A stretch of DNA of 64,000 nucleotides, from positions 1-64,000 of the forward strand of contig NZ_JMKI01000031.1 in NCBI RefSeq assembly GCF_000712295.1, in the 5' to 3' direction. The notes below the pieces were generated by a model. The model did no database searches. It had not been told where the DNA came from and saw only the letters and a list, made by a program, of their open reading frames with translations. The translations under genes and the position numbers were made by a program. Positions 1 through 64,000 of the stretch are shown one piece after another. Source of the stretch: Synergistes jonesii (GTDB lineage Bacteria > Synergistota > Synergistia > Synergistales > Synergistaceae). Numbering within the stretch: the stretch's first letter is position 1; each line of letters begins with the position of its first letter.

Positions 1-721
1 TGAGAGCCGTGCATTTCATGTGAGGCAGGACGGCCGAACCGTCAAGAAAGCCGTTTATGTTGCTATTGGGACAAGACTGGACGGGCATCGTGAAGTCCTT
101 GGCCTGTGGGTCGGCGGAAATGAGAGCGCCAAGTACTGGGTCGGTGTCCTTAACGAGATCCGTAATCGCGGTACCGAAGATATTTTCATTATCTCCGTCG
201 ACGGCCTGACAGGCTTTGCAGATGCGATAAGCGCCGTATATCCCAAGGCCGAAGTCCAGCGCTGCATCGTCCATCAGATCCGTTACACGACAAAATTCGT
301 CTCTTACAAGGACATTAAGGCTTTTATGAATGATTTGAAGGGTGTCTATCAGGCTCCTACACTGGAGCAGGCCGAGGAAGGGCTTGACAGACTTGAAGAG
401 AAGTGGGGCTCGAAATACCCGTCTTCGGTAGCGAGCTGGCGGAACAACTGGCCTCAGTTATCCGCTTATTTCAAGTATCCCTATGAGCTGCGCCGGATGA
501 TCTATACGACAAACCAGATCGAGAACTACAACCGGCAGCTCAGGAAAGTGACAAAAACACGTACGATCTTCCCCTCAGACGACGCCCTTCTCAAGCTCCT
601 TTATCTTGCGACGATGGACATCACTGAAAAGTGGACCGGCAGGGACAGGGACTGGAGTAAAATTCTGTCACAGCTGTGCATTTACTTTGAGGAACGCATA
701 GAACCCGGAGATCTGGAATAG
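1..721 (+). CDS. IS256-family transposase, 5' truncated by window edge
   Basis: Mutator/IS256-type DDE transposase. The reading frame is open from the first bases of the window, so the N-terminal half and the first catalytic Asp lie to the left. Visible are the second Asp in ISVDGLTGFADAI, the family signature around CIVHQIRYTTKFVSYKD, and the catalytic Glu in YTTNQIENYNRQLRK. The stop is at 719-721, followed by a hairpin and an IS end. A GTG at position 20 is only an internal codon. The element sits directly downstream of cas2, where a CRISPR array would normally be. Confidence 0.93.
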   Translation, partial: ESRAFHVRQDGRTVKKAVYVAIGTRLDGHREVLGLWVGGNESAKYWVGVLNEIRNRGTEDIFIISVDGLTGFADAISAVYPKAEVQRCIVHQIRYTTKFVSYKDIKAFMNDLKGVYQAPTLEQAEEGLDRLEEKWGSKYPSSVASWRNNWPQLSAYFKYPYELRRMIYTTNQIENYNRQLRKVTKTRTIFPSDDALLKLLYLATMDITEKWTGRDRDWSKILSQLCIYFEERIEPGDLE

Positions 722-743
722 CCCTAAACGCCTATAAGAAAAG

Positions 744-772
744 TCCGGGCTGCAGTCCATTGACAGCCCGGA
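744..772 (+). terminator. Hairpin after the IS256 transposase
   Basis: TCCGGGCTG (744-752) pairs with CAGCCCGGA (764-772), 23 bases after the transposase stop. There is no long T-run. It may end transposase transcription or shield the element from outside transcription. Confidence 0.5.
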
Positions 773-845
773 TAGCGTATGTCATTATGGTGATACTGAA
801 GCAGTAACGGTAACCCTTTGATGTCTTACATCGATCCAGGGGCAA

Positions 846-874
846 GGGGTTTACACAGAATAAGTTACACTACC
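846..874. repeat. Probable right terminal inverted repeat of the IS256 element
   Basis: The segment ending TTACACTACC, read outward as GGTAGTGTAACTTATTCTG, resembles IS256-family ends. It lies about 150 bases past the transposase stop, a usual distance. The matching left end is outside the window, so the boundary and the target-site duplication cannot be confirmed. Confidence 0.6.
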
Positions 875-1008
875 AAAAATCCATTCTTTTTTGCTTTTTG
901 TCAAGGTGCGCAACTCTGTTTTCGAGAGTAATCTTCGTTAATGTCAATAAAATCGGCTCCCATTTTTAATTAAGACTGAGGTTTGCAATTTTTCTCCGCA
1001 AACTATTT
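875..1008. other. Non-coding gap between IS end and cas2
   Basis: There are 134 AT-rich bases with no gene. A short inverted repeat, GTTTGC at 981-986 and GCAAAC at 998-1003, could be a weak end-of-operon hairpin. I looked for the conserved Cas12a repeat stem (AATTTCTACT...GTAGAT, both strands) and found none. This may be what remains of a CRISPR leader. Confidence 0.5.
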
Positions 1009-1281
1009 TCACACCACTATTATATCGGACTCATCATTTTTAGCATAGCCCATTCTGATAATTTCACAAGTTTTTGAAAGGCGGAATATCATCACACTGT
1101 CACTCTGGGAAAATTTCGGTTCAAATTTGTGTGTGATTTCCGCCTGGATATTCGACAGTATTTTTTCGCTGTTGTCGATTTCAAAAACAGAATATTGCAG
1201 CCTGTGTCCGAACTTTGAGATATACTTGAAAAATTTTGTCCGCAGCTTGTCGTCTGAAATATCATAACTGACAAGTATCAT
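1009..1281 (-). CDS. cas2: CRISPR-associated endonuclease Cas2
   Basis: A 90-residue Cas2, the usual size. It opens with the ferredoxin-like strand MILVSYDISDDKLRTKFFKY, whose conserved Asp follows Tyr, and continues with RLQYSVFEI. Cas2 forms the central dimer of the Cas1-Cas2 spacer-integration complex. The ATG overlaps the cas1 stop by four bases, so it is translationally coupled as the last gene of the cas operon. Nothing looks degraded. Confidence 0.95.
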   Translation of the reverse strand: MILVSYDISDDKLRTKFFKYISKFGHRLQYSVFEIDNSEKILSNIQAEITHKFEPKFSQSDSVMIFRLSKTCEIIRMGYAKNDESDIIVV

Positions 1282-2258
1282 TCTCCTTCATCCCTATCTA
1301 TGTTAAAGTAAGGAAAGTCTTCCGCTTGTGATCCTTTCATAAATTTTCTGTAATAACCCTGTATGTAGAGGAATATTTCTCTTTTATGCTCAAGTATTGG
1401 TTTCATCAGAAAATAGATGTAGTCTTTATTTTTATCCCATGACAAAACATTGCGGCCGTCAATAACCTGAAAATCTTCAGCTTTGCACTGTCCAAGGTTT
1501 ATTGATTTTTTTATCTGAATGTCGATCAGCGGACGCAGCGGCTCCACCAAATCGCATACAAGCGATTTTCTCATGTAAAACTGGCGGTGAAGCACCCCCT
1601 GATAGAGGTCAAAGCCATAAAGCTTTAAAAGAGATTCCACAATGCCGAATAAAATTGTGTAGCCTATATCCAGCGTGCTGTTCACGTAATCACTTTTTAT
1701 GCGAGGTTTTCTCCCCTTCCATTCAACGTTATTGAAGTGGTTTTTGAAATAGATTCGTGCGGCTGAGCCTTCAAGACCGATAAGCCCAGGCAGTTCACCT
1801 TCGTATGTTCTAACTTCAGCTGTGTGTTTTTCAATTTGTTCGATCGCTTCTTTTATCTCATCGGTTTTGTTCCTCTGCCGCGCGAGAGCTGAGCGCTGAT
1901 TCACTAGTTTATTTTCCACAAAGTGTTTCGCAAGCTCAAGTCCTGTATATGAATATTGCTTCCTGTGGAGTATTACATTTCCTTCCATCCTGTTTCCGAT
2001 AACGTCGTACGGCCGCATCGTATACGTCATAAGGATGATAGGAAAGCCGAATTTATGCGAACGCTGCAGTATCCCGCTTGTCATCGTGAAGTTACCTATG
2101 AGGAACAAGGCAAAGATTCTGTAGCAGGTCGACTGGTGTCTGATTTCACCGTCCCTGTCTTTTACGATTATATTGTCGTTGGCAAAGGAAAGGCTTTCCC
2201 CGAAATTCAAAAATATGAACAGTATCTGCTTTTTTTCGAATTCGTTGACGTTTATCAT
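1278..2258 (-). CDS. cas1: CRISPR-associated integrase Cas1 (type V-A)
   Basis: Metal-dependent integrase that joins new spacers to the array, 326 residues. The expected catalytic triad is present: Glu in GLIGLEGSAARIYF, His in GVLHRQFY, and the acidic residue in LVCDLVEPLRPLID. The N-terminal beta domain carries the family pattern IIVKDRDGE and ALFLIGNFTMTSGIL. The start overlaps the cas4 stop by four bases and the stop overlaps cas2 by four, so the adaptation genes form a tight translational chain. It looks intact, so adaptation could work if an array exists elsewhere. Confidence 0.95.
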   Translation of the reverse strand: MINVNEFEKKQILFIFLNFGESLSFANDNIIVKDRDGEIRHQSTCYRIFALFLIGNFTMTSGILQRSHKFGFPIILMTYTMRPYDVIGNRMEGNVILHRKQYSYTGLELAKHFVENKLVNQRSALARQRNKTDEIKEAIEQIEKHTAEVRTYEGELPGLIGLEGSAARIYFKNHFNNVEWKGRKPRIKSDYVNSTLDIGYTILFGIVESLLKLYGFDLYQGVLHRQFYMRKSLVCDLVEPLRPLIDIQIKKSINLGQCKAEDFQVIDGRNVLSWDKNKDYIYFLMKPILEHKREIFLYIQGYYRKFMKGSQAEDFPYFNIDRDEGE

Positions 2259-2818
2259 TGCGCCAAAGCGCTCCTATCGCATGCTGGCTCGTAGATACAT
2301 CTCCCGCATTTTGCCGTGTTGGTCTGAATAAAGCCCTCAGGCTGAAATTCGCGCAGAGCTTTGATCGTATTTTCAAACCTTGCAAGCATTTCGGTATCTT
2401 CATTGGGCGCTTTTACCTGAAATACTTTGTTGTCGTCAAGGCTGTAGAGGCGTATCTGCCTGATTGCATATCCTGCTTCCGTCAGAGAAAAATACTGCGC
2501 GTAAAGCTGAAAGATGTAGCCGTCGTATACAGTCGTTATTTTCTTTTTGCGTTCGGTCAGAATACCTTTGTCAATGTCGAACGTGTCGAGTTTGCCGCAG
2601 AGCCGGTAGCGTTCGCAGTACAGGGAGGCGCCTTGAAGTATCTTCTTTTTTGTGGAATATCTCCCTTTGTCTATCGCCTCATGCGCGTTTGTCCCGTTGA
2701 TTTGGTCGGTGTTCTGAAAAAGCATTGTGTCCATCTTCCCGTAAAGGTTATGAAAGTATATGGAAATAGGGCAGAATATGAAGTCGTTAAGCTGAGAAAA
2801 TAGGATTATATCGTCCAT
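2255..2818 (-). CDS. cas4: CRISPR-associated exonuclease Cas4
   Basis: RecB-like nuclease that trims and orients prespacers to a correct PAM. About 187 residues from ATG at 2818, chosen because GGAGTGGGGCGG lies just upstream and the protein then begins MDDIILFSQLNDFIFCPISIY, the normal Cas4 N-terminus with its first Fe-S Cys. An earlier in-frame codon at 2869 would overlap cas12a. The nuclease core is CGKLDTFD...LTERKKK and the C-terminal iron-sulfur cysteines are in CGRCIYEPAC. It begins 16 bases after the cas12a stop and overlaps cas1. Confidence 0.93.
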   Translation of the reverse strand: MDDIILFSQLNDFIFCPISIYFHNLYGKMDTMLFQNTDQINGTNAHEAIDKGRYSTKKKILQGASLYCERYRLCGKLDTFDIDKGILTERKKKITTVYDGYIFQLYAQYFSLTEAGYAIRQIRLYSLDDNKVFQVKAPNEDTEMLARFENTIKALREFQPEGFIQTNTAKCGRCIYEPACDRSALAQ

Positions 2819-2834
2819 ATTCCGCCCCACTCCG

Positions 2835-5800
2835 TTAAAAGTCAAATTTTCTCGTCTGCATAAATTCAAACCATTTCGGGTTGGAGACCGCCATATCCTT
2901 ATAATCTATTCTTCCGTCCTCTTTCAGCTTTTCGTCTATGGCGTCGAGAACAAGTGAGCCTTTGAGCGCGATATGATACGCACCGTTTGCGTCCGCGTCG
3001 ATCGGAAGCGCGGCATCTGTTTTTCTGCTGTCGAAAAAGCGGCCTTTGGCGTTAAGTACGGGCGATATTATGAAGTCTTCGCCGGTATCTCTTTTGCTGT
3101 TCCTCATCTGCAGAGTGTTTTTGAAAACGTAAAAGATTTCCGACGCAAGGCTTTTATCTCTGCTAATCACATCAGGGAGGATGTCCTCTCCGGCCTTGTA
3201 AGCGAGAGCATACTTGTTGAGAATATTTTTCATATCTTCTGTCAATAATCTATCATTCATGCGGAACTTTCCGTCTTTGTCTTTTTCTCTTACGATTCTT
3301 TTGCCGTTCGTCCACACCGCCCATTTTTTACGGTATGAGGTCTGATATGTCCTGAATTTATCGTAGTCGAATTCAAAAGTGAACATATCCCTTTTGGCGT
3401 CAAAGCGTATGCTGTCAAGCTTTCCGATAAAATCCTTCTGTTTTTCTTTTGAAGAGACGTCGTTTATGTTGAATAGATTTACAAACCCCGTAGTCGGGTC
3501 GATCTTTGAGGTGTAGCCGGCGGGTATGTAAAAAATTATTCCGCACTGCTTTCCCAACTTCGTAAAACTTTCGAACTTTTCAGTAAGCTGCAGGCCTTTC
3601 AGTATTCCGCACGGGGCGTCATACCCGGCGTCTTTGAAAACGAGATAGTTCAGCTTATCTATAAGCATCTTTTCAAATTTTTGATAAACCTGCTTTTCGA
3701 CCTTGAAGCGGCCGCGCTTGAAGCCTATATTAAGGTCTTCCATGACAATCACGGCGTTGTTGTCGACCGCCAGCCTGACTATCTCATGCACGACCTGAGA
3801 GAGGTAGCCTTCTTTTAGCTCTTTTATCGTACCTATTGTTTTCCAGCTTTTGCGGGCGGTGTCGCGCTCCTTTTCCTTCTGGTTAAGCTTCGCGTGATAG
3901 TCCATTCCGCCGATAATGTTGAAGTCCTTCTGTAACTTTATGTGCCCATCCCTGTCGATAAGGGAGACATAGACGAGATTGCGCTCGCCGCGGTCGATGC
4001 CGATTATATTCACGTCTTTGTTATTCCTGAGGAAGAGGTTGACATCGCTGTTGATATTGCCCTGCCCCTGTGCCTTAAAATTTATGGTGAAGGGAACGTG
4101 GAAGAAATATTTGTCTATAGTGTAGCGCTTGTCTTTGACAAGCTCATGCTTTACTTCTGTTATGCGTACGAGGCCGCTCTCTATGAGCCCGCGCGCGCCG
4201 GCGTTCAAAGAAGCCATATCCCTTTTGCCGTTGGCATAGCCGCATATTTCGACATACGTACCCTCGTCGATAGGATTGCCGTCGATATCGCGCCTGTTGA
4301 CCTTCATCGAACCTTTCGCATGCACAGCAGGCTTATCGATGCTCTTTCTGCGGAAGAAGAGCTCGGCTTCTCCGTTGAGCTTCAACACCACGTCCTTTAG
4401 ATTCTCTTCCGAGAATATAGCTTTCCAGTAGAGCGTGTGCAGATTCGGGCTTCCCTGCGCGCCGTCCGCAAAATCTTTGTTGTATATCTGGAATAGGAAG
4501 AGTCTGCCTTCCTCTACCCACTTATCGATTTTCTCCGCTGAAAGACGCGTGAAGGTGAGCTTATAGCCCTGATCCTGAACTTCCATGTAAAAATCGCTGA
4601 TGTCTTCATATGAATCGGTATCGGAAAAATCAAAGCCAAACGTCCTCCAGTCTTTGTGTTTATTTATGGAGTCTTTAAAAAAGTCAATCAGCTTGTGACA
4701 ATCTGTTCTGTTAAAGTTTTTGTCTTTTATAAATGTCTTATTTTCTTTTATCAGAAGAATCTCACGCGATGGGTTGTAGCGCTTAGGAGCTCTTTTCGGG
4801 AGAAAGACTTTTGGCAACTCCATATGAGGAGTTGGAATAAATTTATAATTCATTTTCATATAGCCGTAGGCACTGCCGTCATCGGCCAGATCGTCCGCTC
4901 TGAGCTTATTGTTTTTGTCAATCACGCCAAGGTAATATTTTCCGTCTTTCATCAAAATTATAGCCGTGTTGTTCTGTTCTTTATTCTTGTCCCATCCTTT
5001 GGCAAGAGCCGGGTTTTCAAAGTTCAGCTTGAACTTCTCAGTACTGAATGGTTTTTGCGTTGTGTAATTTCTGACCGCGTTATAGACGGGGATCACATCC
5101 TTTACGCTGTCATATATCTCGGCAAAGGCCGAGTAGAATTCAGTATCGATATCAGAGATGTCCTCTGTCTCAAACGGCTTCAGGCAGTGAAGGATGTCGT
5201 TCAGGCTGTCCAGGTAAGCCTTTATGATTTCCGTTTTGCCGTCGTCCCCGCGAAAAGCCTTGCTTTCCGCGGCGAAGTAGCTGAATTTTCGCCCATTTTC
5301 AGCCGCCGTCTCGATTAGGTTTGTGAACTTAGCAAAGTAACTGGCTGAAGGAGCTGAAGATATATCGGCGGAAACCTGTTCGCTGTAGGATTTGACAGCA
5401 GCGTCTATATCAGCAAATGAGAAGTATTTTGACTTGAGCCATTTCTCTGCCTTCTTGCCCGCGCTTCTTGCGCCGTTAAATTCATTTTCTTTAAATTCTT
5501 TCAGCGCGTCTTCAATAAAGCTCCAGTTTTTGAACAGCTCATTGGAGAACGCGGAAATAGAGCTGTTTTTTATCCAGATTTTGTCTAAAGAATATAAATT
5601 ATTTTTGCCGAAGAGCCTTTTTATTCTGTTAAAGATATCGTTGCGTTCGAGCTCCGAACGAAGGCCGTCCACGGCATTGATCGCCTGTTCGTCGTCTTTC
5701 AGCGCCTCCGGCACGAATGAGAGCGTAGTTCTGTCGCTGAGGATCTGTTTGTACAGCGGAACCATCTTAATCCGCAGACTTGCCACTTCTGGATGCTGCT

Positions 5801-6614
5801 GTCTGTAAAGGTTTGAGAACTCGTTAACGCCGCGGAGCTTTTTGTCTCCGGCCTTGCCTGATACGCCGCCGATTATCTGGTTGTAGTAATCGATCTTGTC
5901 CTGAGTCAGGACATTGTTGAAACTCTCAATGCTGAATATGTCATCAAGCGTTTTGCCGCCTAATATCCCGGAGAGCTCTTTCTGCGCTTTGTCTATGACC
6001 TCCGGCGCCCTTTCTTTAATTAAAGTGTACGCACGGACGTTCGCCAGGAACTTTGGAAAGTTCTGATGTACGATACGGAATGCGATAGATGTGCTGGTAT
6101 CTTTCTTTGAATAAATGTTTTTCCGGTTTTCATGGAATCCTGTAAAGTACGTAGAAAATTTATCAAAAGACTTAACCGCGTCAAGCTGCGCCTGTTTTTC
6201 CAAGTCGGAGACAAGCTCGGACTTTATCATTTCCGGAAGCAGTTCGGAGAAAAGCTCTTTTTTAAACAGCTTCTTATAAACCGCCTGAGACGTAAACATA
6301 CTTATAATTTTTTCGCGCATCTCTTTTTGTTCTGCCGGCAAAGCCTTGTTGTTTTTGCTACCGCTCTGAATGAGTGCCTCCGCCAAAGGATTCCAGTCAA
6401 AATGAGCGGGGTCGAGCGTCTCATGTATAAATTTCCTGTGGTAATCGTCGATGAGTTTCGTTACGCTTTTATAATCTTCACCGCGTTTTTCATCGTGCAT
6501 TATGATAAGTTTCCGGTTTATATGTTCTTCCGTCTTTCCTATAGGCTTCAGTTCGAATCTCAACGTTTTGCTGAGCTGGTAAATGTTTGTGAAATCCTTG
6601 AGACTATTCGCCAT
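2835..6614 (-). CDS. cas12a: Cas12a (Cpf1), type V-A RNA-guided DNA nuclease
   Basis: Single-protein effector that processes its crRNA and cuts DNA. From ATG 6614 it is 1,259 residues, a normal size. The N-terminus is the family hallmark KDFTNIYQLSKTLRFELKPIGKT. RuvC I is IIGIDRGERN (Asp about 874), RuvC II VIVMEDLNIGFKRGR (Glu about 959), RuvC III IDADANGAYHIALKG (Asp about 1206-1208). The nuclease-lobe Arg is in LQMRNSKRDTGEDF. The crRNA-processing region FFHVPFTINFKAQG keeps its His and Lys. AAGGGATGG about ten bases upstream favours 6614; ATG 6623 is too close to that site, and the longer frame opens at TTG 6692. All key residues are present, so it is probably active. Confidence 0.96.
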   Translation of the reverse strand: MANSLKDFTNIYQLSKTLRFELKPIGKTEEHINRKLIIMHDEKRGEDYKSVTKLIDDYHRKFIHETLDPAHFDWNPLAEALIQSGSKNNKALPAEQKEMREKIISMFTSQAVYKKLFKKELFSELLPEMIKSELVSDLEKQAQLDAVKSFDKFSTYFTGFHENRKNIYSKKDTSTSIAFRIVHQNFPKFLANVRAYTLIKERAPEVIDKAQKELSGILGGKTLDDIFSIESFNNVLTQDKIDYYNQIIGGVSGKAGDKKLRGVNEFSNLYRQQHPEVASLRIKMVPLYKQILSDRTTLSFVPEALKDDEQAINAVDGLRSELERNDIFNRIKRLFGKNNLYSLDKIWIKNSSISAFSNELFKNWSFIEDALKEFKENEFNGARSAGKKAEKWLKSKYFSFADIDAAVKSYSEQVSADISSAPSASYFAKFTNLIETAAENGRKFSYFAAESKAFRGDDGKTEIIKAYLDSLNDILHCLKPFETEDISDIDTEFYSAFAEIYDSVKDVIPVYNAVRNYTTQKPFSTEKFKLNFENPALAKGWDKNKEQNNTAIILMKDGKYYLGVIDKNNKLRADDLADDGSAYGYMKMNYKFIPTPHMELPKVFLPKRAPKRYNPSREILLIKENKTFIKDKNFNRTDCHKLIDFFKDSINKHKDWRTFGFDFSDTDSYEDISDFYMEVQDQGYKLTFTRLSAEKIDKWVEEGRLFLFQIYNKDFADGAQGSPNLHTLYWKAIFSEENLKDVVLKLNGEAELFFRRKSIDKPAVHAKGSMKVNRRDIDGNPIDEGTYVEICGYANGKRDMASLNAGARGLIESGLVRITEVKHELVKDKRYTIDKYFFHVPFTINFKAQGQGNINSDVNLFLRNNKDVNIIGIDRGERNLVYVSLIDRDGHIKLQKDFNIIGGMDYHAKLNQKEKERDTARKSWKTIGTIKELKEGYLSQVVHEIVRLAVDNNAVIVMEDLNIGFKRGRFKVEKQVYQKFEKMLIDKLNYLVFKDAGYDAPCGILKGLQLTEKFESFTKLGKQCGIIFYIPAGYTSKIDPTTGFVNLFNINDVSSKEKQKDFIGKLDSIRFDAKRDMFTFEFDYDKFRTYQTSYRKKWAVWTNGKRIVREKDKDGKFRMNDRLLTEDMKNILNKYALAYKAGEDILPDVISRDKSLASEIFYVFKNTLQMRNSKRDTGEDFIISPVLNAKGRFFDSRKTDAALPIDADANGAYHIALKGSLVLDAIDEKLKEDGRIDYKDMAVSNPKWFEFMQTRKFDF

Positions 6615-6691
6615 ATTTTCCATCCCTTCTCTGATAGGCGTTTTATCGTAAAAATTGCAATGCTGAACAAAAGAAAAAATTATCCTGTCCA

Positions 6692-6721
6692 ACTATATCA
6701 TGATTTGTCGTTTTGTGTAAA
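6692..6721 (-). promoter_or_regulatory. Candidate promoter of the cas12a operon
   Basis: On the minus strand, TTTACA (6716-6721) and TATAGT (6692-6697) are separated by 18 bases, which would leave a leader of roughly 70 bases before the cas12a ATG. This is by eye only. Confidence 0.4.
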
Positions 6722-6870
6722 AATTTATTCGAATTGTTGACAAAAAAATTATGCCACGCTGGCTTGAAGCTCTGGCAGAGAAGGTTTTGAGGATTTCAGG
6801 CGTTTTTACAGAGGCCAGCCGCCGATATTTTTTATGTGAATTATGCGCAGCCGGTCAGTAAGGCTTTTGC

Positions 6871-7197
6871 TCACGCGAATACCGACTGCACGAGCCACAT
6901 GTAGAGCAGCGTCCCCCCCAGCACCGAGAGGAGCATGTTGCGCTTCCACCTGTGTAGGAGGACGACCACGGCGAGCGACAGCGCCTCCGGCGCTCCGTGC
7001 GGCGCGGCGAGAAGCGAAACGTTTTTAAGGCAGTAGACGACGAGCATGCCCATTATCGCGTACGGCAGCACGCCGCTCAGGTAAATTACCGCCGGAGGCG
7101 TCTTTCTGCGAAAGAGTATGAAAGGCAGGAAGCGCGTCAGCATCGTCACCGCGGCTATCACGAGCGTCATCGAGAGGATGTATGAATCAGCCGGCAT
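6871..7197 (-). CDS. azlD: AzlD family branched-chain amino acid exporter subunit
   Basis: Small membrane protein of 108 residues with about four hydrophobic segments, the normal AzlD layout. MTRFLPFILFRRKTPPAVIYLSGVLPYAIMGMLVVYCL is typical of the family (quoted in two parts: the RFLPF loop and the PYAIMGMLVVYCL helix). It pairs with AzlC to export branched-chain amino acids or related compounds. It overlaps azlC by 11 bases and is clearly co-translated. The substrate in this organism is not visible from sequence. Confidence 0.88.
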   Translation of the reverse strand: MPADSYILSMTLVIAAVTMLTRFLPFILFRRKTPPAVIYLSGVLPYAIMGMLVVYCLKNVSLLAAPHGAPEALSLAVVVLLHRWKRNMLLSVLGGTLLYMWLVQSVFA

Positions 7198-7900
7198 CGT
7201 GCGCCCTCCTCTCGATGAGCCGCCTCTCGGCGGAGAGCGCGGCGGCGATCAGCAGCAGCGCCGGGATGAGGAAATTCGCCGGGCCGAAGAGAAGAAGCGA
7301 GAGCAATGAAAGCGCGAGGCCGGTGAGCGCCGGGAGGTGCTCCTTCGCGCCCTCCCACTGTTCGACGAATATCACCGTGAAGAGCGCCGTCATCGCAAAG
7401 TCGACGCCCTCAGCGTTGAAGGCGAGCGCGCCGCCCAACAGGCCGCCGAGGAAGCTGCCCGCCACCCAGTAGGATATGTCGAGCAGCGTAACGAAGAGGT
7501 AGTAATCCTTCAGGTTGACTTCCTCAGGCATATCTGCGGAGCAGACGAGAGAGAAGGTCTCGTCGCAAAGCCCGAATATCAGCACGGGCTTTCGCGCGCC
7601 CGTGTTTTTATATTTTTCCAGCATCGAGACGCCGTAAAAGATGTGGCGGAAGTTCACCATCAGCGTCATAAGCGCGGCAGAAAGCAGGGAGGCGCCGCTC
7701 GCTATGAGGTCCGCCGCGACGAACTGCATCGAGCCGGCGAAGATCAGGAGGCTCATAACGCCCGGCCACGCCCAGCCGACGCCCTTGCTGCGCATCAGAA
7801 CCCCGTAGCCTGCGCCGAGCACGAGAAACGCCGTCATAACGGGAAACGTGTCCCTTGACGCGTATTTAAAAGCCTTCCTTGTCCCCTCAGAAATTTCCAT
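7187..7900 (-). CDS. azlC: AzlC family branched-chain amino acid exporter, large subunit
   Basis: Polytopic permease, about 237 residues from ATG 7900. AAAAGGGATCG precedes this ATG, whereas the longer reading needs a TTG at 7927. Family features are FLVLGAGYGVLMRSKG, the SLLIFAGSMQFVAADLI helix and the MVNFRHIFYGVSM segment. It works with AzlD in amino acid efflux. The two genes form a stand-alone pair with no local regulator visible. Confidence 0.9.
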   Translation of the reverse strand: MEISEGTRKAFKYASRDTFPVMTAFLVLGAGYGVLMRSKGVGWAWPGVMSLLIFAGSMQFVAADLIASGASLLSAALMTLMVNFRHIFYGVSMLEKYKNTGARKPVLIFGLCDETFSLVCSADMPEEVNLKDYYLFVTLLDISYWVAGSFLGGLLGGALAFNAEGVDFAMTALFTVIFVEQWEGAKEHLPALTGLALSLLSLLLFGPANFLIPALLLIAAALSAERRLIERRAHDAG

Positions 7901-7927
7901 GATCGATCCCTTTTCGCAAATTTTCAA

Positions 7928-8119
7928 AATTATAATGTAACGGACGACGAAAGTAAATCTGATGCAGCAAGTAAAACTCGCGGTAGAACTCGCCGCAAAG
8001 GCTTTTTTATTTCGTGAGAAGCGCAGCCCAAAAGAAGGAACCGGCGAGGGCGCGCCGGTTCCTTACGTTGCCGCGCTGCTCAGGCGCGGCGATCCGATTG
8101 GGAGAGCTGTTTGGCAGTT
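7928..8119. other. Intergenic region between azlC and the P5C dehydrogenase gene
   Basis: It holds the azlC upstream region and the hairpin at 8035-8064. A plus-strand reading frame at 7962-8306 mostly overlaps the dehydrogenase antisense and has no family features, so I do not call it a gene. Confidence 0.5.
8035..8064 (-). terminator. Stem-loop downstream of the P5C dehydrogenase gene
   Basis: AAGGAACCGGCG (8035-8046) and CGCCGGTTCCTT (8053-8064) make a perfect 12-bp stem with a six-base loop. In the minus direction it is followed by CTTTT, so it probably ends the dehydrogenase transcript. Confidence 0.65.
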
Positions 8120-9751
8120 TTATTCTTCGCGCATGAAGGGATACTTGAAATCATGCGGAGGAAGAAGGTTTTCCTTTACCGTCCTCGGCGAGCACCAGCG
8201 CATCAGATTGAATTTGCTGCCAGCCTTGTCGTTCGTGCCGGATCCCCTCGATCCGCCGAAGGGCTGGAGCCCTACGCTGGCGCCCGTCGTCTTGTCGTTG
8301 ATGTAGAAGTTGCCGGCAGCGTACCTCAATATGTCGTCCGCCTTCGCGAGCGCCTCGCGCTCCGTGCAGAAAACGGAGCCGGTAAGGCCGTAGGGCGAAG
8401 TCTCGTTGCAAAGCTTCAGCGTCTCTTCGTATTTGTCGTCGTCGTAAACGTATAGGGTGACGATCGGGCCGAATATCTCCTCTTCCATCGTACGGAAGCG
8501 GGGATCCGTCGTCTTGATGATCGTCGGCTGCACGAAGTAGCCTACGCTCTTGTCGCCCGCGCCTCCGAAAAGTATCTCGGCGTCGTGCGCGCTCTTCGCG
8601 TAATTGAGATACTCCATGCAGTTGTCGAACGAGCTTTCGTCGATGACGGCGTTGACGAAGTTGCGGAAGTCGCGCGGGTCGCCGACCTTGACCTCGGCCA
8701 TCATCGACTTGAATTCGGCGTAGAGTTCATCCCAGCGGCTCGCGGGGACGTACGCGCGCGACGTCGCGGAGCACTTCTGTCCCTGATACTCGAAGGCGCC
8801 CCTGAGTATCGCGGCCGCCGCCGCTTTGATGTCGGCGGAGTTGTGGATGAATACGAAGTCCTTGCCGCCCGTCTCGCCTACGATGCGCGGATACGAACGG
8901 TATAGCGAAAGATTATCGGCGACGCCCTTCCAGAAGCTGTTGAAAACCTGCGTCGAGCCGGTGAAGTGGATTCCCGCGAGCTCTTTGCTCGCGAGCACGA
9001 CGCCGCTCCCGACGGAGCCCGGCCCCGGCATGAAGTTCAGCACGCCGGCCGGCACCCCGGCTTCCATGAATATTTTCATCAGATACCAGCTCGAGAGCAG
9101 CGAAGTCGTCGCGGGCTTCCAGACGACCGTGTTGCCCATCATCACGGGGGCCATCGGCAGGTTCGCCGCGATCGCGGTGAAGTTGAAGGGGGATACGGCG
9201 TAGACGAAGCCTTCGAGTGGCCTGTATTCGATGTGGTTGATGACGCCTTCCTCCGAACTCGGCTGCTCGCTGTATATCTCCGTCATGCAGTGCGCGCCGT
9301 AGCGTAAGTAGTCGATAGTCTCGCTCGCAGCTTCGATCTCCGCCTGCCACGCCGTCTTGCTCTGTCCCATCATCGTCGCCGCGTCCAGGATATAGCGGTA
9401 CTTTTTATCGATCAATTCGGCTATTTTCAGCACTATAGCGGCGCGCTCAGTCCACGGCACTGTGCCCCAGCTTTTATGCGCGCCGTTCGCCGCCTCGACC
9501 GCGCGTCGCATATCCTTCGCTCCGGCCTTGTGGTAGACGGCCAGTACGTGCGCGTGGTCGTGAGGCATCACGACCTTCCCTTTGTCTCCGGTGAATACCA
9601 TTTCGCCGTTGATTACGAGTGGGATCTCCGCGACCTCGGATTCGATCTTTTTGATAGCCTCTTTGAGCAGCTTCCTCTCGGCGCTGCCCACGCAGTAGCT
9701 CCGGGAAGGCTCGTTGCTCGGCTTGGCAAATTTCATAACTGCATTGTTCAT
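8120..9751 (-). CDS. pruA: L-glutamate gamma-semialdehyde (1-pyrroline-5-carboxylate) dehydrogenase
   Basis: Aldehyde dehydrogenase that oxidises glutamate semialdehyde to glutamate, the last step of proline or ornithine catabolism. 543 residues, the length of the monofunctional enzyme. The NAD-binding half has VSPFNFTAIAANLP and IHFTGSTQVF. The general-base Glu is in VGETGGKDF and the catalytic Cys in YQGQKCSATSRAY. GGSRGSGTNDKAG is the C-terminal cofactor loop typical of this subfamily. ATG 9751 follows GGAGG. No proline dehydrogenase is adjacent. The promoter contains paired operator-like repeats, so induction by substrate is likely. Confidence 0.93.
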   Translation of the reverse strand: MNNAVMKFAKPSNEPSRSYCVGSAERKLLKEAIKKIESEVAEIPLVINGEMVFTGDKGKVVMPHDHAHVLAVYHKAGAKDMRRAVEAANGAHKSWGTVPWTERAAIVLKIAELIDKKYRYILDAATMMGQSKTAWQAEIEAASETIDYLRYGAHCMTEIYSEQPSSEEGVINHIEYRPLEGFVYAVSPFNFTAIAANLPMAPVMMGNTVVWKPATTSLLSSWYLMKIFMEAGVPAGVLNFMPGPGSVGSGVVLASKELAGIHFTGSTQVFNSFWKGVADNLSLYRSYPRIVGETGGKDFVFIHNSADIKAAAAAILRGAFEYQGQKCSATSRAYVPASRWDELYAEFKSMMAEVKVGDPRDFRNFVNAVIDESSFDNCMEYLNYAKSAHDAEILFGGAGDKSVGYFVQPTIIKTTDPRFRTMEEEIFGPIVTLYVYDDDKYEETLKLCNETSPYGLTGSVFCTEREALAKADDILRYAAGNFYINDKTTGASVGLQPFGGSRGSGTNDKAGSKFNLMRWCSPRTVKENLLPPHDFKYPFMREE

Positions 9752-9769
9752 ATCAGTACCTCCGTCACT

Positions 9770-9830
9770 ATTTTAACGCAATATTGTTGCAAATCAAGAA
9801 CGACACGGTTTTCAATCGCAACTTTGTTGC
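9770..9830 (-). promoter_or_regulatory. Promoter with two operator-like inverted repeats upstream of pruA
   Basis: On the minus strand TTGATT (9792-9797) and TAAAAT (9770-9775) are 16 bases apart. The spacer holds GCAATATTGTTGC (9778-9790), and the related perfect inverted repeat GCAACTTTGTTGC lies at 9818-9830, exactly 40 bases further out. One site in the promoter core and one about four helical turns upstream is a common repressor arrangement. The regulator is not adjacent. Confidence 0.55.
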
Positions 9831-9937
9831 ATATAAAATATATCACATTATATTCGGACGGACAACACTGAAATGCGAACAAAAATATTCTTTTTACGAA
9901 CAATAGTGAAAAGAATAAACGGAAAACTTTTACATTT

Positions 9938-9967
9938 AAAAACGGCCCTCTCTGAACGGGAAGGCCG
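9938..9967 (-). terminator. Intrinsic terminator of the mod operon
   Basis: Read on the minus strand, a stem closed by CGGCC and GGCCG (9963-9967 with 9943-9947) is followed by TTTTTAAA. It lies about 35 bases after the modD stop. Confidence 0.65.
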
Positions 9968-10000
9968 CTGCGGTATCCGGCTGCAATTGTTTTATCGGCT

Positions 10001-10837
10001 TTATGCTCTGTTGAATTTCATTTTTATGTCCTCGGGCTTCCCGAAGTAGACCCATGACGTCACGAGGATGTCGGCGCCGGCCGCGGCGTACTCGGCCGCG
10101 TTCGACGCGTTTATGCCGCCGGCCGCTGCGATGATCGCACGCGGGAATTTTTCCCGCGCCTCTTTGACGAACGCCTCGAGTTCGGCCGGAGAGAAGCGCT
10201 CACACTGCACGACGTCGGCGCCGGCGCGGAGGAATGAGAGGGCTTCGTAGGCGTCCTCGGCTTCCGCTTCGATTTTTTTCTCGGGGAACGCCGCGGCCAT
10301 TTGGGGGATCAGCGAGAAGAAGTCGTCGCTGAAGACGCGGTGCTGGGCGAATGCGAGAATGGAATCGGAGAGCCCGAGGCGGTGCGGCGACGCACCTCCG
10401 GCGAGGGCCGCTTTCAGCGAGAGGGCCTTAGCTCCGGGGAAATGCTTGCGCGTCACCGCGATGTGGATTTTAGGATTCACGGCGCGGGCAGCTTCGAGCA
10501 TTTTGGCTGTTCGCGTCGCTATGCCGCAGGAATATTCCATCACGTTCTGCGCCAGCTTGTAGCACGCGTGGAGCGCCCCGGCTGCGCCGCGGGCCGAGAG
10601 GCAGACTTCGCCGGCGCGCAACGCGGAGCCGGAGGCTCTTTTAATTTCGGCCCTGGCGCCGCACTTTTCAAAGATGCGCGCGGCCTCCTCGACGCCCGCC
10701 GCGACGCAGTCGTTTTTTGGGGAGCATTCGACGACCCCGGGCGCGTCCTCTATCCCCATCGCCATCACCGTGAGGTCCATATGTTGAAGGTCCTCCTGTA
10801 TCAGCTCTTCAAGATATCTGTCGGAAATGTAGAACAT
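10001..10837 (-). CDS. modD: ModD, NadC-like putative pyrophosphorylase of molybdate operons
   Basis: A 278-residue paralogue of quinolinate phosphoribosyltransferase found with molybdate transporters; its reaction has not been settled. NadC-type features are QNVMEYSCGIATRT, KIHIAVTRKHFPGAK, SDSILAF and the C-terminal phosphate-binding region AAAGGINASNAAEYAAAGADILVTS. The ATG is inside the tail of modB region (stop 10841), with GGAGAG as ribosome site. It is the last gene before the 9938-9967 terminator. Confidence 0.85.
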   Translation of the reverse strand: MFYISDRYLEELIQEDLQHMDLTVMAMGIEDAPGVVECSPKNDCVAAGVEEAARIFEKCGARAEIKRASGSALRAGEVCLSARGAAGALHACYKLAQNVMEYSCGIATRTAKMLEAARAVNPKIHIAVTRKHFPGAKALSLKAALAGGASPHRLGLSDSILAFAQHRVFSDDFFSLIPQMAAAFPEKKIEAEAEDAYEALSFLRAGADVVQCERFSPAELEAFVKEAREKFPRAIIAAAGGINASNAAEYAAAGADILVTSWVYFGKPEDIKMKFNRA

Positions 10838-10840
10838 GCA

Positions 10841-11518
10841 TCATCTCTCCTTTTGAAGTCTCTCCAGCGCGGCGTACGCGGCAAGGCCCAGCATGGCGAG
10901 TATCGCGCATAGGGAGGCAGCTTCGTCGAAATCGCCGCGCGAAACGCAGTTGAATATCTCAAGCGATAGAGTGTTCGTCCGTCCGGCGATGTTTCCTCCG
11001 AGCATCATCGTGATGCCGACCTCGCCCGCGGCGCGCGTGACGGAAAGCAGCAGCCCGCCTAAAATGCTCTTTTTCGCGAGCGGCGCCGTGACGAAGAAAA
11101 ATGTTTTCACGGGACCGCAGCCGAGGACGCGCGACGCCTCCTCAAACCTTATTATAGCAGCAGAGCCGAACGCCGCCTGCACTGGGCGCACGAAAAGCGG
11201 CAGCCCCGCGACGAAGGCGGAGAGCGCGACGGCCGCGCGCGTGAAGACGAGGCGCACGCCCAGATGCTCAGCGAGCGGAGAGCCAATAACGCCGTTCCTT
11301 CCGAGCAGCACGAGCAACATATAGCCCAGCGCGATCGGCGGGAAGACGAGCGGCAGCGTGACGAGGAAGGCCGCGGCCTTCGCGGCGAAGGAACGCGAAC
11401 GCGCGAACCACAGCGCGGCGGGCAGCCCGAGCAGGAGAAATAGAATGAGCGCAGCGCCGCAGCCCGCCGCGGTCAGCTTTATCGGAAAGGAAATAGCGGA
11501 GAATATATGAGCGTTGAT
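10841..11518 (-). CDS. modB: Molybdate ABC transporter permease ModB, apparent AUC start
   Basis: Inner-membrane permease that takes molybdate from ModA. The first ATG in frame (11320) would remove two membrane helices. Translating upstream gives an uninterrupted normal N-terminus (NAHIFSAISFPIKLTAAGC, then ALILFLLLGLPAALWFARS, then LVTLPLVFPPIALGY) back to the modA stop, with no ATG, GTG or TTG. The best-placed codon is ATC at 11516-11518, nine bases after GAGGA, giving 225 residues, the family's usual length. The permease loop EEASRVLGCGPVKTFFFVTAP and the FTRAAVALSAFVAGLPLFVR segment are typical. A sequencing error at the start codon is the alternative. Confidence 0.85.
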   Translation of the reverse strand: MNAHIFSAISFPIKLTAAGCGAALILFLLLGLPAALWFARSRSFAAKAAAFLVTLPLVFPPIALGYMLLVLLGRNGVIGSPLAEHLGVRLVFTRAAVALSAFVAGLPLFVRPVQAAFGSAAIIRFEEASRVLGCGPVKTFFFVTAPLAKKSILGGLLLSVTRAAGEVGITMMLGGNIAGRTNTLSLEIFNCVSRGDFDEAASLCAILAMLGLAAYAALERLQKER

Positions 11519-11530
11519 TTTATATCTTCC

Positions 11531-12256
11531 TCAGCGCACCCCGTGCTTGTCCATTATTGCCTTGGCCTTCGCGCTCCCTAAGAAGCCTATGAAGTCGGCG
11601 ACGGCTTCGTTCTTCTCTTCGCCGGCGACCACCGCCGCGATCATCACGATCGGCGGGTAGCCGGAGGGGATTTCGAGCGAGCCTCCTATTTTGTCGCCGC
11701 CGGCGCGCACGACGACGCGGTTCACGAAGCCGGCGTCCATTTCGCCTGAGACGAGGTAGGAAAAGACCTGCGGCACCGTCGAGAGCTGGCTGACCTTCGG
11801 CGCTATCTTTTTGCCCAACCCCGTGTTTTCAAGGTACTTCGACGCCGCACGCCCGTAGATTGCGGCCTTCGGGTCGGGGTAGGCTACAGACTTCACGCCG
11901 TCGGAGACGAGGTCGTTCGGCGACGATATTTCGACGCCTTTGCGCCAGGCGAGGACGAGAGCCGTCGCGCCGAGAGGCTGCGTCTGCGAGAATTTCACAT
12001 CCGTCTTGATGCTTTTCAGCGTGCCCCTGTCGCTGATCACCACGTTGACGCCGTTCCCGGCCGAGATCTGCGCGAGCATCTGCCCGAGGTTGCCGCCGTA
12101 TACCTCGGTTATCTCCTTCCCGCCGCCCCTGTAAACAAGGGCGAGCTCCCTCACCATCTTCATATAGCCGGCTCCAGTCGTGACCGAAAGCGGCGCCGCG
12201 ATCGCCGCGCCGCGGCAGAGGATAAGAACGAGAAGCGCCGTCAAAAACTTTTTCAT
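11531..12256 (-). CDS. modA: Molybdate-binding ABC transporter substrate-binding protein ModA
   Basis: Exported binding protein, 241 residues. Signal peptide MKKFLTALLVLILCRGAAIA, then LSVTTGAGYMKMVRELALVY. Type II binding-protein features include NVVISDRGTLKSIK, ATALVLAWRKG, SVAYPDPKAAIYGRAA and the C-terminal FIGFLGSAKAKAIMDKHG. The binding serines expected in classical ModA are not obvious (TTGAGY in place of the usual AASS-like stretch), so the exact oxyanion (molybdate or tungstate) is uncertain. It lies between modC and modB, and AGGAAG precedes ATG 12256. Confidence 0.82.
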   Translation of the reverse strand: MKKFLTALLVLILCRGAAIAAPLSVTTGAGYMKMVRELALVYRGGGKEITEVYGGNLGQMLAQISAGNGVNVVISDRGTLKSIKTDVKFSQTQPLGATALVLAWRKGVEISSPNDLVSDGVKSVAYPDPKAAIYGRAASKYLENTGLGKKIAPKVSQLSTVPQVFSYLVSGEMDAGFVNRVVVRAGGDKIGGSLEIPSGYPPIVMIAAVVAGEEKNEAVADFIGFLGSAKAKAIMDKHGVR

Positions 12257-12292
12257 CGCACTACTTCCTTTCGTTTTTTTATAAAAAGGGCG

Positions 12293-12967
12293 CTAAGCGT
12301 CGCTTTTCATCATTTCAGCCGCTGAGCCGCTTTTTTCGACGCGGCCTTCCTTTACGATCACGGCTTTCTCCGCCAGGCGGAGCACCTCGTCTTTCGAATG
12401 TGTGATATAGATGATCGGGAAGCCGAAGAGCGGCGGAATTTTTTCTATATAGCCGAGCAGGTCGTCCTTCAAAGCTTCGTCGAGCGACGAGAGGGGCTCG
12501 TCCATTATGATGAAATTCTCCGCCGCGAGTATTGCGCGCGCCAGCGCGGCGCGCTGGCTCTCGCCTCCGGAGAGCGACGCCGGCTTCCTATCCAGCAGTG
12601 GCGTGATGCCGAAGACCTCCGAAATTTCTTCGACCCCGCAGCACGGCCTGCGCCCTCCGGCGACGCGCCCAAAGGATAAATTTTTATAAACGCTCATATG
12701 AGGGAAGAGCCTGTGCTCCTGAAAAAGAAAGCCGACACCGCGGCGCTCCGGCGGAAGATCCACGCCCTTCGCCGAATCGAAGAAGGCCTTATCCTCAAAG
12801 GCAATGCGCCCTCTCTCCGGCGCGCATAAGCCGGCGATTATCTTAGCAAATGTGCTCTTGCCCGCGCCGGACGGCCCGAAGAGCGCGGTAATGCCCGGGT
12901 TTTCAATTTGCAAAGAAATTTCCAGCGCAAAAATTCCCAACTTCTTTGAAACGTCGACAGAAAGCAT
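12293..12967 (-). CDS. modC: Molybdate ABC transporter ATPase ModC, short form
   Basis: ATP-binding subunit, about 224 residues from ATG 12967, chosen because GAGGGGG lies upstream. Walker A is GPSGAGKST, the signature LSGGESQRAALARA, Walker B FIIMDEPLSSLDE, and the H-loop YITHSKDE. Classical ModC proteins are longer, with a C-terminal oxyanion-binding TOBE domain; this one stops soon after the ATPase core, so feedback through TOBE is unlikely. It is the first gene of modC-modA-modB-modD, and an inverted repeat lies at its promoter. Confidence 0.88.
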   Translation of the reverse strand: MLSVDVSKKLGIFALEISLQIENPGITALFGPSGAGKSTFAKIIAGLCAPERGRIAFEDKAFFDSAKGVDLPPERRGVGFLFQEHRLFPHMSVYKNLSFGRVAGGRRPCCGVEEISEVFGITPLLDRKPASLSGGESQRAALARAILAAENFIIMDEPLSSLDEALKDDLLGYIEKIPPLFGFPIIYITHSKDEVLRLAEKAVIVKEGRVEKSGSAAEMMKSDA

Positions 12968-12982
12968 GTCAACCCCCTCTAT

Positions 12983-13033
12983 ATTGCAACTATATTGTGT
13001 TGCAATTATAGCAGAAAAATGGGGATTATCCAA
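12983..13033 (-). promoter_or_regulatory. mod operon promoter and operator
   Basis: On the minus strand TTGGAT (13028-13033) and TATAAT (13005-13010) are 17 bases apart. Immediately downstream is a perfect inverted repeat, ATTGCAAC (12983-12990) and GTTGCAAT (12999-13006), with an eight-base spacer. It overlaps the -10 box and the start region, a position suited to repression by an oxyanion sensor. No ModE-like gene is in the window. Confidence 0.65.
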
Positions 13034-13081
13034 AAGCCCGGCGGATAAAAACGTTTTTGAGCGATGTAAGTTCTGATGGAG

Positions 13082-13675
13082 TCAGCGCCTTTTTATGACG
13101 CCACCCTCCGGCAGATATTTGATAGGATTAAGGGGCGTCCCCTTGGCGTTGCGGACCTCGAAGTGAAGATGGTATGTCGTCGCGCGTCCGGTCATGCCTA
13201 CGGTCGCTATAACGTCGCCCTGTTTCACGCGCTGTCCGACCTTTACATTGTTCGTTGTGTTGTGGGAGTAGAGGGTCCACAGCTTACCGCCGTGGTTTAT
13301 CAGAACGACCTTGCCGTAGCCGCGGAAGCCGGCTCCGCCGTTCGATACGATCTCGACGATGCCGTCGAGCGCCGCGAGAACGGGTGTCCCCTTCGGCGCT
13401 ATAAGGTCGAGTCCCGAATGCCCTCCGCGCCTGAAACCGCGGCTCAGTGTGAAGCTTTTCAGCGGCCATTTCATATCTTTTATGATATCCGGTGCGCCGC
13501 CAGTTATCATTTCTTCCCTGTCCCAGTCGATGCCGCCCGGCGAGGCAAGCTTCTTTATCGCGGTCTCGAGCGGGTCCTCCTGAAGCTCCTGATAATCCAC
13601 CGCGGCCGCGGCGGGCGGGCTGGACGAAAAGAGAATCAAGAGGATGAGAATCATCTCTGCTGCGAAAAATCTCAT
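13082..13675 (-). CDS. Exported M23-family metallopeptidase
   Basis: Peptidoglycan endopeptidase-like protein of 197 residues. An N-terminal signal segment (about residues 1-25, LILLILFSSSPPAAAA) precedes a single LytM/M23 domain. Zinc-binding motifs are GHSGLDLIAPKGTPV (His and Asp) and HLHFEVRNAKG (HxH), so it should be catalytically competent. No LysM or coiled-coil partner domain is present. The start overlaps the stop of the upstream hydrolase by four bases, so the two are co-translated. Confidence 0.88.
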   Translation of the reverse strand: MRFFAAEMILILLILFSSSPPAAAAVDYQELQEDPLETAIKKLASPGGIDWDREEMITGGAPDIIKDMKWPLKSFTLSRGFRRGGHSGLDLIAPKGTPVLAALDGIVEIVSNGGAGFRGYGKVVLINHGGKLWTLYSHNTTNNVKVGQRVKQGDVIATVGMTGRATTYHLHFEVRNAKGTPLNPIKYLPEGGVIKRR

Positions 13676-14433
13676 GTGGCTAACAGCAAGGCGAGCATTT
13701 CGTCCATGATCTTCGCGTCGCGGCGTCCGCCGCGTATCTTCAGCGAATGGTCCGCCCCCTCTATCGCAAAATATTTTTTGCGCTCAGCCGGCAACCCTAT
13801 CGCATCTATCAGATCGCGACAGGCTTCGTCGGAGAATATCGCGTCGTTCGTCCCGCGAAAGAGAGTCGTGCTTTCCGCCTTGATTTCCCTCAGCATTTCG
13901 GGGGAGAGATTTTCGCGCAGCGTCGAGAGTATCGGAAGCAGGATCATATCGCGCTCGGCGTCCGGCGCTGAGACGAGCCCGGTGCCGCTCATTATTACCC
14001 TCTCCACCTCGTACTTCGCCGCGAGCGCCAGTGCTATCACGCCTCCGAGCGAAAAACCCCAGAGCCACGTCTCATGCGGCTTATGCAGCGCAACGTGCGA
14101 GAAGGCTCCCTCGCAGTCGGCGAGCTCGTCGGGGAAGCTCTTCCCGCCGAACGCGTCCGTTATCCAGCCCCGGAGGTTGTCCGGATAATCGTCGCGGCTC
14201 ACCTGCCTGCGGCTCGTCTCGCAGAGCCACGGGGTTATCCCGCGCTCTGCTAAGATATGGGCGAGATGGCTGAACTTGTTGTGCGGAGAGAGGTTCGCGG
14301 AGCTGTGCACGCCGTGCAGCAACAGCACGTGTACGCCGTTCGGGACGTTGGGGAAAAGACGGCTGAGCTTTACCTCACGGCTGCCGAAAGAGCCGGGAAG
14401 GGTTATGACTTCTGAGTGAAATTCGTCCGACAT
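13672..14433 (-). CDS. Alpha/beta hydrolase
   Basis: Serine hydrolase of unknown substrate, about 253 residues. Oxyanion motif LLLHGVHSS, nucleophile elbow WGFSLGGVIAL (Ser), an acid following FRGTNDAIF, and catalytic His in EGADHSLK. A GTG at 14499 would extend it by 22 residues, but that extension runs through the strong terminator at 14449-14490, so ATG 14433 is preferred. No clear ribosome site is seen for either start. It overlaps the M23 peptidase gene by four bases. Confidence 0.8.
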   Translation of the reverse strand: MSDEFHSEVITLPGSFGSREVKLSRLFPNVPNGVHVLLLHGVHSSANLSPHNKFSHLAHILAERGITPWLCETSRRQVSRDDYPDNLRGWITDAFGGKSFPDELADCEGAFSHVALHKPHETWLWGFSLGGVIALALAAKYEVERVIMSGTGLVSAPDAERDMILLPILSTLRENLSPEMLREIKAESTTLFRGTNDAIFSDEACRDLIDAIGLPAERKKYFAIEGADHSLKIRGGRRDAKIMDEMLALLLAT

Positions 14434-14448
14434 GGCGAAAAGGGCGCG

Positions 14449-14490
14449 AAAAAAACCGGGGCCTGCCGCGCTGGGCACGGCAAACCCGGG
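14449..14490 (-). terminator. Strong intrinsic terminator after the phosphate butyryltransferase gene
   Basis: On the minus strand a GC-rich stem (CCGGG...TGCCG with CGGCA...CCCGG) is followed by seven T residues, ending at 14449. It lies about 20 bases past the phosphate butyryltransferase stop. Confidence 0.75.
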
Positions 14491-14511
14491 TAATTTCACG
14501 CCGTTATTGCG

Positions 14512-15435
14512 TCACTTCGCCTGATGCGCCGCGAGCGTTACCGCGGAAGCGATAGAAAGGAGCTTAGTCTCCGCCGAGTCGGCGCGGCTCGTCAGGACGA
14601 TCGGGGCCTTCGTGCCGAGCACGATGGCGGCCGTCTTGTTCTTGGAGAAGTAGACGATCGACTTGACGAGGATGTTGCCGGATTCGATCTCCGGAACGAT
14701 GAGCACGTCGGCGCGTCCGGCGACTTCGGACTTGATGCCCTTGTGTTTCGCCGATTCTTCCGACACCGCGTTGTCGATCGCAAGAGGTCCGTCGATCGTG
14801 CAGCCCTTGATCTGCCCGCGACGGCTCATCTGAGCGAGCGCCGCGGCGTCGACCGTCGGCGGCATGTCGGGGTTCACGACTTCGACCGCCCCGAGGACTG
14901 CGACCTTGGGATTATCAAGCCCGAAGGCGTGCGTGAGAGCGACGACGTTCTTCACTATCGAAATCTTCGCCTTGAGGTCCGGATAGAGGTTGAAAACGCC
15001 GTCCGATACGAAAAAGAGATGGTCGTAGCCTTCGATCTGGTGGATATACGCGTGAGAGAGGAGCGCTTTGCCGTTGCGCAGCCCGACTTCCTTGTTGAGC
15101 ACGCCGCGCAGGAAGTCCGCGGTCTCGAGCATGCCCTTCATGAGCACGTCCGCCTGCCCTGTAGAGACGAGCTCGACGGCCCTGAGCGCCGCCGCCGCGT
15201 GGCCGCGCTTTTCGTCGACGATCTCGTAATTCGCCGCGTCGAGCCCCATCTTGTCGAGCACCGCTTTGATCTTCTCTCCGTTGCCGACGAGTATCGCGTC
15301 TACGATGCCGAGTGCGCGGGCCTCTTCTACGGCCTTCATGACGACATCGTCTTCGGCGCAGGCGACGCTTAACTTCTTCGGTCCCACTTCCCTGGCGTAT
15401 ACGAGAAGCTGATCAAGATTACGAATCTGTTCCAT
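14512..15435 (-). CDS. ptb: Phosphate butyryltransferase / phosphate acyltransferase
   Basis: Interconverts butyryl-CoA (or another short acyl-CoA) and acyl phosphate, feeding substrate-level ATP synthesis in fermentation. 307 residues from ATG 15435, which has TAGGAGG ten bases upstream; a GTG at 15459 would include that ribosome site in the coding region. Family motifs are VLMKGMLETADFLRGVLNKE, LLSHAYIHQIEGYDHLFFVSDG and the C-terminal VYFSKNKTAAIVLGTKAPIVL. No acyl kinase is adjacent, so the partner is encoded elsewhere. It could be a branched-chain acyl enzyme instead. Confidence 0.85.
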   Translation of the reverse strand: MEQIRNLDQLLVYAREVGPKKLSVACAEDDVVMKAVEEARALGIVDAILVGNGEKIKAVLDKMGLDAANYEIVDEKRGHAAAALRAVELVSTGQADVLMKGMLETADFLRGVLNKEVGLRNGKALLSHAYIHQIEGYDHLFFVSDGVFNLYPDLKAKISIVKNVVALTHAFGLDNPKVAVLGAVEVVNPDMPPTVDAAALAQMSRRGQIKGCTIDGPLAIDNAVSEESAKHKGIKSEVAGRADVLIVPEIESGNILVKSIVYFSKNKTAAIVLGTKAPIVLTSRADSAETKLLSIASAVTLAAHQAK

Positions 15436-15548
15436 CTGCAGATAACCTCCTAAATTCACGGCGCGCTGCGCCGGTGCTTACAATACCATCTTTTTTATTA
15501 TACACTGAAATTTTCTGTTTGTAGCTTCTATTCGTGTAATTCATTCTC

Positions 15549-16151
15549 CTATTTGAAGCCGAGCGAAATTATCTTTGAAAAGGCGGCCTCCGGCGTCATA
15601 TCCATATACTCCACCGCCTCCTCGGGAATGAAAAATACCAGCCCAGTCGTCGGATTCGGCGACGTCGGTACAAAAACGGAGAGCTGCGCGCTTCCGTCCG
15701 GCAGCACCTTGCGCCGCGTGACGAAGCCTATCATATAGCCCCCGGCTGCGGCTATCTTCACAGTGCCGAGATAATTTTTGCCGTCGTCGGAGGTGAAGGT
15801 CTGTATGATGTCGCGAATCGTCGTGTAAAGCCCGCCTATTATCGGAATCTTTGAGATCACGAACTGTTCCAGCAGGTTCAGCAGGGAGCGTTCGTGCCTA
15901 CGGAGCTTCCTGCCTATATAGATCGTGCCGAGCACGAGGAAAACGCTTATCGCCGCGGTCCTCTCGCGCGACTGAGTGATGCCGAAGATGACGGAGCCTA
16001 CCGACTCGAAGAAGACCAGGAGGTAGAAGAACAGGATGATAAAAAGCGCCAGCGGCATCAGCGCCACGCAGCCCATGAAAAAGTCACGCCCTATCGTGCC
16101 GAGGATACTTTTTCTCTTTTTACTTTCTTCGCCGTTTTTTTCTTCGCCCAT
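15549..16151 (-). CDS. DUF502 family membrane protein
   Basis: 200 residues with a charged N-terminus and two hydrophobic segments (FFMGCVALMPLALFIILFFYLLVF at about 25-48 and AAISVFLVLGTIYIGRKL at about 66-83). Conserved family stretches are ISKIPIIGGLYTTIRDI, GYMIGFVTRR and VFVPTSPNPTTGLVFFIPEE. The function of the family is unknown. GGGAGG precedes the ATG. It is divergent from plsC, with only 74 bases between them. Confidence 0.88.
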   Translation of the reverse strand: MGEEKNGEESKKRKSILGTIGRDFFMGCVALMPLALFIILFFYLLVFFESVGSVIFGITQSRERTAAISVFLVLGTIYIGRKLRRHERSLLNLLEQFVISKIPIIGGLYTTIRDIIQTFTSDDGKNYLGTVKIAAAGGYMIGFVTRRKVLPDGSAQLSVFVPTSPNPTTGLVFFIPEEAVEYMDMTPEAAFSKIISLGFK

Positions 16152-16225
16152 CGGGATATCGCCTCCCTTGTCAATCCCGCACGTCCTGCGTTATTCTATT
16201 ATACAGAAAACGAGGGGGCTTCCGC

Positions 16226-16897
16226 ATGAAATCTCAGAGAAATATCGTCTATCAGATAACGCGCTTCATCGTCTCGATATATTTCCACATCTACCACAGA
16301 ATCTCCGTTTACGGCACGGAAAAAATTCCGCGCGGGCGCGCGGTGATCGTCGCGTCCAATCACGCGAGCTACCTTGACCCGCCGCTCGTCGGCTACGCCT
16401 TCTACCCGCGCTATCTGAAGTTCATCGCGTGGGACAAATTATTTTCCTTCAAACCCTTCGGCGCCTTTCTGCGCATCATGGGCACGCTGCCGGTGTCGCA
16501 GGAAAACAAAAACAGCTCCGCAGCGCTGCTGCGCCAAGCGATAGGCTACGTCAGCGGGGGCTTCGACCTCTTCATCTGCCCCGAAGGGCACAGGACGGAG
16601 GACGGGCTGCTGCACCCGCTCGAAGGCGGCGTCGCGATCATGGCGCTCAAGACCGGCGCGCCCGTCGTCCCGGTCTACTGCGCCGGCACATACCGCGCCC
16701 TTTCACCTCATATGAAATTTCCGCGCCCCTGCAAGCTTTCGGTGACATTCGGCGACGCGATCGATCCCGCGGGGATAGACGAAAATCTGCCCGACAAGGA
16801 GAAGCGCCGCTACATTTTAGACAGGATAGAAGAATTTTATAAAGCGGAAGACGCGAAGGACAAGGAAAAATATCCGCTCAAGCCACAGCGGGCGTAA
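16226..16897 (+). CDS. plsC: Lysophospholipid acyltransferase family protein (PlsC-like)
   Basis: Adds the second acyl chain to lysophosphatidate, making phosphatidic acid at the membrane. 223 residues. The HX4D motif is ASNHASYLDPPLVG, block II is GTLPVSQENKNSS, the PEGxR-like motif is CPEGHRTEDG, and block IV is GAPVVPVYCAGTYR. GAGGGGG precedes ATG 16226. It is one of the few plus-strand genes and a stand-alone unit ending in the terminator at 16915. Confidence 0.9.
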   Translation: MKSQRNIVYQITRFIVSIYFHIYHRISVYGTEKIPRGRAVIVASNHASYLDPPLVGYAFYPRYLKFIAWDKLFSFKPFGAFLRIMGTLPVSQENKNSSAALLRQAIGYVSGGFDLFICPEGHRTEDGLLHPLEGGVAIMALKTGAPVVPVYCAGTYRALSPHMKFPRPCKLSVTFGDAIDPAGIDENLPDKEKRRYILDRIEEFYKAEDAKDKEKYPLKPQRA

Positions 16898-16914
16898 AAA
16901 GGCAAAAAAACAGC

Positions 16915-16952
16915 GGCCGGCGCGCTTGAAGAGACTCCTTCAAGCGCGCCGC
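16915..16952 (+). terminator. Intrinsic terminator after plsC
   Basis: GGCGCGCTTGAAG pairs with CTTCAAGCGCGCC across a short loop, and GCTTTCGTCTT follows. The stem is long enough to act in both directions and may also stop transcription from the permease gene to its right. Confidence 0.75.
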
Positions 16953-17089
16953 TTTCGTCTTGCTTGCAAAAAAATTTTTACTTTAACTGTCAATGTACAC
17001 GAAACGCCGCAGCTGGCTGTTATCAGCACCGACGTTTGTTCTCCTATTAGACGCTAAGGTTTACTAAAATATATTTTTTGCTACAGGCT

Positions 17090-18463
17090 CTATGCTCTAC
17101 TGTTCTCGCAGATTTCTTCCGTTGTGTTGGTTGGAGAAGGAATAAATGGCTCCCAATTTACAGGATCGTGTCTCTGTTGATATTTCGCGTACATATACAA
17201 CAGCGCGCCTATGAAAAAATAAATGCCAAGGGCAATCCATGTAGCAGCATCCATGGCAACAACACATTGATATAAACAGTAGACACAGAATAGCATGGAC
17301 TCAATACCCATAAAAACCCCAAACGGGCACACATACGGCCGCTTCCACTCCGGGTGCGTTTTCCTAAGTTTAAGGAAGGAGAGGGAGACAAAGAGGTATA
17401 TAATACCTGCCGCGCCTACTGTTATTGTAAAAATATAGTTTATCCATGCTTCGGGTGCCATTATGCAAAAATAGAGCGAGCATATATAGACGACTAAATT
17501 AGCGACCCATGGCTGCCCCCATCTATTTATTTCTGCAAGTTTTTTTGGAACCTGCCTTTGAACGGCAGCGCCGAAAATTGTTCTTGATGCGGCTAACCAA
17601 AATCCAGACAGAGTTGTAACGCATGTGATAGCCCCCATAATTACAATGACCAGTGCAAGCCAGTGTATTCCAATCATGTCTGCGACTCTTGGATCGACAA
17701 TATCTGCCTTTGCAATCCAATCATTTGAGACAATACCCGCAACGCCTACGATTGCCAATCCATAGACTAGAAAAGTACATAACATACTACCAACGAATCC
17801 TAAAATGATTTTCTTTTTAGAAAAATTTGATTCTTCTACAAGTTGAGGTATCAGGTCAAAGCCAATAAATTTAAACATTAATAACCCTAACCCTGCTGAA
17901 AGACCGGCCAGCCCCTTGGGGAACCACGGCGAAAGGTTCTTCCAATGCCACTGCTCATTGAAGATAAAAATCAAGGATGCTAACACTGAAATAACTAATG
18001 TGCTCCAAAACATCATATTTTGGATTTTCGCCAAATGTTTTATTTCTAAATTTACCATTATAAACCACAAAGATATAATAAAACACGCTAAAATTTTTAA
18101 CTCAATGAAATTCAAAGGGTATAAATAGGATATCATGGTAGATATTCCAATAGTTACATTCGGCATTGCAGATAGGTATAGTAAAAACATAAACCAGCCT
18201 ACAATCCAGCCTATATCCCAATTATATGCATTGCTCGTCCAAATATTTTCCCCTCCAGCAAATGGCAACATTGCCGTCATCTCCGTATAAATTAAACAAA
18301 GCGGCATTAATATAATGCCACATGCAAGAAGGCACAGTAACGAGCTAGGACCAGTGAGTTCAAACCAGTATCTGATTTCCACCATCCACGCTGCTATCAT
18401 ACCTCCAGCCGCCATGGCTATAATTTGAGACAGCGTTAATTCTTTCCTTAATACGTGAGCCAC
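17090..18463 (-). CDS. APC-family amino acid permease
   Basis: Polytopic transporter of 457 residues with about twelve hydrophobic segments. The N-terminus LTLSQIIAMAAGGMIAAWMVE fits the APC superfamily first helix, and FAGGENIWTSNAYNWDIGWIVGW the second and third. KFIGFDLIPQLVEESNFSKK is the loop seen in amino acid permeases. The start is GTG 18463 with AGAAGGAGG upstream. Codon use is clearly more AT-rich than in neighbouring genes. With the following hydrolase gene it looks like one transferred uptake/catabolic unit; the substrate is unknown. Confidence 0.88.
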   Translation of the reverse strand: MAHVLRKELTLSQIIAMAAGGMIAAWMVEIRYWFELTGPSSLLCLLACGIILMPLCLIYTEMTAMLPFAGGENIWTSNAYNWDIGWIVGWFMFLLYLSAMPNVTIGISTMISYLYPLNFIELKILACFIISLWFIMVNLEIKHLAKIQNMMFWSTLVISVLASLIFIFNEQWHWKNLSPWFPKGLAGLSAGLGLLMFKFIGFDLIPQLVEESNFSKKKIILGFVGSMLCTFLVYGLAIVGVAGIVSNDWIAKADIVDPRVADMIGIHWLALVIVIMGAITCVTTLSGFWLAASRTIFGAAVQRQVPKKLAEINRWGQPWVANLVVYICSLYFCIMAPEAWINYIFTITVGAAGIIYLFVSLSFLKLRKTHPEWKRPYVCPFGVFMGIESMLFCVYCLYQCVVAMDAATWIALGIYFFIGALLYMYAKYQQRHDPVNWEPFIPSPTNTTEEICENSRA

Positions 18464-18500
18464 TTGTATTACCTCCTTCTAATCTATAAATATTTTGAAT

Positions 18501-19202
18501 TTACTTTATTTTTCCTTCTATAATAGCTATTGTTTCATCTGTTGAAAGAACGTTGCAATAAATTATGTTCATTATTTTCAGTTCCATATGATGCAAGGTC
18601 ATATCAGGCGCCGCACAACAATCTTCCACACATATCACTTTAAAACCATGGTCAGCTAGCACCCTTACTGTTCCTGCAACACATTGATCTGTAACAACGC
18701 CGGTAACAATGATTGTGTCAATACCCATATTTCTCATCAATTCCGAATAGTTTGTACCAAGACTGACACTATCAGTTGTTTTATTCACGACGATATCGTC
18801 TCCCTGCGGAGCTATATCATCCATCATTTCAGCGCCTTCAGAGGTGATTGGAACCAAAATATTATTCCACCCAGATGTGCTCTGCACACGAGCTCTGTCA
18901 GATCCATTGGCTTTTAGTGACGCGATTCTGCCGTATGTAACTTCTATTTTATGTTTTCTACAACATTCTATTAAGCGCTTATTATTAGGAATCGTTACCT
19001 TCTCTACATAATCAAAATATGGCTCCCAACGTTCCCACTCTCCCCTTTCCTTAAAAAGAAGGGCGTCAAAACCGTCTTTTGCAAGAAAATGCTTTTGCAT
19101 GTCAACAATGAGCAGTGCCGTCCTTGAGGGAATAATTTCAATCTCTGGCAACTCACTCATCTCTTGATAGTAAAAGGAAAGATATTTTGTATTGGCTTTC
19201 AT
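18501..19202 (-). CDS. Isochorismatase-family cysteine hydrolase
   Basis: 233 residues from ATG 19202, the in-frame start best spaced from GAGGTG. The catalytic triad is present: Asp in ALLIVDMQKHFL, Lys in IVVNKTTDSVSLGTN, Cys in TGVVTDQCVAGTVRVL. Relatives hydrolyse amides such as nicotinamide, ureidoacrylate or N-carbamoyl compounds. It is upstream of the permease gene, suggesting that an imported amide is processed. AT-rich, like the permease. The substrate cannot be read from the sequence. Confidence 0.88.
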   Translation of the reverse strand: MKANTKYLSFYYQEMSELPEIEIIPSRTALLIVDMQKHFLAKDGFDALLFKERGEWERWEPYFDYVEKVTIPNNKRLIECCRKHKIEVTYGRIASLKANGSDRARVQSTSGWNNILVPITSEGAEMMDDIAPQGDDIVVNKTTDSVSLGTNYSELMRNMGIDTIIVTGVVTDQCVAGTVRVLADHGFKVICVEDCCAAPDMTLHHMELKIMNIIYCNVLSTDETIAIIEGKIK

Positions 19203-19501
19203 TTCCATCACCTCTATTTTTAGTATAGGCTTAAAATATAACACTGTAATACACATTTTTAGCTAAAATCAAACAAGAGTATTTGATTCTTGTTGTCATT
19301 TAACCAATTGAATACCTTGTATACCTAATGTTTAACAAAAGATATTACTTTTCATAATCAACAATACCCGCGCCGAAGACATATCTCTATCTGTACTTGA
19401 AAGTGTCACTTGCAGGTCATTTGCAGACGAATCATCCTCTTAGCTATACATATAGTTCTATGGTATAACGCGCTGATTAAGATAGGTTTCTATCCGGCCT
19501 T
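19203..19501. other. AT-rich intergenic region
   Basis: About 300 bases containing the promoter region of the hydrolase/permease pair. I see no gene, no clear hairpin with a T-run and no convincing repeat. It marks the shift from the AT-rich pair to the GC-rich operon ending at 19502. Confidence 0.4.
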
Positions 19502-20254
19502 TTAATACAACCCCGCCGTTTCGCCGCCGTCTATGCGGATGTCGGCGCCGGTGATGTATTTCGCGTCGTCGGAGGCGAGGAAGGCGTAGAGCTTGCCTAT
19601 CTCTTCCGGCTCGGCGTGGCGCTTCATCGGGATGCCCTCGTTGACCTTGGCGAGCATCTCTTCGGTGTATTCCGCCTTCTGCATCGGCGTGAGAACGTAG
19701 CCGGGACAGACGCAGTTCACACGCACGGCGGGAGCGAGTTCCAGCGCCATGCTTTTCGTAAGCAGGATGACTCCGGCCTTCGAGGCGTTGTAGTCGGCGT
19801 ACCAACGATGTCCTTCGGTGCCGTTCGTGGATGCGGTCATGAGGATGACGCCGCTCTTCTGCCTGGCCATGCGGCGCGCCGCTTCGCGCGCGCAGAGGAA
19901 CATCCCGTTGAGGTTTATGTCTATTACCTTCTTCCACTGTTCGTAGGAGATATCGACAAAGTCGCCCCTGATGCTTATGCCGGCGTTGGAGACGAGGACG
20001 TCAACGCCGCCGAGTTCGCCGTCCATCTTCTCGAATGCTCTCCGCACCTCTTCCTCTTTACTGACATCGCAATGGCAGTATCCGGCGAAGGAGGGGTTTT
20101 CCGCCATCGCCCTCTCCGCCGCCTCTCTGTTGTAGTCGACGACAAAGACTCTCGCAGCTGCTTCCGCGAACACCTGCGCGGTCGCAAGCCCTATGCCGCT
20201 TGCGGCGCCCGTGATCATTACCCTTTTTCCTCTCAGTTCTTCGTAGCGCGCCAT
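19502..20254 (-). CDS. Short-chain dehydrogenase/reductase
   Basis: NAD(P)-dependent oxidoreductase, 250 residues. Cofactor motif TGAASGIGLATA, with an acidic VVDYNRE after strand 2 that favours NAD(H). NAG is in VLVSNAGISIRG, catalytic Ser in MTASTNG, and YxxxK in YNASKAG. The C-terminus ITGADIRIDGGE is the usual SDR ending. It is the last gene of the operon starting at 25162. Two different SDRs in one operon suggest sequential oxidations of a hydroxylated compound; the substrate is unknown. Confidence 0.88.
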   Translation of the reverse strand: MARYEELRGKRVMITGAASGIGLATAQVFAEAAARVFVVDYNREAAERAMAENPSFAGYCHCDVSKEEEVRRAFEKMDGELGGVDVLVSNAGISIRGDFVDISYEQWKKVIDINLNGMFLCAREAARRMARQKSGVILMTASTNGTEGHRWYADYNASKAGVILLTKSMALELAPAVRVNCVCPGYVLTPMQKAEYTEEMLAKVNEGIPMKRHAEPEEIGKLYAFLASDDAKYITGADIRIDGGETAGLY

Positions 20255-20280
20255 TGTATCGCCCCCAGGTGAAAAATAAA

Positions 20281-21396
20281 TTATGAGATTTTAACCATTA
20301 TTTTCCTTGCCCTTCCGGTGACGACGGGAAAGTATCCTTGCAGCTCCTCGTCCAATGAACTGTCTCCCGTGTCAACGATCAGGCTTTTGCCGAAAAGCTG
20401 CGCCATCTTCGCGGGCGTCGCGATGACCGTGATATTTTCTTTCGGTATCATGCGGATGACGTCGGGGCTCAACTGCTGGTTGCCGCGTCCAAAAATATGT
20501 CCCTGTCCGCCGATCACGGTGACGATCAGAGCCCTCCTTTCTCTCTCGATTCCGGCGAGCAGTTTTTTTATCTCCGCCTCCGTCAAATCCCGCCCTGCCA
20601 GCCTTCCATCCATCACGGCATCCACGCCGAGCAGCGTTCCGTCGACTTCGAGGCGTTCCAAGAGCCGCATGGTTGTCGAGCCCGAGCCGACGAGGTATAG
20701 CGTACCTGGTTCCATGCAGCCCGCCACGTACGCCGCAAGCTCCGCAGCCTCTTCCGCCGCGGTGCCGCCGCTGCCGATTTTGCGGTCCTGCATGAATTCG
20801 CGGTCGTCCGGCACCTTCATGTAGCCGTAAAGCCGCGCGCGTACGACGTTGTCGCGGAAAGCCTCTTCGTCTATGTCGACGACTTCGGCGGAGGCGAAGC
20901 GCTTCGCCAGGCCGAGCAGGAATCTGCCGACGAGTATGCCCGCCGCGCCGGGCCGTTTCGCGTAAACGGCGGAGTGTATCTTCACGCCCGCGGGGATGCC
21001 GACTACAGGCACGCTTTCGCCGACTACTGCGCAGACGTCGCGCGCCGTGCCGTCGCCGCCGGCAAATACGATAAGAGCGACTCCGCGCTCCAACATCATT
21101 TTCGCCGCGCGCTTTGTGTCTGCCGGGGTCGTATGCGCGGATGGTTCAAAGAGCGGCTCCGTCCTTATCCCGTATTTCTTAAGCAGGTCGGCCCCCATCA
21201 CGCCCGAGGGGCTGTAAAAGAGGCAGTCTCCCGCGCTTTCGGCGAACGCTTTCACGGCCTCCTCGGCGCGGGCGCCGGCCGCAGGCTCAGCGCCGAGTTC
21301 AAGGGCCCGGCGGAGGATGTCTTCTCCGTCGGTACCCTTGAGGGCTACCTTGCCCCCCATTCCTGCCACAGGGTTGATGAGGAAGCCGACCTTCAT
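20281..21396 (-). CDS. ATP-NAD kinase-like protein (AcoX/COG3199 type)
   Basis: 371-residue diacylglycerol/NAD-kinase fold protein. The N-terminus MKVGFLINPVAGMGGKVALKGTD is typical, followed by the phosphate motif FAGGDGTARDVCAVV and GIPAGVKIHSAVYA. Such proteins occur in acetoin-catabolic operons (AcoX) with no proven reaction. The gene starts three bases after the gcvPB stop, so it is translationally coupled to it. Its presence with P-protein subunits suggests a nucleotide-cofactor role or phosphorylation of a pathway intermediate. Confidence 0.8.
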   Translation of the reverse strand: MKVGFLINPVAGMGGKVALKGTDGEDILRRALELGAEPAAGARAEEAVKAFAESAGDCLFYSPSGVMGADLLKKYGIRTEPLFEPSAHTTPADTKRAAKMMLERGVALIVFAGGDGTARDVCAVVGESVPVVGIPAGVKIHSAVYAKRPGAAGILVGRFLLGLAKRFASAEVVDIDEEAFRDNVVRARLYGYMKVPDDREFMQDRKIGSGGTAAEEAAELAAYVAGCMEPGTLYLVGSGSTTMRLLERLEVDGTLLGVDAVMDGRLAGRDLTEAEIKKLLAGIERERRALIVTVIGGQGHIFGRGNQQLSPDVIRMIPKENITVIATPAKMAQLFGKSLIVDTGDSSLDEELQGYFPVVTGRARKIMVKIS

Positions 21397-21399
21397 AGC

Positions 21400-22965
21400 C
21401 TATCTGGGCTCAAAGTACCCTTTGTACTTTTTGTTATAGGCGCGCCAAGTGATAGCATACTTTGCCGGGTCGTCAAAGTAGTCATGGTCGATATGGTGCA
21501 CCGTGCTGTTGACGGGGGCCCGCCTGACCGCTTCCGGTTCTTCGTAGCACATGCGCGCTATCTCGGCGAGTACGGCGGTATAATCGTCGAGGTCCTGTTT
21601 TGAGTACGATTCGCTGGGCTCGATGGTGAAGGGCTCGGGTATTACCCAAGGCTCATGGCTCGACCAGTAGTGCGTGCCGAAGTCGGCGACGCAGCGCTGC
21701 ACGTCGGCGGTGCCGAAGCCTGTGTCCTCCTTGAGCTTCTGCCAGCTGTAGCGGGCCTGTTCGACGCGCGGGCGGTGGTTCGGGAAGCTGATCGAAGCGC
21801 CCCTGATCGCGAGTATCTTCTTCATACAATAGTTGTTGTTGAGGACGGCGACGCGCGAGACCTCGCGCAGTCCCTCCGCTCCGAGGGACATGATCCAGGA
21901 GTAGGCTTTTACGACGACGGGAGCGATCCCCCAGAAGGATTTGATCTTGCCGCATGATTTCGGAAGATCGAAGTCAAGGTAATAGCCCTTCTCCGGCGAA
22001 TGTTCGACGAGAGGGACCGGCATGTAGGGGCGCAGCTCTTTCTTCGCCGCCACCATTCCCGTGGCCGGGCCGCCGCAGCCGTGCGGCGCGCCGAATGTTT
22101 TGTGAAGGTTGAAGAAGGACATGTCGAAGTCCGCTTCGACGGTGCGCGTGACGCCTAACAGTCCGTTGGCGTTCGCCTGGTCGTAGCAGCAGAGGATCCC
22201 TCTCTCGTGGGCTATGCGGGTGAACTCTTTGATGCGAACGTTGAATATCCCCGTATCCTCGGGGTTGGTGAAGAATATCGCCGCCGTGTGGTCGGAAACG
22301 GCCGCCTTGAAGGCCTCTATGTCGGGGTATCCCTCGGCGTCGGGCTGGATTATCGTCACTTTGTAGCCTTTGACGATAGGGACGGCGCAGTCGGCGGGGT
22401 GTGAGAAGAGAGTAGTGATTATCTCGTCGCGCTTATTTTCCTCGCCCATGTCGCGCCAGTAGGCCCGGACGATCGAAGCAAGCGCAAGGACGCCGTGCGA
22501 GCCGCCGCCGGGCTGCATCGAGAAGACGTCGAGGCCGGATATCTCCTTGAAGAGCTCGCCGGTCCTATAGAACAGCTCAAGGATGCCTTGGGCGGTCCCT
22601 TCAGGCTGCAGCGGGTGCATCTCCGACAGCTTCGCATCTCCCGCGAGACGCTCGTTTACCTTCGGGTTGTACTTCATGGTGCAGGTCCCCTGGCCGATGT
22701 CGATGTTGCCGTCTACGCCGATGTTTTCCTGCGAGAGGTGGTTGTAATGGCGCACGAGCTGGAGTTGGGCGACTTCCGGAAGCTTGGGGCTTTCCTTGCG
22801 CAGCATGGCGGACGGCAGGGAGGCGACGGCCTCTTCCGCGGACGTGCATTCGCAGCAGGGGCCGGGCACAAGTACGGCGCGCGCGCCGGGTTCGCTTATC
22901 TCGTATATGATAGGTTCGTTCCATTTGGCCTGATGAAACCGCTTCATTCTTTCCAGATTGTTCAT
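21400..22965 (-). CDS. gcvPB: Glycine dehydrogenase (decarboxylating) subunit 2, GcvPB
   Basis: PLP-binding half of split P-protein, 521 residues. The PLP Lys is in FFNLHKTFGAPHGCGGPATG, and other family blocks are MKYNPKVNERLAGD, SMQPGGGSHGVLALASIVRAYW and LLYTNPEDTG-like FFTNPEDTGIFNV. In the glycine cleavage system it decarboxylates glycine and passes aminomethyl to the lipoyl arm of H-protein. GGAGG precedes ATG 22965. No gcvT or gcvH is nearby; the neighbours are SDRs and a kinase, which is unusual. Confidence 0.92.
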   Translation of the reverse strand: MNNLERMKRFHQAKWNEPIIYEISEPGARAVLVPGPCCECTSAEEAVASLPSAMLRKESPKLPEVAQLQLVRHYNHLSQENIGVDGNIDIGQGTCTMKYNPKVNERLAGDAKLSEMHPLQPEGTAQGILELFYRTGELFKEISGLDVFSMQPGGGSHGVLALASIVRAYWRDMGEENKRDEIITTLFSHPADCAVPIVKGYKVTIIQPDAEGYPDIEAFKAAVSDHTAAIFFTNPEDTGIFNVRIKEFTRIAHERGILCCYDQANANGLLGVTRTVEADFDMSFFNLHKTFGAPHGCGGPATGMVAAKKELRPYMPVPLVEHSPEKGYYLDFDLPKSCGKIKSFWGIAPVVVKAYSWIMSLGAEGLREVSRVAVLNNNYCMKKILAIRGASISFPNHRPRVEQARYSWQKLKEDTGFGTADVQRCVADFGTHYWSSHEPWVIPEPFTIEPSESYSKQDLDDYTAVLAEIARMCYEEPEAVRRAPVNSTVHHIDHDYFDDPAKYAITWRAYNKKYKGYFEPR

Positions 22966-22980
22966 TGAAAGAGCCTCCTT

Positions 22981-24366
22981 TTACGCCAGAATCTCGTCCA
23001 GTGCCGAAGCAAGGGCCTTTATGTCGTCCGCCGAGGTCTGCTCTGTAACGGCGATAAGCATGCAGCCCTCAAGCTCGGGAAAATCTTTGCCGAGGTCGTA
23101 GCCGCCGAGGATGCCCCTTTCGAGCAGCTTTTCGTTGATCTCGGCCACCGTGCGGCCGCTCTCAGAGAAATCGGCGACGGCCTCCTGAAACGGTGTGCCC
23201 GAGAATCTGTCGAAGGAGAGTCCCTTCACGCCGGAGAGCGCCTTCTTAAGACAGCCCAGACGCTGCACTACGGCCTCGCCAAGCTCCCTCATGCCCTGAG
23301 GGCCCATGGCCGCTAAGTAAACGCCGGCCGCTATGCCCCAGAGCGCCGCATGGGTCCCGACGAATTCCTTGGCGCCGTCGCGGTTGGCGAAGGAGGTGCG
23401 CTCCCAGAGGACGTCGCCGAATCCCCATTCTTTCTCGCTCGTCGGCGCTATGCCGAAGAGGCGGGAGGGATATTCGTCGACGAAGCGCGGCTCGTCCTTC
23501 GTTGCGATGAAGCCCGCCACCCCTCCGCCGTAGTTCATGTGCAGCCCCAGCGCCTGGATGTCGCCGCAGGCTATATCGGCTCCGTACTGCGAGGGAGGCG
23601 CGAGCAGGCCCAGCGTCGAGGGTTCGACATAGGCCACCATGAGCGCGCCCTTGGCGTGGGCCATGTCGGCGATCTCCTGCGCCTTCTCTTCAATGATGCC
23701 GAAAAAGTTCGGATTCATCACGAGCACGGCCGCGACCTCCTCCGTCAGCTTCTCCTTGAGGCTGTCGAGGCAGATGCGTCCCGTTTTTGAGTTATAATCG
23801 ACATAGGTGATTTCAACGTCGGGCTGTAGGTACGTCCGCAGCACCGCCAGCGTGTCGGGGTTGACGTTGCGCGGCACCAGCGCCTTTTTGCGACGGGCGA
23901 TGCGCGCAGCCATGCGAAGAGCCGTGCCGACCGCCTGGCCGCCGTCGTAGCTGGGGACGTTGCAGACATCCATATCGAGCAGCTCGGCCATCATCGACTG
24001 GTACTCGAACATCGCCTGAAAGCGCCCGTGGTCTTCGTAGGGCTCGCCTGCGTAGGCGGTGAGGAATTCGGAGCGCCCCGCCACCTCGTCGACGACCGCG
24101 GGGACGTAGCGGTTATAGCAGCCGGCTCCCAGAAAGCAGACGAGCTCCCGCGCGGTTTTGTTTTTACCAAGCATCGCGCCGACGTGACGGGCGAGCCCGG
24201 CCTCGTCGCAGAACGGTTCGGGCAGCTTCATCGCCCGCTTCATGCGCATATCCTCGGGTATGTCGGCGATGAGCTCTTCGATCGAATCCACGCCGATAAA
24301 TTTGAGCATCTCTGCCTGAACGGACGCCTCAGAGTTGGGAATGTAGGGGTACACCTTCTTTGACAT
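22981..24366 (-). CDS. gcvPA: Glycine dehydrogenase (decarboxylating) subunit 1, GcvPA
   Basis: N-terminal-type half of split P-protein, 461 residues, usual length. Diagnostic blocks are YIPNSEASVQAEML near the start, CFLGAGCYNRYVPAVVDE, FLTAYAGEPYEDHGRFQAMFEYQ (read here in two parts around TAYAGE), and EKEWGFGDVLWERTS. It supports the PLP subunit and shapes the active site but lacks the PLP Lys. TAGGAGGAG precedes ATG 24366. It lies 15 bases upstream of gcvPB and follows an SDR gene in the same operon. Confidence 0.92.
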   Translation of the reverse strand: MSKKVYPYIPNSEASVQAEMLKFIGVDSIEELIADIPEDMRMKRAMKLPEPFCDEAGLARHVGAMLGKNKTARELVCFLGAGCYNRYVPAVVDEVAGRSEFLTAYAGEPYEDHGRFQAMFEYQSMMAELLDMDVCNVPSYDGGQAVGTALRMAARIARRKKALVPRNVNPDTLAVLRTYLQPDVEITYVDYNSKTGRICLDSLKEKLTEEVAAVLVMNPNFFGIIEEKAQEIADMAHAKGALMVAYVEPSTLGLLAPPSQYGADIACGDIQALGLHMNYGGGVAGFIATKDEPRFVDEYPSRLFGIAPTSEKEWGFGDVLWERTSFANRDGAKEFVGTHAALWGIAAGVYLAAMGPQGMRELGEAVVQRLGCLKKALSGVKGLSFDRFSGTPFQEAVADFSESGRTVAEINEKLLERGILGGYDLGKDFPELEGCMLIAVTEQTSADDIKALASALDEILA

Positions 24367-24379
24367 GTGGAAACTCCTC

Positions 24380-25162
24380 CTATGCTATGCCGCCGCCGTC
24401 GACGACGAGCGATGAGCCTGTCACCCAAGGGGCCATGCCGCTGCAGAGGAAGAATACGCACATCGCGACGTCCCGCGGCTCGCCCAGGCGCGCCATCGGG
24501 CGCCGGGCGCACTCCTCCTTGTATTTTTCATCATACACGCCGCCTAACTGTTCGCACTCGCTCTTGAGCATCGGCGTGTCGATGTCGCCAGGGCAGACAC
24601 AGTTCACGTTTATATTGTCGGGGCCGTGGTCTATGGCCATCGCGCGCGTCATATTCCACACGCCGCCCTTTGCGGCGCAATACGAAACGGCACGGTCTCC
24701 GCCCTTGAGCGCCCAGCCGGAGCCTATGTTGACGATCTTGCCGCCGCCGGATCTCTTCATGTGCGGCACGACATGCTTGCTCATGAGGAATACGCTTTTG
24801 AGCGTTACATCGAGCGCGAGATCCCAGTCGCTTTCGGAGAGCGTCTCCACAGTATGGCGGCGCGCGACGCCGGCGCAGTTCACAAGGATGTCGATCCTCG
24901 AATATCTTTTGGCGACGCCGTCGGCAAGCGTCCTGCAGTCGGCCTCCTTCGTAACGTCGCAGCTGACGAATTCGGCCTTCCCTCCTGCCTCTTTGATCTC
25001 ACGTTCGACCTTGCGTGCAAGTTCATCGTTGATGTCGGCGATCACCACGGAGACGCCGGCGCTCGCAAAGAAGCGTGCGATACCCGCGCCGATACCCGAG
25101 GCGGCGCCCGTCACGATCGCCGTCTTGCCCTTCATTCCGCAAAGTTCGTTCAGATCCAACAT
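24380..25162 (-). CDS. Short-chain dehydrogenase/reductase, first gene of the orphan gcvP operon
   Basis: About 260 residues from ATG 25162, which has AAAGGAG upstream; an in-frame start at 25222 would run into the promoter. TGAASGIGAGIA is the cofactor motif, VIADINDE points to NAD(H), CAG replaces the usual NAG in ILVNCAGVARR, and Ser is in NIGSGWALKG with YCAAKGG as YxxxK. The ending is TGSSLVVDGGGIA. It is 13 bases upstream of gcvPA. The GntR regulator is divergent. Confidence 0.88.
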   Translation of the reverse strand: MLDLNELCGMKGKTAIVTGAASGIGAGIARFFASAGVSVVIADINDELARKVEREIKEAGGKAEFVSCDVTKEADCRTLADGVAKRYSRIDILVNCAGVARRHTVETLSESDWDLALDVTLKSVFLMSKHVVPHMKRSGGGKIVNIGSGWALKGGDRAVSYCAAKGGVWNMTRAMAIDHGPDNINVNCVCPGDIDTPMLKSECEQLGGVYDEKYKEECARRPMARLGEPRDVAMCVFFLCSGMAPWVTGSSLVVDGGGIA

Positions 25163-25206
25163 ATCGTTTTCTCCTTTGCAAATTTTTCGAAATCTATATG
25201 TATCCA

Positions 25207-25259
25207 TTGTATACACTAACATCTGCCTAATTTATATATTATTTAGAGAAGATTGTCAA
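25207..25259 (-). promoter_or_regulatory. Promoter of the orphan gcvP operon with GntR-type operator
   Basis: On the minus strand TTGACA (25254-25259) and TATAAA (25231-25236) are separated by 17 bases, a near-consensus sigma-70 promoter. The palindrome TGTATACA (25208-25215, within TTGTATACAC) lies at about +10 to +17. This resembles FadR-subfamily GntR operators, and the divergent neighbour is such a regulator. Repression released by a pathway intermediate is the likely logic. Confidence 0.6.
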
Positions 25260-25493
25260 TACTTTTGCGCGTAATTTAGATTTGGTTGTTAATTGCAAAA
25301 CTAATTTAGACTCTTTTTAGTAATAGGGGCCGCGTTAACTTTCGCAAAAGGACTATAAGAGCGTAAGCGCGTTTGTATTGTAAAAATTCTTTTTATCCGC
25401 GGGCCATGCCCCTGAGTTTTATTTTTTCACTTGCAAATATTTCGGACACTATGTATATTTTAAGCTGGAAGCAAAGCTGGGGGCTGGTTGAAT
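25260..25493. other. Divergent intergenic region, gntR side
   Basis: AT-rich, about 230 bases. It should hold the gntR promoter; TTTTAGTAATAG and TATGTATATTTTAA are possible elements, but I cannot pick a convincing -35/-10 pair. No gene is seen. Confidence 0.3.
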
Positions 25494-26144
25494 ATGGTTG
25501 TTTCTTCTTCCGCCATACACACTGCGGCGGAGTTCGTCTATGATCAGTTGAGAAAAAAAATATTCGAGAAAGCGCTTACCAGCGGGCAGCGGCTGCCCGA
25601 GGTAGCCATAGCGAAAGATCTGAACGTGAGCCGCACGCCGGTGCGCGAGGCGCTGAGGCGTCTGGAGAGCGAGGGGCTTGTGCAGATAATACCCGGCTGG
25701 GGCGCGTGTCTCGCGTCGCCGTCGAAGCAGGAGATAATAGACACTTACGAGGTGCGCGAGGACTTGGAGACCATGGCTATACGCAAAGCTGCGAAGCGTA
25801 TCACGCCGCTGCAGCTGTGCCGCCTGCAGGAACAGATCGACGCCGAGCGGGAGACGTTCGTCAACCGCGACCTCGAATCGTATCTGAAGGTCAACGACAA
25901 TTTCCATATAATCATCGCGGAGTCCTCCGGCAACAGCACACTCGTCGGCTACGTAAAAAATATCCTCTCGCGGATATTCGTGCAGATGATTTTCTTTGAA
26001 TCGTTCTTCGACTTCGACACAAATCCCAGCCTCGAAGAGCATATCGCCATACTTAACGCGCTGAAGGAACACGACGAGGCCGAATGCGTGCGCCTGATGA
26101 AGGAGCATCTGCGGCTGTCGATGGAGGGGCTGAAGGCTAAGTAA
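25494..26144 (+). CDS. GntR-family transcriptional regulator (FCD/FadR type)
   Basis: 216 residues from ATG 25494, with GGGGG upstream; an earlier TTG at 25488 is less likely. The winged helix spans about residues 5-70 (DQLRKKIFEKALTSGQRLPE, RTPVREALRRLESEGLV). The all-helical FCD ligand domain follows, with metal-binding-type residues such as the Asp/His set around NDNFHIIIAESSGNS and the later HLRLSMEGL. It is divergent from the SDR-gcvPA-gcvPB operon and is its probable local regulator, sensing an organic acid or amino acid derivative. Confidence 0.9.
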   Translation: MVVSSSAIHTAAEFVYDQLRKKIFEKALTSGQRLPEVAIAKDLNVSRTPVREALRRLESEGLVQIIPGWGACLASPSKQEIIDTYEVREDLETMAIRKAAKRITPLQLCRLQEQIDAERETFVNRDLESYLKVNDNFHIIIAESSGNSTLVGYVKNILSRIFVQMIFFESFFDFDTNPSLEEHIAILNALKEHDEAECVRLMKEHLRLSMEGLKAK

Positions 26145-26176
26145 AATTCAGCGAGGTTGAGAGTCGTTTTGATTCG

Positions 26177-26305
26177 TTGCGCCGGGCGATGCGACGCGTT
26201 ATAATAGCAGGTCGTAGATGTCCGCTTTTGGGGAGGAGTTCCGCAAAGGGGGAGGCTTATATAAACGCGCTCATCAGGGCCTTCCGGCGGGAGGCCCCTG
26301 TTTTT
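26177..26305 (+). promoter_or_regulatory. Promoter and terminator-bearing leader of the hydrogenase-maturation operon
   Basis: TTGCGC (26177-26182) and TATAAT (26200-26205) are 17 bases apart. About 65 bases into the transcript a stem closed by GGGCC and GGCCC (26277-26297) is followed by CTGTTTTT (26298-26305). The next gene starts only 23 bases later. A terminator inside a short leader implies either attenuation or a small RNA. The leader matches no riboswitch I recognise. Confidence 0.55.
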
Positions 26306-26327
26306 ATATCGAGGAGGATGAGTCTCT

Positions 26328-26591
26328 GTGTGCGAGGCAAAGAAAGAAGAAAGCAGGATAGGTGTGGCGGCCGTCATCGTCGAGGACATGGATAGCGTGC
26401 GCGAGATAAACGAAGCCCTGCACGCGTTCAGCGACCTTGTCGTCGGCCGGCTGGGGATTCCCTACCGCGAACGCGGCGTCTCCGTCATCTCCATCATACT
26501 CGACGGAGACCCCGACAGGATAAGCGCACTTACCGGCAGGCTGGGAAAGATAAAATCCGTAACGGTCAAGGCCGTGATGTCGAAAAAGTAG
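26328..26591 (+). CDS. TM1266-family iron-only hydrogenase system regulator
   Basis: 87-residue ACT-like small protein starting at GTG 26328, ten bases after GAGGAGG. The sequence RIGVAAVIVEDMDSVREINE...GIPYRERGVSVISIILDGD is characteristic of the putative regulator found with HydE/F/G genes. Its biochemical function is not established. It is the first gene of a unit with a 59-residue ORF and hydF. Confidence 0.85.
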   Translation: MCEAKKEESRIGVAAVIVEDMDSVREINEALHAFSDLVVGRLGIPYRERGVSVISIILDGDPDRISALTGRLGKIKSVTVKAVMSKK

Positions 26592-26602
26592 GGCGCAGAG
26601 AG

Positions 26603-26782
26603 ATGACTCAGCAGGATAGAGGTTTGCCTATGGACGGAGCCGAGGCGGCGTATCCGCGGCGCGGCTTCGGCCTGCGGATCAGCAAAGCCGGCGTCAGGAG
26701 GCCCGTGCGCAGGCAGGATTTTCTGCTTGGCAACGGATCGCGGCGCACGATAATCGACGATGTCAGAAAGCTGGTGAAGTAA
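26603..26782 (+). CDS. Small ORF of unknown function between the TM1266-type gene and hydF
   Basis: 59 codons, ATG 26603 to TAA 26782. AGAG lies just upstream and the stop abuts the hydF ATG exactly, so it fits a co-translated gene. The protein is basic (MTQQDRGLPMDGAEAAYPRR, then GFGLRISKAGVRRPVRRQDF, then LLGNGSRRTIIDDVRKLVK). No cysteines, no membrane segment. I do not recognise it. Confidence 0.6.
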   Translation: MTQQDRGLPMDGAEAAYPRRGFGLRISKAGVRRPVRRQDFLLGNGSRRTIIDDVRKLVK

Positions 26783-27994
26783 ATGGCGCTCACCGACACT
26801 CCGCGTTCGAACAGGCTGCATATCGCCTTTTACGGAAGGCGCAACGCCGGAAAATCAAGCCTGATAAACATGGCGACGGGGCAGGAGACGGCGCTCGTCT
26901 CGGAGTACGCGGGGACGACGACGGACCCTGTCATAAAGAGCATGGAGCTGTTGCCGCTCGGCCCTATCGCCGTCATAGACACGGCGGGGCTCGACGACAC
27001 AGGAGAGCTCGGCGCGCTGCGCATCGAGCGCTCGAAAGAGATGATGAAGCGCACCGACCTCGCGCTGCTCGTCGTGGGCGCCGCTCAGGAGGAATTTTCT
27101 CTCGAAAAGGGGTGGCTAGCCGAGCTGCGTGCGCGCGGCGTCACGACGGCCGGCGTGCTGAACCAGATCGACAGAATTTTGCCGGAAGCTGCGGAGGAGA
27201 AGCGCGCGCTTCTCGAAGAGGAATTCGGCATCCCCTTCGCCTCCGTCTCGGCGCTGGATAAAAAGTACCGCCCGGCCCTGCTGTCGCTGATCGTCAAAAA
27301 CGCCCCGACGGATTTCGAAGCGCCGACTCTCGCCGGCGACCTCTTCGCGCCGGGATCGGCGGTCGTGCTCGTCGCGCCGCAGGATATACAGGCGCCTAAG
27401 GGACGGCTGATCCTGCCGCAGGTGCAGGTGATGCGCGACATCCTCGACCATAAGGGCATGGCGCTGACCTGTACCGCGGACAATTTCCCGCGGATGCTCG
27501 CTTCGCTCAAGGAGCCGCCGGCGCTCGTCATCACGGATTCCCAGGTCTTTGCGAAGGTGAACGCGGCGCTGTCGCGCGAGGTGCCTTTGACCTCCTTTTC
27601 GATAATAATGGCGCGCGCGAAGGGGGAGCTCTCCGTCTTCATCGACGGCGCCAAGGCCATAGGCGCGCTGAAGCCGACCGACAGGGTGCTGATCGCCGAG
27701 GCCTGCACTCACGCGCCGCTGACGGAGGACATCGGGCGCGAAAAGCTGCCGCGCTGGCTTCGCGAACGCGCCGGCGCCGGGCTCAAAACCGAGGTGAAGG
27801 CCGGCCTCGACTTCCCGAAGAATCTGAAGGATTACGCGCTGATACTGCACTGCGGCGGCTGCATGTTCAACAGGAAACAGCTGATGAGCCGCATCATAGA
27901 GGCGCAGTCGGCCGGCGTGCCGATAACGAATTACGGCATCGCCATCGCCTATCTCGGCGGCATACTCGACCGCGTAACGGAAATGTTCAAATAG
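26783..27994 (+). CDS. hydF: [FeFe]-hydrogenase H-cluster maturation GTPase HydF
   Basis: Scaffold GTPase that assembles the [2Fe] subcluster before transfer to the hydrogenase, 403 residues. The N-terminal GTPase domain has P-loop FYGRRNAGKSSLIN, TTTDPV, DTAGLDD and LNQID. The C-terminal Fe-S cluster domain has EACTHAPLTEDIG and ILHCGGCMFN, giving the CxHx(n)HCxxC cysteine set. It is the last gene of the 26177 unit. hydE, hydG and the hydrogenase are not in the window. Confidence 0.95.
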   Translation: MALTDTPRSNRLHIAFYGRRNAGKSSLINMATGQETALVSEYAGTTTDPVIKSMELLPLGPIAVIDTAGLDDTGELGALRIERSKEMMKRTDLALLVVGAAQEEFSLEKGWLAELRARGVTTAGVLNQIDRILPEAAEEKRALLEEEFGIPFASVSALDKKYRPALLSLIVKNAPTDFEAPTLAGDLFAPGSAVVLVAPQDIQAPKGRLILPQVQVMRDILDHKGMALTCTADNFPRMLASLKEPPALVITDSQVFAKVNAALSREVPLTSFSIIMARAKGELSVFIDGAKAIGALKPTDRVLIAEACTHAPLTEDIGREKLPRWLRERAGAGLKTEVKAGLDFPKNLKDYALILHCGGCMFNRKQLMSRIIEAQSAGVPITNYGIAIAYLGGILDRVTEMFK

Positions 27995-28160
27995 TGCCCT
28001 CCGGCGCAAAGCAGTATAAAACAGCAAATGCGGCGCCGTCAGATACATGAACATGGAACTTCTGAAAGGAGACTGAGGCGAAACCGAAACGGCCTAACGG
28101 TCAAACTGACACCGGCATATCAGCACAGGCAATTTGTGCTCTGAAAAAATGTGCGCATAA
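27995..28160. other. Left border of the restriction-modification island
   Basis: The GC-rich hydF end gives way to AT-rich sequence around 28080-28160. No gene, tRNA or clear attachment site is visible. Confidence 0.4.
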
Positions 28161-28309
28161 TTCCTGACACAACCCAAAAATCAGTTGAGGCAGAGTATTA
28201 AGCAATCAGCGAATACAAATATCAATGCCGAAAACATTAAAAGCACTTTTATAAAATTGCCATCATTACCTGAACAGCAGAAGATTGGGGACTTTTTTGC
28301 TGAATTCGG

Positions 28310-28338
28310 CAACCTTATCACTCTTCATCAGCGTGAGC
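28310..28338 (+). repeat. Left copy of the 29-bp inverted repeat flanking the recombinase
   Basis: Perfect inverted match to 29318-29346, enclosing the recombinase gene. It encodes N-L-I-T-L-H-Q-R-E in hsdS frames. The active hsdS has the same element at 34780-34808 with one mismatch (CACTCTT here, CACCCTT there) and a shorter version at 34166-34192. Confidence 0.85.
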
Positions 28339-28356
28339 GCAATGATGAAGAGTGAT
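28317..28356. terminator. 14-bp perfect stem-loop beside the recombinase stop
   Basis: ATCACTCTTCATCA (28317-28330) and TGATGAAGAGTGAT (28343-28356) are exact complements with a 12-base loop. The stem uses the inner part of the inversion repeat. It may end transcription from either side, or form part of a recombination site. Confidence 0.55.
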
Positions 28357-28361
28357 TGTTA

Positions 28362-29291
28362 TCAAGAGAGCCCGGACAAAGACCGCATAACAAGGTCTAC
28401 ATCCTGATTTTCGAGTTCTTGAATTATGTGCAAATATGTTTTCTGGGTTGTCGTCATGCTGGCATGGCCAAGTCTTCTTGCCACGCTTGCGATAGATACT
28501 CCGGCGAAGAGGAGCAAAGATGCATGGGTATGCCGTAGTCCGTGTATGGTAATGACTGGGATTCCTGCTTTTTTACAATGCCGGGCTAAAATACTATTGA
28601 CCGTTGAATTGTAAACACATGGCTTTTTTACAAAGATGGGCTCGTCTTCCGGAATCTTTCGTACAAGTTCTGAGAACTGAATAACAGTTTGCCAGTCGAT
28701 TTGTATTTTTCTAACCGATGACCTGTTTTTCGTTGGCAAAAAGCCTCCGTTTCCTTTATAGTCCCATGTCTTGCTTATAGAAAGAGTCTGGTGAGCAAAA
28801 TCAAAATCTTTGGGCGTTAAAGCCAGCGCTTCTGAGAACCTCATTCCAGTCTTTGTTACCAATAAAATGAACCAATCCCAATTAATTTCTCCCTTTAGAT
28901 TGAGCGAACTAAGAAGCGTGTGGAGCTCAAATTGGTTGATGTATTTATCCTTTTTTTCGGACGGTTGCTTTCCCTTGATTATAGCTTTACGGGTAGGGTC
29001 TTTTTCAATTAGTCCGTCGTCTACTGCATCTTGAATGGCGCCTTTCAACTGATGATGGAAATCCATTGTCGTCTGCCTTTCATGGTAGCGCGCATAATTG
29101 TTCAACAGCTGCTGATATGTTACTCTGTTCAACTCACATATCTGCAACTCCGGAATTAGTTTGACAATCCATGAATGGGACATCTTATATTTGTCCATCG
29201 TGACTTTTCTTACAGCGCCCTCTTTGTACACACTTATCCATTGGGCATAATAATCGCAAAACAAGTCGTTTCCTTTGATTTTACTTAACAT
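28362..29291 (-). CDS. Tyrosine site-specific recombinase (hsdS invertase candidate)
   Basis: About 309 residues from ATG 29291, with GGAGG at ideal spacing. The N-terminal SAM-like core-binding domain (DYYAQWISVYKEGAVRKVTM) is followed by the catalytic domain with Arg in TKTGMRFSEALAL, HGLRHTHASLLL (HxxR), LGHASMTTTQKTYLHI (His and nucleophile Tyr). All catalytic residues are present. It lies between perfect 29-bp inverted repeats and next to a silent hsdS cassette, the arrangement of phase-variable type I systems, so it most likely inverts hsdS DNA. Confidence 0.9.
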   Translation of the reverse strand: MLSKIKGNDLFCDYYAQWISVYKEGAVRKVTMDKYKMSHSWIVKLIPELQICELNRVTYQQLLNNYARYHERQTTMDFHHQLKGAIQDAVDDGLIEKDPTRKAIIKGKQPSEKKDKYINQFELHTLLSSLNLKGEINWDWFILLVTKTGMRFSEALALTPKDFDFAHQTLSISKTWDYKGNGGFLPTKNRSSVRKIQIDWQTVIQFSELVRKIPEDEPIFVKKPCVYNSTVNSILARHCKKAGIPVITIHGLRHTHASLLLFAGVSIASVARRLGHASMTTTQKTYLHIIQELENQDVDLVMRSLSGLS

Positions 29292-29317
29292 TTTTTCCTC
29301 CAATAAATTCTAAAAAT

Positions 29318-29346
29318 GCTCACGCTGATGAAGAGTGATAAGGTTG
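29318..29346 (-). repeat. Right copy of the 29-bp inverted repeat, end of the silent hsdS cassette
   Basis: Exact inverted counterpart of 28310-28338. It includes the same T that distinguishes both silent-locus copies from the two active-hsdS copies, consistent with exchange between the silent copies. Confidence 0.85.
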
Positions 29347-29816
29347 TCTATACCTCTGAAAAAGCCACTAATCCGAATCTGCTCTTCATGACTCGGATAG
29401 GATAAATCTATCTTTTCCAAGTCCGTATTATGAAGGTGAACAACCGACTTTCCTTGTGCCATTTTAGCCATATCGTTATGTGGCTTTCCATTAGAAATGC
29501 TGATAGCTAAAAATGCGGAATCAATATCTGTTGGTGGAGTGATGATATTAAGGTCGCCACCAAGCAAAACCCCTGATTTTTCAACGACTGAGGCGATTGA
29601 AATATCCTCTGCTGTTTCTCCAGAAGCAGGCACGATTACCTCACCGCCACGACTAAATACCGAACCAGGTTTTTCATCGGCAAAGGTATCAACATCAGCT
29701 ATTACCGTTTCATACTTTGTATAGAGCCTGCCGTATAGGATGATGGGTGTCCCGGACTCCTTCAAGTCACCTTTGGAATAGCCTGTTCCTTTCGAGAACT
29801 GTACCATCTCGCCAAG

Positions 29817-29834
29817 CTTACGCTGTTCCCAAGC
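29817..29834 (-). repeat. WEQRK-coding element, silent cassette copy
   Basis: GCTTGGGAACAGCGTAAG on the minus strand. Identical 18-mers occur on the plus strand in the active hsdS at 33659-33676 and 34292-34309, at the start of each recognition domain. This makes inverted pairs between silent and active loci. Confidence 0.85.
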
Positions 29835-29918
29835 GATTGTAAAAAACTTTTCAATGCACTTGTAAAATTGAAATGAAAATGCCATAATAAAGCTATTAAT
29901 ATGCATAGGAGATGCGGG

Positions 29919-30149
29919 ATGAATCTTTCTAATGAGATTAAGATAATTCGTCAAAAGGCTTTTATGACACAAGAAGCTTTTGCAAAGGCGCTGAATGTTG
30001 CATTTTCGACGGTAAATCGTTGGGAATCAGGGAAAACGCACCCTAATATGACAGCTATGAAGCAGCTGAAAATTTTCTGTGATGTAAATAATATATCTTT
30101 TGATGAACTTCAGAATGCATGGTTGAATAAATCGAAGGAGGTAAAATGA
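29919..30149 (+). CDS. XRE-family helix-turn-helix regulator
   Basis: 76 residues from ATG 29919, preceded by AGGAG; the ATG at 29901 lacks a ribosome site. The whole protein is a single HTH_3 domain: EIKIIRQKAFMTQEAFAKAL, then NVAFSTVNRWESGKTHPNMT. It probably controls the downstream nuclease and restriction genes, like a C-protein. It overlaps the next gene by four bases. Confidence 0.85.
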   Translation: MNLSNEIKIIRQKAFMTQEAFAKALNVAFSTVNRWESGKTHPNMTAMKQLKIFCDVNNISFDELQNAWLNKSKEVK

Positions 30150-30982
30150 TGGCCACAAGCAAGAAACTTGAGATCATTTATCACGATGGTCAGCCTGACG
30201 GCATTCGTTCAGTTCGCCGCCATCTTTCAACTGTTACGACCTATGTCATTCCTCGCACAATGCTTTCTGATGCAAAAAACATCTCCGGTATCAATCGCCC
30301 GGGTATCTATTATCTTATAAACGAAGATGAAGACAACAATATAGCTCAGATTTATATTGGTCAGACACGAAACGGCATCAGCAGACTGGACGATCATAAC
30401 CGTTCAAAAGATTTCTGGAACAAGGCAATTATGTTCTTGGCGGATAATAAGACCTTTTCTTTGGATATCATAAGCGGCCTTGAAGAATATGCCATCTCCA
30501 AAGCATGGGAGTCAAAACGCTATAAGGTTGAAAACTCTGTTAAGCCTAAATACGACATTGATGAATACGATCTTGTTTCTATTGAAGAAATATACGATGA
30601 AATCAAGTTCGTGATGGCAACATTGGGCTATAAACTGGAAAATACGCAGGAGAACACAAAAAACGCTCAAATCCTTCATACCACCCGAAACGGAATAACC
30701 GCCCTTGGCGTTTATAGCGGCGACAAGTTCGATGTTCTCGAAGGCTCTGAAATCAATATGGACAAGCCTGTTCACCTACCGAAGTATAACAAGCAGAGGC
30801 AGGAGCTTTTGGACGATGGTCATATCATTTCAGAAAACGGAAAATCAATTCTGAAAATCACCCTGACATTCAACACCCCCAGCGGAGCGAGCAACTTTGT
30901 TCTTGGAGGATCAACAAACGGTTGGGCTGAATGGAAGAACAGTGATGGAAAAACCTTAGATGAACTTTTCCGCAAATCATAG
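30146..30982 (+). CDS. GIY-YIG nuclease with C-terminal DUF4357 domain
   Basis: 278 residues. The GIY-YIG core is GIYYLINEDEDNNIAQIYIGQ with the Arg-containing TRNGISRLDDHN at about residues 50-90 and the metal-binding Glu in SGLEEYAISKAWE. The C-terminal FNTPSGASNFVLGGSTNGWA and WKNSDGKTLDEL is DUF4357. Proteins of this build sit beside restriction-modification genes and may be accessory nucleases. It follows the XRE gene and lies 65 bases ahead of hsdM. Confidence 0.85.
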   Translation: MMATSKKLEIIYHDGQPDGIRSVRRHLSTVTTYVIPRTMLSDAKNISGINRPGIYYLINEDEDNNIAQIYIGQTRNGISRLDDHNRSKDFWNKAIMFLADNKTFSLDIISGLEEYAISKAWESKRYKVENSVKPKYDIDEYDLVSIEEIYDEIKFVMATLGYKLENTQENTKNAQILHTTRNGITALGVYSGDKFDVLEGSEINMDKPVHLPKYNKQRQELLDDGHIISENGKSILKITLTFNTPSGASNFVLGGSTNGWAEWKNSDGKTLDELFRKS

Positions 30983-31047
30983 CATAGTCCGTTTTTTGGT
31001 ACATAAGATAAAATATAACCGTCAAATAATATTTTGGAGGAAGCCGT

Positions 31048-33606
31048 ATGAATAAGCAGCAACTTGCTTCTAAGATCTGGGAATCAGCAAATAAAATGCG
31101 ATCCAAGATTGAAGCGAATGAGTACAAGGATTATATTTTAGGCTTTATCTTCTATAAATTTCTTTCTGACAAGGAAATAAAATATCTGAAGCAGAACGAC
31201 TGGACTGATGAAGATATCAAAGGTTTTCTGAATGAAGATGACAGAGAGACCGTTGAAAGTATTCATAAGAACGTGGGCTACTTTATCGCCTATGAGAATT
31301 TGTTTTCAACCTGGCTTGAAATGGGTTCGGACTTTAATGTGTCCAACGTCCGTGATGCCCTTTCCGCGTTCAGCAGACTGATTAACGCATCGCACAAAAA
31401 AGTCTTTGACAAGATTTTTGATACCTTGCAGACCGGTCTTTCTAAGCTGGGCGACAGCTCCGGTACCCAAACCAAGGCAATCAGCGATTTGATCCATCTG
31501 ATTAAGGATATCCCGATGGATAGCAAGCAGGATTATGATGTGCTGGGCTTCATTTATGAGTATCTGATTTCCAATTTTGCCGCAAACGCCGGCAAAAAAG
31601 CGGGCGAATTCTACACCCCACACGAAGTATCGCTGCTCATGTCTGAAATCGTTGCTGACCACCTCAAGGATAGAACCGAAATCAAAATTTACGACCCGAC
31701 CAGCGGCTCCGGCTCCCTGCTTATCAATATCGGTAAATGCGTTGCAAAATACATGGGCGACGGCGATAAAATCAAATACTATGCGCAGGAGCTCAAGGAA
31801 AACACCTATAACCTGACGAGAATGAACTTGGTCATGCGCGGTATATTGCCGGACAATATCGCCACGCGAAACGGTGATACGCTGGAGGAAGACTGGCCGT
31901 ACTTTGATGAAAGCGACCCTGTTGGTACTTATGATCCTCTTTATGTGGACGCTGTTGTTTCCAATCCGCCGTATTCACAGAACTGGAACCCCGCAAATAA
32001 GGAATCAGACCCGCGTTACAAGTCCTATGGACTTGCCCCGAAAGGAAAAGCGGATTATGCCTTCCTGCTTCATGACCTTTACCATATTAAACCCGACGGT
32101 TTAATGACCATCGTTCTTCCGCACGGTGTTTTGTTCCGTGGCGGTGAAGAAGGCGAAATCCGTAAAAATCTTATTGAAAACAACAAGATTGATGCCATTA
32201 TTGGTCTGCCTGCTAATATTTTCTTCGGCACAGGTATCCCTACGATTATCATGGTGCTGAAACAGCGCCGCAGCAATACGGACGTATTGATTATCGATGC
32301 ATCCAAGGGCTTTGAAAAGGTTGGAAAGACCAATAAGCTCCGCGCTTCTGATATTAAAAAGATCGTGGACGCAGTAACTTCCCGTGTGAGCATTCCCAAG
32401 TTCTCCAGGGTCGTGAGCAGAGAAGAAATCCGTCAGAACGATTACAACCTGAATATTCCCCGCTATGTGGATTCTTCTGAAAAGCCAGAAAGCTGGGATA
32501 TTTATGCCTCCATGTTTGGCGGCATCCCTGCCGGTGAAGTAAATGACCTGAGTGCGTACTGGGATGCTTTTCCCACACTCAAAAAAGCTTTGTTTGACGA
32601 TGCTGATGCTCCCTATCTGCATTTCAATGTTGAGGACATCAAGAAAACTGTTTCGGAACATGCTGACGTTACCGCTTTTGAGGGAAAATTCAAATCCGCC
32701 TTTGACGGCTTTGATTCTTATCTGGCTGAAGAATTAATCGGCGGAATGGATGCCATCAACATTTCCAAGGAAGAAAGCGCTCTTTCCGCGAAGATATTCG
32801 ACCGTCTTGACGGTATTCCGCTTGTTGACAGATACGAAGCATATCAGCTTCTGGACAATGAATGGAGCAGAATCGCAGTTGACCTTGAAATAATCCAGAC
32901 CGAAGGATTTGACGCCGCAAAGAAAGTTGACCCCAATATGGTCGTCAGGAAAAAAGACGGCAAGGATACCGAAGTTCAGGATGGCTGGATCGGCCATGTA
33001 ATCCCCTTTGAACTGGTTCAGGAAAAGCATCTGTCTGAAAAGCTTTCTGCACTCAAAGCAAACGAGACCCGCCTGACGGAAATTGCCGCCGGATTTGAAG
33101 AACAGCTCGACGAGCTGCCCGAAGAGGAAAAAGAAAAGGATTTTGTCAATGATGACAAAACAGCTTTTGTTGCCGCCGCAGTAAAGAAAGCAATCAAGGC
33201 GAAAGAGGTTGAACCGGAAATCCTTGACATTCTGAAAAAGGTCGATGCACTTGTTGCAGAGGAGAAGGCCGCCAAGAAGAAAGTCAAGGACGATTCCGCG
33301 GCACTTCATCTTGAAACAAAAGCAAAGATCGAACAGCTTTCTGACGATGAGGTAAAAGAACTCTTGAGGGAAAAGTGGATCGCACCCGTTGTAAACGGTC
33401 TTTCTAAGCTGCCCGGCGGCATTGTAAACGGGTTTGTTTCAAAGCTGGAAGCTCTCGCCAAGAAGTACGAGACAACTTTCTTTGAAGTCGAAGAAGAAAT
33501 CCGCAATGTAGAATCCGACTTGGCCGGTATGTTGGAACAACTCACGGGCAATGATTACGACATGCAGGGGCTTGCGGAGTTCAAAAAGCTTCTTGGAGGT
33601 GAATAA
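31048..33606 (+). CDS. hsdM: Type I restriction-modification methyltransferase subunit HsdM
   Basis: N6-adenine methylase of the HsdM2-HsdS complex, 852 residues. The N-terminal helical domain is LASKIWESANKMRSKIEANE. The S-adenosylmethionine motif is YDPTSGSGSLLINIGKC and the catalytic motif IV is VVSNPPYSQNW. At more than 800 residues it is longer than the classic 500-residue HsdM; the extra C-terminal third is acidic and helical (DEQLDELPEEEKEKDFVNDD-type stretches), as in a known long-HsdM group. TTGGAGGAAG precedes the ATG, and hsdS starts two bases after its stop. Confidence 0.95.
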   Translation: MNKQQLASKIWESANKMRSKIEANEYKDYILGFIFYKFLSDKEIKYLKQNDWTDEDIKGFLNEDDRETVESIHKNVGYFIAYENLFSTWLEMGSDFNVSNVRDALSAFSRLINASHKKVFDKIFDTLQTGLSKLGDSSGTQTKAISDLIHLIKDIPMDSKQDYDVLGFIYEYLISNFAANAGKKAGEFYTPHEVSLLMSEIVADHLKDRTEIKIYDPTSGSGSLLINIGKCVAKYMGDGDKIKYYAQELKENTYNLTRMNLVMRGILPDNIATRNGDTLEEDWPYFDESDPVGTYDPLYVDAVVSNPPYSQNWNPANKESDPRYKSYGLAPKGKADYAFLLHDLYHIKPDGLMTIVLPHGVLFRGGEEGEIRKNLIENNKIDAIIGLPANIFFGTGIPTIIMVLKQRRSNTDVLIIDASKGFEKVGKTNKLRASDIKKIVDAVTSRVSIPKFSRVVSREEIRQNDYNLNIPRYVDSSEKPESWDIYASMFGGIPAGEVNDLSAYWDAFPTLKKALFDDADAPYLHFNVEDIKKTVSEHADVTAFEGKFKSAFDGFDSYLAEELIGGMDAINISKEESALSAKIFDRLDGIPLVDRYEAYQLLDNEWSRIAVDLEIIQTEGFDAAKKVDPNMVVRKKDGKDTEVQDGWIGHVIPFELVQEKHLSEKLSALKANETRLTEIAAGFEEQLDELPEEEKEKDFVNDDKTAFVAAAVKKAIKAKEVEPEILDILKKVDALVAEEKAAKKKVKDDSAALHLETKAKIEQLSDDEVKELLREKWIAPVVNGLSKLPGGIVNGFVSKLEALAKKYETTFFEVEEEIRNVESDLAGMLEQLTGNDYDMQGLAEFKKLLGGE

Positions 33607-33607
33607 C

Positions 33608-34861
33608 ATGGCCGAAACCGCGAAAAAGCCGGCAATTCGGTTCAAGGGATTCACAGGCGCTTGGGAACAGCGTAAGTTTGGCGATATTTCTGAAATAAAA
33701 ACTGGTCCATTTGGAAGTACCCTTCATGCGGGCGATTACGTTACAGACGGTGTACCAATAATAACAACTGAGCATTTTAAGACTGGAACTTTGCAGAATG
33801 ACAAGGAAGGTTTGCCACAAGTTTCTCAAGAAGATTATGAACGGTTGTTGTCTTACGTGCTAAACGATGGTGATGTTGTCTTTTCTCGTGTTGGTTCAGT
33901 TGATGTAAACGCTTTAATTACGCCGTTTCAAGACGGGTGGTTGTTCTCTGGGCGAGTTTTGAGGGTTCGTCCAAGTAGAGGGAGTGATTCTCAATTCTTA
34001 CATACTTTATTAGAAACCGAAGATGTTAAAAATGATATTCGAGCAAGGGCTGTTGGCCAAACTATGCCAAGTATCAACACTGAAATCTTGAAAGCTACAA
34101 TACTGTTGTTGCCAACATCTGAAACGGAACAGCGCCAAATCGGGGCATGTTTCCGACAACTTGATCACCTTATCACCCTTCATCAGCGTAAGTATGACAA
34201 GCTCGTGAATGTGAAAAAATCCTGCCTCGAAAAAATGTTCCCGAAAAATGGCAGTAATGTTCCGGAAATTCGATTTTCCGGATTTACGGAAGCTTGGGAA
34301 CAGCGTAAGCTTAGAAACATCGCTGATAAAGTGACGGAAAAGAATGCCGATCTGGCGGTTTTGGAAACATTTACGAACTCTGCCGAATTCGGAATTATTA
34401 GCCAACGAGACTTTTTCGATCACGATATTTCGAACGCAGAGAATATCGGCGGGTATTATGTTGTGAAAAATGAAGATTTTGTCTATAATCCGCGCATCTC
34501 TGTTACTGCTCCTGTAGGCCCTATAAATCGCAATAAATTGGGCAGAAATGGCGTAATGTCGCCACTTTATACGGTGTTCCGCACACATGATATAGACACC
34601 ACTTATCTGGAATGGTTTTTCAAGAGTGCTTCTTGGCACGATTTTATGCATTACAACGGTGACTCCGGAGCAAGGTCAGACAGATTTTCAATCAAAGATG
34701 CGGTCTTTTTTGAGATGTCAATTCCCTATCCAGAGATTGCTGAACAGCGGAAAATTGGTCGATACTTAGATCAGCTTGACAACCTTATCACCCTTCATCA
34801 GCGTGAGCTTGAAAAGCTTCAAAATCTGAAGAAAGCTTGCCTTGAAAAGATGTTCGTGTAA
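33608..34861 (+). CDS. hsdS: Type I restriction-modification specificity subunit HsdS (active copy)
   Basis: 417 residues with two target-recognition domains. ATG 33608 follows TTGGAGGTG. The first half runs from RFKGFTGAWEQRKFGD to LITLHQRKYDKLVNVKKSC, the second from RFSGFTEAWEQRKLRN to LITLHQRELEKLQNLKKAC. These paired boundaries are encoded by near-identical DNA repeats (33659 and 34292; 34166 and 34780), which are also found in the inverted silent cassette. The protein decides which DNA sequence is methylated and cut, so swapping a half changes specificity. Confidence 0.95.
   Translation: MAETAKKPAIRFKGFTGAWEQRKFGDISEIKTGPFGSTLHAGDYVTDGVPIITTEHFKTGTLQNDKEGLPQVSQEDYERLLSYVLNDGDVVFSRVGSVDVNALITPFQDGWLFSGRVLRVRPSRGSDSQFLHTLLETEDVKNDIRARAVGQTMPSINTEILKATILLLPTSETEQRQIGACFRQLDHLITLHQRKYDKLVNVKKSCLEKMFPKNGSNVPEIRFSGFTEAWEQRKLRNIADKVTEKNADLAVLETFTNSAEFGIISQRDFFDHDISNAENIGGYYVVKNEDFVYNPRISVTAPVGPINRNKLGRNGVMSPLYTVFRTHDIDTTYLEWFFKSASWHDFMHYNGDSGARSDRFSIKDAVFFEMSIPYPEIAEQRKIGRYLDQLDNLITLHQRELEKLQNLKKACLEKMFV
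33659..33676 (+). repeat. WEQRK-coding element, first copy in active hsdS
   Basis: GCTTGGGAACAGCGTAAG, identical to 34292-34309 and inverted relative to 29817-29834. Confidence 0.85.
34166..34192 (+). repeat. LITLHQR-coding element, internal copy in active hsdS
   Basis: Closely matches 34780-34808 (CACCTTATCACCCTTCATCA, continuing GCGTAAG) and is inverted relative to 29318-29346. It marks the end of the first recognition domain. Confidence 0.8.
34292..34309 (+). repeat. WEQRK-coding element, second copy in active hsdS
   Basis: Identical to 33659-33676. It marks the start of the second recognition domain. Confidence 0.85.
34780..34808 (+). repeat. LITLHQR-coding element, end of active hsdS
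   Basis: 28 of 29 bases match 28310-28338; inverted relative to 29318-29346. The single difference is C for T in CACCCTT. Confidence 0.85.
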
Positions 34862-34892
34862 AAGAAGACAAAACGGAAGGAAATCATTAAAT

Positions 34893-35066
34893 ATGAGTAT
34901 TGAAGACAAAATCAAAAATGTAAAAGGTTCTTTCGCAATGGAAGGGATCGAAATGACAAAAACCGATGAAATGAATGCGAATGAGATTATTTCCAAAAAG
35001 AGAGACGTGGAGGAAATAATCTCTGAATTGAAGCGCAAGTATTCGGTAGCGGGGAGTTCATTATGA
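34893..35066 (+). CDS. VbhA-like antitoxin of a Fic toxin
   Basis: 57 residues from ATG 34893, with GGAAGGAAA upstream. KNVKGSFAMEGIEMTKTDEM contains SFAMEG, the [S/T]xxxE[G/N] inhibitory helix that blocks the Fic active site in class I toxin-antitoxin pairs. The stop overlaps the fic ATG by four bases, so antitoxin is made first and in step with toxin. It lies directly after hsdS. Confidence 0.82.
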   Translation: MSIEDKIKNVKGSFAMEGIEMTKTDEMNANEIISKKRDVEEIISELKRKYSVAGSSL

Positions 35067-35680
35067 AAGACATAGACTATTCTTATGAGTATAAGGATGA
35101 CGATAACAAGTATTGTTATCCCGGAACGAATGTGCTGAAAAACAAACTCAGCATTAAAGACTCGGAGATGCTTTATAACGCAGAAAGAGAATTTTCGATG
35201 GCGAGATACGCCGCGCTTCAGGTCAAACCGATTAACGGTGACTTTTCGTTAAAGCATCTGCGAGAGATTCATAAGTATCTTTTTCAGGATGTTTATGATT
35301 GGGCTGGTGTTCTCCGAACCGTGGACATTTCAAAAGGGACGATCTTCTGTCTTGTACAGCATATCGAGGCACAGTTTGAAATCATTCACCAATGGCTGAA
35401 GAAAAGGAACTATCTGAAAGATGTTTCGGACAGGGTTGAGATGGCAAAAGATCTTGCTTATGTTCTTGGCGAAATAAATATGATACATCCATTTAGAGAA
35501 GGAAACGGAAGAGCCCAAAGGCTATATATTGAACAATTATGCGAGAATAACGGAAGGTTTGAAGTGAATTTTTCTTTTGCTACACAAGAGGAAATGCTTA
35601 AAGCCAGTGTGGATGCCAGTGTGTGTAATTATGAGGCTATGGAGGCGCTTTTCTTGAAGTGTCTTATTGAAAGGAATTAA
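35063..35680 (+). CDS. fic: Fic-domain AMPylating toxin
   Basis: 205 residues. The catalytic loop HPFREGNGRAQR is a full match to HPFx[D/E]GNGR, with the loop upstream (KGTIFCLVQHIEAQFEII) as the usual target-binding flap. It should transfer AMP to a host protein unless held by the SFAMEG antitoxin. It is encoded between hsdS and hsdR, two bases before hsdR, so it is transcribed with the restriction genes. Confidence 0.92.
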   Translation: MKDIDYSYEYKDDDNKYCYPGTNVLKNKLSIKDSEMLYNAEREFSMARYAALQVKPINGDFSLKHLREIHKYLFQDVYDWAGVLRTVDISKGTIFCLVQHIEAQFEIIHQWLKKRNYLKDVSDRVEMAKDLAYVLGEINMIHPFREGNGRAQRLYIEQLCENNGRFEVNFSFATQEEMLKASVDASVCNYEAMEALFLKCLIERN

Positions 35681-35682
35681 CG

Positions 35683-38600
35683 ATGGCTTTTACAAAAGAA
35701 TCCGACTTTGAAAATGCTCTGATAAAAATGCTGACAGAGTCCTGCGGTTGGGAAAAGGAAATTCTGCAATACAAAACAGAAAAAGATCTTTTGCAAAACT
35801 GGGCAAATATCTTATTTGAAAACAACCGCAGTATTGACCGCCTGAATAATTATCCTCTTACAGACGGCGAAATGCAGCAGATCATTGAGCAAATAAAAAC
35901 TTTGCGCACGCCGCTGAAACTGAACGGTTTCATCAACGGAAAAAGTGTGTCCATCACTCGTGATAATCCCGATGACAAAGAGCACTTCGGGAAAGAAGTG
36001 TCTCTGAAGATTTATGACCGTCAGGAAATCGCCGCAGGGCAAAGCCGTTATCAGATTGCACGGCAGCCGAAATTCACCGCAAAGACAAGTATGCTTCCCG
36101 GCCGTCGTGGAGATTTTATGCTCCTGATTAACGGTATGCCGCTGATTCATGTGGAACTCAAGAAGAGCGGTATACCGGTATCCCAAGCGTACAATCAGAT
36201 TGAGAAATACTCCCACGAAGGCGTATTTACAGGTTTGTTTGCGCTCGTTCAGGTTTTTGTCGCAGTGAATCCGGAAGAAGCCGTTTATTTTGCCAATCCC
36301 GGGCCGGACGGCAAGTTTAACTCGGATTTCTATTTCCATTGGGCAGATTTCAACAACGAGCCAATCAATGATTGGAAGACGCTGGCATCCACATTCCTTT
36401 CGATTCCTATGGCTCATCAGCTTATCGGGTTTTACACAGTCGCAGACGATACCGATGGTATTCTAAAAGTTATGAGATCGTATCAGTATTATGCTGCCAA
36501 TAAGATTTCCGATACCGTTGCAAAACACAAATGGGAAAACGGAAACCAGCTCGGAGGATACATATGGCATACAACCGGTTCCGGCAAAACTATGACATCC
36601 TTCAAATCTGCACAGCTGATCGCCAATTCAAAGGATGCCGACAAAGTAGTATTTCTCATTGACCGTATTGAGCTCGGAACGCAGAGCGCCGGTGAATATC
36701 GCGGATTTGCCGAAGCAACGGACGATATCCAGGAAACGGAAGACACTTCCGTATTGATTGCAAAACTGAAAAGCAACGACCCCGCGAATACACTGATCGT
36801 TACTTCCGTTCAGAAGATGAGCAACATCAAGGACGATACGGAAGGCAAGCTCAAAAAAGCAGATCTCGACTTGATTACATCAAAGCGCATTGTATTCATT
36901 GTTGACGAGTGCCATCGTTCCACTTTCGGCGACATGATGCGGGTCGTAAAGCAGACATTCCCAAAGGCCCTCTTCTTCGGCTTCAGTGGAACGCCTATTC
37001 AGGCTGAAAACGAAAAGAAAGGCAGCACCACCGCCGACGTATTCGGCAGCGAACTGCACCGTTACAGCATTGCTGACGGTATCAGGGATAAAAATGTTCT
37101 TGGCTTTGATCCGGATAAGGTTCTCACGTTCAAAGAAAAGGACATACGCGAGGCTGTCGCGCTTGATAAAGCAAAGGCAAAAACTGTAGCGGAAGTGTTC
37201 TCTGACGCGAAAAAGCAAAAAATCTATTATGAGTATATGCATAACGTTCCCATGGCGGGCTTTGAAGATGCCAATGGGAAATATGTGAAAGGCATTGAAG
37301 ATTTCCTGCTTGAGAACGGTCAGTACCGAACAGAAGAACATCAGAAAATGGTTGTCCGGGACATCATTGATAACTGGATCACCATCAGCCATAATCATAA
37401 ATTCCATGGGATTTTTGCCACTTCCAGCATTCCGGAAGCTATTCAATATTACAAGCGATTCAAGGATGCCACGCCCGATCTGAAAGTTACCGCCCTCTTT
37501 GATCCGAGTATTGACGACAACGGCTATGGTATCGAAAAAGAAGATGCGCTAATCGAGCTTATCGAAGACTACAATAAGCTCTACCATCAGACATTTACAA
37601 TTCCCACATGGGGCAAGATGAAAAAAGATATTCAATATCGTCTTGCGCACAAAAAGCCTTATGAAAGAAACGAATTTGCTCCTGAAGAACAGATCGATTT
37701 GCTGATAGTGGTGGATCAGATGCTTACCGGTTATGACTCAAAGTGGCTGAACGTGTTATATCTTGATAAAATGCTGCGGTATGAAAGCATTATTCAGGCT
37801 TTCTCGCGCACAAACCGCCTCTTTGGGCCGGATAAGCCGTTTGGCTGCATAAAATACTATCGCGCTCCGTATTCCATGGAGCGAAATATAAATGCGGCGG
37901 TGAAGCTATACTCCGGTGATAAGCCGCTGGGAATGTTTGCGGTCAAGCTTGATAAAAACCTGGAAAACATGAATTCTGTGTTCACACAAATCAAGAATCT
38001 ATTTGAGCAGGCAGGAATATTCAGCTTTGAACGTCTGCCTAACGAGATGACGGAGCGCAGAAAGTTTGCCAAGTTGTTTAACGAGTTCAATGAGTATCTC
38101 GAATCAGCAAAAGTTCAGGGTTTTATCTGGGACAAGCTTGATTACGACTTTGCCGATGAGACAACCGGCGAAGTGAAAACTGTGTCCCTGCTTTTGGATG
38201 AGAAGACATATTTGATTCTTGCCTTGCGTTATAAAGAGTTGTTTGTTGAAGCCCCCACAAATCCGGGTGAAGACTTTCCCTATGATTTGACGGGTTATCT
38301 GACAACGATCGATACAGATGAAATTGACGCCGATTATATGAATTCACGCTTTGAGAAATATAAGAAAGCCCTGACAAGCGGCAATGCGGAAGATATTGAA
38401 GCGGCAAAAGAGGAACTGCATAAAACATTCGCAACGCTGACACAGGAAGAGCAAAAATATGCGAATATCTTCCTGCATGATATTCAGACAGGCGATGTCA
38501 AAGCGGAAAGAGGAAAGACACTCCGCGATTATATCAACGAATATATGCAAAAAGCCAAGAAGGATCAGATACTTAGACTTGCCTCGGTTCTCGGGCTTGA

Positions 38601-38829
38601 CAAAGATATGCTACAAAATATGATGGCACTTAAAGTTGATGATGCCACGATTAACGAGTATGGGAGATTGGACAGCCTCAAGGCAGATGTTGATAAATCA
38701 AAAGCAAAAGCATATTTCGAAGCAGTTGAAGGCATTAAAATGCCTATGCCAAAAGTAAACATTAAAGTAGATATGCTTCTGCGTAAGTTCATTATCAGCG
38801 GTGGATATGATATTAAAATGCCGGAATAA
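35683..38829 (+). CDS. hsdR: Type I restriction endonuclease subunit HsdR
   Basis: 1,048 residues. The N-terminal PD-ExK nuclease is GRRGDFMLLINGMPLIHVEL followed by KKSG, with catalytic Asp, Glu and Lys in place. The SF2 motor has Walker A HTTGSGKTMTS, motif Ia QLIANSKDADKVVFLIDR, DEAD-type box IVDECHRSTFG, motif III FFGFSGTPI, and motif VI QAFSRTNRLF. The C-terminal helical domain (DMLLRKFIISGGYDI near the end) binds the methylase. It looks fully intact, so restriction should be active. It is the last gene of the operon. Confidence 0.95.
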   Translation: MAFTKESDFENALIKMLTESCGWEKEILQYKTEKDLLQNWANILFENNRSIDRLNNYPLTDGEMQQIIEQIKTLRTPLKLNGFINGKSVSITRDNPDDKEHFGKEVSLKIYDRQEIAAGQSRYQIARQPKFTAKTSMLPGRRGDFMLLINGMPLIHVELKKSGIPVSQAYNQIEKYSHEGVFTGLFALVQVFVAVNPEEAVYFANPGPDGKFNSDFYFHWADFNNEPINDWKTLASTFLSIPMAHQLIGFYTVADDTDGILKVMRSYQYYAANKISDTVAKHKWENGNQLGGYIWHTTGSGKTMTSFKSAQLIANSKDADKVVFLIDRIELGTQSAGEYRGFAEATDDIQETEDTSVLIAKLKSNDPANTLIVTSVQKMSNIKDDTEGKLKKADLDLITSKRIVFIVDECHRSTFGDMMRVVKQTFPKALFFGFSGTPIQAENEKKGSTTADVFGSELHRYSIADGIRDKNVLGFDPDKVLTFKEKDIREAVALDKAKAKTVAEVFSDAKKQKIYYEYMHNVPMAGFEDANGKYVKGIEDFLLENGQYRTEEHQKMVVRDIIDNWITISHNHKFHGIFATSSIPEAIQYYKRFKDATPDLKVTALFDPSIDDNGYGIEKEDALIELIEDYNKLYHQTFTIPTWGKMKKDIQYRLAHKKPYERNEFAPEEQIDLLIVVDQMLTGYDSKWLNVLYLDKMLRYESIIQAFSRTNRLFGPDKPFGCIKYYRAPYSMERNINAAVKLYSGDKPLGMFAVKLDKNLENMNSVFTQIKNLFEQAGIFSFERLPNEMTERRKFAKLFNEFNEYLESAKVQGFIWDKLDYDFADETTGEVKTVSLLLDEKTYLILALRYKELFVEAPTNPGEDFPYDLTGYLTTIDTDEIDADYMNSRFEKYKKALTSGNAEDIEAAKEELHKTFATLTQEEQKYANIFLHDIQTGDVKAERGKTLRDYINEYMQKAKKDQILRLASVLGLDKDMLQNMMALKVDDATINEYGRLDSLKADVDKSKAKAYFEAVEGIKMPMPKVNIKVDMLLRKFIISGGYDIKMPE

Positions 38830-38848
38830 CTTCTGCATACAGCATAAA

Positions 38849-38990
38849 CTTGGTGAAGAATATAAAATTACAATGGGACAATCTCCCGACGGCACTATAT
38901 ATAGCGATTTCCCCTCTGATTATTCTTGTTCAGGGAAATGCTGATTTGAAAGACGGCTGGGTATGTCCGAGAGTATGGACAACGCAAAAG
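38849..38990 (+). pseudogene. hsdS: Frameshifted hsdS fragment at the right island border
   Basis: After the hsdR stop one frame reads LGEEYKITMGQSPDGTIYSD and then FPSDY, and the next frame continues ILVQGNADLKDGWVCPRVWT. Together these match a known type of HsdS recognition-domain opening, broken by a small deletion near 38920-38925. There is no start and no further domain. It implies that the locus once held a further hsdS copy. Confidence 0.65.
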
Positions 38991-39091
38991 TCGACACCGG
39001 CCTCCCACCGCATTTTTGTGCTGCCGCTGTTGCAAATCCGCGCGATGCGCTATCATATTGCGGTAATGATTTAAAAAGAGGAGGACGTATT

Positions 39092-40324
39092 GTGGCAGAA
39101 CCCTTTTCATTTAAATATCAGCTGAGCACGATGGCGAAGGAGCGCCTCGACCCGTCGGAGATAGGCGTGATGATAAAGCTGAGCATCGTAAACAACGCGA
39201 TATCTCTCACGGCCGGAGAGCCGTCGGCCGACATCTATCCGATCGAAGAGCTGAAGAAGGCGTTTTCGACGATATTCGAAGACACGTCGCTGCTCGCCTA
39301 TGCGAAGGAGGATTTCGGCCTGCTGAATCTGCGCGAATGGATAACAGACCGCATGAAGGCGGACGGCCTGGCGCCGGAGTGGGTGGAGCCGAAAAATATC
39401 CTTCTGACGAACGGCGCCGGCGAGGCGATCGACCTCGTAGCCGAGACGCTGATCGACCCGGGCTGCACGGTCCTCGTCGAAGCGCCGACCTTCACGGAGA
39501 CTCTGTTGACGTTCCGCAAGCAGGGCGCGAACTGCGTCGGCGTCCCCTCGGACGACGACGGCATCATCCCCGAGGAATTCGAAAAGATAGTGAAGGAGCG
39601 CGGCGCGCGCTTCCTCTACACGATTCCGAACTTCCAGAACCCGAGCGGCAGGACGTCGCCAGTCGAGCGCCGCGTAAAGATTTTGGAGATCGCCGCGCAC
39701 TACGACATTCCGGTGTTCGAGGACGACCCCTATCACTATCTGAGCTACGACGGAGAAGCGCCGGCGACATATCTGAGCCTCGCGAAGGATGACAAACGCG
39801 TGCTGCACAGCAACAGCTTTTCAAAGCTCGTAGCCCCCGGCGTGCGCTGCGGCTGGCTCGTCGTCCCCGACGCTATAATACCGCACCTCAACGCCTTGCG
39901 CATCAGCGCGGGGCTGACGCGCCCCGCGATAGTGCAGCAGGGGCTCTTCAATTACCTGAGCGCGACGGACTTCAAAGCGCGCGTCGCCTTCCTGCGCGAC
40001 GTCTACAGGGTCCGCAGAAACGGCATGACGGAGGCGATCAAAAAATATCTCCGGCCGCTCGGAATCAAGACGAATTATCCGCGGGGGGGCTTCTTCCTCT
40101 GGGGGGAGGCGAGCAGCGTCGGCATCGACGACATACCGGCCTTCGCGCGCTTCGCGGTCGAAAAGAAGAAGGTCGGCATCATCCCGGGAAGCGCGTTCTA
40201 TACGAGGGATGAAGCGAAGAACGGGCGCGACGCGTTCAGGATATCCTTCGCGAAGGTCGACCCGCAGACCGCCGACGAGGGCATCAGGCGGCTTGCCGAA
40301 GCGTTCCGCGAATACAAAAAATAA
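39092..40324 (+). CDS. Fold-type I PLP aminotransferase (LysN/2-aminoadipate type)
   Basis: 410 residues from GTG 39092, chosen because AGAGGAGGAC lies eight bases upstream; a longer frame from 38963 would run through the hsdS remnant. PLP-binding Lys is in LHSNSFSKLVAPGVRCGW, with the conserved IPNFQNPSGRTS and FEDDPYHYLSYDG. Relatives include 2-aminoadipate aminotransferase LysN and MocR-like enzymes. It lies 1.2 kb from the lysW cluster, so a role in aminoadipate formation is possible, but a broad-specificity enzyme cannot be excluded. Confidence 0.85.
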   Translation: MAEPFSFKYQLSTMAKERLDPSEIGVMIKLSIVNNAISLTAGEPSADIYPIEELKKAFSTIFEDTSLLAYAKEDFGLLNLREWITDRMKADGLAPEWVEPKNILLTNGAGEAIDLVAETLIDPGCTVLVEAPTFTETLLTFRKQGANCVGVPSDDDGIIPEEFEKIVKERGARFLYTIPNFQNPSGRTSPVERRVKILEIAAHYDIPVFEDDPYHYLSYDGEAPATYLSLAKDDKRVLHSNSFSKLVAPGVRCGWLVVPDAIIPHLNALRISAGLTRPAIVQQGLFNYLSATDFKARVAFLRDVYRVRRNGMTEAIKKYLRPLGIKTNYPRGGFFLWGEASSVGIDDIPAFARFAVEKKKVGIIPGSAFYTRDEAKNGRDAFRISFAKVDPQTADEGIRRLAEAFREYKK

Positions 40325-40347
40325 AAAGGCTGCCGTAATATAAAATC

Positions 40348-40379
40348 AGCGCTCCGAAACCGATTCTCTTCGGAGCGCT
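40348..40379 (+). terminator. Intrinsic terminator after the aminotransferase
   Basis: AGCGCTCCGAA (40348-40358) pairs perfectly with TTCGGAGCGCT (40369-40379), followed by TTGATT. It may serve both this gene and the convergent flavodoxin unit. Confidence 0.65.
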
Positions 40380-40420
40380 TTGATTCTCGGGGGGCGAGGG
40401 CTATAGGACCCTCCGAAAGG

Positions 40421-40975
40421 TCATTTTACTCCTATATCGCGCAACCACTCTTCGATATCTTCTTCGGCGTTATTCACGTCGCCGCCGTAGATCGCGAGCC
40501 CCTTGAGGAGCTTGGCTTTCGGGCAGTATTTGGCGAGGTCCTCCTCACTGCGGCCTAGGCCGCTGCCGCCGTGCGTCATCAGCACCGCCACCTTCTTCCC
40601 CGCCAAGTCGTTGGCTTCGAAGAATGTCATGAAAGCCATCGGGAAGGTCCCCCACCAGCAGGGCGACGCGAGTATCACGCTGTCGTACCGGCTCAGCTTC
40701 GGCGCCTGCTTCGTCTGAAGGGCGGGGCGCGCGTTTTCCTTCTGCTCTTTTCTGGCGACCTCCGTCGTCTCGCGATAATCGGCAGGATAGGGCCGCACGG
40801 TCTTTAATTCGAAGATGTCGCCGCCGAGGCTTTCCTGGACGATCTTCGCCGCCGCGCGCGTGTTTCCGCTGCGCGAGTAGAAGACGACGAGCGTGCCTCC
40901 GGCCGCGGCGAAAGCCTCGGAGGCGCAGAGCGCCGACGCGATGGCGAGCAGGGAGATCAGAACTTTAATTTTCAT
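40421..40975 (-). CDS. Flavodoxin-family protein with export signal
   Basis: 184 residues. An N-terminal signal-like segment (LISLLAIASALCASEAFAAA) precedes a flavodoxin domain with the FMN phosphate loop FYSRSGNTRAAAKI, LASPCWWGTFPMAFMTFFE and LMTHGGSGLGRSEEDLAKYC. Flavodoxins are normally cytoplasmic, so an exported one is unusual, though flavodoxin-like reductases with signal peptides are known in several anaerobes. It begins four bases after the merR stop and is probably controlled by that regulator. Confidence 0.85.
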   Translation of the reverse strand: MKIKVLISLLAIASALCASEAFAAAGGTLVVFYSRSGNTRAAAKIVQESLGGDIFELKTVRPYPADYRETTEVARKEQKENARPALQTKQAPKLSRYDSVILASPCWWGTFPMAFMTFFEANDLAGKKVAVLMTHGGSGLGRSEEDLAKYCPKAKLLKGLAIYGGDVNNAEEDIEEWLRDIGVK

Positions 40976-40978
40976 TTT

Positions 40979-41362
40979 CTATGCCCTCTCTTGCAGATTT
41001 TTTTCGCATTCGCGCATTTTTCCGTAAAAAACGTCTATTTTGTAATTGAGCTTATCGAGCGCTTCCTGCAGAACGGCGATCTTTCCCTTAAGCATTTCAC
41101 GCTGCCCTATCAGAATATCTCTTCTTTCTTCGGCGGTATCCTCTCCCTCCTGCGCAAGGCGGATGTATCTCGTCAGCGCTTCAACGGAGAGCCCGGCGCC
41201 CCTCATGTACCTGACGAACTCGACCCATGAACACTCTTTCTCGCCGTAATCGCGCACGCCGGCAGAATTACGCGGCACGCGGGGAAGAAGTCCTATCCTC
41301 TCGTAATATCTCAGCGTGTCGGCGGAGAGCCCGTATTTTTCGCTGACCTCACTAATTTTCAT
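40979..41362 (-). CDS. MerR-family transcriptional regulator
   Basis: 127 residues. The N-terminal winged helix is KISEVSEKYGLSADTLRYYE followed by RIGLLPRVPRNSAGVRDYGE, the canonical MerR pattern. A helical dimerisation segment follows, with no metal-binding cysteine pair, which points to oxidative or small-molecule sensing rather than metal sensing. It is the first gene of the pair with the exported flavodoxin. Confidence 0.9.
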   Translation of the reverse strand: MKISEVSEKYGLSADTLRYYERIGLLPRVPRNSAGVRDYGEKECSWVEFVRYMRGAGLSVEALTRYIRLAQEGEDTAEERRDILIGQREMLKGKIAVLQEALDKLNYKIDVFYGKMRECEKNLQERA

Positions 41363-41533
41363 GTTATCACCTCACAAACAGGATAACACTTGGAGTCTGC
41401 TTCAAGTCAACAAAGAATTCGGCGGGCGCCTCCCGCCTTTGATAAATGCGCGCCCTTTTTAATAGAGCGAGCAGGCTTTCGTTTTGTATCCACAATATCG
41501 GCGGAATCGTCTCTTCATCAAATGCGTAAAAAA

Positions 41534-42568
41534 CTATACGGCCTCCATGATTTTTGGCAGCGCCGCCTTGACTACGTCGACGCCGCGCAAAAATTCTTTT
41601 ATGGGAATCTGCTCGTCGAGGCTGTGGTCGTATTTCGAATCCCCCGGGCCGTAGGCGCCCATCGGGCAGCCCCACACGGAGAGGACGTTGAAGTCGCAGG
41701 TGCCCTGCTTAGCGAGGATGCGCGGAGGTTCGCCGGAGACTTCGCGGATCGCGGAGCGGAACGCGCGTATCACCGGGTCCGATTTATGTACCTCGTGCGG
41801 CGGCACATACTCGATTATTTTGAGCCCGACGCCGAAGGCCGCGGCCGTTTCGCCGAGCACCATTTCGAGTTCCCGCTGTTCCGCGCCTATCGGGGTGCGG
41901 AGGTCCATCGTTATCGTCGCGTAGCGCTTTCCGGCCTCGCGCCCCTCCATCTCCATCACCGCTATCGAATAGCCCTTGCCCATGTTCTTCGTTATCTGCT
42001 CCATCGACGCGGAGGCGAGCACCGCGGCCGTCATGGGCCCCGGGCTTCCGGAGCGGTGCGCGCCGCCGTCCTCCGCGAAGAAGGAGAATAGTATCCTGCC
42101 CCGGTACGACAGCGCGACGCTCTGAGAGCCCGTCGGCTCGCCCACTACGAGCGCCGCCGGCTCGTGCAGCGGCATGCGGAAGCGCGCGCCGCGCGAATCT
42201 ATCTCCTCGCCGACCGCGCCGACGAAGGTGAGGCGCCAGTCGTGCGGTATTTCCACAGCCCCGCCTCCGACGGCGAGGGCGCAGCAGGGGCTCTTCGCGT
42301 CGACCGCTCCGCGTCCGACGATCCTTTCCTCGTCGACGTGGAACTCCGGCCCGCCGGGCACTGTGTCGATGTGGCTCAGAAGCACGAGCTCCTTGTCGCC
42401 GCCGCCGCGCGTCGCGATCACGGAACCGACGCCGTCCAGATGCGACGTCTCCCAGCCGAAGCGCGGCAGGCGGTCGGCGAGCATCCTCGCGGCGTCGGCC
42501 TCTTCGCGCGTCGGGCTGGGCACGGCGACCATGTCGACCAGAAGCCCCACCGATTCGGGAAGCCTCAT
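41534..42568 (-). CDS. lysK: LysW-carrier lysine/ornithine hydrolase LysK
   Basis: M20 zinc peptidase that releases lysine (or ornithine) from the LysW C-terminus, the final step. 344 residues from ATG 42568; the longer frame to 42706 runs back through lysJ. Metal ligands are in LLSHIDTVPGG (HxD), GRGAVDAKSP (Asp) and GAVGEEIDSRGA (paired Glu), with AKQGTCDFNVLSVWG and the final His in KYDHSLDEQ. The ATG overlaps the lysJ stop by four bases. It is the last gene of the lys cluster. Confidence 0.9.
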   Translation of the reverse strand: MRLPESVGLLVDMVAVPSPTREEADAARMLADRLPRFGWETSHLDGVGSVIATRGGGDKELVLLSHIDTVPGGPEFHVDEERIVGRGAVDAKSPCCALAVGGGAVEIPHDWRLTFVGAVGEEIDSRGARFRMPLHEPAALVVGEPTGSQSVALSYRGRILFSFFAEDGGAHRSGSPGPMTAAVLASASMEQITKNMGKGYSIAVMEMEGREAGKRYATITMDLRTPIGAEQRELEMVLGETAAAFGVGLKIIEYVPPHEVHKSDPVIRAFRSAIREVSGEPPRILAKQGTCDFNVLSVWGCPMGAYGPGDSKYDHSLDEQIPIKEFLRGVDVVKAALPKIMEAV

Positions 42569-43710
42569 CTGGCGCCGCCTCCCATTTCTTTCATCGTCTT
42601 TTCGAATATATCGACGGCGGCGAACGCCGTCTCCTCCGTCACCGCGAAGGAGGGTAGGAAGCGCACGACGCGCGGCCCGGCGGCCGAGGAAAGCAGGCCG
42701 CGCCACTGCAGCGCCCTGACTATCTCCTGCGACGCGCCTTTAGTCTCGGCGCCTATCAGCAGCCCCCTGCCGCGCACGGCCGCGACGCCGGGGATGTCTC
42801 TCTTTGAAATCTCAGAACAGATCAGCTCGCCCATCTTAGCGGCGTGGGCGCAGAGATTTTTTTCCTTTATGTATTTCAACGCCGCGAGCGCGACGTTCAT
42901 CGCCAGTTCGTTGCCGCCGTAGGTCGAGCCGTGCGAATGAGGGGGGAAGTCGCCGAGCTCTTCGCGCCATATCGCGGCTCCTACGGCCATTCCTCCGGCG
43001 AGCCCCTTCGCGACGCAGACGACGTCCGGCGAAAGCCCCGCACCCTGCGACGCGAAGAAGGCGCCGCAGCGCCCGAGGCCGCTCTGAACTTCGTCGGCGA
43101 CGAGAAAAGCCCCGTTGGCGCGGCACGCTTCGCTTATCGCGCGCCCTACTTCTGGCGGGATAGGATAGACGCCGCCTTCGCCCTGCACCGGCTCGACGAA
43201 GACGGCGAGGGTCTCTTCGGAGATTTTTGCGGGGATCTCCTCCGGAGCATAGTGTTTGACGGCCGGTATAAGCGCGGCAAACGGCGCGCGGTATTTCGGG
43301 TTGAAGGTGAGGCCGAGCGAACCGCAGCTGCGCCCGTGGAACGCGCGGCGGCAGGCGATTATCTCGCGGCGTCCACCCTTTAGCGCGGCGGCGAGCTTGA
43401 GCGCCGCCTCTATGGCCTCCGTGCCGCTGTTGCAGAAGAAGACCCGCCCTCCGCCGATTTCCTCCGCCAGAAGCCTGGCCGCCTCTTCGCGCGCCGGAGA
43501 TTCGCAGCCGGCGCCGGAGCTCCATATCCCGTGAGCGGCGCGGCAGAGAGCGTCGACGAGCGCAGGGGCGCCGTGTCCGAAGAGCGCTGCACCGTGCCCG
43601 TTGAAGAAGTCGATGTAGCGGCGTCCGTTTCCGTCCCAGACGTATGCGCCTTCGCCGCGCACGAGCGAGACGCCGCGCCCGCCGTAGAGCGAGCTCAGCG
43701 CGCGAAGCAT
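42565..43710 (-). CDS. lysJ: LysW-semialdehyde aminotransferase LysJ
   Basis: Class III aminotransferase, 381 residues, converting the LysW-bound semialdehyde to the amine. PLP Lys is in DVVCVAKGLAGGMAVGA, and other class III blocks are FFCNSGTEAIEAALKLA, AFHGRSCGSLGLT, VEPVQGEGGVYP and LVADEVQSGLGRCG. It overlaps lysZ by 16 bases and lysK by four. ArgD is the nearest alternative, but the lysW context favours LysJ. Confidence 0.9.
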   Translation of the reverse strand: MLRALSSLYGGRGVSLVRGEGAYVWDGNGRRYIDFFNGHGAALFGHGAPALVDALCRAAHGIWSSGAGCESPAREEAARLLAEEIGGGRVFFCNSGTEAIEAALKLAAALKGGRREIIACRRAFHGRSCGSLGLTFNPKYRAPFAALIPAVKHYAPEEIPAKISEETLAVFVEPVQGEGGVYPIPPEVGRAISEACRANGAFLVADEVQSGLGRCGAFFASQGAGLSPDVVCVAKGLAGGMAVGAAIWREELGDFPPHSHGSTYGGNELAMNVALAALKYIKEKNLCAHAAKMGELICSEISKRDIPGVAAVRGRGLLIGAETKGASQEIVRALQWRGLLSSAAGPRVVRFLPSFAVTEETAFAAVDIFEKTMKEMGGGAR

Positions 43711-44504
43711 GTCGAATTCCCCCCGAATGCGTTCGCGATCGGCTCCTTGACGCGCCCGTCCGCGATGTAGACCTTCGGCACCGAGAGATCGAGCGCCTCG
43801 CGACAGGCGACGAGCTTGCGTTTCATGCCGCCCTGCGCGTAATGCTCGAGGATGTCCCAGTCGGCGAGGCGGCCGCTTTTGATAAGGGTCGACTCGTCGC
43901 CGGCGCTTTTCAGCAGCCCGGCGACGTTCGAGAGAATCACCAGCGCTTCGGCGTTCACGGCCGCCGCGATCCGGGCGGCGAGCCTGTCGCCGTCGACGTT
44001 CAGCGATATTCCGAGCTCGGCGTCGAGCGCGAGGGGCGGGACCACCGGCACAAGCCCCTTATCCAGCGCCGCGGCGAAGGGGCGTGCCTCCGTTTTCGTC
44101 ACGGTGCCGCTGTAGTTGCCGCGCAGGATGCGCGTCCTCCCGTTCGCGCATTCGCGCAGAAAATCCTTGCGCTCCGCTTCGGCGTGACCCTCCCTCTCGG
44201 GGTCGAAGAGCTCCGGCTTCGCACCGCGCGCCGAAAGCTCCTCCGCGATGCTCGCGCCGTAAGAGAGCGCCGCGTCGCGAAAAACGGCGCGCTCACGTTC
44301 GCCGACGAAGCGGCTCTTGTAGCCGGATGGGCTCGTCACCATGCGGACATCTATCCCGCGTTCCGCACAGAGCGCGTCCATCGCACCGCTCGCTCCGTGT
44401 ACGACGATCCAGCGCTCGCCGCCGCGCGTCCTGCGCGCTATCTCATCCGCCAGCGGCCCTACCGCGTTCCCCGCGGCGCCGCCTATCTTGACAACTCCGA
44501 TCAT
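43695..44504 (-). CDS. lysZ: LysW-aminoadipate/glutamate 6-kinase LysZ
   Basis: Amino acid kinase of the ArgB family, 269 residues, phosphorylating the side-chain carboxylate of the LysW-linked amino acid. The N-terminal VVKIGGAAGNAVGPLADEIA carries the KIGG phosphate motif, with VVHGASGAMDAL and the substrate-binding LNVDGDRLAARIAAAVNAEA. KSAGDESTLIK and GGMKRKLVACREAL are the usual C-terminal parts. It is 16 bases after the lysY stop and overlaps lysJ. Confidence 0.9.
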   Translation of the reverse strand: MIGVVKIGGAAGNAVGPLADEIARRTRGGERWIVVHGASGAMDALCAERGIDVRMVTSPSGYKSRFVGERERAVFRDAALSYGASIAEELSARGAKPELFDPEREGHAEAERKDFLRECANGRTRILRGNYSGTVTKTEARPFAAALDKGLVPVVPPLALDAELGISLNVDGDRLAARIAAAVNAEALVILSNVAGLLKSAGDESTLIKSGRLADWDILEHYAQGGMKRKLVACREALDLSVPKVYIADGRVKEPIANAFGGNSTCFAR

Positions 44505-44520
44505 TTCAAAAGCTTCCTCT

Positions 44521-45570
44521 CTATGCCGGGTAAAGGGGCATCATATCGAGCCCGCAGATCTCGGGCAGCCCCGTCATCAGATTCGCGCACTGCACGGCGG
44601 AGCCGGCCGCGCCCTTCATCAAATTGTCTATAGCCGAGGCGGCGATCATGCGGCGCCCGTCTTCGGCGAGCATAAAGCCCGTCAGGACGCGGTTGCTGCC
44701 GAGCACGAAGCGTGGGTCGGGTATGCGGAAGTGCGTCGGCTTCGCCGGAGTGAATGAGACGAAGGGCTCGTCGTTCCAGGCGCTCCTGTAAAGCTTCCAG
44801 AGGTCTGCTTCGCGCAGCCGCTCCTTCAGCGTCACGTGCGCGAGGCACTGGATGCCGCGCACGAGCTCGACGGCGGTGACGCCGAGCGTGAACGACGAGA
44901 GCGGCAGCGAAAGCTCCTGCGTCACCTCGGCCGCGTGGCGGTGTACGAACGGCGTCACGACGCGCAGCGCGCGGCTGCGCACGGAATGGGCCGAGCCTTC
45001 GTCGGCTACGGCGCCGCTCTCCGAAGAGCCCACGCGGCACTCGACGCGCGCCTCCTCTATCGCCCCGGCGCGGGCTACCGGGAGCAGTGCCGTTATCGTA
45101 GCCGCGGCGTTGCAACCGACGCCGGAGACGAGGCGCGCCTGCGCTATTTCGGCCCTGTGCAGTTCGGGCAGCCCGTAGGCCGCCTCCGCGAGATACTGCG
45201 GTGCGGGATGCTCTACGCCGTACCATTTTTTGTATTCCTCGGCGCTCTTCAGGCGGAAGTCCGCCGATAAATCGACGACCTTCTGGCCGGCTTCGAGCAG
45301 CCGCGCCGCGATCTGCGCCGACGCGCGGTGCGGCAGCGCGAGGAAGGCGACGGCCGGAGAGAGAGAAACCGCGTCGTCCGGCGAAATAAAATCCATCCCG
45401 TTGTAGACGTGGCGCAGATGCGGATGCGCCGCGCCGACCGCCGTGCCGGCCTTCGAGCGCGACACGGCGCCCACGGCCTCGAAGCGCGGATGGCGCGCGA
45501 TGATGCGAAGCAGCTCGGCGCCGGCATAGCCAGTCGCGCCCCATATCGTTACCGGAATCTTTTCGTTCAT
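44521..45570 (-). CDS. lysY: LysW-phosphate reductase LysY (ArgC-like)
   Basis: NADPH-dependent reductase of 349 residues that turns the LysW-linked acyl phosphate into the semialdehyde. The Rossmann start is IPVTIWGATGYAGAELLRII. The catalytic Cys is in VSGVGCNAAATITALLPVAR and the C-terminal His region follows FTLGVTAVELVRGIQCLAHV. GAGGGG precedes ATG 45570. It is separated from lysX by a 200-base leader with a terminator, so its expression and that of lysZJK is probably attenuated. Confidence 0.9.
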   Translation of the reverse strand: MNEKIPVTIWGATGYAGAELLRIIARHPRFEAVGAVSRSKAGTAVGAAHPHLRHVYNGMDFISPDDAVSLSPAVAFLALPHRASAQIAARLLEAGQKVVDLSADFRLKSAEEYKKWYGVEHPAPQYLAEAAYGLPELHRAEIAQARLVSGVGCNAAATITALLPVARAGAIEEARVECRVGSSESGAVADEGSAHSVRSRALRVVTPFVHRHAAEVTQELSLPLSSFTLGVTAVELVRGIQCLAHVTLKERLREADLWKLYRSAWNDEPFVSFTPAKPTHFRIPDPRFVLGSNRVLTGFMLAEDGRRMIAASAIDNLMKGAAGSAVQCANLMTGLPEICGLDMMPLYPA

Positions 45571-45599
45571 ATCTCAACACCCCTCAAAAATTCTGCAAT

Positions 45600-45632
45600 A
45601 AAAAAACCCGCTTCCTCTCGGATGCGGGCCGC
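45600..45632 (-). terminator. Terminator hairpin in the lysY leader (attenuator)
   Basis: On the minus strand CCCGCATCC, a GAGA loop and GGAAGCGGG form a nine-pair stem with one mismatch, followed by seven T residues. It lies 30 bases before lysY, inside an otherwise co-directional cluster, so it is a conditional terminator rather than an operon end. Confidence 0.8.
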
Positions 45633-45658
45633 GCTTTTGCCATATCCACCAGGTCACG

Positions 45659-45766
45659 TCAGACCGGCACGGCAGAAACCCACGACCCATCCTGCAGGCG
45701 CTTTATTCCGCGCTTGCATTTGTTCCCGAGCTTTATTGCCGCAAAAACCGTTTCACGATGCAGCAT
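45659..45766 (-). CDS. Candidate 35-residue leader peptide of the lysYZJK attenuator
   Basis: ATG 45766 to TGA 45659, starting three bases after the lysX stop, with GAGGG upstream. It has four Lys and three Arg codons, and residues 16-23 read K-C-K-R-G-I-K-R. It ends about 27 bases before the terminator stem. Bases GGATGGG within codons 25-27 can pair with the CATCC/CC part of the terminator's 5' arm. This is the architecture of a ribosome-stalling attenuator. Translation is not proven. Confidence 0.5.
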   Translation of the reverse strand: MLHRETVFAAIKLGNKCKRGIKRLQDGSWVSAVPV

Positions 45767-45769
45767 GAT

Positions 45770-46609
45770 TCACTTTTCCCTCAAGCTCCAAGCCGTCTCG
45801 ACCACCGCGCCGGGTATGTCGACCCCCGTCGGCTCTATCGAGTTGCGGAACTCCCCGCCGTCGTTGACCTCGTTCACGAGCCAGCGCCCCTGCGATCTGA
45901 AAAGATCCGCCGCGAGGAAGCCTCCGCCTATGGCGGCGTGCACCGAGCGCAGCAGGGAAGTCATCTCGCCGTCGAGCGGAAGGTTGGAGGCCGACGCGCC
46001 GCGCGCGGTGTTAGTGATCCAATGTTCGCTCGCGCGCGCGATGGCGCATATCGGTTCGCCTCCGACGACGAAAGCGCGCGCGTCGAAGCTCCCCTTGTCG
46101 ACGAATTCCTGGATGTAAAAGGTGTTGTGTATCGCCCCGAGCATGGATTTATGCTCGAATACCGCCTCGGCGCATTCGCGGTCGTTGATTTTGGCGAGCA
46201 GCCTCCCCCAGCTGCCGGAGACCGGCTTGCAGACGACCGGGTAGCCCATCGCTTCGGCCGCGGCGAGAGCCCCCTCCTGCGAAAAGGCTACAGAAAATTT
46301 CGGCTGCGGGACGCCCGCCTCCGCCAGCACGACGGAAGTCGTGAGCTTGTTGCCGCACACCTCCGCCACGCGCGAAGGATTTACGAGCGTGACGCCCTGC
46401 ATCTCCAGCATCCTTGTGACGCCTTCGTTCTGGTTGTGCGAAACGCAGCGCGCGAGCACGACGTCCCCCTCGGAGCAGAAGCGTTCGCTCCCGAAGAGCG
46501 CGTCGCTCACGTTGCGCAGCTCGCAGGGTATGCCTCTGCGGTCGGCCGCCTCCTTGAGCAGCTTCTCTTCCGCGCGCAGGCGCGTGAAAAGGATTCTCAG
46601 CGCCGGCAC
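45770..46609 (-). CDS. lysX: LysW-glutamate/aminoadipate ligase LysX
   Basis: ATP-grasp ligase of 279 residues that joins the substrate amino group to the C-terminal Glu of LysW. The start is GTG 46609 (VPALRILFTRLRAEEKLLKE), one base after the lysW stop, with GGAGAG upstream; the longer frame runs back through lysW. RimK-type features are VNPSRVAEVCGNKLTTSVVL, YPVVCKPVSGSWGRLLAKI, FYIQEFVDKGSFDARAFVVG and the metal site FLAADLFRSQGRWLVNEVND. Whether it uses aminoadipate (LysX) or glutamate (ArgX) cannot be decided here. Confidence 0.9.
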   Translation of the reverse strand: MPALRILFTRLRAEEKLLKEAADRRGIPCELRNVSDALFGSERFCSEGDVVLARCVSHNQNEGVTRMLEMQGVTLVNPSRVAEVCGNKLTTSVVLAEAGVPQPKFSVAFSQEGALAAAEAMGYPVVCKPVSGSWGRLLAKINDRECAEAVFEHKSMLGAIHNTFYIQEFVDKGSFDARAFVVGGEPICAIARASEHWITNTARGASASNLPLDGEMTSLLRSVHAAIGGGFLAADLFRSQGRWLVNEVNDGGEFRNSIEPTGVDIPGAVVETAWSLREK

Positions 46610-46610
46610 G

Positions 46611-46778
46611 CTACTCTCCCCAGTCTTCCTGCACCTGCGGCGCCTCTTCGACCGCCGGCGGCTCCAGCGATACGACTTCGAGCTCGGTGCCGCAGTCCTG
46701 GCAGACGACCAATTCGCCCTCGCAGCAATTTTCCGGAAGGGACACATCCGCCTCGCATACTACGCATTTCACGTTCAT
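46611..46778 (-). CDS. lysW: Amino-group carrier protein LysW
   Basis: 55 residues from ATG 46778, with GGGGG upstream. Zinc-finger cysteines are in VKCVVCEADVSL and LVVCQDCGTELEV, followed by an acidic tail ending in EDWGE, the hallmark C-terminus whose last Glu carries the biosynthetic intermediate. It is small, acidic and soluble. It heads the cluster lysW-lysX-[attenuator]-lysY-lysZ-lysJ-lysK. Confidence 0.95.
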   Translation of the reverse strand: MNVKCVVCEADVSLPENCCEGELVVCQDCGTELEVVSLEPPAVEEAPQVQEDWGE

Positions 46779-47036
46779 TGAAAATACCCCCATTAAAATA
46801 TATTTTTTAAATCAAATAATATAAACTTTTAATCTTATATATTCTGACTAAATTGCTTTTTAGGGACCCCAAGAACGGCTAAAAGTAAATATCGTTCAAA
46901 AATGTCACCAAATAAAGCGAATAATCGCAGATAAATAATTAAAAGTTTATTTATCATGTTTCGGTATGATACTCCGAACTTTTGATTTGTCAATAGCCGA
47001 AAATTAAGGCAAAGTGGATCGCCTCCGCTCTCCGGC
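46779..47036. other. lysW leader and promoter region
   Basis: AT-rich. From the promoter at 46966-46993 a leader of about 180 bases runs to lysW. It contains a hydrophobic 40-codon frame (ATG about 46957, stop 46835) without a ribosome site, which I do not call as a gene. No terminator was seen in the leader. Confidence 0.4.
46966..46993 (-). promoter_or_regulatory. Promoter of the lysW cluster
   Basis: On the minus strand a consensus TTGACA (46988-46993) and TATCAT (46966-46971) are 16 bases apart. This is the best sigma-70 match in the cluster. Confidence 0.65.
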
Positions 47037-47078
47037 AAAAAAATTCCGGCGGGGCTTGCCGAAGCGCCTCCGCCGGAA
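47037..47078 (-). terminator. Intrinsic terminator of the pxp operon
   Basis: TTCCGGCGG and CCGCCGGAA (47070-47078 with 47044-47052) form the stem; on the minus strand seven T residues follow (47037-47043). It lies about 45 bases past the DUF1445 stop. Confidence 0.75.
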
Positions 47079-47119
47079 CGTTGTCCGCCATATTTCCGTC
47101 GTGCCGGAGCGCGCGGCTT

Positions 47120-47935
47120 TTAAAAGACCGCGTAGTCCACGTCCTTCGGGTCGCCGATGAACATGTGTCCGGGTGCGTGCGTGATAGCGAAGGGCGGCTT
47201 GCTCTTCATGAGCACCGCCTGCGGCGTCACCCCGCAGGCCCAGAAGACCGGCGCCTCTCCTTCGCGAATCTCCACCGGCTCGCCGAAGTCCGGCTTGTCC
47301 ACGTCTTTGATGCCTATCGCCGCCGGCTCTCCGATCTGCACCGGCGCGCCGTGGACGGCGGGGAATCTTCCCGTCGCCAGCACGGCCTTGGGAATCTGCT
47401 CGTATTTGATCGGCCTCATGCTGACGACCATCGGCCCGCTCAAGCGTCCGGCCGGCCTGTTCTGGATGTTGGTTATGTACATCGGGACGTTGCGGTTCAT
47501 GTCGATGTGGCGTATCGGTATGCCGGCTTCGAGCAGCGCGCCCTCGAAGCTGAAGGAGCAGCCGAGCAGAAAGGCGACGAGATCCTCTCTCCAATATTTT
47601 TTTACGTCGGCCGGCTCGTCCGTGAGTTCGCCGTCCACCCATACGCGGTACTTGGGGATGTCTGTGCGCACGTCCGAGCCGGGCGCGATGAGCCTGGCTT
47701 CCCAGTCGCCCGGCTCGGTGACGTCGAGTATCGGGCACGGCTTAGGGTTGCGCTGCGCGAAGACGAGGAAGTCGTAAGCCCATTCCTTCGGCAGGACTAT
47801 CATGTTGGCCTGCACGTTGCAGTGACAGAGCCCCGACGTCGGGTAAGTCCATTCGTTTTCGCGGATCAATCTGCGCATCTCTTTCGGTTGTGTTGAATAA
47901 AAAGGCGTTACGTCAAATGGCAGCGTCATCCCCAT
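47120..47935 (-). CDS. DUF1445 putative hydro-lyase (YcsI-like)
   Basis: About 271 residues from ATG 47935 (GGAGG just upstream); ATG 47929 is an alternative. Family stretches are SGLCHCNVQANMIVLPKEWA, FLLGCSFSFEGALLEAGIPI and the C-terminal WACGVTPQAVLMKSKPPFAI followed by THAPGHMFIGD. In Bacillus subtilis the relative ycsI sits with ycsF, kipI and kipA, the same set as here, which suggests a link to 5-oxoproline or D-glutamate metabolism. The enzymatic role is not proven. It overlaps pxpA. Confidence 0.88.
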   Translation of the reverse strand: MGMTLPFDVTPFYSTQPKEMRRLIRENEWTYPTSGLCHCNVQANMIVLPKEWAYDFLVFAQRNPKPCPILDVTEPGDWEARLIAPGSDVRTDIPKYRVWVDGELTDEPADVKKYWREDLVAFLLGCSFSFEGALLEAGIPIRHIDMNRNVPMYITNIQNRPAGRLSGPMVVSMRPIKYEQIPKAVLATGRFPAVHGAPVQIGEPAAIGIKDVDKPDFGEPVEIREGEAPVFWACGVTPQAVLMKSKPPFAITHAPGHMFIGDPKDVDYAVF

Positions 47936-48699
47936 ACTACCTCCTTCAGATTTGTCACCTTGACTCCCGCGCGCTCGAGCGCCGCGCGCACGGCTTTCGC
48001 CATTTCCACCGCTTCCGGCGTGTCGCCGTGCATGCATATGGAGTGCGGGCGGAATTTTATCACCGAACCGTCGATGGCTTCGACCGTTCCCTCGACGACC
48101 ATGCGCACGACCCGCGCGGCCGCGGCCTTCACGTCGCGGATGAGCGCGCCGGGCTGAGAACGCGGCACGAGCGAGCCGTCCGGCAGGTAGCCGCGGTCGG
48201 CGAAGGCTTCGGCGGCAAATGGCACGCCGAGCTCCGCGGCGGCCTTTTCAAATTCCGAGTTCGCAAGCCCCATGAGGATTACCCCCTCTCCCGAATCCTT
48301 CACGGCCTGCGCGATCGCCTTCGCGAGCGCGGCGTCCTTCGCGCCCTGGTTGTACATCGCGCCGTGCGGCTTCACGTGCTGAAGGACGAGGCCGTTCGCG
48401 CGGCAGAAGGCTTTGAGCGCGCCTATCTGGTACAGGCAGTCCGCGTACTCTTCGTCCGGCGTGCATTTCATATTCCTGCGCCCGAAGCCGACGAGGTCCG
48501 GATAGCCCGGATGGGCTCCGGCCGCGACTCCCCTCCGGGCGCAGGCTGTCAGCGTCTTTTGCATCACGAGCGGGTCTCCGGCGTGAAAGCCGCAGGCCAC
48601 GTTAGCCGAGGTCACAGCCTCCAATATCGCCGCGTCGTCGCCCATCTTATAGGCGCCGAAGCTCTCTCCGATGTCGCTGTTCAGATCTACCTTATACAT
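47926..48699 (-). CDS. pxpA: 5-oxoprolinase subunit A (LamB/YcsF family)
   Basis: 257 residues. PxpA works with PxpB and PxpC in ATP-dependent cleavage of 5-oxoproline to glutamate. Family motifs are DLNSDIGESFGAYKMGDD, ANVACGFHAGDPLVMQKTL, GAHPGYPDLVGFGRR, HVKPHGAMYNQ and RPHSICMHGDTPEAVE. AAAGGAG precedes ATG 48699, inside the end of pxpC. Confidence 0.93.
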   Translation of the reverse strand: MYKVDLNSDIGESFGAYKMGDDAAILEAVTSANVACGFHAGDPLVMQKTLTACARRGVAAGAHPGYPDLVGFGRRNMKCTPDEEYADCLYQIGALKAFCRANGLVLQHVKPHGAMYNQGAKDAALAKAIAQAVKDSGEGVILMGLANSEFEKAAAELGVPFAAEAFADRGYLPDGSLVPRSQPGALIRDVKAAAARVVRMVVEGTVEAIDGSVIKFRPHSICMHGDTPEAVEMAKAVRAALERAGVKVTNLKEVVWG

Positions 48700-48706
48700 T
48701 TTTGCC

Positions 48707-49771
48707 TCACTCCTTTAATATTTCTTCACAGCTTATATCGTACGTCTTTCCCTCCAGCGTGAGCCTGAAACTGCCGGAAAGAGGGCGCGCCGCGCCCGGG
48801 CCGCAGGAGACGTACGACAGGCGAAGCTCGCCCGCCCTATTCACGGCCGCGGCTATCCTCCTCTGCTCAAGGGCGCCCTCTTCGACGGATGCCGCGCGGA
48901 AGCGCACCTTAGTCCCCGGTACCTTCTGAACGAGAGACGCTATCGAGAGCGGAGTAAGGACGCCGATCTTAGTGTAGCCTCCGGTGGTCTGGCGGTCTGC
49001 GAGCATGATTATCGGCATGCCGTGCCCCGGTATCTGCACGGCGCCGAGCGGTATCGCGTCAGATACGATGTCCGCCCCCCTTTCCGTGTGCTCGACCTTC
49101 GGCCCCTCGAGGCGGCAGCCCATGCGGTCGGACTGCGCCGTCACGATATATTCCGATTCGAAGAGTACCTGCTTACCTTTATCGGTAAAAGCTTCCTCCT
49201 GCAGGCCGGTCATTATCGCAAGCGGCTCGCCGGCGGTATAGGCCGGGATCGCTTCCTCCGGCAGGCGGAAACCGTCTAGGCGCCGCCACAGTGGTGCCGG
49301 CTCGCCGCTATTTATCACGTCCCCGGCCTTGAGCGCGCGCCCTTCGATGCCTCCGATTTTCGCGCGCATGTAGGTCGAGCGGCTGCCCATAACGACAGGC
49401 GCCTCCACGCCTCCCGCGAGGCAGAGATAGCCGCGGCAGCCCTCTCCCTTCGAGCCGGAAAAGGATACCACGTCGCCCTTCGTCAGCACGACCGCCCGCC
49501 ATGAGCCGACGGTGCGCTCATTCACGGAAAAGCCGAGGTCGGCGCCGGTGAAGACCGCCGCGCCGCAGCCTATGACCTCCAACTCCGGCCCGATGAGCGT
49601 AACTTCGAGCGCGGCCGCCTCCTGCGGGTTGCCGAGCATCGCGTTGCCGAGCCTGAGCGCGGGGAGGTCCATAGCGCCGGCCACGGGCACGCCGCTGGAC
49701 TGATATCCCCAGCGTCCAAGGTCCTGCACCGAGGTCAGCATGCCGGGCTTTTTCACGACCAGTTCCATCAT
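48707..49771 (-). CDS. pxpC: 5-oxoprolinase subunit C (KipA / biotin-dependent carboxyltransferase family)
   Basis: 354 residues. N-terminal VKKPGMLTSVQDLGRWGYQS and GVPVAGAMDLPALRLGNAML are diagnostic, with PIIMLADRQTTGGYTKIGVL near the C-terminus. It probably forms the catalytic complex with PxpB. It starts one base after pxpB ends. Confidence 0.92.
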   Translation of the reverse strand: MMELVVKKPGMLTSVQDLGRWGYQSSGVPVAGAMDLPALRLGNAMLGNPQEAAALEVTLIGPELEVIGCGAAVFTGADLGFSVNERTVGSWRAVVLTKGDVVSFSGSKGEGCRGYLCLAGGVEAPVVMGSRSTYMRAKIGGIEGRALKAGDVINSGEPAPLWRRLDGFRLPEEAIPAYTAGEPLAIMTGLQEEAFTDKGKQVLFESEYIVTAQSDRMGCRLEGPKVEHTERGADIVSDAIPLGAVQIPGHGMPIIMLADRQTTGGYTKIGVLTPLSIASLVQKVPGTKVRFRAASVEEGALEQRRIAAAVNRAGELRLSYVSCGPGAARPLSGSFRLTLEGKTYDISCEEILKE

Positions 49772-49772
49772 C

Positions 49773-50513
49773 TTATTTCGCCTCCGTTATAAGCGCTTCG
49801 TAGCCGCCGACGGCCGTTTCGGCTGCGATTTTTTTATACTCTTCCTCCGTCACCGGAAGGAAGCGCACCTCGTAGCCGGCCTCTATCAGCGTCGGCCGCG
49901 CGGCCTCGGGTGTGAAGAGGCGCAGCGGCGTGCGGCCGATCAGCTGCCAGCCGCCGGGGCTGTCTATCGGGTATATACCCGTCTGCTTTCCGGCGATGCC
50001 GACGCTGCCGCCCTTGATGACGGTGCGGGGATTCGCGAGGCGCGGCGTCGCGATCGTCTCGTCCATGCCTCCGAGGTAGGCAAAGCCGGGCAGAAAGCCT
50101 ATCATGTAGCAGTGGCAGGTCCTCGCGCTGTGGCGTTTTATCACCTCTTCTTCGGATATGCCGGCGTGCCGCGCGACGTTCGCTATATCCGGCCCGTACT
50201 CGCCGCCGTAGCATACGGGAATCGAAATCGACATATGCGCGCCGGCCTCTTCGCCTGCTGCTTTCGGCGCCGACCTTGCCTCCGCTATGACCTCCTGCGC
50301 ACTGACGGCTGTCGAATCGAAATAGATCGCCAGCGACCTGTAGGTCGGGAGGCACTCGACTATTGGGATGTTTTTCTGATTCAGAAGATGCTTCTTAAGA
50401 TTCATCACCGCGTCGTTCGCACCGCGGTCTATTTCATCCGCGAACTCCGCGACCACGCAGGATTCTCCGGCGTTCAGATATTTGGGGTCGTCAATATATA
50501 TCGCCACCGACAT
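49773..50513 (-). CDS. pxpB: 5-oxoprolinase subunit B (KipI / AHS1 family)
   Basis: 246 residues from ATG 50513 (a GTG one codon earlier overlaps the AAGGAG site). Diagnostic stretches are IPVCYGGEYGPDIANVARHA, CYMIGFLPGFAYLGGMDETI, TPRLANPRTVIKGGSVGIAG and IYPIDSPGGWQLIGRTPLRL. First gene of pxpB-pxpC-pxpA-DUF1445. Confidence 0.93.
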   Translation of the reverse strand: MSVAIYIDDPKYLNAGESCVVAEFADEIDRGANDAVMNLKKHLLNQKNIPIVECLPTYRSLAIYFDSTAVSAQEVIAEARSAPKAAGEEAGAHMSISIPVCYGGEYGPDIANVARHAGISEEEVIKRHSARTCHCYMIGFLPGFAYLGGMDETIATPRLANPRTVIKGGSVGIAGKQTGIYPIDSPGGWQLIGRTPLRLFTPEAARPTLIEAGYEVRFLPVTEEEYKKIAAETAVGGYEALITEAK

Positions 50514-50587
50514 CACTCCTTATACGCAAAAGCACAGCGCGCCCTTTTTTCCCTTTTAATTCTACACCGAAACGCCGAAGCCCACAT

Positions 50588-50701
50588 TTATCCGAAGAGC
50601 TTCATTATCCCCGCGAGCGACTTGACTCCCATCCATGCGGTGAAAGCGACCATGATCCAGCCGCAGACACGGCCGAGGCGCGCTGGAGTATGGCGCTTAA
50701 T
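50588..50701 (-). pseudogene. C-terminal remnant of an Nramp-type (YcsG-like) transporter
   Basis: Upstream of pxpB a minus-strand frame ending in TAA (50588-50590) reads KRHTPARLGRVCGWIMVAFT then AWMGVKSLAGIMKLFG. This looks like the last helix of an Nramp-family permease. In other genomes a YcsG-type transporter sits with pxpABC and DUF1445. No start or upstream membrane domain exists before the terminator at 50746. Identification is by context and a short segment only. Confidence 0.45.
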
Positions 50702-50745
50702 ACGCCGCCGGCCTGCCTCCTGGACGCCGCAGGCGGCGCATACAA

Positions 50746-50775
50746 AAAACAGGCTGCTCGGCGGCAGCCTGTTTT
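50746..50775. terminator. Bidirectional intrinsic terminator
   Basis: AAAACAGGCTGC (50746-50757) and GCAGCCTGTTTT (50764-50775) form a perfect 12-bp stem with a six-base loop and a T-run on both strands. It ends the rhodanese gene transcript. Confidence 0.8.
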
Positions 50776-50833
50776 AATCGTCACTTTCGGCAGCGAAGGC
50801 GAAATCCATCGCGCGCCGCTTTGATTTCCGCGC

Positions 50834-52453
50834 TTACGGCTTGATCAGCGGCAGTTCGGGGTTGCCCGCCCAGGCCTGGAAGCCGGCGTCGTAGCTCTGG
50901 CTCTTTTTGAAGCCGCATCCGCGCAGAAGCATCGTTACGAATGCCGAGCGCACGCCGGCCGTGTCGTAAACGACTATCTCGCAGTCCGGCGTGACGCCCT
51001 TCGACGCAAGCAGAGCCTGCAGGTCAGCTTCCGTCTTTACGCCGCTGTTTTCGCCTAAGAAAGCTTCCCTCGGGATGTTTATCGCGCCCGGAAGATGTCC
51101 GCGGCGTTTCTCCTGGAAGGGGGCGATCTTGCCGAGGAACTCGGAATCGGTGCGCACATCGAGGAGAACGAGTCCCGGCTTGCCAAGATTGTTGTTTATC
51201 CATTCCGTCGTCGCCCTGTAATTGGGTGAGTACTCCTTTATCGTGAAGGCGACGTTTTTATTCGTGTTCTTGTTCTTCGTTATCTGGCCGCCGATCGCCT
51301 TCCAGGCGCCGATGCCGCCGTCGAGCATCTTGGCGTTTTTGATTCCCGCCTGACGGAGGATCCAGAGGGTCCAGCCGCTCTGTCCCCAGCCCCCGGCGTC
51401 GCAGTACGCGACGACCGTCTTCTTGCCGTTGATCCCGAGCGCGCCGATGCGCTTCGCCATCGTCGCCGCCGGCCATATCGTTCCCCATTTTTCGCTGCCC
51501 TGCTGGGCGTTGGTGTTCGCAAAATATGTCCACGGCGCGTTCACGGCGCCGGGGATGTGCCCTCCGGCGTAGAGGCTCTCGGGGCGCGAATCGACGAGTA
51601 TTACGTTGCCGCGGTTCGCTTTGAGCCACTCGGCGGAGACAAGGAGGGTCTCTTTGGTCTCATGCGCGCCTTCCTTCATCGGAGAGGGGTTCAGCGGGCG
51701 CCCGGCGGGAATTTCTCCGGCGCTCGCCTGGGGGGCCGGCTGAACCGCAGGGGCTGCGGCTTCCTCCTGCTTAGCTTCGCCGCTCTCGGCGGGCTTGGCC
51801 TCGGGAGCCGGAGCGGCGTCCTTCGCCTCTCCCTGTTTGGCGCCCTTCTCTTCGGCGGGGGCGGGCTGCGCCTCAGGAGCCGAGGCCGGCGCTTCCTCTT
51901 TTACTTCTTTCTTCTCGTCGGCCGGAGCGGGTTTCGCCTCTTCGGGCTTCGCTTCTTCCGGCTTTACGTCGTCGGAGGGCGCTGCGCTCTCTGCTTTCTG
52001 GGGTTCGACGACGCCTCTGTTGTTCTCGGCCTCTTCCTGAGCTTTAGCGGCTTTTTCGGCCTCTTCCTTAACTATTTTGTCCATCTCGGAAGCGCTCGGA
52101 TTCTTTTTCTGCGCGCTCCCTTCGGCCGGAGCGGCTTCGCTCTTCTCTTCGGGAGCCTTGTTCTCTTCTTCCTTCACCGCGGCGGCCTCGCCCTCCGCGG
52201 GCTTTGCTTCGTTGGTCGAAGCGTCCGCCGGCTCGGCGTCCTGCTGAGGCTTATTCTCGCCGCCGTCCTGCTGCTGCGCGGGAGCCGTGTCTTCCGACAC
52301 GCCAGTATTCGCCTTTTTGAATGCCTGTACCTGTGCCAGCAGGGACGCATAGGCGTCGCTGTTCTCTTTCTGATCCTCGGAGGTCGCCGCCGTTACCGGG
52401 ACGGCTCCGCCGATAAGCGCGGCTGCTAGCGCCAGCATGATTATTTTTTTCAA
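50834..52453 (-). CDS. Exported tandem-rhodanese protein with long disordered linker
   Basis: 539 residues, TTG start 52453 with AAGGAG upstream. Signal peptide MKKIIMLALAAALIGGAVPV. Residues about 50-275 are an Ala/Glu/Pro/Lys-rich low-complexity region. Two rhodanese domains follow: the first (VILVDSRPESLYAGGHIPGA) has Cys in AYCDAGGWGQSG; the second (LVLLDVRTDSEFLGK) has Asp where Cys is expected, in VYDTAGVRS. In classical tandem sulfurtransferases the second domain is the active one, so the order is reversed. A periplasmic sulfur-carrier or sulfurtransferase role is likely; the substrate is unknown. Confidence 0.85.
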   Translation of the reverse strand: MKKIIMLALAAALIGGAVPVTAATSEDQKENSDAYASLLAQVQAFKKANTGVSEDTAPAQQQDGGENKPQQDAEPADASTNEAKPAEGEAAAVKEEENKAPEEKSEAAPAEGSAQKKNPSASEMDKIVKEEAEKAAKAQEEAENNRGVVEPQKAESAAPSDDVKPEEAKPEEAKPAPADEKKEVKEEAPASAPEAQPAPAEEKGAKQGEAKDAAPAPEAKPAESGEAKQEEAAAPAVQPAPQASAGEIPAGRPLNPSPMKEGAHETKETLLVSAEWLKANRGNVILVDSRPESLYAGGHIPGAVNAPWTYFANTNAQQGSEKWGTIWPAATMAKRIGALGINGKKTVVAYCDAGGWGQSGWTLWILRQAGIKNAKMLDGGIGAWKAIGGQITKNKNTNKNVAFTIKEYSPNYRATTEWINNNLGKPGLVLLDVRTDSEFLGKIAPFQEKRRGHLPGAINIPREAFLGENSGVKTEADLQALLASKGVTPDCEIVVYDTAGVRSAFVTMLLRGCGFKKSQSYDAGFQAWAGNPELPLIKP

Positions 52454-52566
52454 ATTAACATCTCCTTAATCCTCAGTTTCCGTCGCCGCATACTTTTGCG
52501 GCCTGTCGCTTACTGTCGACGCGCGAATTATAGCACAAATCTCCCGATAATCTCTTTATCGGCGCG

Positions 52567-53742
52567 TCATTTCCAATTGTCGTATATCCATTTCGCGGCG
52601 CGCTTCGCCTCGTTGAATTCCTCCGCGGGTCCGTCCCCTTCGCCCCGCGGCTCCGCGCTTTCCCTGCGCAGCCGCATCCAGTCGCTGTATTCGACGAGGG
52701 AGCCGTTTCTTGCGAAGTGGTCGAAGACAAGGTCGAATTTCGGGATTCCCCACAGAGCGGAGGGCGGCAGAGCTCCGGCGTTGACGAGAGCCGCGGTCGC
52801 CCTCTGGAGCAGCCCCTTGACTCCTCCTTTGTGGTCGACGCGCAGCAGCACCGCGCGGTGCCCGCCGGTTATCGTCTCCGAGACCATGTTGACCGAGTCC
52901 TCCGTGCAGAAGACCTCGGTGGAGAAGCCGAGCATCGCGGGGATCGGGTTGAATTCGTCCTCCGACGCGACGAGCAGATATTTCACCGCGTGCGAGTGCT
53001 GTGCGAGCGTCCTGACGACCTTCTCGGCCGCGGCGCTCGTGCGGCGCGACGTCGTGATGAAGATGTCGGCTCCGGAGTGCTGTGCTAAGTTCAAAATCTG
53101 CCCGAGGCGCCTTTTCACCCACTGCGGCGTCACCGAGTAGTTCGCGTCGTCGCCGCCGACGAGGATCGACCACTTTTCGCGCGCGGCGGAAGGATGCTCG
53201 GAAAGCAGAGCCTGCGCTTCCTTCTTCAGCCTTTCTTTTATGACGTAGTTCGGAGAGCCGAGGGTCACGAATATGTTCGGCTTTCTCTCTGGGCAGTCGT
53301 GCTCGGGAACGATCGCGAAATCGAAGGGTTCCGTGCCTATCGCGCTCGGCGTCATAACGGTGGCGCACGCGCAGCGCCAGATGTAGCCGAGAGCGATGTT
53401 GTAAGGGGCCGCGGTGCTGCCGGCCGATATTATCAACACGCTGCCCGCGCCCTCCTGCACGTTGCGCTCGGCGAACCACTGGCCGACGCGGCGTATCAGC
53501 GCGTCTCCGTCCGACGCGGCGAGCCAGTCGCGCGCGTCTCGTCTCGTGCCTCCGGCGAGCACTCGGCTTGCGGCCTTCGCGCGGGCCTTGGCCGCGCCCG
53601 TGAGCAGAGGCACCTCGCTTTCGAGTATCTCGGCGCCCGTGAGGCGCGAGAGCCAGTAGGCGACGCCGCGGCTCTGATTGACGTGCCCGCGTATGCCGTC
53701 GCTCAATATTATGATCACCCTCAGCGCGTCTCCGGAGTTCAT
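52567..53742 (-). CDS. ELM1/GtrOC1-family putative nucleoside-diphosphate-sugar epimerase
   Basis: 391 residues from ATG 53742, overlapping the kdsB stop. The N-terminus RVIIILSDGIRGHVNQSRGV is characteristic of the ELM1 (DUF1022) family, followed by ALGYIWRCACATVMTPSAIG, KWSILVGGDDANY and DIFITTSRRTSAAAEKVV. It has a glycosyltransferase-B-like fold. It is the last gene of the Kdo/lipid A operon, so a role in surface glycan synthesis is probable, but no reaction is established. The frame continues upstream through kdsB antisense phase to 54111, which is not coding. Confidence 0.82.
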   Translation of the reverse strand: MNSGDALRVIIILSDGIRGHVNQSRGVAYWLSRLTGAEILESEVPLLTGAAKARAKAASRVLAGGTRRDARDWLAASDGDALIRRVGQWFAERNVQEGAGSVLIISAGSTAAPYNIALGYIWRCACATVMTPSAIGTEPFDFAIVPEHDCPERKPNIFVTLGSPNYVIKERLKKEAQALLSEHPSAAREKWSILVGGDDANYSVTPQWVKRRLGQILNLAQHSGADIFITTSRRTSAAAEKVVRTLAQHSHAVKYLLVASEDEFNPIPAMLGFSTEVFCTEDSVNMVSETITGGHRAVLLRVDHKGGVKGLLQRATAALVNAGALPPSALWGIPKFDLVFDHFARNGSLVEYSDWMRLRRESAEPRGEGDGPAEEFNEAKRAAKWIYDNWK

Positions 53743-54494
53743 CTTTCTTCGTTTTTCCTGCGCGCGAATATGCGCCGCACCTCTTCGAGGTCCTCCGGCG
53801 TGTTGACGTTCGGCCCCTCCGAGGGATATTTCGTCGCTATGACGGCCATCGAATAGCCGTGCTCGAGTATGCGCAGCTGCTCGAGACTCTCCGTCTTCAT
53901 CAGCGGCGTCGCCGGAAGCTTTACGAACTTGAGCAGGAATTCTTTCGTGAAGGCGTATATGCCGAGATGCTCCCATACCGCGCAGCCTGCGTCGCTGCGG
54001 CGGAATGGTATCGGCGAACGGCTGAAGTAGAGCGCGCGCCCGTTCAGCGCGCGGACGACTTTCACGATGTTGGGGTTGAGGAAGTCCTCTTCTTTTTTTA
54101 TCGGCACGCACACCGTAGCGGAATCGGCGCTACCGTCGCCGGAGATTCCGCAGGCGAGCTCGCGCAGCATGCGCGGGTCTAGCAGAGGCTCGTCCCCCTG
54201 TATGTTTATCACGTAGTCCGCGTCCACCTTCGCCGCTATTTCGGCGACGCGACTCGAGCCGTCGGGGTGGTCGGTGCGCGTCATCAGCACGTCGGCGCCG
54301 AATTTTTCAGCCGCGTCGTATATTCTGCTGTCGTCCGTGGCTATCACGACGCGGAAAAATACGTCGGACGCCAGCGCGCGACGGTACACCTGTTCGATCA
54401 TCGTCCTGCCGCCTATTTCGAGAAGGGGCTTCCCGGGCAGCCGCGACGACGCGTAGCGTGCCGGAATCACCCCCAAAAATTTTTTAGCCTTCAT
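53739..54494 (-). CDS. kdsB: 3-deoxy-manno-octulosonate cytidylyltransferase KdsB
   Basis: Activates Kdo as CMP-Kdo. 251 residues from ATG 54494; the longer frame to 54572 overlaps the upstream gene. Family motifs are FLGVIPARYASSRLPGKPLL, VIATDDSRIYDAAEKFGADV, MTRTDHPDGSSRVAEIA and YVINIQGDEPLLDPRML. It overlaps the unknown 54491-55711 gene by four bases at its start and the ELM1-family gene by four at its end, in the operon that also contains kdsA, kdsD and waaA. Confidence 0.94.
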   Translation of the reverse strand: MKAKKFLGVIPARYASSRLPGKPLLEIGGRTMIEQVYRRALASDVFFRVVIATDDSRIYDAAEKFGADVLMTRTDHPDGSSRVAEIAAKVDADYVINIQGDEPLLDPRMLRELACGISGDGSADSATVCVPIKKEEDFLNPNIVKVVRALNGRALYFSRSPIPFRRSDAGCAVWEHLGIYAFTKEFLLKFVKLPATPLMKTESLEQLRILEHGYSMAVIATKYPSEGPNVNTPEDLEEVRRIFARRKNEER

Positions 54495-55711
54495 CCGCGC
54501 GCCTCCTGCCATTCGCGGAATTTGGCGAGCATCCTGCCGCGGTCGAGCGGACGCACGTTTTTCACTATCCACTCGCGCATCGCCTTTCCATCGTCGGTCT
54601 CCTGCTTATAGCTCATGAAGTCGAGCCCTATGCCGAGCGCGTCGGCTATTTTCAGCGCGAAAGCCGGCCATATCATGCCGATGTCGCCAATGACGGGCAG
54701 GCTTCCCTCGTGGCGCGCGAAGGCGGACATTTCCATGCGGAAGGGGATCTTCGATATTTTCGTCTTGGGCAGCCCCTTGTCGATGGCCTCCTGAATCATC
54801 GCGCTCGACCTCTGAAGGTCCTGGGCGCGGCGGAGGTTTTCGTCGAGGTCGAAGCGGATCAGCGTCTTCCCCCTGAGGCTGTAGACGGGCTGCCCCTGCC
54901 ACCACGACCAGATGCCGTGCCCGGTATAGGTCTCGAAGGGGCCGTCGTGTATCTCCTGGGTCAGGGCCACGGCGGATTCTATTATCACGTCCGAGGAGCC
55001 GAGCATCGCCGATATGCGGCGCGAGCGCTCAGTGACGGGTATGCTGTCGCCGACCGCCATGCCGACGTGTCCGCCGCCGACGAGCTGCGGGATCGTTACG
55101 AGCACGGGCACGCCCTTTTCCGCGCCGGCGCCGAGCATAGTGCGCCTGTCGCACCCCCAGCCCGCGACCGCCTCGAAGGGCAGGCCGGACTGGCGGCAGA
55201 GCGAATGGATTTCCTCGGCCAGCTTTTCCGTGCGCAGCCCCATCGGGTACGCCATGTTCGCGGCCGCCTTTATCACGAAATGCCCCTCCGCGTCATGGCG
55301 TTTCGCTAAAAGCTCCCTGTCGAGAATCATCTCTTTTGAAAGCTCGTCGAGCTCTTCGTCCGTCATGTCGGTAAATTCGAAGACGTTCCCGCGGGGCATG
55401 AATTTCTCGTCGAGCCCAAGCTGCGCGGCGCCGCACATCTTCACGCGGTCTAAGGCGCCGCCCATCTCGTGGCTTATCACGGCCGAGCTCGTCGTCACTC
55501 CGTCGACGACGCCCTTTTCGATAAGCTCCGCTATCAGCGTCGTAACGCCTTCGTGGAGATTCGGGCCGCTTCCGGTCACCACCGCGACTTTCCCGCCGCG
55601 TTTCTTCACCGCGGCGACCCTTTCGGCCGCGGCGTCGAGCGTCTCTTTAGAGCGCTCGTCGAGTTCGCCGTAGAATTTTTGAATAAGCTCGCGGTTTATC
55701 TTTGCCGTCAT
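54491..55711 (-). CDS. Unrecognised protein in the Kdo operon, deoxyhypusine-synthase-like
   Basis: 406 residues, intact, no signal peptide or membrane helix. Segments such as VAVVTGSGPNLHEGVTTLIA, ELIEKGVVDGVTTSSAVISH and PVLVTIPQLVGGGHVGMAVG suggest a Rossmann-like fold and faintly recall deoxyhypusine-synthase-type proteins, but I cannot assign it. ERSRRISAMLGSSDVIIESA and the Trp-rich GHGIWSWWQGQPVYSLRGK are striking. It lies between waaA and kdsB with four-base overlaps at both ends, so it is co-translated with Kdo genes. Confidence 0.6.
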   Translation of the reverse strand: MTAKINRELIQKFYGELDERSKETLDAAAERVAAVKKRGGKVAVVTGSGPNLHEGVTTLIAELIEKGVVDGVTTSSAVISHEMGGALDRVKMCGAAQLGLDEKFMPRGNVFEFTDMTDEELDELSKEMILDRELLAKRHDAEGHFVIKAAANMAYPMGLRTEKLAEEIHSLCRQSGLPFEAVAGWGCDRRTMLGAGAEKGVPVLVTIPQLVGGGHVGMAVGDSIPVTERSRRISAMLGSSDVIIESAVALTQEIHDGPFETYTGHGIWSWWQGQPVYSLRGKTLIRFDLDENLRRAQDLQRSSAMIQEAIDKGLPKTKISKIPFRMEMSAFARHEGSLPVIGDIGMIWPAFALKIADALGIGLDFMSYKQETDDGKAMREWIVKNVRPLDRGRMLAKFREWQEARG

Positions 55712-56985
55712 CTATTTTCCTCCCGTGCCAACGAATTTTTTATTATTTTCCACGCGCGCGCCGAAGCGCCGCGCGATTTTTCAAAGTATCGGCGGCTGAG
55801 CTCAAGCCGCTTCGCGCCCTCTTCCGCGGCCGCGACCCTGAGCCAGGCGTCGGCGAGCTCTTTTTCGTCCGCTACCTGATCCGCCGCCCCCATCGCGAGG
55901 AAGGCCCGCGAGGCCTGGGCGAAATCCTCCATATGGGGGCCGTACTGTACCGGCACGCCCCACGAGAAGGGCTCCAGGATGTTCTGCCCGCCGTCGTCGG
56001 TGAAGCTGCCGCCGACGAAGGCCGCGCGCGCCGTGCCGTACAGCTCGAAGAGCACGCCTATTTTGTCTACGATAAGTATATCCCACTCCGGCGTAAGTTG
56101 TGACAATTTTGCGAAAACGTATTTTGGAGGAATCAGACGGCAGACCGCGTCGGACCTTTCCGGATGGCGCGGGGCTATTATGAGCCGCGCGTCCGGAAGC
56201 GCGCCGCGCAGGCTTTCGAAGGCGGCGAGCGCCTTTTCGTCCTCGCCCGCGTGCGTGCTCCCGGCCATGAATATCGGGCGCTCCGCGCCGAATTTTTCGA
56301 GCCATTCGTCCCGCGCGGAAAAGTCTTTGCGCGCGAGCAGGGCGTCGACCTTCCCGTCACCGGTGACGTGCAGCTTGGCCGCGTCTACGCCGATCGACGA
56401 AAGGCGGCGCGCGTCCTCTTCGTCGCGCAGCAGGATCTTGTCGAAAAGGGAGTACGCCCGCGCGGCGATACGCTTAGAGAGGGCGCCGCTTATGCGCCTC
56501 CATGTCCTGTCCGATATCCTCCCGTTGACGAGGAAGGCCGGCACGCCGCGCTCCCTGCATTCGCCGAGCATGTTGGGCCACAGCTCCGTCTCGGCCGCGA
56601 CGAAAGCGGCGGGGCGCAGCGAATCGAGGGCGCGCCGGACGAATTTCGTCTTGTCCCACGGGTAATAGATGTGGAAATCGTAGAGCCCTGAGCAGAGGCG
56701 CTCCGCCATCGCGCGTCCGGTCTGGGTCGTCGTCGAAAGGACGATTTTGCCGCCGTATCCCTCCTCGCGCGCCGCCTTTATGAAGGGCGCCGCGGCCTGC
56801 GCCTCGCCGACCGAGACGGCGTGTACCCAAAGAGGGCGCTCTCCGCGGAGCAGCGAAATTTTTTCCGCAGGGATGATCCCCTGCCGTTCGTCGTTGCCCT
56901 CGCTGTACTTCGCTTTGAGGGAATCCTGCGACAGCGCGAAGAAGGCGTCTATCGAAAGTCCGTAGAGGGCGCGCAGCAGAGACAG
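55708..56985 (-). CDS. waaA: Kdo transferase WaaA, apparent CUG start
   Basis: Transfers Kdo from CMP-Kdo to lipid A precursor at the inner membrane. The first ATG (56709) would delete the N-terminal domain. The frame continues upstream without ATG, GTG or TTG to the kdsD stop: LSLLRALYGLSIDAFFALSQ, RPLWVHAVSVGEAQAAAPFI, KIVLSTTTQTGRAMAERLCS. These are normal WaaA blocks. CTG 56983-56985, directly after the kdsD TAA and eight bases past GGGGG, gives 425 residues, the usual length. AAFVAAETELWPNML, FMAGSTHAGEDEKAL and FVGGSFTDDGGQNILEP confirm the family. Confidence 0.9.
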   Translation of the reverse strand: MSLLRALYGLSIDAFFALSQDSLKAKYSEGNDERQGIIPAEKISLLRGERPLWVHAVSVGEAQAAAPFIKAAREEGYGGKIVLSTTTQTGRAMAERLCSGLYDFHIYYPWDKTKFVRRALDSLRPAAFVAAETELWPNMLGECRERGVPAFLVNGRISDRTWRRISGALSKRIAARAYSLFDKILLRDEEDARRLSSIGVDAAKLHVTGDGKVDALLARKDFSARDEWLEKFGAERPIFMAGSTHAGEDEKALAAFESLRGALPDARLIIAPRHPERSDAVCRLIPPKYVFAKLSQLTPEWDILIVDKIGVLFELYGTARAAFVGGSFTDDGGQNILEPFSWGVPVQYGPHMEDFAQASRAFLAMGAADQVADEKELADAWLRVAAAEEGAKRLELSRRYFEKSRGASARAWKIIKNSLAREENR

Positions 56986-57990
56986 TTACGCCACCCCCGC
57001 CTTTAGTATTTCGTGTATGTGCACCATGCCGACGGGCTTGCCCTCCTGGACGACTATCAGAGCGGAGACCTCCCACTGCTCGACGATGCGCACGGCCTCC
57101 GCCGCGAGGCGGTCAGGCGCTATCACGCGCGGATGGGTCGTCATCGCGCGCGAGACAGGGAGATCGAGCCCCTCGAGCCCCTCTTTTTCGATGAAGCGGC
57201 GCAGGTCTCCGTCGGTGAAGACGCCGACGAGCTTTCCTTCGTCGTCCACCACCGCGGTCGCGCCGTAGCCCTTGCTCGTTATGTCGAAGAGCGCGTCGCG
57301 CACTCTCGCCCCTTGGTTCGTGATCGGCATCCTCTCGCCCGTGCCCATGAGGTCGGAGACGCGCAGCAGCAGCCGCTTGCCGAGGGAGCCTCCCGGATGG
57401 AAGAGCGCGAAGTCTTCCTTCTGCAGCCCGAGCAGCAGTGTGGCCGTGCCGGCGACGGCGTCGCCGAGCGCCATCTGCAGCGTCGTGCTGCTCGTGGGCG
57501 CGAGTTTCAGCGGGTCCGCCTCGCTCTCGACGTGGCAGTTCAAAACGATGTCGGCCTCGCGCGCGAGCGTCGAACCGGCGTTGCCCGTGACAGCGATTAT
57601 CGGTGCCCCCAGGCGCTTGAAGTAGGGGATCAGCGCGATGAGCTCCTGCGTTTCGCCGCTGTTGCTGAGGAAATAGCCGACGTCCTCGCGGCAGACCATT
57701 CCCAGGTCGCCGTGCGCGCCCTCCGTCGCGTGCAGGAAAAAGGCCGGCACTCCGAGCGACGCGAAGGTCGCTGCGGTCTTGCGCCCGACGTGCCCGGACT
57801 TTCCCAGCCCCGAGACGACGACGCGCCCACGGCAGCGGCTCACGAGATGCGCCGCGGCGGCCATCTCTTCGCCTATCCTTTCAGTCGCGGCCTTGAGCGC
57901 TGCGGCCTCTTTGTTCAGAATGCCCCTCCCCTCCGCCACCAGCTCTTCGACGGTATAGTTCTTCTCTTCTCTTTCGTACGGCAGATTCAT
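56986..57990 (-). CDS. kdsD: Arabinose-5-phosphate isomerase KdsD
   Basis: Makes arabinose 5-phosphate for Kdo. 334 residues: SIS domain (VVVSGLGKSGHVGRKTAATF, EGAHGDLGMVCREDVGYFLS, SNSGETQELIALIP) followed by two CBS domains (MGTGERMPITNQGARVRDAL and MTTHPRVIAPDRLAAEAVRI). ATG 57990. The TAA stop is in the same frame as waaA and abuts its proposed start. Confidence 0.93.
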   Translation of the reverse strand: MNLPYEREEKNYTVEELVAEGRGILNKEAAALKAATERIGEEMAAAAHLVSRCRGRVVVSGLGKSGHVGRKTAATFASLGVPAFFLHATEGAHGDLGMVCREDVGYFLSNSGETQELIALIPYFKRLGAPIIAVTGNAGSTLAREADIVLNCHVESEADPLKLAPTSSTTLQMALGDAVAGTATLLLGLQKEDFALFHPGGSLGKRLLLRVSDLMGTGERMPITNQGARVRDALFDITSKGYGATAVVDDEGKLVGVFTDGDLRRFIEKEGLEGLDLPVSRAMTTHPRVIAPDRLAAEAVRIVEQWEVSALIVVQEGKPVGMVHIHEILKAGVA

Positions 57991-58006
57991 TTTTATTACC
58001 TCGCGC

Positions 58007-58855
58007 TTATTTTACGTCCGTGAAGCCTATCTTCCCGCGGACGACCTTGTCTATCTCGTAAACCTGGCGCAGCGCCCCGCGCACGTCGGCCATCGGAATG
58101 GAATTCGGGCCGTCGCATTTGGCGCGCTCCGGGTCGGGATGCACCTCCATGAAGAGCGCGTCGACGCCTATCGCAACGGCCGCGCGCATCAGGGGCAGTG
58201 CGAAGGCGCGGTCGCCTCCGCTGCATGTCCCCATGCCGCCGGGCTTCTGCACGCTGTGCGTCGCGTCGAACATCACCGGACAGCCGAGCGCGCGCATCAC
58301 AGGCAGAGAGCGGAAGTCGACCGAGAGCTCGTGATAGCCGAAGGACGTCCCGCGCTCGCAGAGAATCACGTCGCGGCAGCCGCTTTCGCGACACTTTCCG
58401 ACGACGGAGGCCATGTCCTCCGGCGCCATGAACTGCGCCTTCTTGACGTTAAGCGGCCTGCCGGTCCTGCTCGCGGCCGCCAAAAGGTCCGTCTGGCGGC
58501 AGAGGAAGGCCGGTATCTGAAGCAGGTCGACGTGCTTCGCGGCGATCTCGGCCTGATATGGCTCGTGTATGTCGGTCACCACCGGCACGCCGGCCTCTTT
58601 CCCTATCTCCGAGAGCCATTCGAGCCCCCTTTCAAGCCCGGGGCCGCGGTAGCTCTTTATCGACGTCCTGTTAGCCTTGTCGAAGGACGCCTTGAATATG
58701 TAATTGAAGCCGAACTCCGCACAGTATTTTTTCATTTCGCGGGCGATCGAAAGCGCCTCGTCGAAGGTGTCGAGCACGCAGGGGCCCGCGGCGACCGTAA
58801 GTTTTTCGCCGCCGACCTCTATGTCGCGCACCTTTACTCTCTTAACGTCCATCAT
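58007..58855 (-). CDS. kdsA: 3-deoxy-8-phosphooctulonate synthase KdsA
   Basis: Condenses phosphoenolpyruvate with arabinose 5-phosphate. 282 residues, TIM barrel. Family signatures are VAAGPCVLDTFDEAL, FKASFDKANRTSIKSYRGPG, VTDIHEPYQA, VILCERGTSFGY, MFDATHSVQKPGG and FMEVHPDPERAKCDGPN. A Cys in VAAGPCVLD suggests the metal-dependent class. It overlaps the end of the upstream lpxK fusion gene by 14 bases. Confidence 0.94.
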   Translation of the reverse strand: MMDVKRVKVRDIEVGGEKLTVAAGPCVLDTFDEALSIAREMKKYCAEFGFNYIFKASFDKANRTSIKSYRGPGLERGLEWLSEIGKEAGVPVVTDIHEPYQAEIAAKHVDLLQIPAFLCRQTDLLAAASRTGRPLNVKKAQFMAPEDMASVVGKCRESGCRDVILCERGTSFGYHELSVDFRSLPVMRALGCPVMFDATHSVQKPGGMGTCSGGDRAFALPLMRAAVAIGVDALFMEVHPDPERAKCDGPNSIPMADVRGALRQVYEIDKVVRGKIGFTDVK

Positions 58856-61127
58856 TCACAGCTCCTTTTTTGTCGTCTATAGCATCAAGATATTTCGTAT
58901 ACTTTTCGTAAACGCGGCACCGCGTCTCCCAGCCGAGCTCCTTCGCGCAGTACTCAGTCACCCTTTCGAGCGCGCCGGTGCGTCCGAGGTTTTTTATCCC
59001 CGCCTCCTGCATGAAGCGGCGCAGCCCGCTGTTCGAGAGCACGCGGAAAGCCGCCGAGGAGAGCTCCTCGGCGGTGGGGGGCACGAGGATTTCGGCGTCG
59101 CGCAGCAGCTTCTTCTGGCGCAGCTTGCCGCGCTCTATTATCGAAACGACCGGGATGCCTATGCCGGCGCAGAGCTGGTTCGCGGTGCCGCCGAGCCCTA
59201 TCAGCAGCTCCGCGCCGTATGCCGCGGCCGCGACCGGCTCGCGGCATATGTTGACCGTCACATCGCCCGACGAGAGCCTCGACATATCCTCAGAGAGCGT
59301 CCAGCCGCTGAGATTCTCCGCCAGCTTTTTTATCTCTATCGTCGGCGCCGGCACCATCACAAAGCTGCATTCGATCCTGCGCGAGAGCAGCGCCGCCGCG
59401 TCGAGGATCAATTTTACATCCTCATAGGCGCGCGGGCGGCTGCCGGGAAGCAGCAGCACCTTCGCGCCTCGCTCGTCCCATGCGAAGGCCGGCGCCTTCG
59501 CCTCGTCGAGCAGGTCCATTATCGGGTTGCCGTAAAAGACAGCCGGCACTCCGCCGGCCGCGAGCTCTTTCGCCGTCTCCTCGTCTCGCGTGAAGACGAG
59601 CACGCAGCGTCTGCGCAGAAAGAATTTTTCTATCCAGAGATGCCCCGAGAGGTGGATCGTCTTGGCGGTCGCGACGAGCAGGGGCTTCATGCCCTGCCCC
59701 CATAGGACGCTCGACGCAAGATATACGTCGCCGACGCAGAGCGGCGTGCGGTAGCTGCCGATAAAGCCGCGCATCGCGTCGCGCTGCTCCTTTATCGCGA
59801 CGCCGAGCCCGCAGCGCACGTCGCGCAGAAAGTCTCCTATGTGATACTTGACGACGCCGCCGCTCGGCATATCGGCCGGCGGGGATACGACGCGGATGCC
59901 GCTTTCCTCGTATGGTTTGCCGGAGCCGACGAAGGTGAAGGCGTCGATTTTCGCGCATCTGAAGCGCTCGGCCAGCTTTTTTGCAAGGACCACGCCGATC
60001 GCGTCCTCGCCGTGCCCGTTCGAGGCCACGAGGAAGGAGGGGCGCAGCCTTTCGGCTATCTTCCTGCGGAAGGCGAGAGAATCCCTGATCGCGACGGATA
60101 TCGAAGGCACGTAGAGGGGGCGGTCGAAAAAGAGCCCGTGTGGAATGTTCGTCAGGTCCTTTTCTGTGCAGACGAAGCCGTCCGCTCCGACCTCGCCGGC
60201 GAAATTTTCGAGCTCCGCGACATCCTCCTCCGTCAGAAAGTGGTGGTCCCTGAAGGTGCGGCGCCCCGCAAGCTCTACTCCGAGCTCCCCGAGAAAGCTG
60301 TAAAAGCCTTCGGGGTTCCCTATCGCCGAGAGCGCGATATATCTGCCGCGCGGCGAGAAGTCCCGCGGAAGTTTTTTTTCGTCGCCGGCGGAGATGGAAA
60401 GCCAGCGGTCGAGCTTTATATCGGCGGTAAAAATTTTATCTTCGGAGACGTAAGGAGCGAGTTTTTTCTTTATCGCGGCGACGGCCTCCGGCGTAGTCTG
60501 ATTCGCCTTCGTCAGCACGACTATATCGGCGCGGCGGAAGGCGGACATCGGCTCGCGCATCAGCCCGGCCGGCATTATATTGCCGTTGCCGAAGGGACAG
60601 GTGGAGTCCACGAGGACTATGTCGACGTCGCGCGCCATCTTCCTGTGCTGAAAGGTGTCGTCGGTCACGGCGACCTCAGCGCCGAGCGCGGCGAGCAGCT
60701 TGACCCCTTCGAGGCGGTTGCGCGAGACGACTATCTTCGCATCAGGCAGCCGCTTCGCGAGCATCAACGGCTCGTCCCCCGCAAAGTCGCGCCCCGTGCT
60801 CTTTTCGTCCTGCCCGATCCAGAGGGGCGGGTGCTCCTTCGTGCGGTAGCCGCGGCTCACGACGCCGGCTCTTATGCCGCTTTCGGCGAACTGCCTGACT
60901 ATATATTCCGCCACCGGCGTCTTGTTCGTACCGCCGAAGCTGTTGTTGCCTATGCTCACGGTAGGGAGCGCCGGGTCGGTAACGGAAAAGATCCCGCGAT
61001 TGAAAAGCTCTATGCGCAGCTTCATCCACGCCGACGCGATAAGCTGGCACGGATATAAAACGCTCCAGGGGGAAAGCCCGCTTTCGCCCCGCACGTATCT
61101 CAGATAGCTGCGCAGAAGCTTCGACAT
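58842..61127 (-). CDS. lpxK: Fusion of LpxK (lipid A 4'-kinase) and an LpxB-related domain
   Basis: 761 residues. About 1-370 is tetraacyldisaccharide 4'-kinase: LPTVSIGNNSFGGTNKTPVA (phosphate loop, with Asn where most LpxK have Gly), RAGVVSRGYRTKEHPPLWIG, DEPLMLAKRLPDAKIVVSRN and DDTFQHRKMARDVDIVLVDS. About 375-755 is a lipid-A-disaccharide-synthase-related domain: FLVASNGHGEDAIGVVLAKK, LCVGDVYLASSVLWGQGMKP, FYGNPIMDL and LLPGSRPRAYEDVKLILDAA. No stop or frame change is seen between them. A separate genuine LpxB is at the window end. Confidence 0.88.
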   Translation of the reverse strand: MSKLLRSYLRYVRGESGLSPWSVLYPCQLIASAWMKLRIELFNRGIFSVTDPALPTVSIGNNSFGGTNKTPVAEYIVRQFAESGIRAGVVSRGYRTKEHPPLWIGQDEKSTGRDFAGDEPLMLAKRLPDAKIVVSRNRLEGVKLLAALGAEVAVTDDTFQHRKMARDVDIVLVDSTCPFGNGNIMPAGLMREPMSAFRRADIVVLTKANQTTPEAVAAIKKKLAPYVSEDKIFTADIKLDRWLSISAGDEKKLPRDFSPRGRYIALSAIGNPEGFYSFLGELGVELAGRRTFRDHHFLTEEDVAELENFAGEVGADGFVCTEKDLTNIPHGLFFDRPLYVPSISVAIRDSLAFRRKIAERLRPSFLVASNGHGEDAIGVVLAKKLAERFRCAKIDAFTFVGSGKPYEESGIRVVSPPADMPSGGVVKYHIGDFLRDVRCGLGVAIKEQRDAMRGFIGSYRTPLCVGDVYLASSVLWGQGMKPLLVATAKTIHLSGHLWIEKFFLRRRCVLVFTRDEETAKELAAGGVPAVFYGNPIMDLLDEAKAPAFAWDERGAKVLLLPGSRPRAYEDVKLILDAAALLSRRIECSFVMVPAPTIEIKKLAENLSGWTLSEDMSRLSSGDVTVNICREPVAAAAYGAELLIGLGGTANQLCAGIGIPVVSIIERGKLRQKKLLRDAEILVPPTAEELSSAAFRVLSNSGLRRFMQEAGIKNLGRTGALERVTEYCAKELGWETRCRVYEKYTKYLDAIDDKKGAVNDGR

Positions 61128-61128
61128 G

Positions 61129-62895
61129 CTACGCCTCTTCCGGCGTATGCCTGCCGTTGCCCGCCGCGTACATTTTATAGTACTGCCCTCCGGCCGCGAT
61201 CAGCTCGTCGTGAGTTCCCATTTCGGCGATAGCGCCTTCCCTCAGCACGAATATCCTGTCGGCGTCGCGTATCGTCGAAAGGCGGTGGGCTATGACGATG
61301 GCGGTGCGCCCCTCCATCGCGTTGTTCATCGCTTCCTGCACCTGCTGCTCTACGAGCGTATCGAGCGAAGACGTGGCCTCGTCCATTATCAAAATCTTCG
61401 GGTCGCGCACGACGGCGCGCGCGATAGCGACGCGCTGGCGCTGCCCTCCGGAAAGAGTCACGCCGCGCTCTCCGACCTCCGTATCGAAGCCGCGCGGCAG
61501 AGTCTTGATGAAATCATAGATTCCGGCCATCTCGGCCGCCCTGACGAGGGCCTCCTTCGTCACGTTCTTGCAGCCGTAGCCGATGTTATAAGCGAGCGTG
61601 CCCTTCATAAGCACGGGGTCCTGCGGCACGACGCCGATCTGGCGGCGGTAGGATTTTATTTCGACGGCGCGTATGTCCACGCCGTCGACCTTGACCGCGC
61701 CGCCCTGCGGGTCGTAGAAGCGCATTATCAGATCCGCGATCGTCGACTTGCCGGCGCCTGTCGGGCCGACTATCGCGACCTTCTCGCCGCGCTTTATATC
61801 GAACGAAAGGCCGTTCAGAACCATTTTCGAATCGTTATAGCCGAAGCGCACGTTCTCAAAGGAGACGCGCCCCTCCATCGGCGAAAGAATCTGCGGGTTT
61901 TCTGCGACGGGGACCTCGTTCTTTTCGTCCAAAATCTCAAATATGCGATCCGCCGACGCGGCGCCCTGCTGTATCGAGCTGACGACGCGGCTCAGAGTGC
62001 GCACCGGCTGCACGAGCAGACCGATATAGGTGCAGAATGCGATGAGCCCGCCGGCCGTCAGCCTGCCGGCGATGACGCTGCGCCCGCCGCTCCAGAGGAT
62101 TATCGCGAGCGCCGAAATGAGGATGACCTCGACGATTCCCTCAAGCACGCCGCGCACCTGCGTGCCCTTCATCACCGCCTTGAAGTGAAGGTCGCTCTCC
62201 TCCTTGAAGCGCTTGTATTCCTCCTCTTCGGTGGCGAAGGAGCGGACTATCTTTATCGACGAGACCGCCTCCTGCGCGATCGCCGCGACCATCGCGAGCC
62301 TGTCCTGTATCACCGCGCCGACGGAGCGCAGCTTCGACGAAGCCCTGTCTATCGCGAGCGCCGCCACGGGAATTATCAGAGATGTTACCAGCGTCAGCCG
62401 CCAGTTGAGAAAGATCAGGAAGCCTATGATGCCGACGAAAGTGACGCCCTGCACGACAAAATCTATGACGGCCGACGCAAGGATGTTCTGAAGCGTCGCG
62501 ACGTCGTTCGTGATGCGCGAGAGGAATTCGCCGGAGCGCCTGCTGTAGAGGGTCGCGAGCGAGAGCCTCTGCGTGCGGTCGTAGAGCTCGAGGCGGATAT
62601 CTATCACGACCTTCTGCCCGACCCACGTCATAAGATAGAGGTTCGCATAGGCGAACGCCGCCTTCAGTATATAAAGAAACACCACGCTGACGCAGAGTAT
62701 GTTCAGCAGCTGCGTCTGTTTTCTTATCAGGACGTCGTCGACGACGTTCTTTATCAGCCACGGCGGGATGATCGACGCGACGGCGGAAAGTATCATGCAG
62801 ACGACCGCGTAGATCAGCCGCTTTTTATACGGTACGCAGTACTTAAGGACGCGGAAGTACGACGTCCACTCCTCTTTTTTTGCGAGCTTCAGCAT
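61129..62895 (-). CDS. msbA: MsbA-like lipid flippase, ABC transporter
   Basis: 588-residue half-transporter with N-terminal six-helix membrane domain (LIYAVVCMILSAVASIIPPW at about 21-40) and C-terminal ATPase: Walker A VGPTGAGKSTIADLI, signature LSGGQRQRVAIARA, Walker B ILIMDEATSSLDT and H-loop IVIAHRLSTI. Its place between lpxB and lpxK points to lipid A core flipping. It overlaps lpxB by seven bases, and lpxK starts two bases after it ends. Confidence 0.92.
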   Translation of the reverse strand: MLKLAKKEEWTSYFRVLKYCVPYKKRLIYAVVCMILSAVASIIPPWLIKNVVDDVLIRKQTQLLNILCVSVVFLYILKAAFAYANLYLMTWVGQKVVIDIRLELYDRTQRLSLATLYSRRSGEFLSRITNDVATLQNILASAVIDFVVQGVTFVGIIGFLIFLNWRLTLVTSLIIPVAALAIDRASSKLRSVGAVIQDRLAMVAAIAQEAVSSIKIVRSFATEEEEYKRFKEESDLHFKAVMKGTQVRGVLEGIVEVILISALAIILWSGGRSVIAGRLTAGGLIAFCTYIGLLVQPVRTLSRVVSSIQQGAASADRIFEILDEKNEVPVAENPQILSPMEGRVSFENVRFGYNDSKMVLNGLSFDIKRGEKVAIVGPTGAGKSTIADLIMRFYDPQGGAVKVDGVDIRAVEIKSYRRQIGVVPQDPVLMKGTLAYNIGYGCKNVTKEALVRAAEMAGIYDFIKTLPRGFDTEVGERGVTLSGGQRQRVAIARAVVRDPKILIMDEATSSLDTLVEQQVQEAMNNAMEGRTAIVIAHRLSTIRDADRIFVLREGAIAEMGTHDELIAAGGQYYKMYAAGNGRHTPEEA

Positions 62896-64000
62896 TTTCC
62901 CGTTCCCTTCATTATCTCTTCGCTCCAGAAATCGTAGACGCCCTCTTCGCCGAGCGTCCTGCGCGCGCGTTCCATCGTCTCTTCTATCCCGCCGCGGAAC
63001 GCTTCATCGCCGTTCAGCCACGCAAGCGCGCTCTTCGTGATGTTCTCCGCGGTGGCGCTCTCCTGTAGCAGCTCCGGGAACATATCGCACCCCGCTAAGA
63101 TGTTCGCCATCGCGTAATGCCGCGTCTTTATCACGCGGCGCGCCACAAAGGCCGACAGCGGATTCAGCCTGTAGGTCACTACCATGTAGCAGCCGAGAAT
63201 CAGAGATTCGACCGTGATCGTGCCGCTCGCGCCTATCGCGCAGCGGGCCCGCGCCATCAGATCGCGCCCCTGGCCGGCGTAAAAGCGCACGCCGGAGCGC
63301 GTGAATTCCGAGATCATGTCGTCGTGTGCCGCCGGGTTGAGGCCGGGGGCGACGGAAAATACGGGGAGCCACCCCTCGCCGGCAAGGGCCTCCGCGCTCT
63401 CGCGCATTATCGGAAGAAGCTTTTTGATCTCGTTCCTCCTGCTGCCCGGCAGAAACGCGACCATTTTTTCAGAATCAGGAAGAGAATCGGCCGCCGCGGA
63501 GCCCGGCGCCTCTTTTCTGAACTCCTCGACGAGCGGATGCCCCATCCATTTGCTTTTGCATCCGCGCGAGAGCAGATATTCGTGCTCGAACTTAAAGAGA
63601 GGCAGACATTCGTCGACATAGCGGCGCAGAGCTTCGGCGCGGCCGCCGCGCCACGCCCACACCGAAGGCGGGGATATGTAAAATATCCGCCCACGGTAGC
63701 CGCGCCTGCGCAGCTTCGCTATAAGGTGCAGATGGAAGTCGGGGCTGTCGCAGACGACGACGGCCTCGGGCGCACGCTCGATGATGCGGCCGGACATCTC
63801 GGAGAGCAGCGAAAGTATCGACGGTATCGCCGACAGCACCTCGGTCAGCCCGAGCAGCTGAAGGCGCTCGCCCGGCCAACAAACGTCTATGCCGGCTTCG
63901 CGCGGCTCGATTCCGCCCATACCCCATATTTCGCCGTCGTAGCCTACTGCGCGCAGCTTTTTGGCGAGCGCCGCCGTATAGTGGTCGCCGGACGCTTCGC
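62889..64000 (-). CDS. lpxB: Lipid-A-disaccharide synthase LpxB, 5' end beyond the window
   Basis: Joins two acylated glucosamines into the lipid A disaccharide. The visible part is about 370 residues; the frame remains open at the right edge with EASGDHYTAALAKKLRAVGY, just after the usual GE of the N-terminal motif. Further blocks are VVCDSPDFHLHLIAKLRRRG, IFYISPPSVWAWRGGRAEAL, MGHPLVEEF, FLPGSRRNEIKKLLPIM and GASGTITVESLILGCYMVVT. It is the most upstream visible gene of the lipid A operon. Confidence 0.94.
   Translation of the reverse strand, partial: EASGDHYTAALAKKLRAVGYDGEIWGMGGIEPREAGIDVCWPGERLQLLGLTEVLSAIPSILSLLSEMSGRIIERAPEAVVVCDSPDFHLHLIAKLRRRGYRGRIFYISPPSVWAWRGGRAEALRRYVDECLPLFKFEHEYLLSRGCKSKWMGHPLVEEFRKEAPGSAAADSLPDSEKMVAFLPGSRRNEIKKLLPIMRESAEALAGEGWLPVFSVAPGLNPAAHDDMISEFTRSGVRFYAGQGRDLMARARCAIGASGTITVESLILGCYMVVTYRLNPLSAFVARRVIKTRHYAMANILAGCDMFPELLQESATAENITKSALAWLNGDEAFRGGIEETMERARRTLGEEGVYDFWSEEIMKGTGKC

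Follow-up and report, generated by a model that had tools for sequence, protein, structure and literature searches.

A type I restriction-modification locus of Synergistes jonesii with an inverted silent recognition-domain cassette and a probable recombinase-driven specificity switch

A type I restriction-modification locus in Synergistes jonesii is probably able to change, by reshuffling, the DNA sequences that it marks and cuts, as judged from its own sequence and from those of related loci. The locus lies in the window analyzed here, a 64,000-nucleotide stretch of contig NZ_JMKI01000031.1, and combines an active hsdS gene with two recognition domains (TRDs T1 and T2), a silent cassette with a third (T3), and an intact tyrosine recombinase gene (Table 1). 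The TRDs are bounded by near-invariant sites, and TRDs are found in different slots of related loci. We consider it highly probable that recombinase-driven inversions at both the start and the end repeats exchange the TRDs and thereby give six specificities. Switches of this type are already known in other bacteria (SpnIII/cod, SpnIV/tvr, and the Mycoplasma hsd loci), and the layout found here is uncommon.

Table 1 Features of the locus and other genes in the window.
Feature	Coordinates	Strand	Evidence or remark
Cas1	1278-2258	-	
Cas4	2255-2869	-	
Cas12a (Cpf1), 1285 aa	2835-6692	-	
3' remnant of a third TRD-type sequence (C-terminal ~52 aa)	28186-28340	+	open frame LRQSIKQSANTN...LITLHQRER
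Site A, tail repeat closing the left TRD remnant	28310-28338	+	
Tyrosine recombinase, 313 aa from first TTG (ATG at 29291)	28362-29303	-	PF00589, E 3.9e-21
Silent hsdS' cassette T3	29310-29972	-	PF01420, E 8.7e-8
Site B, tail repeat of the silent TRD	29318-29346	-	
Site C, 18-bp TRD-start repeat of the silent cassette	29817-29834	-	
HTH_3 regulator, 82 aa	29901-30149	+	PF01381
GIY-YIG/DUF4357 protein	30146-30982	+	Pfam; PADLOC candidate PDC-S14
hsdM, 852 aa	31048-33606	+	PF02384, E 1.1e-102; TIGR00497 above cut-off
Active hsdS, 417 aa, two TRDs (T1, T2)	33608-34861	+	PF01420 twice; PADLOC Specificity_I
Site D, TRD-start repeat, slot 1	33659-33676	+	
Site E, tail repeat, slot 1	34166-34194	+	
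Site F, TRD-start repeat, slot 2	34292-34309	+	
Site G, tail repeat, slot 2	34780-34808	+	
57-aa ORF just 5' of fic	34893-35066	+	translation
Fic protein, VbhT-like	35063-35680	+	PF02661; NF045983 below cut-off
hsdR, 1048 aa	35683-38829	+	TIGR00348 above cut-off
5' remnant of another TRD, directly 3' of hsdR	38839-38989	+	frameshift, decayed start repeat

The locus is hosted by an island of ~11 kb between hydF and an aminotransferase gene, with a GC content of 40-47% as compared to ~60% in most of the flanking DNA. Because the island is absent from a second genome of the same genus (G001), where only a short spacer separates hydF from the aminotransferase gene, ~11 kb must have been inserted in S. 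jonesii. The recombinase was found in one of 183 genomes searched from the host order, as against 410 related stretches in a wider collection (judging by their titles, the 80 listed come mostly from Bacillota), so the island was probably acquired horizontally, from elsewhere. When a plasmid collection was searched, the hsdM matches were distant, the hsdS matches were short, and nothing closer was found. Type V-A CRISPR genes occupy positions 1278-6692 on the minus strand, in a second low-GC stretch of the window.

Read from left to right, the island contains a TRD 3' remnant (+), the recombinase (-), silent T3 (-), the HTH regulator (+), the GIY-YIG/DUF4357 protein (+), hsdM (+), and hsdS with T1-T2 (+), followed by the 57-aa ORF, fic, hsdR (+), and a TRD 5' remnant (+). 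The three genes of a type I system, hsdM, hsdS, and hsdR, are all present and intact according to Pfam, NCBIfam, and PADLOC, and the same resources confirmed the recombinase and the claim, made earlier from the sequence of this region, that a silent recognition cassette, a single-TRD ORF, lies opposite to the active hsdS. A homologue of the GIY-YIG/DUF4357 protein is also located upstream of hsdM in the related locus L018, and the placement of fic between hsdS and hsdR recurs in L018, L053, L060, L063, and L096. A Pfam search with the 57-aa ORF returned no family; its sequence SFAMEG fits the (S/T)xxxE(G/N) inhibitory motif, making the product a possible antitoxin.

The edges of the TRDs are marked by a start repeat and an end repeat. 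The 18-mer GCTTGGGAACAGCGTAAG, which encodes AWEQRK at each TRD start, is present exactly where the original prediction had placed it (sites C, D, and F), with no fourth copy in the whole window at up to two mismatches and none in 100 shuffles. The domain-end element, also predicted correctly at 29318, 34166, and 34780, encodes LITLHQR and again has a chance expectation of zero (100 shuffles), and chance was thus ruled out as the origin of either repeat. In the form CTTATCACYCTTCATCAGCGTRAG, the end element spans 29319-29342 (-), 34169-34192 (+), and 34784-34807 (+), plus a fourth copy at 28314-28337 (+) that was missing from the text of the prediction, even though the region it described begins there. 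Sites A and B constitute a perfect 29-bp inverted pair that shares a variant base not present in E or G, and since this pair flanks the recombinase gene, the gene itself could flip. The perfect match between sites C and F extends to 21 bp (GCTTGGGAACAGCGTAAGCTT), in inverted orientation and 4.5 kb apart. All seven sites retain a short core, CAGCGTRAG, on which the recombinase would act in both the start repeats (C, D, F) and the end repeats (A, B, E, G). A search of the organism's own genome for the tail core found no copies above chance outside the locus. A perfect inverted repeat of 14 bp around a 12-nt loop (28317-28356, ATCACTCTTCATCA...TGATGAAGAGTGAT), located between the stop codon of the recombinase and the site A tail repeat, may be a terminator, a recombinase site, or a product of chance.

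As AWEQRK and LITLHQR, the peptides encoded by the repeats, are conserved in HsdS, the repeats could be viewed as conserved coding sequence only, with the TRDs moved by general homologous recombination and the recombinase a mere neighbor in the island. Shuffling between long repeats in pneumococcus that is independent of both RecA and the local recombinase provides a precedent (PMC6620402). Synonymous codon usage makes this explanation very unlikely. Among 128 distinct TRD starts, the start repeat codons were GAA in 128/128, CAG in 127/127, CGT in 117/128, and AAG in 124/128, and among 145 distinct TRD ends, the end repeat codons were CTT and CAT in all 145, CAG in 136, and CGT in 137. For the conserved residues next to the repeats (E, Q, I, and G 5' of the tail repeat; R and F 5' of the start repeat), most of the synonyms are in use. 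Codons that are near-invariant inside the repeats and free beside them point to selection on the DNA, as expected of recombination sites, and the frozen synonyms rule out coding conservation as the whole explanation, with a control set that is small: in S genes from loci that lack this recombinase, similar peptides are encoded by other codons (six start peptides and one end peptide), and the 16-mer is absent from this small sample. A pattern search of 30 recombinase-bearing genomes yielded no clear control outside such loci, as the sites that were checked by position all fell in recombinase-linked loci.

The linkage of the core to the recombinase also weighs against a mere neighbor. The recombinase had been described as complete and adjacent to the silent cassette, and this holds: it is full length and retains R155, H254, R257, H280, and Y290, as judged by alignment with 80 relatives. 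In most of the 80 loci listed from the 410 related stretches, the recombinase adjoins hsdR, hsdM, or hsdS, and S'(+) recombinase(+) S'(-) is a frequent arrangement. The core, searched as CARCGYRRG, lies within 60 nt of the recombinase on both sides in 36 of the 80 loci and on one side in a further 23, as compared to 37 of 3240 random windows, and it flanks the recombinase even in loci without an adjoining TRD. The two flanks of a locus also match each other (mean score 17.0) better than flanks drawn from different loci (13.3) or shuffled sequence (7.0). We infer that the recombinase acts on these sites.

Comparison among related loci strongly supports one part of the original prediction, recombinase-linked TRD shuffling, on the evidence of near-invariant repeats, TRDs found in different slots, and an inversion of hsdR. 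In L027, one TRD is found at 99.8% nucleotide identity both in active slot 2 and in a silent cassette beside the recombinase, and the identity ends at the 18-mer on one side and at the tail repeat on the other. The same TRD occupies two neighboring slots in L018, L026, and L060 (97.9-100% identity). L067 and L080 share 95% identity across the recombinase and hsdR, and hsdR is inverted relative to the recombinase between them with one break at the tail repeat, a comparison that uses gene order alone as the hsdM and hsdR frames of L080 are apparently split. The TRD of T3 (~29319-29843) is 87% identical at the amino acid level to active TRD2 of L092 across the whole TRD, without a stop or gap, and an equally close relative (87%) stands in slot 1 of a second hsdS (S') of L042, where it is followed by a relative of T2 (85%). 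The presence of these relatives in the slots of L092 and L042 indicates that T3 belongs to a functional type of TRD and that TRDs circulate among slots. TRDs also seem to pass from one genus to another as cassettes with these repeats at their edges. A single TRD is shared at 96% nucleotide identity by slot 1 of a Clostridium locus (L061:6084-6627) and slot 2 of a Lachnospiraceae locus (L072:4556-5099). Beside another related hsd locus (L084:14046-20870), there are two inverted repeats of 1.1 and 1.7 kb with 99.8-99.9% identity.

All inversions between same-type repeats in opposite orientation were simulated, which yielded 72 arrangements within eight steps. In silico, a single C-F or B-G inversion carries HTH-GIY-hsdM-T1 to the other strand, apart from fic-hsdR, and its product is a 402-aa HsdS that ends ...HQREHF and has lost the last conserved segment, while a single C-D or B-E inversion leaves a half-size HsdS. 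Paired inversions have a different outcome: C-F plus B-G cleanly exchanges T3 with T2, C-D plus B-E exchanges T3 with T1, and in both cases the operon is restored. All six ordered pairs of the three TRDs could be reached in at most four inversions with a full-length HsdS and an intact operon. The expectation that inversion between matching repeats swaps recognition domains is therefore borne out for paired start-start and end-end events and needs correction for single events, which also uncouple fic-hsdR and trim the HsdS C-terminus. In the proposed mechanism, the recombinase would join the start repeats, and likewise the end repeats, of the inverted silent cassette and of one hsdS slot, the silent TRD would replace T1 or T2, and the second inversion of the pair would restore the operon. 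Three TRDs would in this way supply six full-length HsdS proteins and six specificities, each common to methylation and restriction. The product of one inversion would be an intermediate, with HTH-GIY-hsdM and a shortened hsdS facing away from fic-hsdR, and the A/B pair may additionally flip the recombinase gene. Against the switching reading, a single inversion breaks the operon, which is less economical than SpnIII, and decayed TRDs at both ends of the island mean that the locus could be degenerating.

Those decayed ends, together with the occurrence of the recombinase in only one of the 183 genomes searched from the order, would fit a locus that was acquired with a shuffling history and no longer switches, leaving an ordinary type I system of one specificity. 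Both remnants are truncated, the right one is also frameshifted and its start repeat has decayed, and the assembly contains neither an alternative junction nor an extra hsdS fragment with these repeats elsewhere. Such a frozen state is nevertheless unlikely, as the recombinase frame and its catalytic residues are intact, T3 is unbroken, the core persists at every site, and the A/B pair, with its private variant base, looks as it would after a recent A-B exchange. Our reading thus remains that inversion would switch specificity in S. jonesii, with an effect on both methylation and restriction.

The remnants themselves suggest another route. The left one resembles the TRD ends of related loci (69% amino acid identity to L061), and the right one has 76% nucleotide identity over 153 nt to TRD2 of L062 and matches the post-hsdR cassette of L063. 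The ATG at 38963, which looks like the annotated start of the aminotransferase ORF, falls within the right remnant, so the real start of this gene is probably further downstream. Both remnants are on the plus strand, one after hsdR and the other before the recombinase, and joining the ends of the island gives M S fic R S'(+) INT(-) S'(-), which is the order of L042. The main reaction could accordingly be excision of a circle and its reintegration, as in SpnIV/tvr, where an ~18-bp midpoint repeat and an ~70-bp tail-end repeat share an ~11-bp common core (PMC6265443), and the present order would be a circular permutation of the usual one. Since the two remnants do not abut, the middle of the TRD being missing between them, circular permutation of the island stays a conjecture, and the remnants need not derive from one TRD. 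Excision as the main reaction is quite unlikely, as the silent and active TRDs are inverted relative to each other, which calls for inversion, and the only repeats paired in direct orientation are those of slots 1 and 2 and those that pair with site A.

Inversion at paired repeats can be set beside the known switches. SpnIV/tvr (PMC6265443) is likewise a type I system with a start repeat and a longer tail repeat around a common core, as found here, a tyrosine recombinase, single-TRD spare cassettes, and a Doc/Fic-type gene in the locus. Unlike tvr, in which all repeats are direct and circles are excised and reintegrated, sites B and C here run opposite to D-G, and the topology therefore differs. 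The tvr N- and C-terminal TRDs also keep to their slots, whereas here slots 1 and 2 have identical start repeats, the inverted spare cassette lies upstream of hsdM, and fic is between hsdS and hsdR instead of beside the recombinase. With SpnIII/cod/ivr and its recombinase PsrA (CreX), the locus shares short repeats with a common core, inverted hsdS sequences next to a tyrosine recombinase, and six possible HsdS alleles (PMC4948785, PMC7096588). Inverting type I systems are a recognized class that accounts for 3.9% of REBASE hsdS genes, defined by an opposed, variable second hsdS sequence within 30 kb and a shared perfect inverted repeat 20 bp or more in length (PMC7394358); sites C and F supply such a repeat, and unlike in the surveyed systems, the second copy is a single TRD upstream of hsdM. 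SpnIII inverts S sequences only and leaves hsdR and hsdM fixed, whereas HTH, GIY, and hsdM are within the segment here. L072 and L090 likewise have hsdM in a segment flanked by opposed S sequences. In Mycoplasma pulmonis, each locus has two complete hsdS genes, in place of the one hsdS and single-TRD cassette found here; its S genes flank hsdM and hsdR, so that these invert too, and the recombinase HvsR also acts on surface-antigen genes. As outlined in PMC4948785, HvsR is a tyrosine recombinase that inverts DNA between hsdS genes, with some products inactive, and in such inversion by a tyrosine recombinase the two systems would be alike.

With hsdM, the genes upstream of it, and probably their promoter inside the invertible segment, each single inversion parts hsdM-hsdS from fic-hsdR. 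A promoter scan upstream of the HTH gene found no candidate pointing toward the silent cassette, such scans being weak. After a single inversion, hsdR would presumably be silent. It is possible, if doubtful, that this geometry enforces methylation before cutting, in that the odd state, in which no promoter is evident for hsdR, would methylate under the changed specificity, and cutting would resume with the second inversion.

If specificity switching occurs, it would alter the range of incoming DNA that is cut as well as the pattern of methylation across the genome. One clone could then hold several defense states and possibly several gene-expression states. The layout, with an invertible unit that contains hsdM, makes the avoidance of self-cutting at a change of specificity a testable question, and the near-invariant core offers a candidate site for a recombinase family of hundreds of loci, mostly in Bacillota.

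Follow-up and report, generated by a model that had tools for sequence, protein, structure and literature searches.

Genetic context of the lysX-lysY gap

The window, a stretch of 64,000 nt of Synergistes jonesii DNA, carries on its minus strand a LysW gene cluster in the order lysW, lysX, lysY, lysZ, lysJ and lysK, with a 199-nt gap between lysX, whose stop codon ends at 45770, and lysY. The genes and the features assigned to the gap are, in the direction of transcription:

46966..46993, minus strand: putative sigma-70-like promoter TTGACA-16-TATCAT upstream of lysW (consensus match only)
46611..46778, minus strand: lysW/argW carrier protein gene, the first gene of the operon (TIGR01206 lysW, 63.7 bits, over cut-off)
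45770..46609, minus strand: lysX, encoding the LysW:glutamate/aminoadipate ligase (TIGR02144, 276.1 bits, over cut-off; likely GTG start)
45659..45766, minus strand: leader open reading frame of 35 codons (MLHRETVFAAIKLGNKCKRGIKRLQDGSWVSAVPV), ATG at 45766 and stop at 45659, this frame being open in all 22 loci
45698..45721, minus strand: Lys/Arg codon block K-C-K-R-G-I-K-R, codons 16-23; in IKR, K is kept in 22/22 and R in 21/22 loci, and changes are biased to codon position 3
45693..45718, minus strand: predicted P1 hairpin over the Lys/Arg codons, five of its nine pairs changed on both sides
45681..45688, minus strand: predicted antiterminator 5' arm GGGTCGTG (GGGYCGTG), pairing with 45626-45633 (89.8% of cells paired)
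45626..45633, minus strand: predicted antiterminator 3' arm CGCGGCCC, which shares bases with the 5' arm of the terminator
45600..45630, minus strand: predicted intrinsic terminator with arms at 45624-45630 and 45605-45611 and a T-run at 45600-45606 (97.4% of cells paired, 22 loci)
44521..45570, minus strand: lysY/argC-like reductase gene (TIGR01850 argC, 321.3 bits, over cut-off), the first gene under the candidate attenuator
43695..44504, minus strand: lysZ/argB-like [LysW]-kinase gene (NF010659, 201.7 bits, below the cut-off of 223)
42565..43710, minus strand: lysJ/argD-like transaminase gene (TIGR00707, 340.9 bits, below the cut-off of 410)
41534..42583, minus strand: lysK-like [LysW]-lysine/ornithine hydrolase gene (TIGR01902, 238 bits, over cut-off; start approximate)

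The likely start of lysW is the ATG at 46778; its open reading frame is listed from 46793. A first-pass annotation had placed a 35-codon frame three bases after lysX and a strong terminator before lysY. Both stand: the ATG at 45766 faces the lysX stop at 45770 on the minus strand, and a terminator-like hairpin with a T-run occupies 45600-45630. The frame has seven Lys/Arg codons, at positions 4, 12, 16, 18, 19, 22 and 23, but six rather than seven of them fall within codons 12-23, the seventh being Arg4. Elsewhere in the window, at 31048-38829 on the plus strand, lie frames that by eye resemble a type I restriction-modification set (HsdM, HsdS, Fic-like and HsdR).

Conservation of the leader frame and its Lys/Arg codons

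All counts below refer to 22 non-redundant Synergistota loci, namely the window, L002-L022 without L013, and L044, a further Synergistales record. L013 was left out because its lysX-lysY gap is identical to that of L012, and L023-L026 and L045-L049 because they are too diverged or cut. The short frame, the hairpins and the long-range pairing recur in all 22 aligned loci, with the pairing weaker in L006, which is more than chance would give. The leader ATG lies between -4 and +5 nt from the lysX stop codon in every aligned locus (22/22), and the two remaining frames of the leader region are closed in 22/22 and 16/22 loci.

In ten close pairs of loci, the N-terminal part of the leader differs 32, 38 and 41 times at codon positions 1, 2 and 3, and appears from these counts to be under no coding constraint beyond staying open. 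The corresponding numbers for the K-x-K-x-G-I-K-R block are 5, 8 and 17. A drifting N-terminus next to a block whose changes are biased to the third position indicates that it is the codons that matter there, and not a folded product. Conserved Lys codons occupy three positions (19/20, 18/20 and 22/22 loci, the first two counted without L004 and L007) and a conserved Arg codon one (21/22), the exception being L006, in which IKR has become MKH. Among the 582 in-frame leader codons, 96 are Lys and 53 are Arg, so that Lys is the more enriched; the out-of-frame +2 reading is rich in Lys and Arg as well (21.3% vs 25.6% in the leader frame). Nearly every leader contains both residues, and the leader of G171 (L162) has four Arg and two Lys codons. 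No stop codon interrupts the leader frame of G068 and G069 ahead of the terminator. The short frame with codons of the regulated amino acid that this class of attenuator demands is present, and we predict that it is translated.

Conservation of the basic block could also reflect an arrest peptide, in which a nascent K-x-K-x-x-(I/V/M)-K in the ribosomal tunnel would contribute to stalling at the last Arg codon. The conserved KR block would fit, as would the residue before K, which is hydrophobic in all 22 loci despite codon changes (ATA in 20, ATG in one and GTT in one). However, ATA is frequently used for Ile here (47%) and falls within the P1 loop, so that the two changed rows are thin evidence. 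Moreover, no ligand is known, and stalling induced by a ligand would induce, not repress, a biosynthetic operon. We therefore regard an arrest peptide as unlikely.

Mutually exclusive pairings and covariation

The first-pass annotation had also noted that GGATGGG in codons 25-27 is complementary to part of the 5' arm of the terminator. The heptamer does span these codons, but it is GGGYCGTG (45681-45688), overlapping the heptamer, that is conserved in relatives and pairs with the 3' arm listed above. We evaluated the P1 hairpin and the antiterminator core together against 500 shuffles. In 374 cells, 86.4% were paired vs 81.4% in the shuffles, with 25 double-change cells vs 9.4 and a covariation of 0.266 vs 0.165; for each of these three measures, none of the 500 shuffles scored as high. 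Double changes affected nine pairs vs 5.1 (5/500 shuffles as high), and there were 22 further pair types vs 19.6 (55/500). Slid versions of the pairing reached only 32-49% paired. Covariation of the terminator stem is slight, with two double-change cells vs 0.8 and 69/500 shuffles as high. A lack of conserved frame or stems, which the first-pass annotation had named as speaking against its proposal, was thus not observed: frame, codons, antiterminator and terminator are kept in 22 loci, and pairs of P1 and the antiterminator covary.

One P1 pair is G-C in ten loci, C-G in six, A-U in five and G-U in one, and the codon beneath it accordingly encodes Arg, His or Pro, so that pairing is kept while the amino acid gives way. 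We first recognized P1 by eye and only afterwards counted its pairs, and it is therefore not an independent prediction; RNAalifold run on the MAFFT alignment returned the terminator or the antiterminator core without P1.

When folded alone, the antiterminator stretch forms a long hairpin in nearly all rows, with a mean of -25.6 kcal/mol and z<-2 in 19/22 (the exceptions being L003, L006 and L015), and it is more stable than the terminator in 22/22. In L006, six of the eight antiterminator pairs form and the z-score is +0.29. Folding of the whole gap of the window alone gave a z-score of only -1.95. On the basis of the shared arm, the covariation of the antiterminator side and the energies, the antiterminator and the terminator are predicted to be mutually exclusive.

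Covariation of P1 even where the amino acid changes (Arg, His or Pro at one codon), together with the conserved P1 loop, is what one would also expect of a metabolite-binding riboswitch formed by P1 and the antiterminator, to which the short frame would be incidental. We consider such a riboswitch improbable, since the frame is open in 22/22 loci and shows third-position bias, and since no Rfam family matches the window at the gathering score. The best weak cis-regulatory match was Trp_leader with 16.5 bits (E 4.3; gathering score 41). Lysine riboswitches, T-boxes and amino-acid leaders were rejected as candidates, with zero matches at the gathering score in the window, and the same scan of 20 relatives returned only a cobalamin riboswitch in L019.

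The layout of the classical trp leader, in which segment 1 sequesters segment 2 if the leader is untranslated, is not found in the 22 loci, where P1 does not overlap the antiterminator. In truncated folds, the 5' arm of the antiterminator is often paired somewhere upstream (mean 0.68). An upstream sequestering segment was considered and dropped as a general feature, since it reached p<0.05 in only 4/22 loci (L003, L004, L007 and L021). Because P1 has no bases in common with the antiterminator and there is no general sequestering segment, untranslated RNA would be expected to favor read-through, unlike in trp.

Spacing and proposed mechanism

A ribosome covers about 12 nt counted from the first base of its A-site codon. 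In 18/22 rows, GGGYCGTG lies 12 nt (seven rows) or 14 nt (11 rows) past the first base of the last Lys/Arg codon, and a ribosome stalled at that codon would therefore leave the antiterminator just free. The exceptions are L006 (15 nt), L007 (6 nt), and L018 and L044 (5 nt each); L007, L018 and L044 carry an additional, later Lys/Arg codon. The 12- and 14-nt spacings differ by a 2-nt insertion separating the KR block from ATGGG, which puts the antiterminator motif in another frame although both motifs are kept, indicating that codons and pairing are constrained separately. The distance by which the leader stop codon reaches into the antiterminator side is 27-28 nt in 16/22 rows and 19-46 nt in the other six. 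As the stop is usually located so far into the 5' side, a ribosome there would prevent formation of the antiterminator hairpin.

We propose that a ribosome ending lysX re-initiates on, or passes to, the adjoining leader frame, as the conserved overlap or abutment suggests. With plentiful charged tRNA-Arg, and perhaps tRNA-Lys, the ribosome would run to the leader stop and block the antiterminator, so that the terminator would form and only lysW-lysX RNA would be made. With scarce charged tRNA, the ribosome would stall on the Lys-Arg codons and melt P1, its leading edge ending just short of GGGYCGTG; the long antiterminator would then capture the 5' arm of the terminator, and lysYZJK would be transcribed. 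In the window, lysY starts 30 nt past the end of the modelled stretch, and this distance is at most 60 nt in 17/22 loci. In these loci there is little room for a second promoter, and lysY probably depends on read-through. The arrangement suggests that lysWX lie upstream of the switch and that lysYZJK are the gated part.

Given the conservation, covariation, mutually exclusive pairings, spacing and gene content, we consider it very probable that the element is a ribosome-mediated transcription attenuator inside the operon that gates lysYZJK; from these observations we infer that the leader is translated, that ribosomes stall on it and cause read-through, and which amino acid is sensed. Ribosome stalling at Lys/Arg codons to control lysYZJK within a LysW cluster, the central proposal of the first-pass annotation, is thereby well supported by the conserved frame, codons, antiterminator and terminator and by the covariation, although the layout departs from that of the classical trp leader.

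Distribution in Synergistota

A LysX search of 52 genomes of the family matched 31, of which 26 hold clear orthologues (E of roughly 1e-100 or below) and five only weak paralogues. The gap was extracted from 22 loci with lysY directly next to it and from four (L023-L026) with lysY farther on. In these four, from G001 and G049-G051, a leader and a terminator are followed by about 0.9-1 kb before lysY. Counting matches with E<1e-15 as strong, model R1 detected strong copies in 22/52 family genomes, a count that includes the rows from which R1 was built. There was one copy per genome, always after lysX, and none in LysX-less genomes among the 52. Weak matches occurred in G001 (26.1 bits) and in G015 and G041, genomes without a clear LysX, and a second match in G014 (L136) consists of the terminator only.

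Among 185 genomes of the phylum, 73 of which have LysX (E<=1e-40), R1 found no strong copy beyond those of the family. The weak matches in G068, G069, G072 and G073 sit after lysX; those at L134, L135, L137, L138 and L142 were viewed in the middle region only. With filters off, L158 (G179) gave 27.1 bits over its terminator. Among 85 sources (window, L023-L026, L031-L110), R1 gave no strong match outside Synergistota, L092 giving E 0.41 on the minus strand. The lysX-lysY junction of L055, titled Phycisphaerales, is almost identical to that of L056 (Synergistaceae), and L055 is probably a mislabelled or mixed MAG.

Outside the family, we inspected by eye the stretch after lysX in 39 of the 47 LysX genomes (G064, G160, G149, G151, G142, G152, G055 and G052 being left out). 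A K/R-rich frame follows lysX in 11 of the 39 (G068-G070, G072-G075 and G171-G174), the G070 contig ending inside the terminator. In 22, lysX and lysY are close together without such a frame; four (G058, G061, G179 and G181) have a terminator alone between lysX and lysY; and the other two are G060 and G148. The four genomes with a terminator and no visible K/R leader are what an unregulated intra-operon terminator, merely setting the lysWX : lysYZJK ratio, would look like. As an account of the element itself, such a terminator is very unlikely, because it leaves the conserved leader, P1 and antiterminator of 22 loci unexplained.

Several Synergistota have two lysX copies close together (L163 = G172:C254, L154, L157 and L148). 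In L157 (G060:C1:496695-500614), the lysX frame is open for 730 codons, past the lysX-lysY junction, which may reflect a fusion or a sequencing error. In G058, G060 and G061, the first lysX is followed by a long, structured-looking stretch without an Rfam match at the gathering score.

Pathway product and the amino acid sensed

LysW, X, Y, Z, J and K are present in the host genome (G000) with argG (503.5 bits, over cut-off) and without a detectable ArgJ, which is the gene content of the LysW-dependent arginine (ArgW) pathway; ArgJ was found in only 1/52 family genomes. The homocitrate synthase of the LysW-dependent lysine pathway was not found in G000 (best TIGR02146 match 77.3 bits, cut-off 413.55). 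It does have lysA (360.7 bits, over cut-off) and a dapB-like gene (110.7 bits, just under the cut-off of 122). ArgR scored over cut-off in 0/52 family genomes, with one weak match in G040. From the lack of homocitrate synthase, the presence of argG, lysA and a dapB-like gene and the ArgR count, the pathway most likely makes ornithine/arginine. The simplest reading of this gene content, and the most likely one, is that lysine is made from diaminopimelate and that the LysW cluster makes ornithine for arginine.

Since the pathway most likely makes ornithine/arginine, we prefer arginine as the amino acid sensed by the leader and consider it the probable one; the first-pass annotation had allowed for either Lys or Arg. 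Arg codons fit the gene content, but the Lys codons are at least as conserved, which makes lysine, alone or with arginine, a serious rival. The same attenuator might sense lysine, or lysine and arginine together, and thereby coordinate both basic amino acids. The three conserved Lys positions and the 96/582 Lys codons would agree with this, as would the occurrence of both residues in nearly every leader and the K/R-rich frames that follow both lysX copies in G172. G172 and G173, which have two lysX copies, carry homocitrate-synthase-like genes below cut-off. Set against lysine or dual sensing is the host itself, which lacks a detectable homocitrate synthase and has lysA and the dapB-like gene, so that the operon is probably not lysine-making; we regard such sensing as possible but doubtful.

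More speculatively, arginine sensing may be part of a wider arrangement, in which a phylum-specific intra-operon attenuator that is translation-coupled to the preceding gene would take the place of ArgR. The LysW carrier and its ligase would lie outside the switch and the downstream enzymes would be gated, with arginine sensed through a stall that is sharpened by the conserved basic nascent peptide and that possibly integrates lysine and arginine supply. At the least, the attenuator would give a testable explanation of how arginine synthesis by the LysW route may be controlled in Synergistota that have no ArgR over cut-off.

Comparison with known attenuators

The LysW cluster of Thermus thermophilus reportedly has a lysine-specific attenuator located upstream of the cluster. 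The element described here resembles it in being a leader peptide that would control a LysW gene cluster, but differs from it in being internal, in belonging to another phylum and in serving an operon that is most likely arginine-making. Attenuators between the genes of one operon occur in the pyr operon of Bacillus subtilis, where they are mediated by the PyrR protein and have no leader peptide. The present element shares this intra-operon position but is of the leader-peptide type.

Transcription attenuators with leader peptides are of the trp, his, ilv and leu type, an example being ilvBNC of Corynebacterium (PMC11109978, PMC10272879). Like them, the present element combines a short frame containing cognate codons, alternative antiterminator and terminator structures and amino-acid biosynthetic genes downstream. 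Unlike them, it lies between operon genes and abuts the preceding stop codon, and its P1 shares no bases with the antiterminator. Paired Arg codons in the short leader orf34 of Salmonella sense arginine at the head of the orf34-speF operon and control both the decay of the mRNA and the translation of a polyamine gene (PMC6386406). In both cases, the position of the ribosome, at Arg codons or at the stop, would choose the RNA fold; in contrast to orf34-speF, the present element would act through an intrinsic terminator inside a biosynthetic operon. Arginine genes of other species are named as T-box regulated in another report (PMC1262725), and the Synergistetes genome of Thermovirga lienii is analysed in PMC6429828.

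Searches of an open-access library holding few subscription journals gave no description of an attenuator that lies inside a LysW arginine operon and abuts lysX. Leader-peptide attenuation is already known; it is the placement, the abutment to lysX and the pathway that look new. The arrangement suggests that leader-peptide attenuation can operate between the genes of an operon, where a ribosome leaving one enzyme gene could sense on behalf of the next. The alignment and model R1 make the element searchable.

A separate candidate occurs in a distant member of the phylum, at L141 1465-1610 (G053:C6:54853-54959). The candidate is a Lys/Arg-rich frame of 30 codons, 12 of them K/R, and comes with a Shine-Dalgarno-like AGGAGG, a GGGCCAGGA/TCCTGGCCCGC pairing, a terminator and a weak R1 match (21.2 bits). 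The genes that follow appear by eye to be citrate synthase-like and Asp/Glu racemase-like, not arginine genes.
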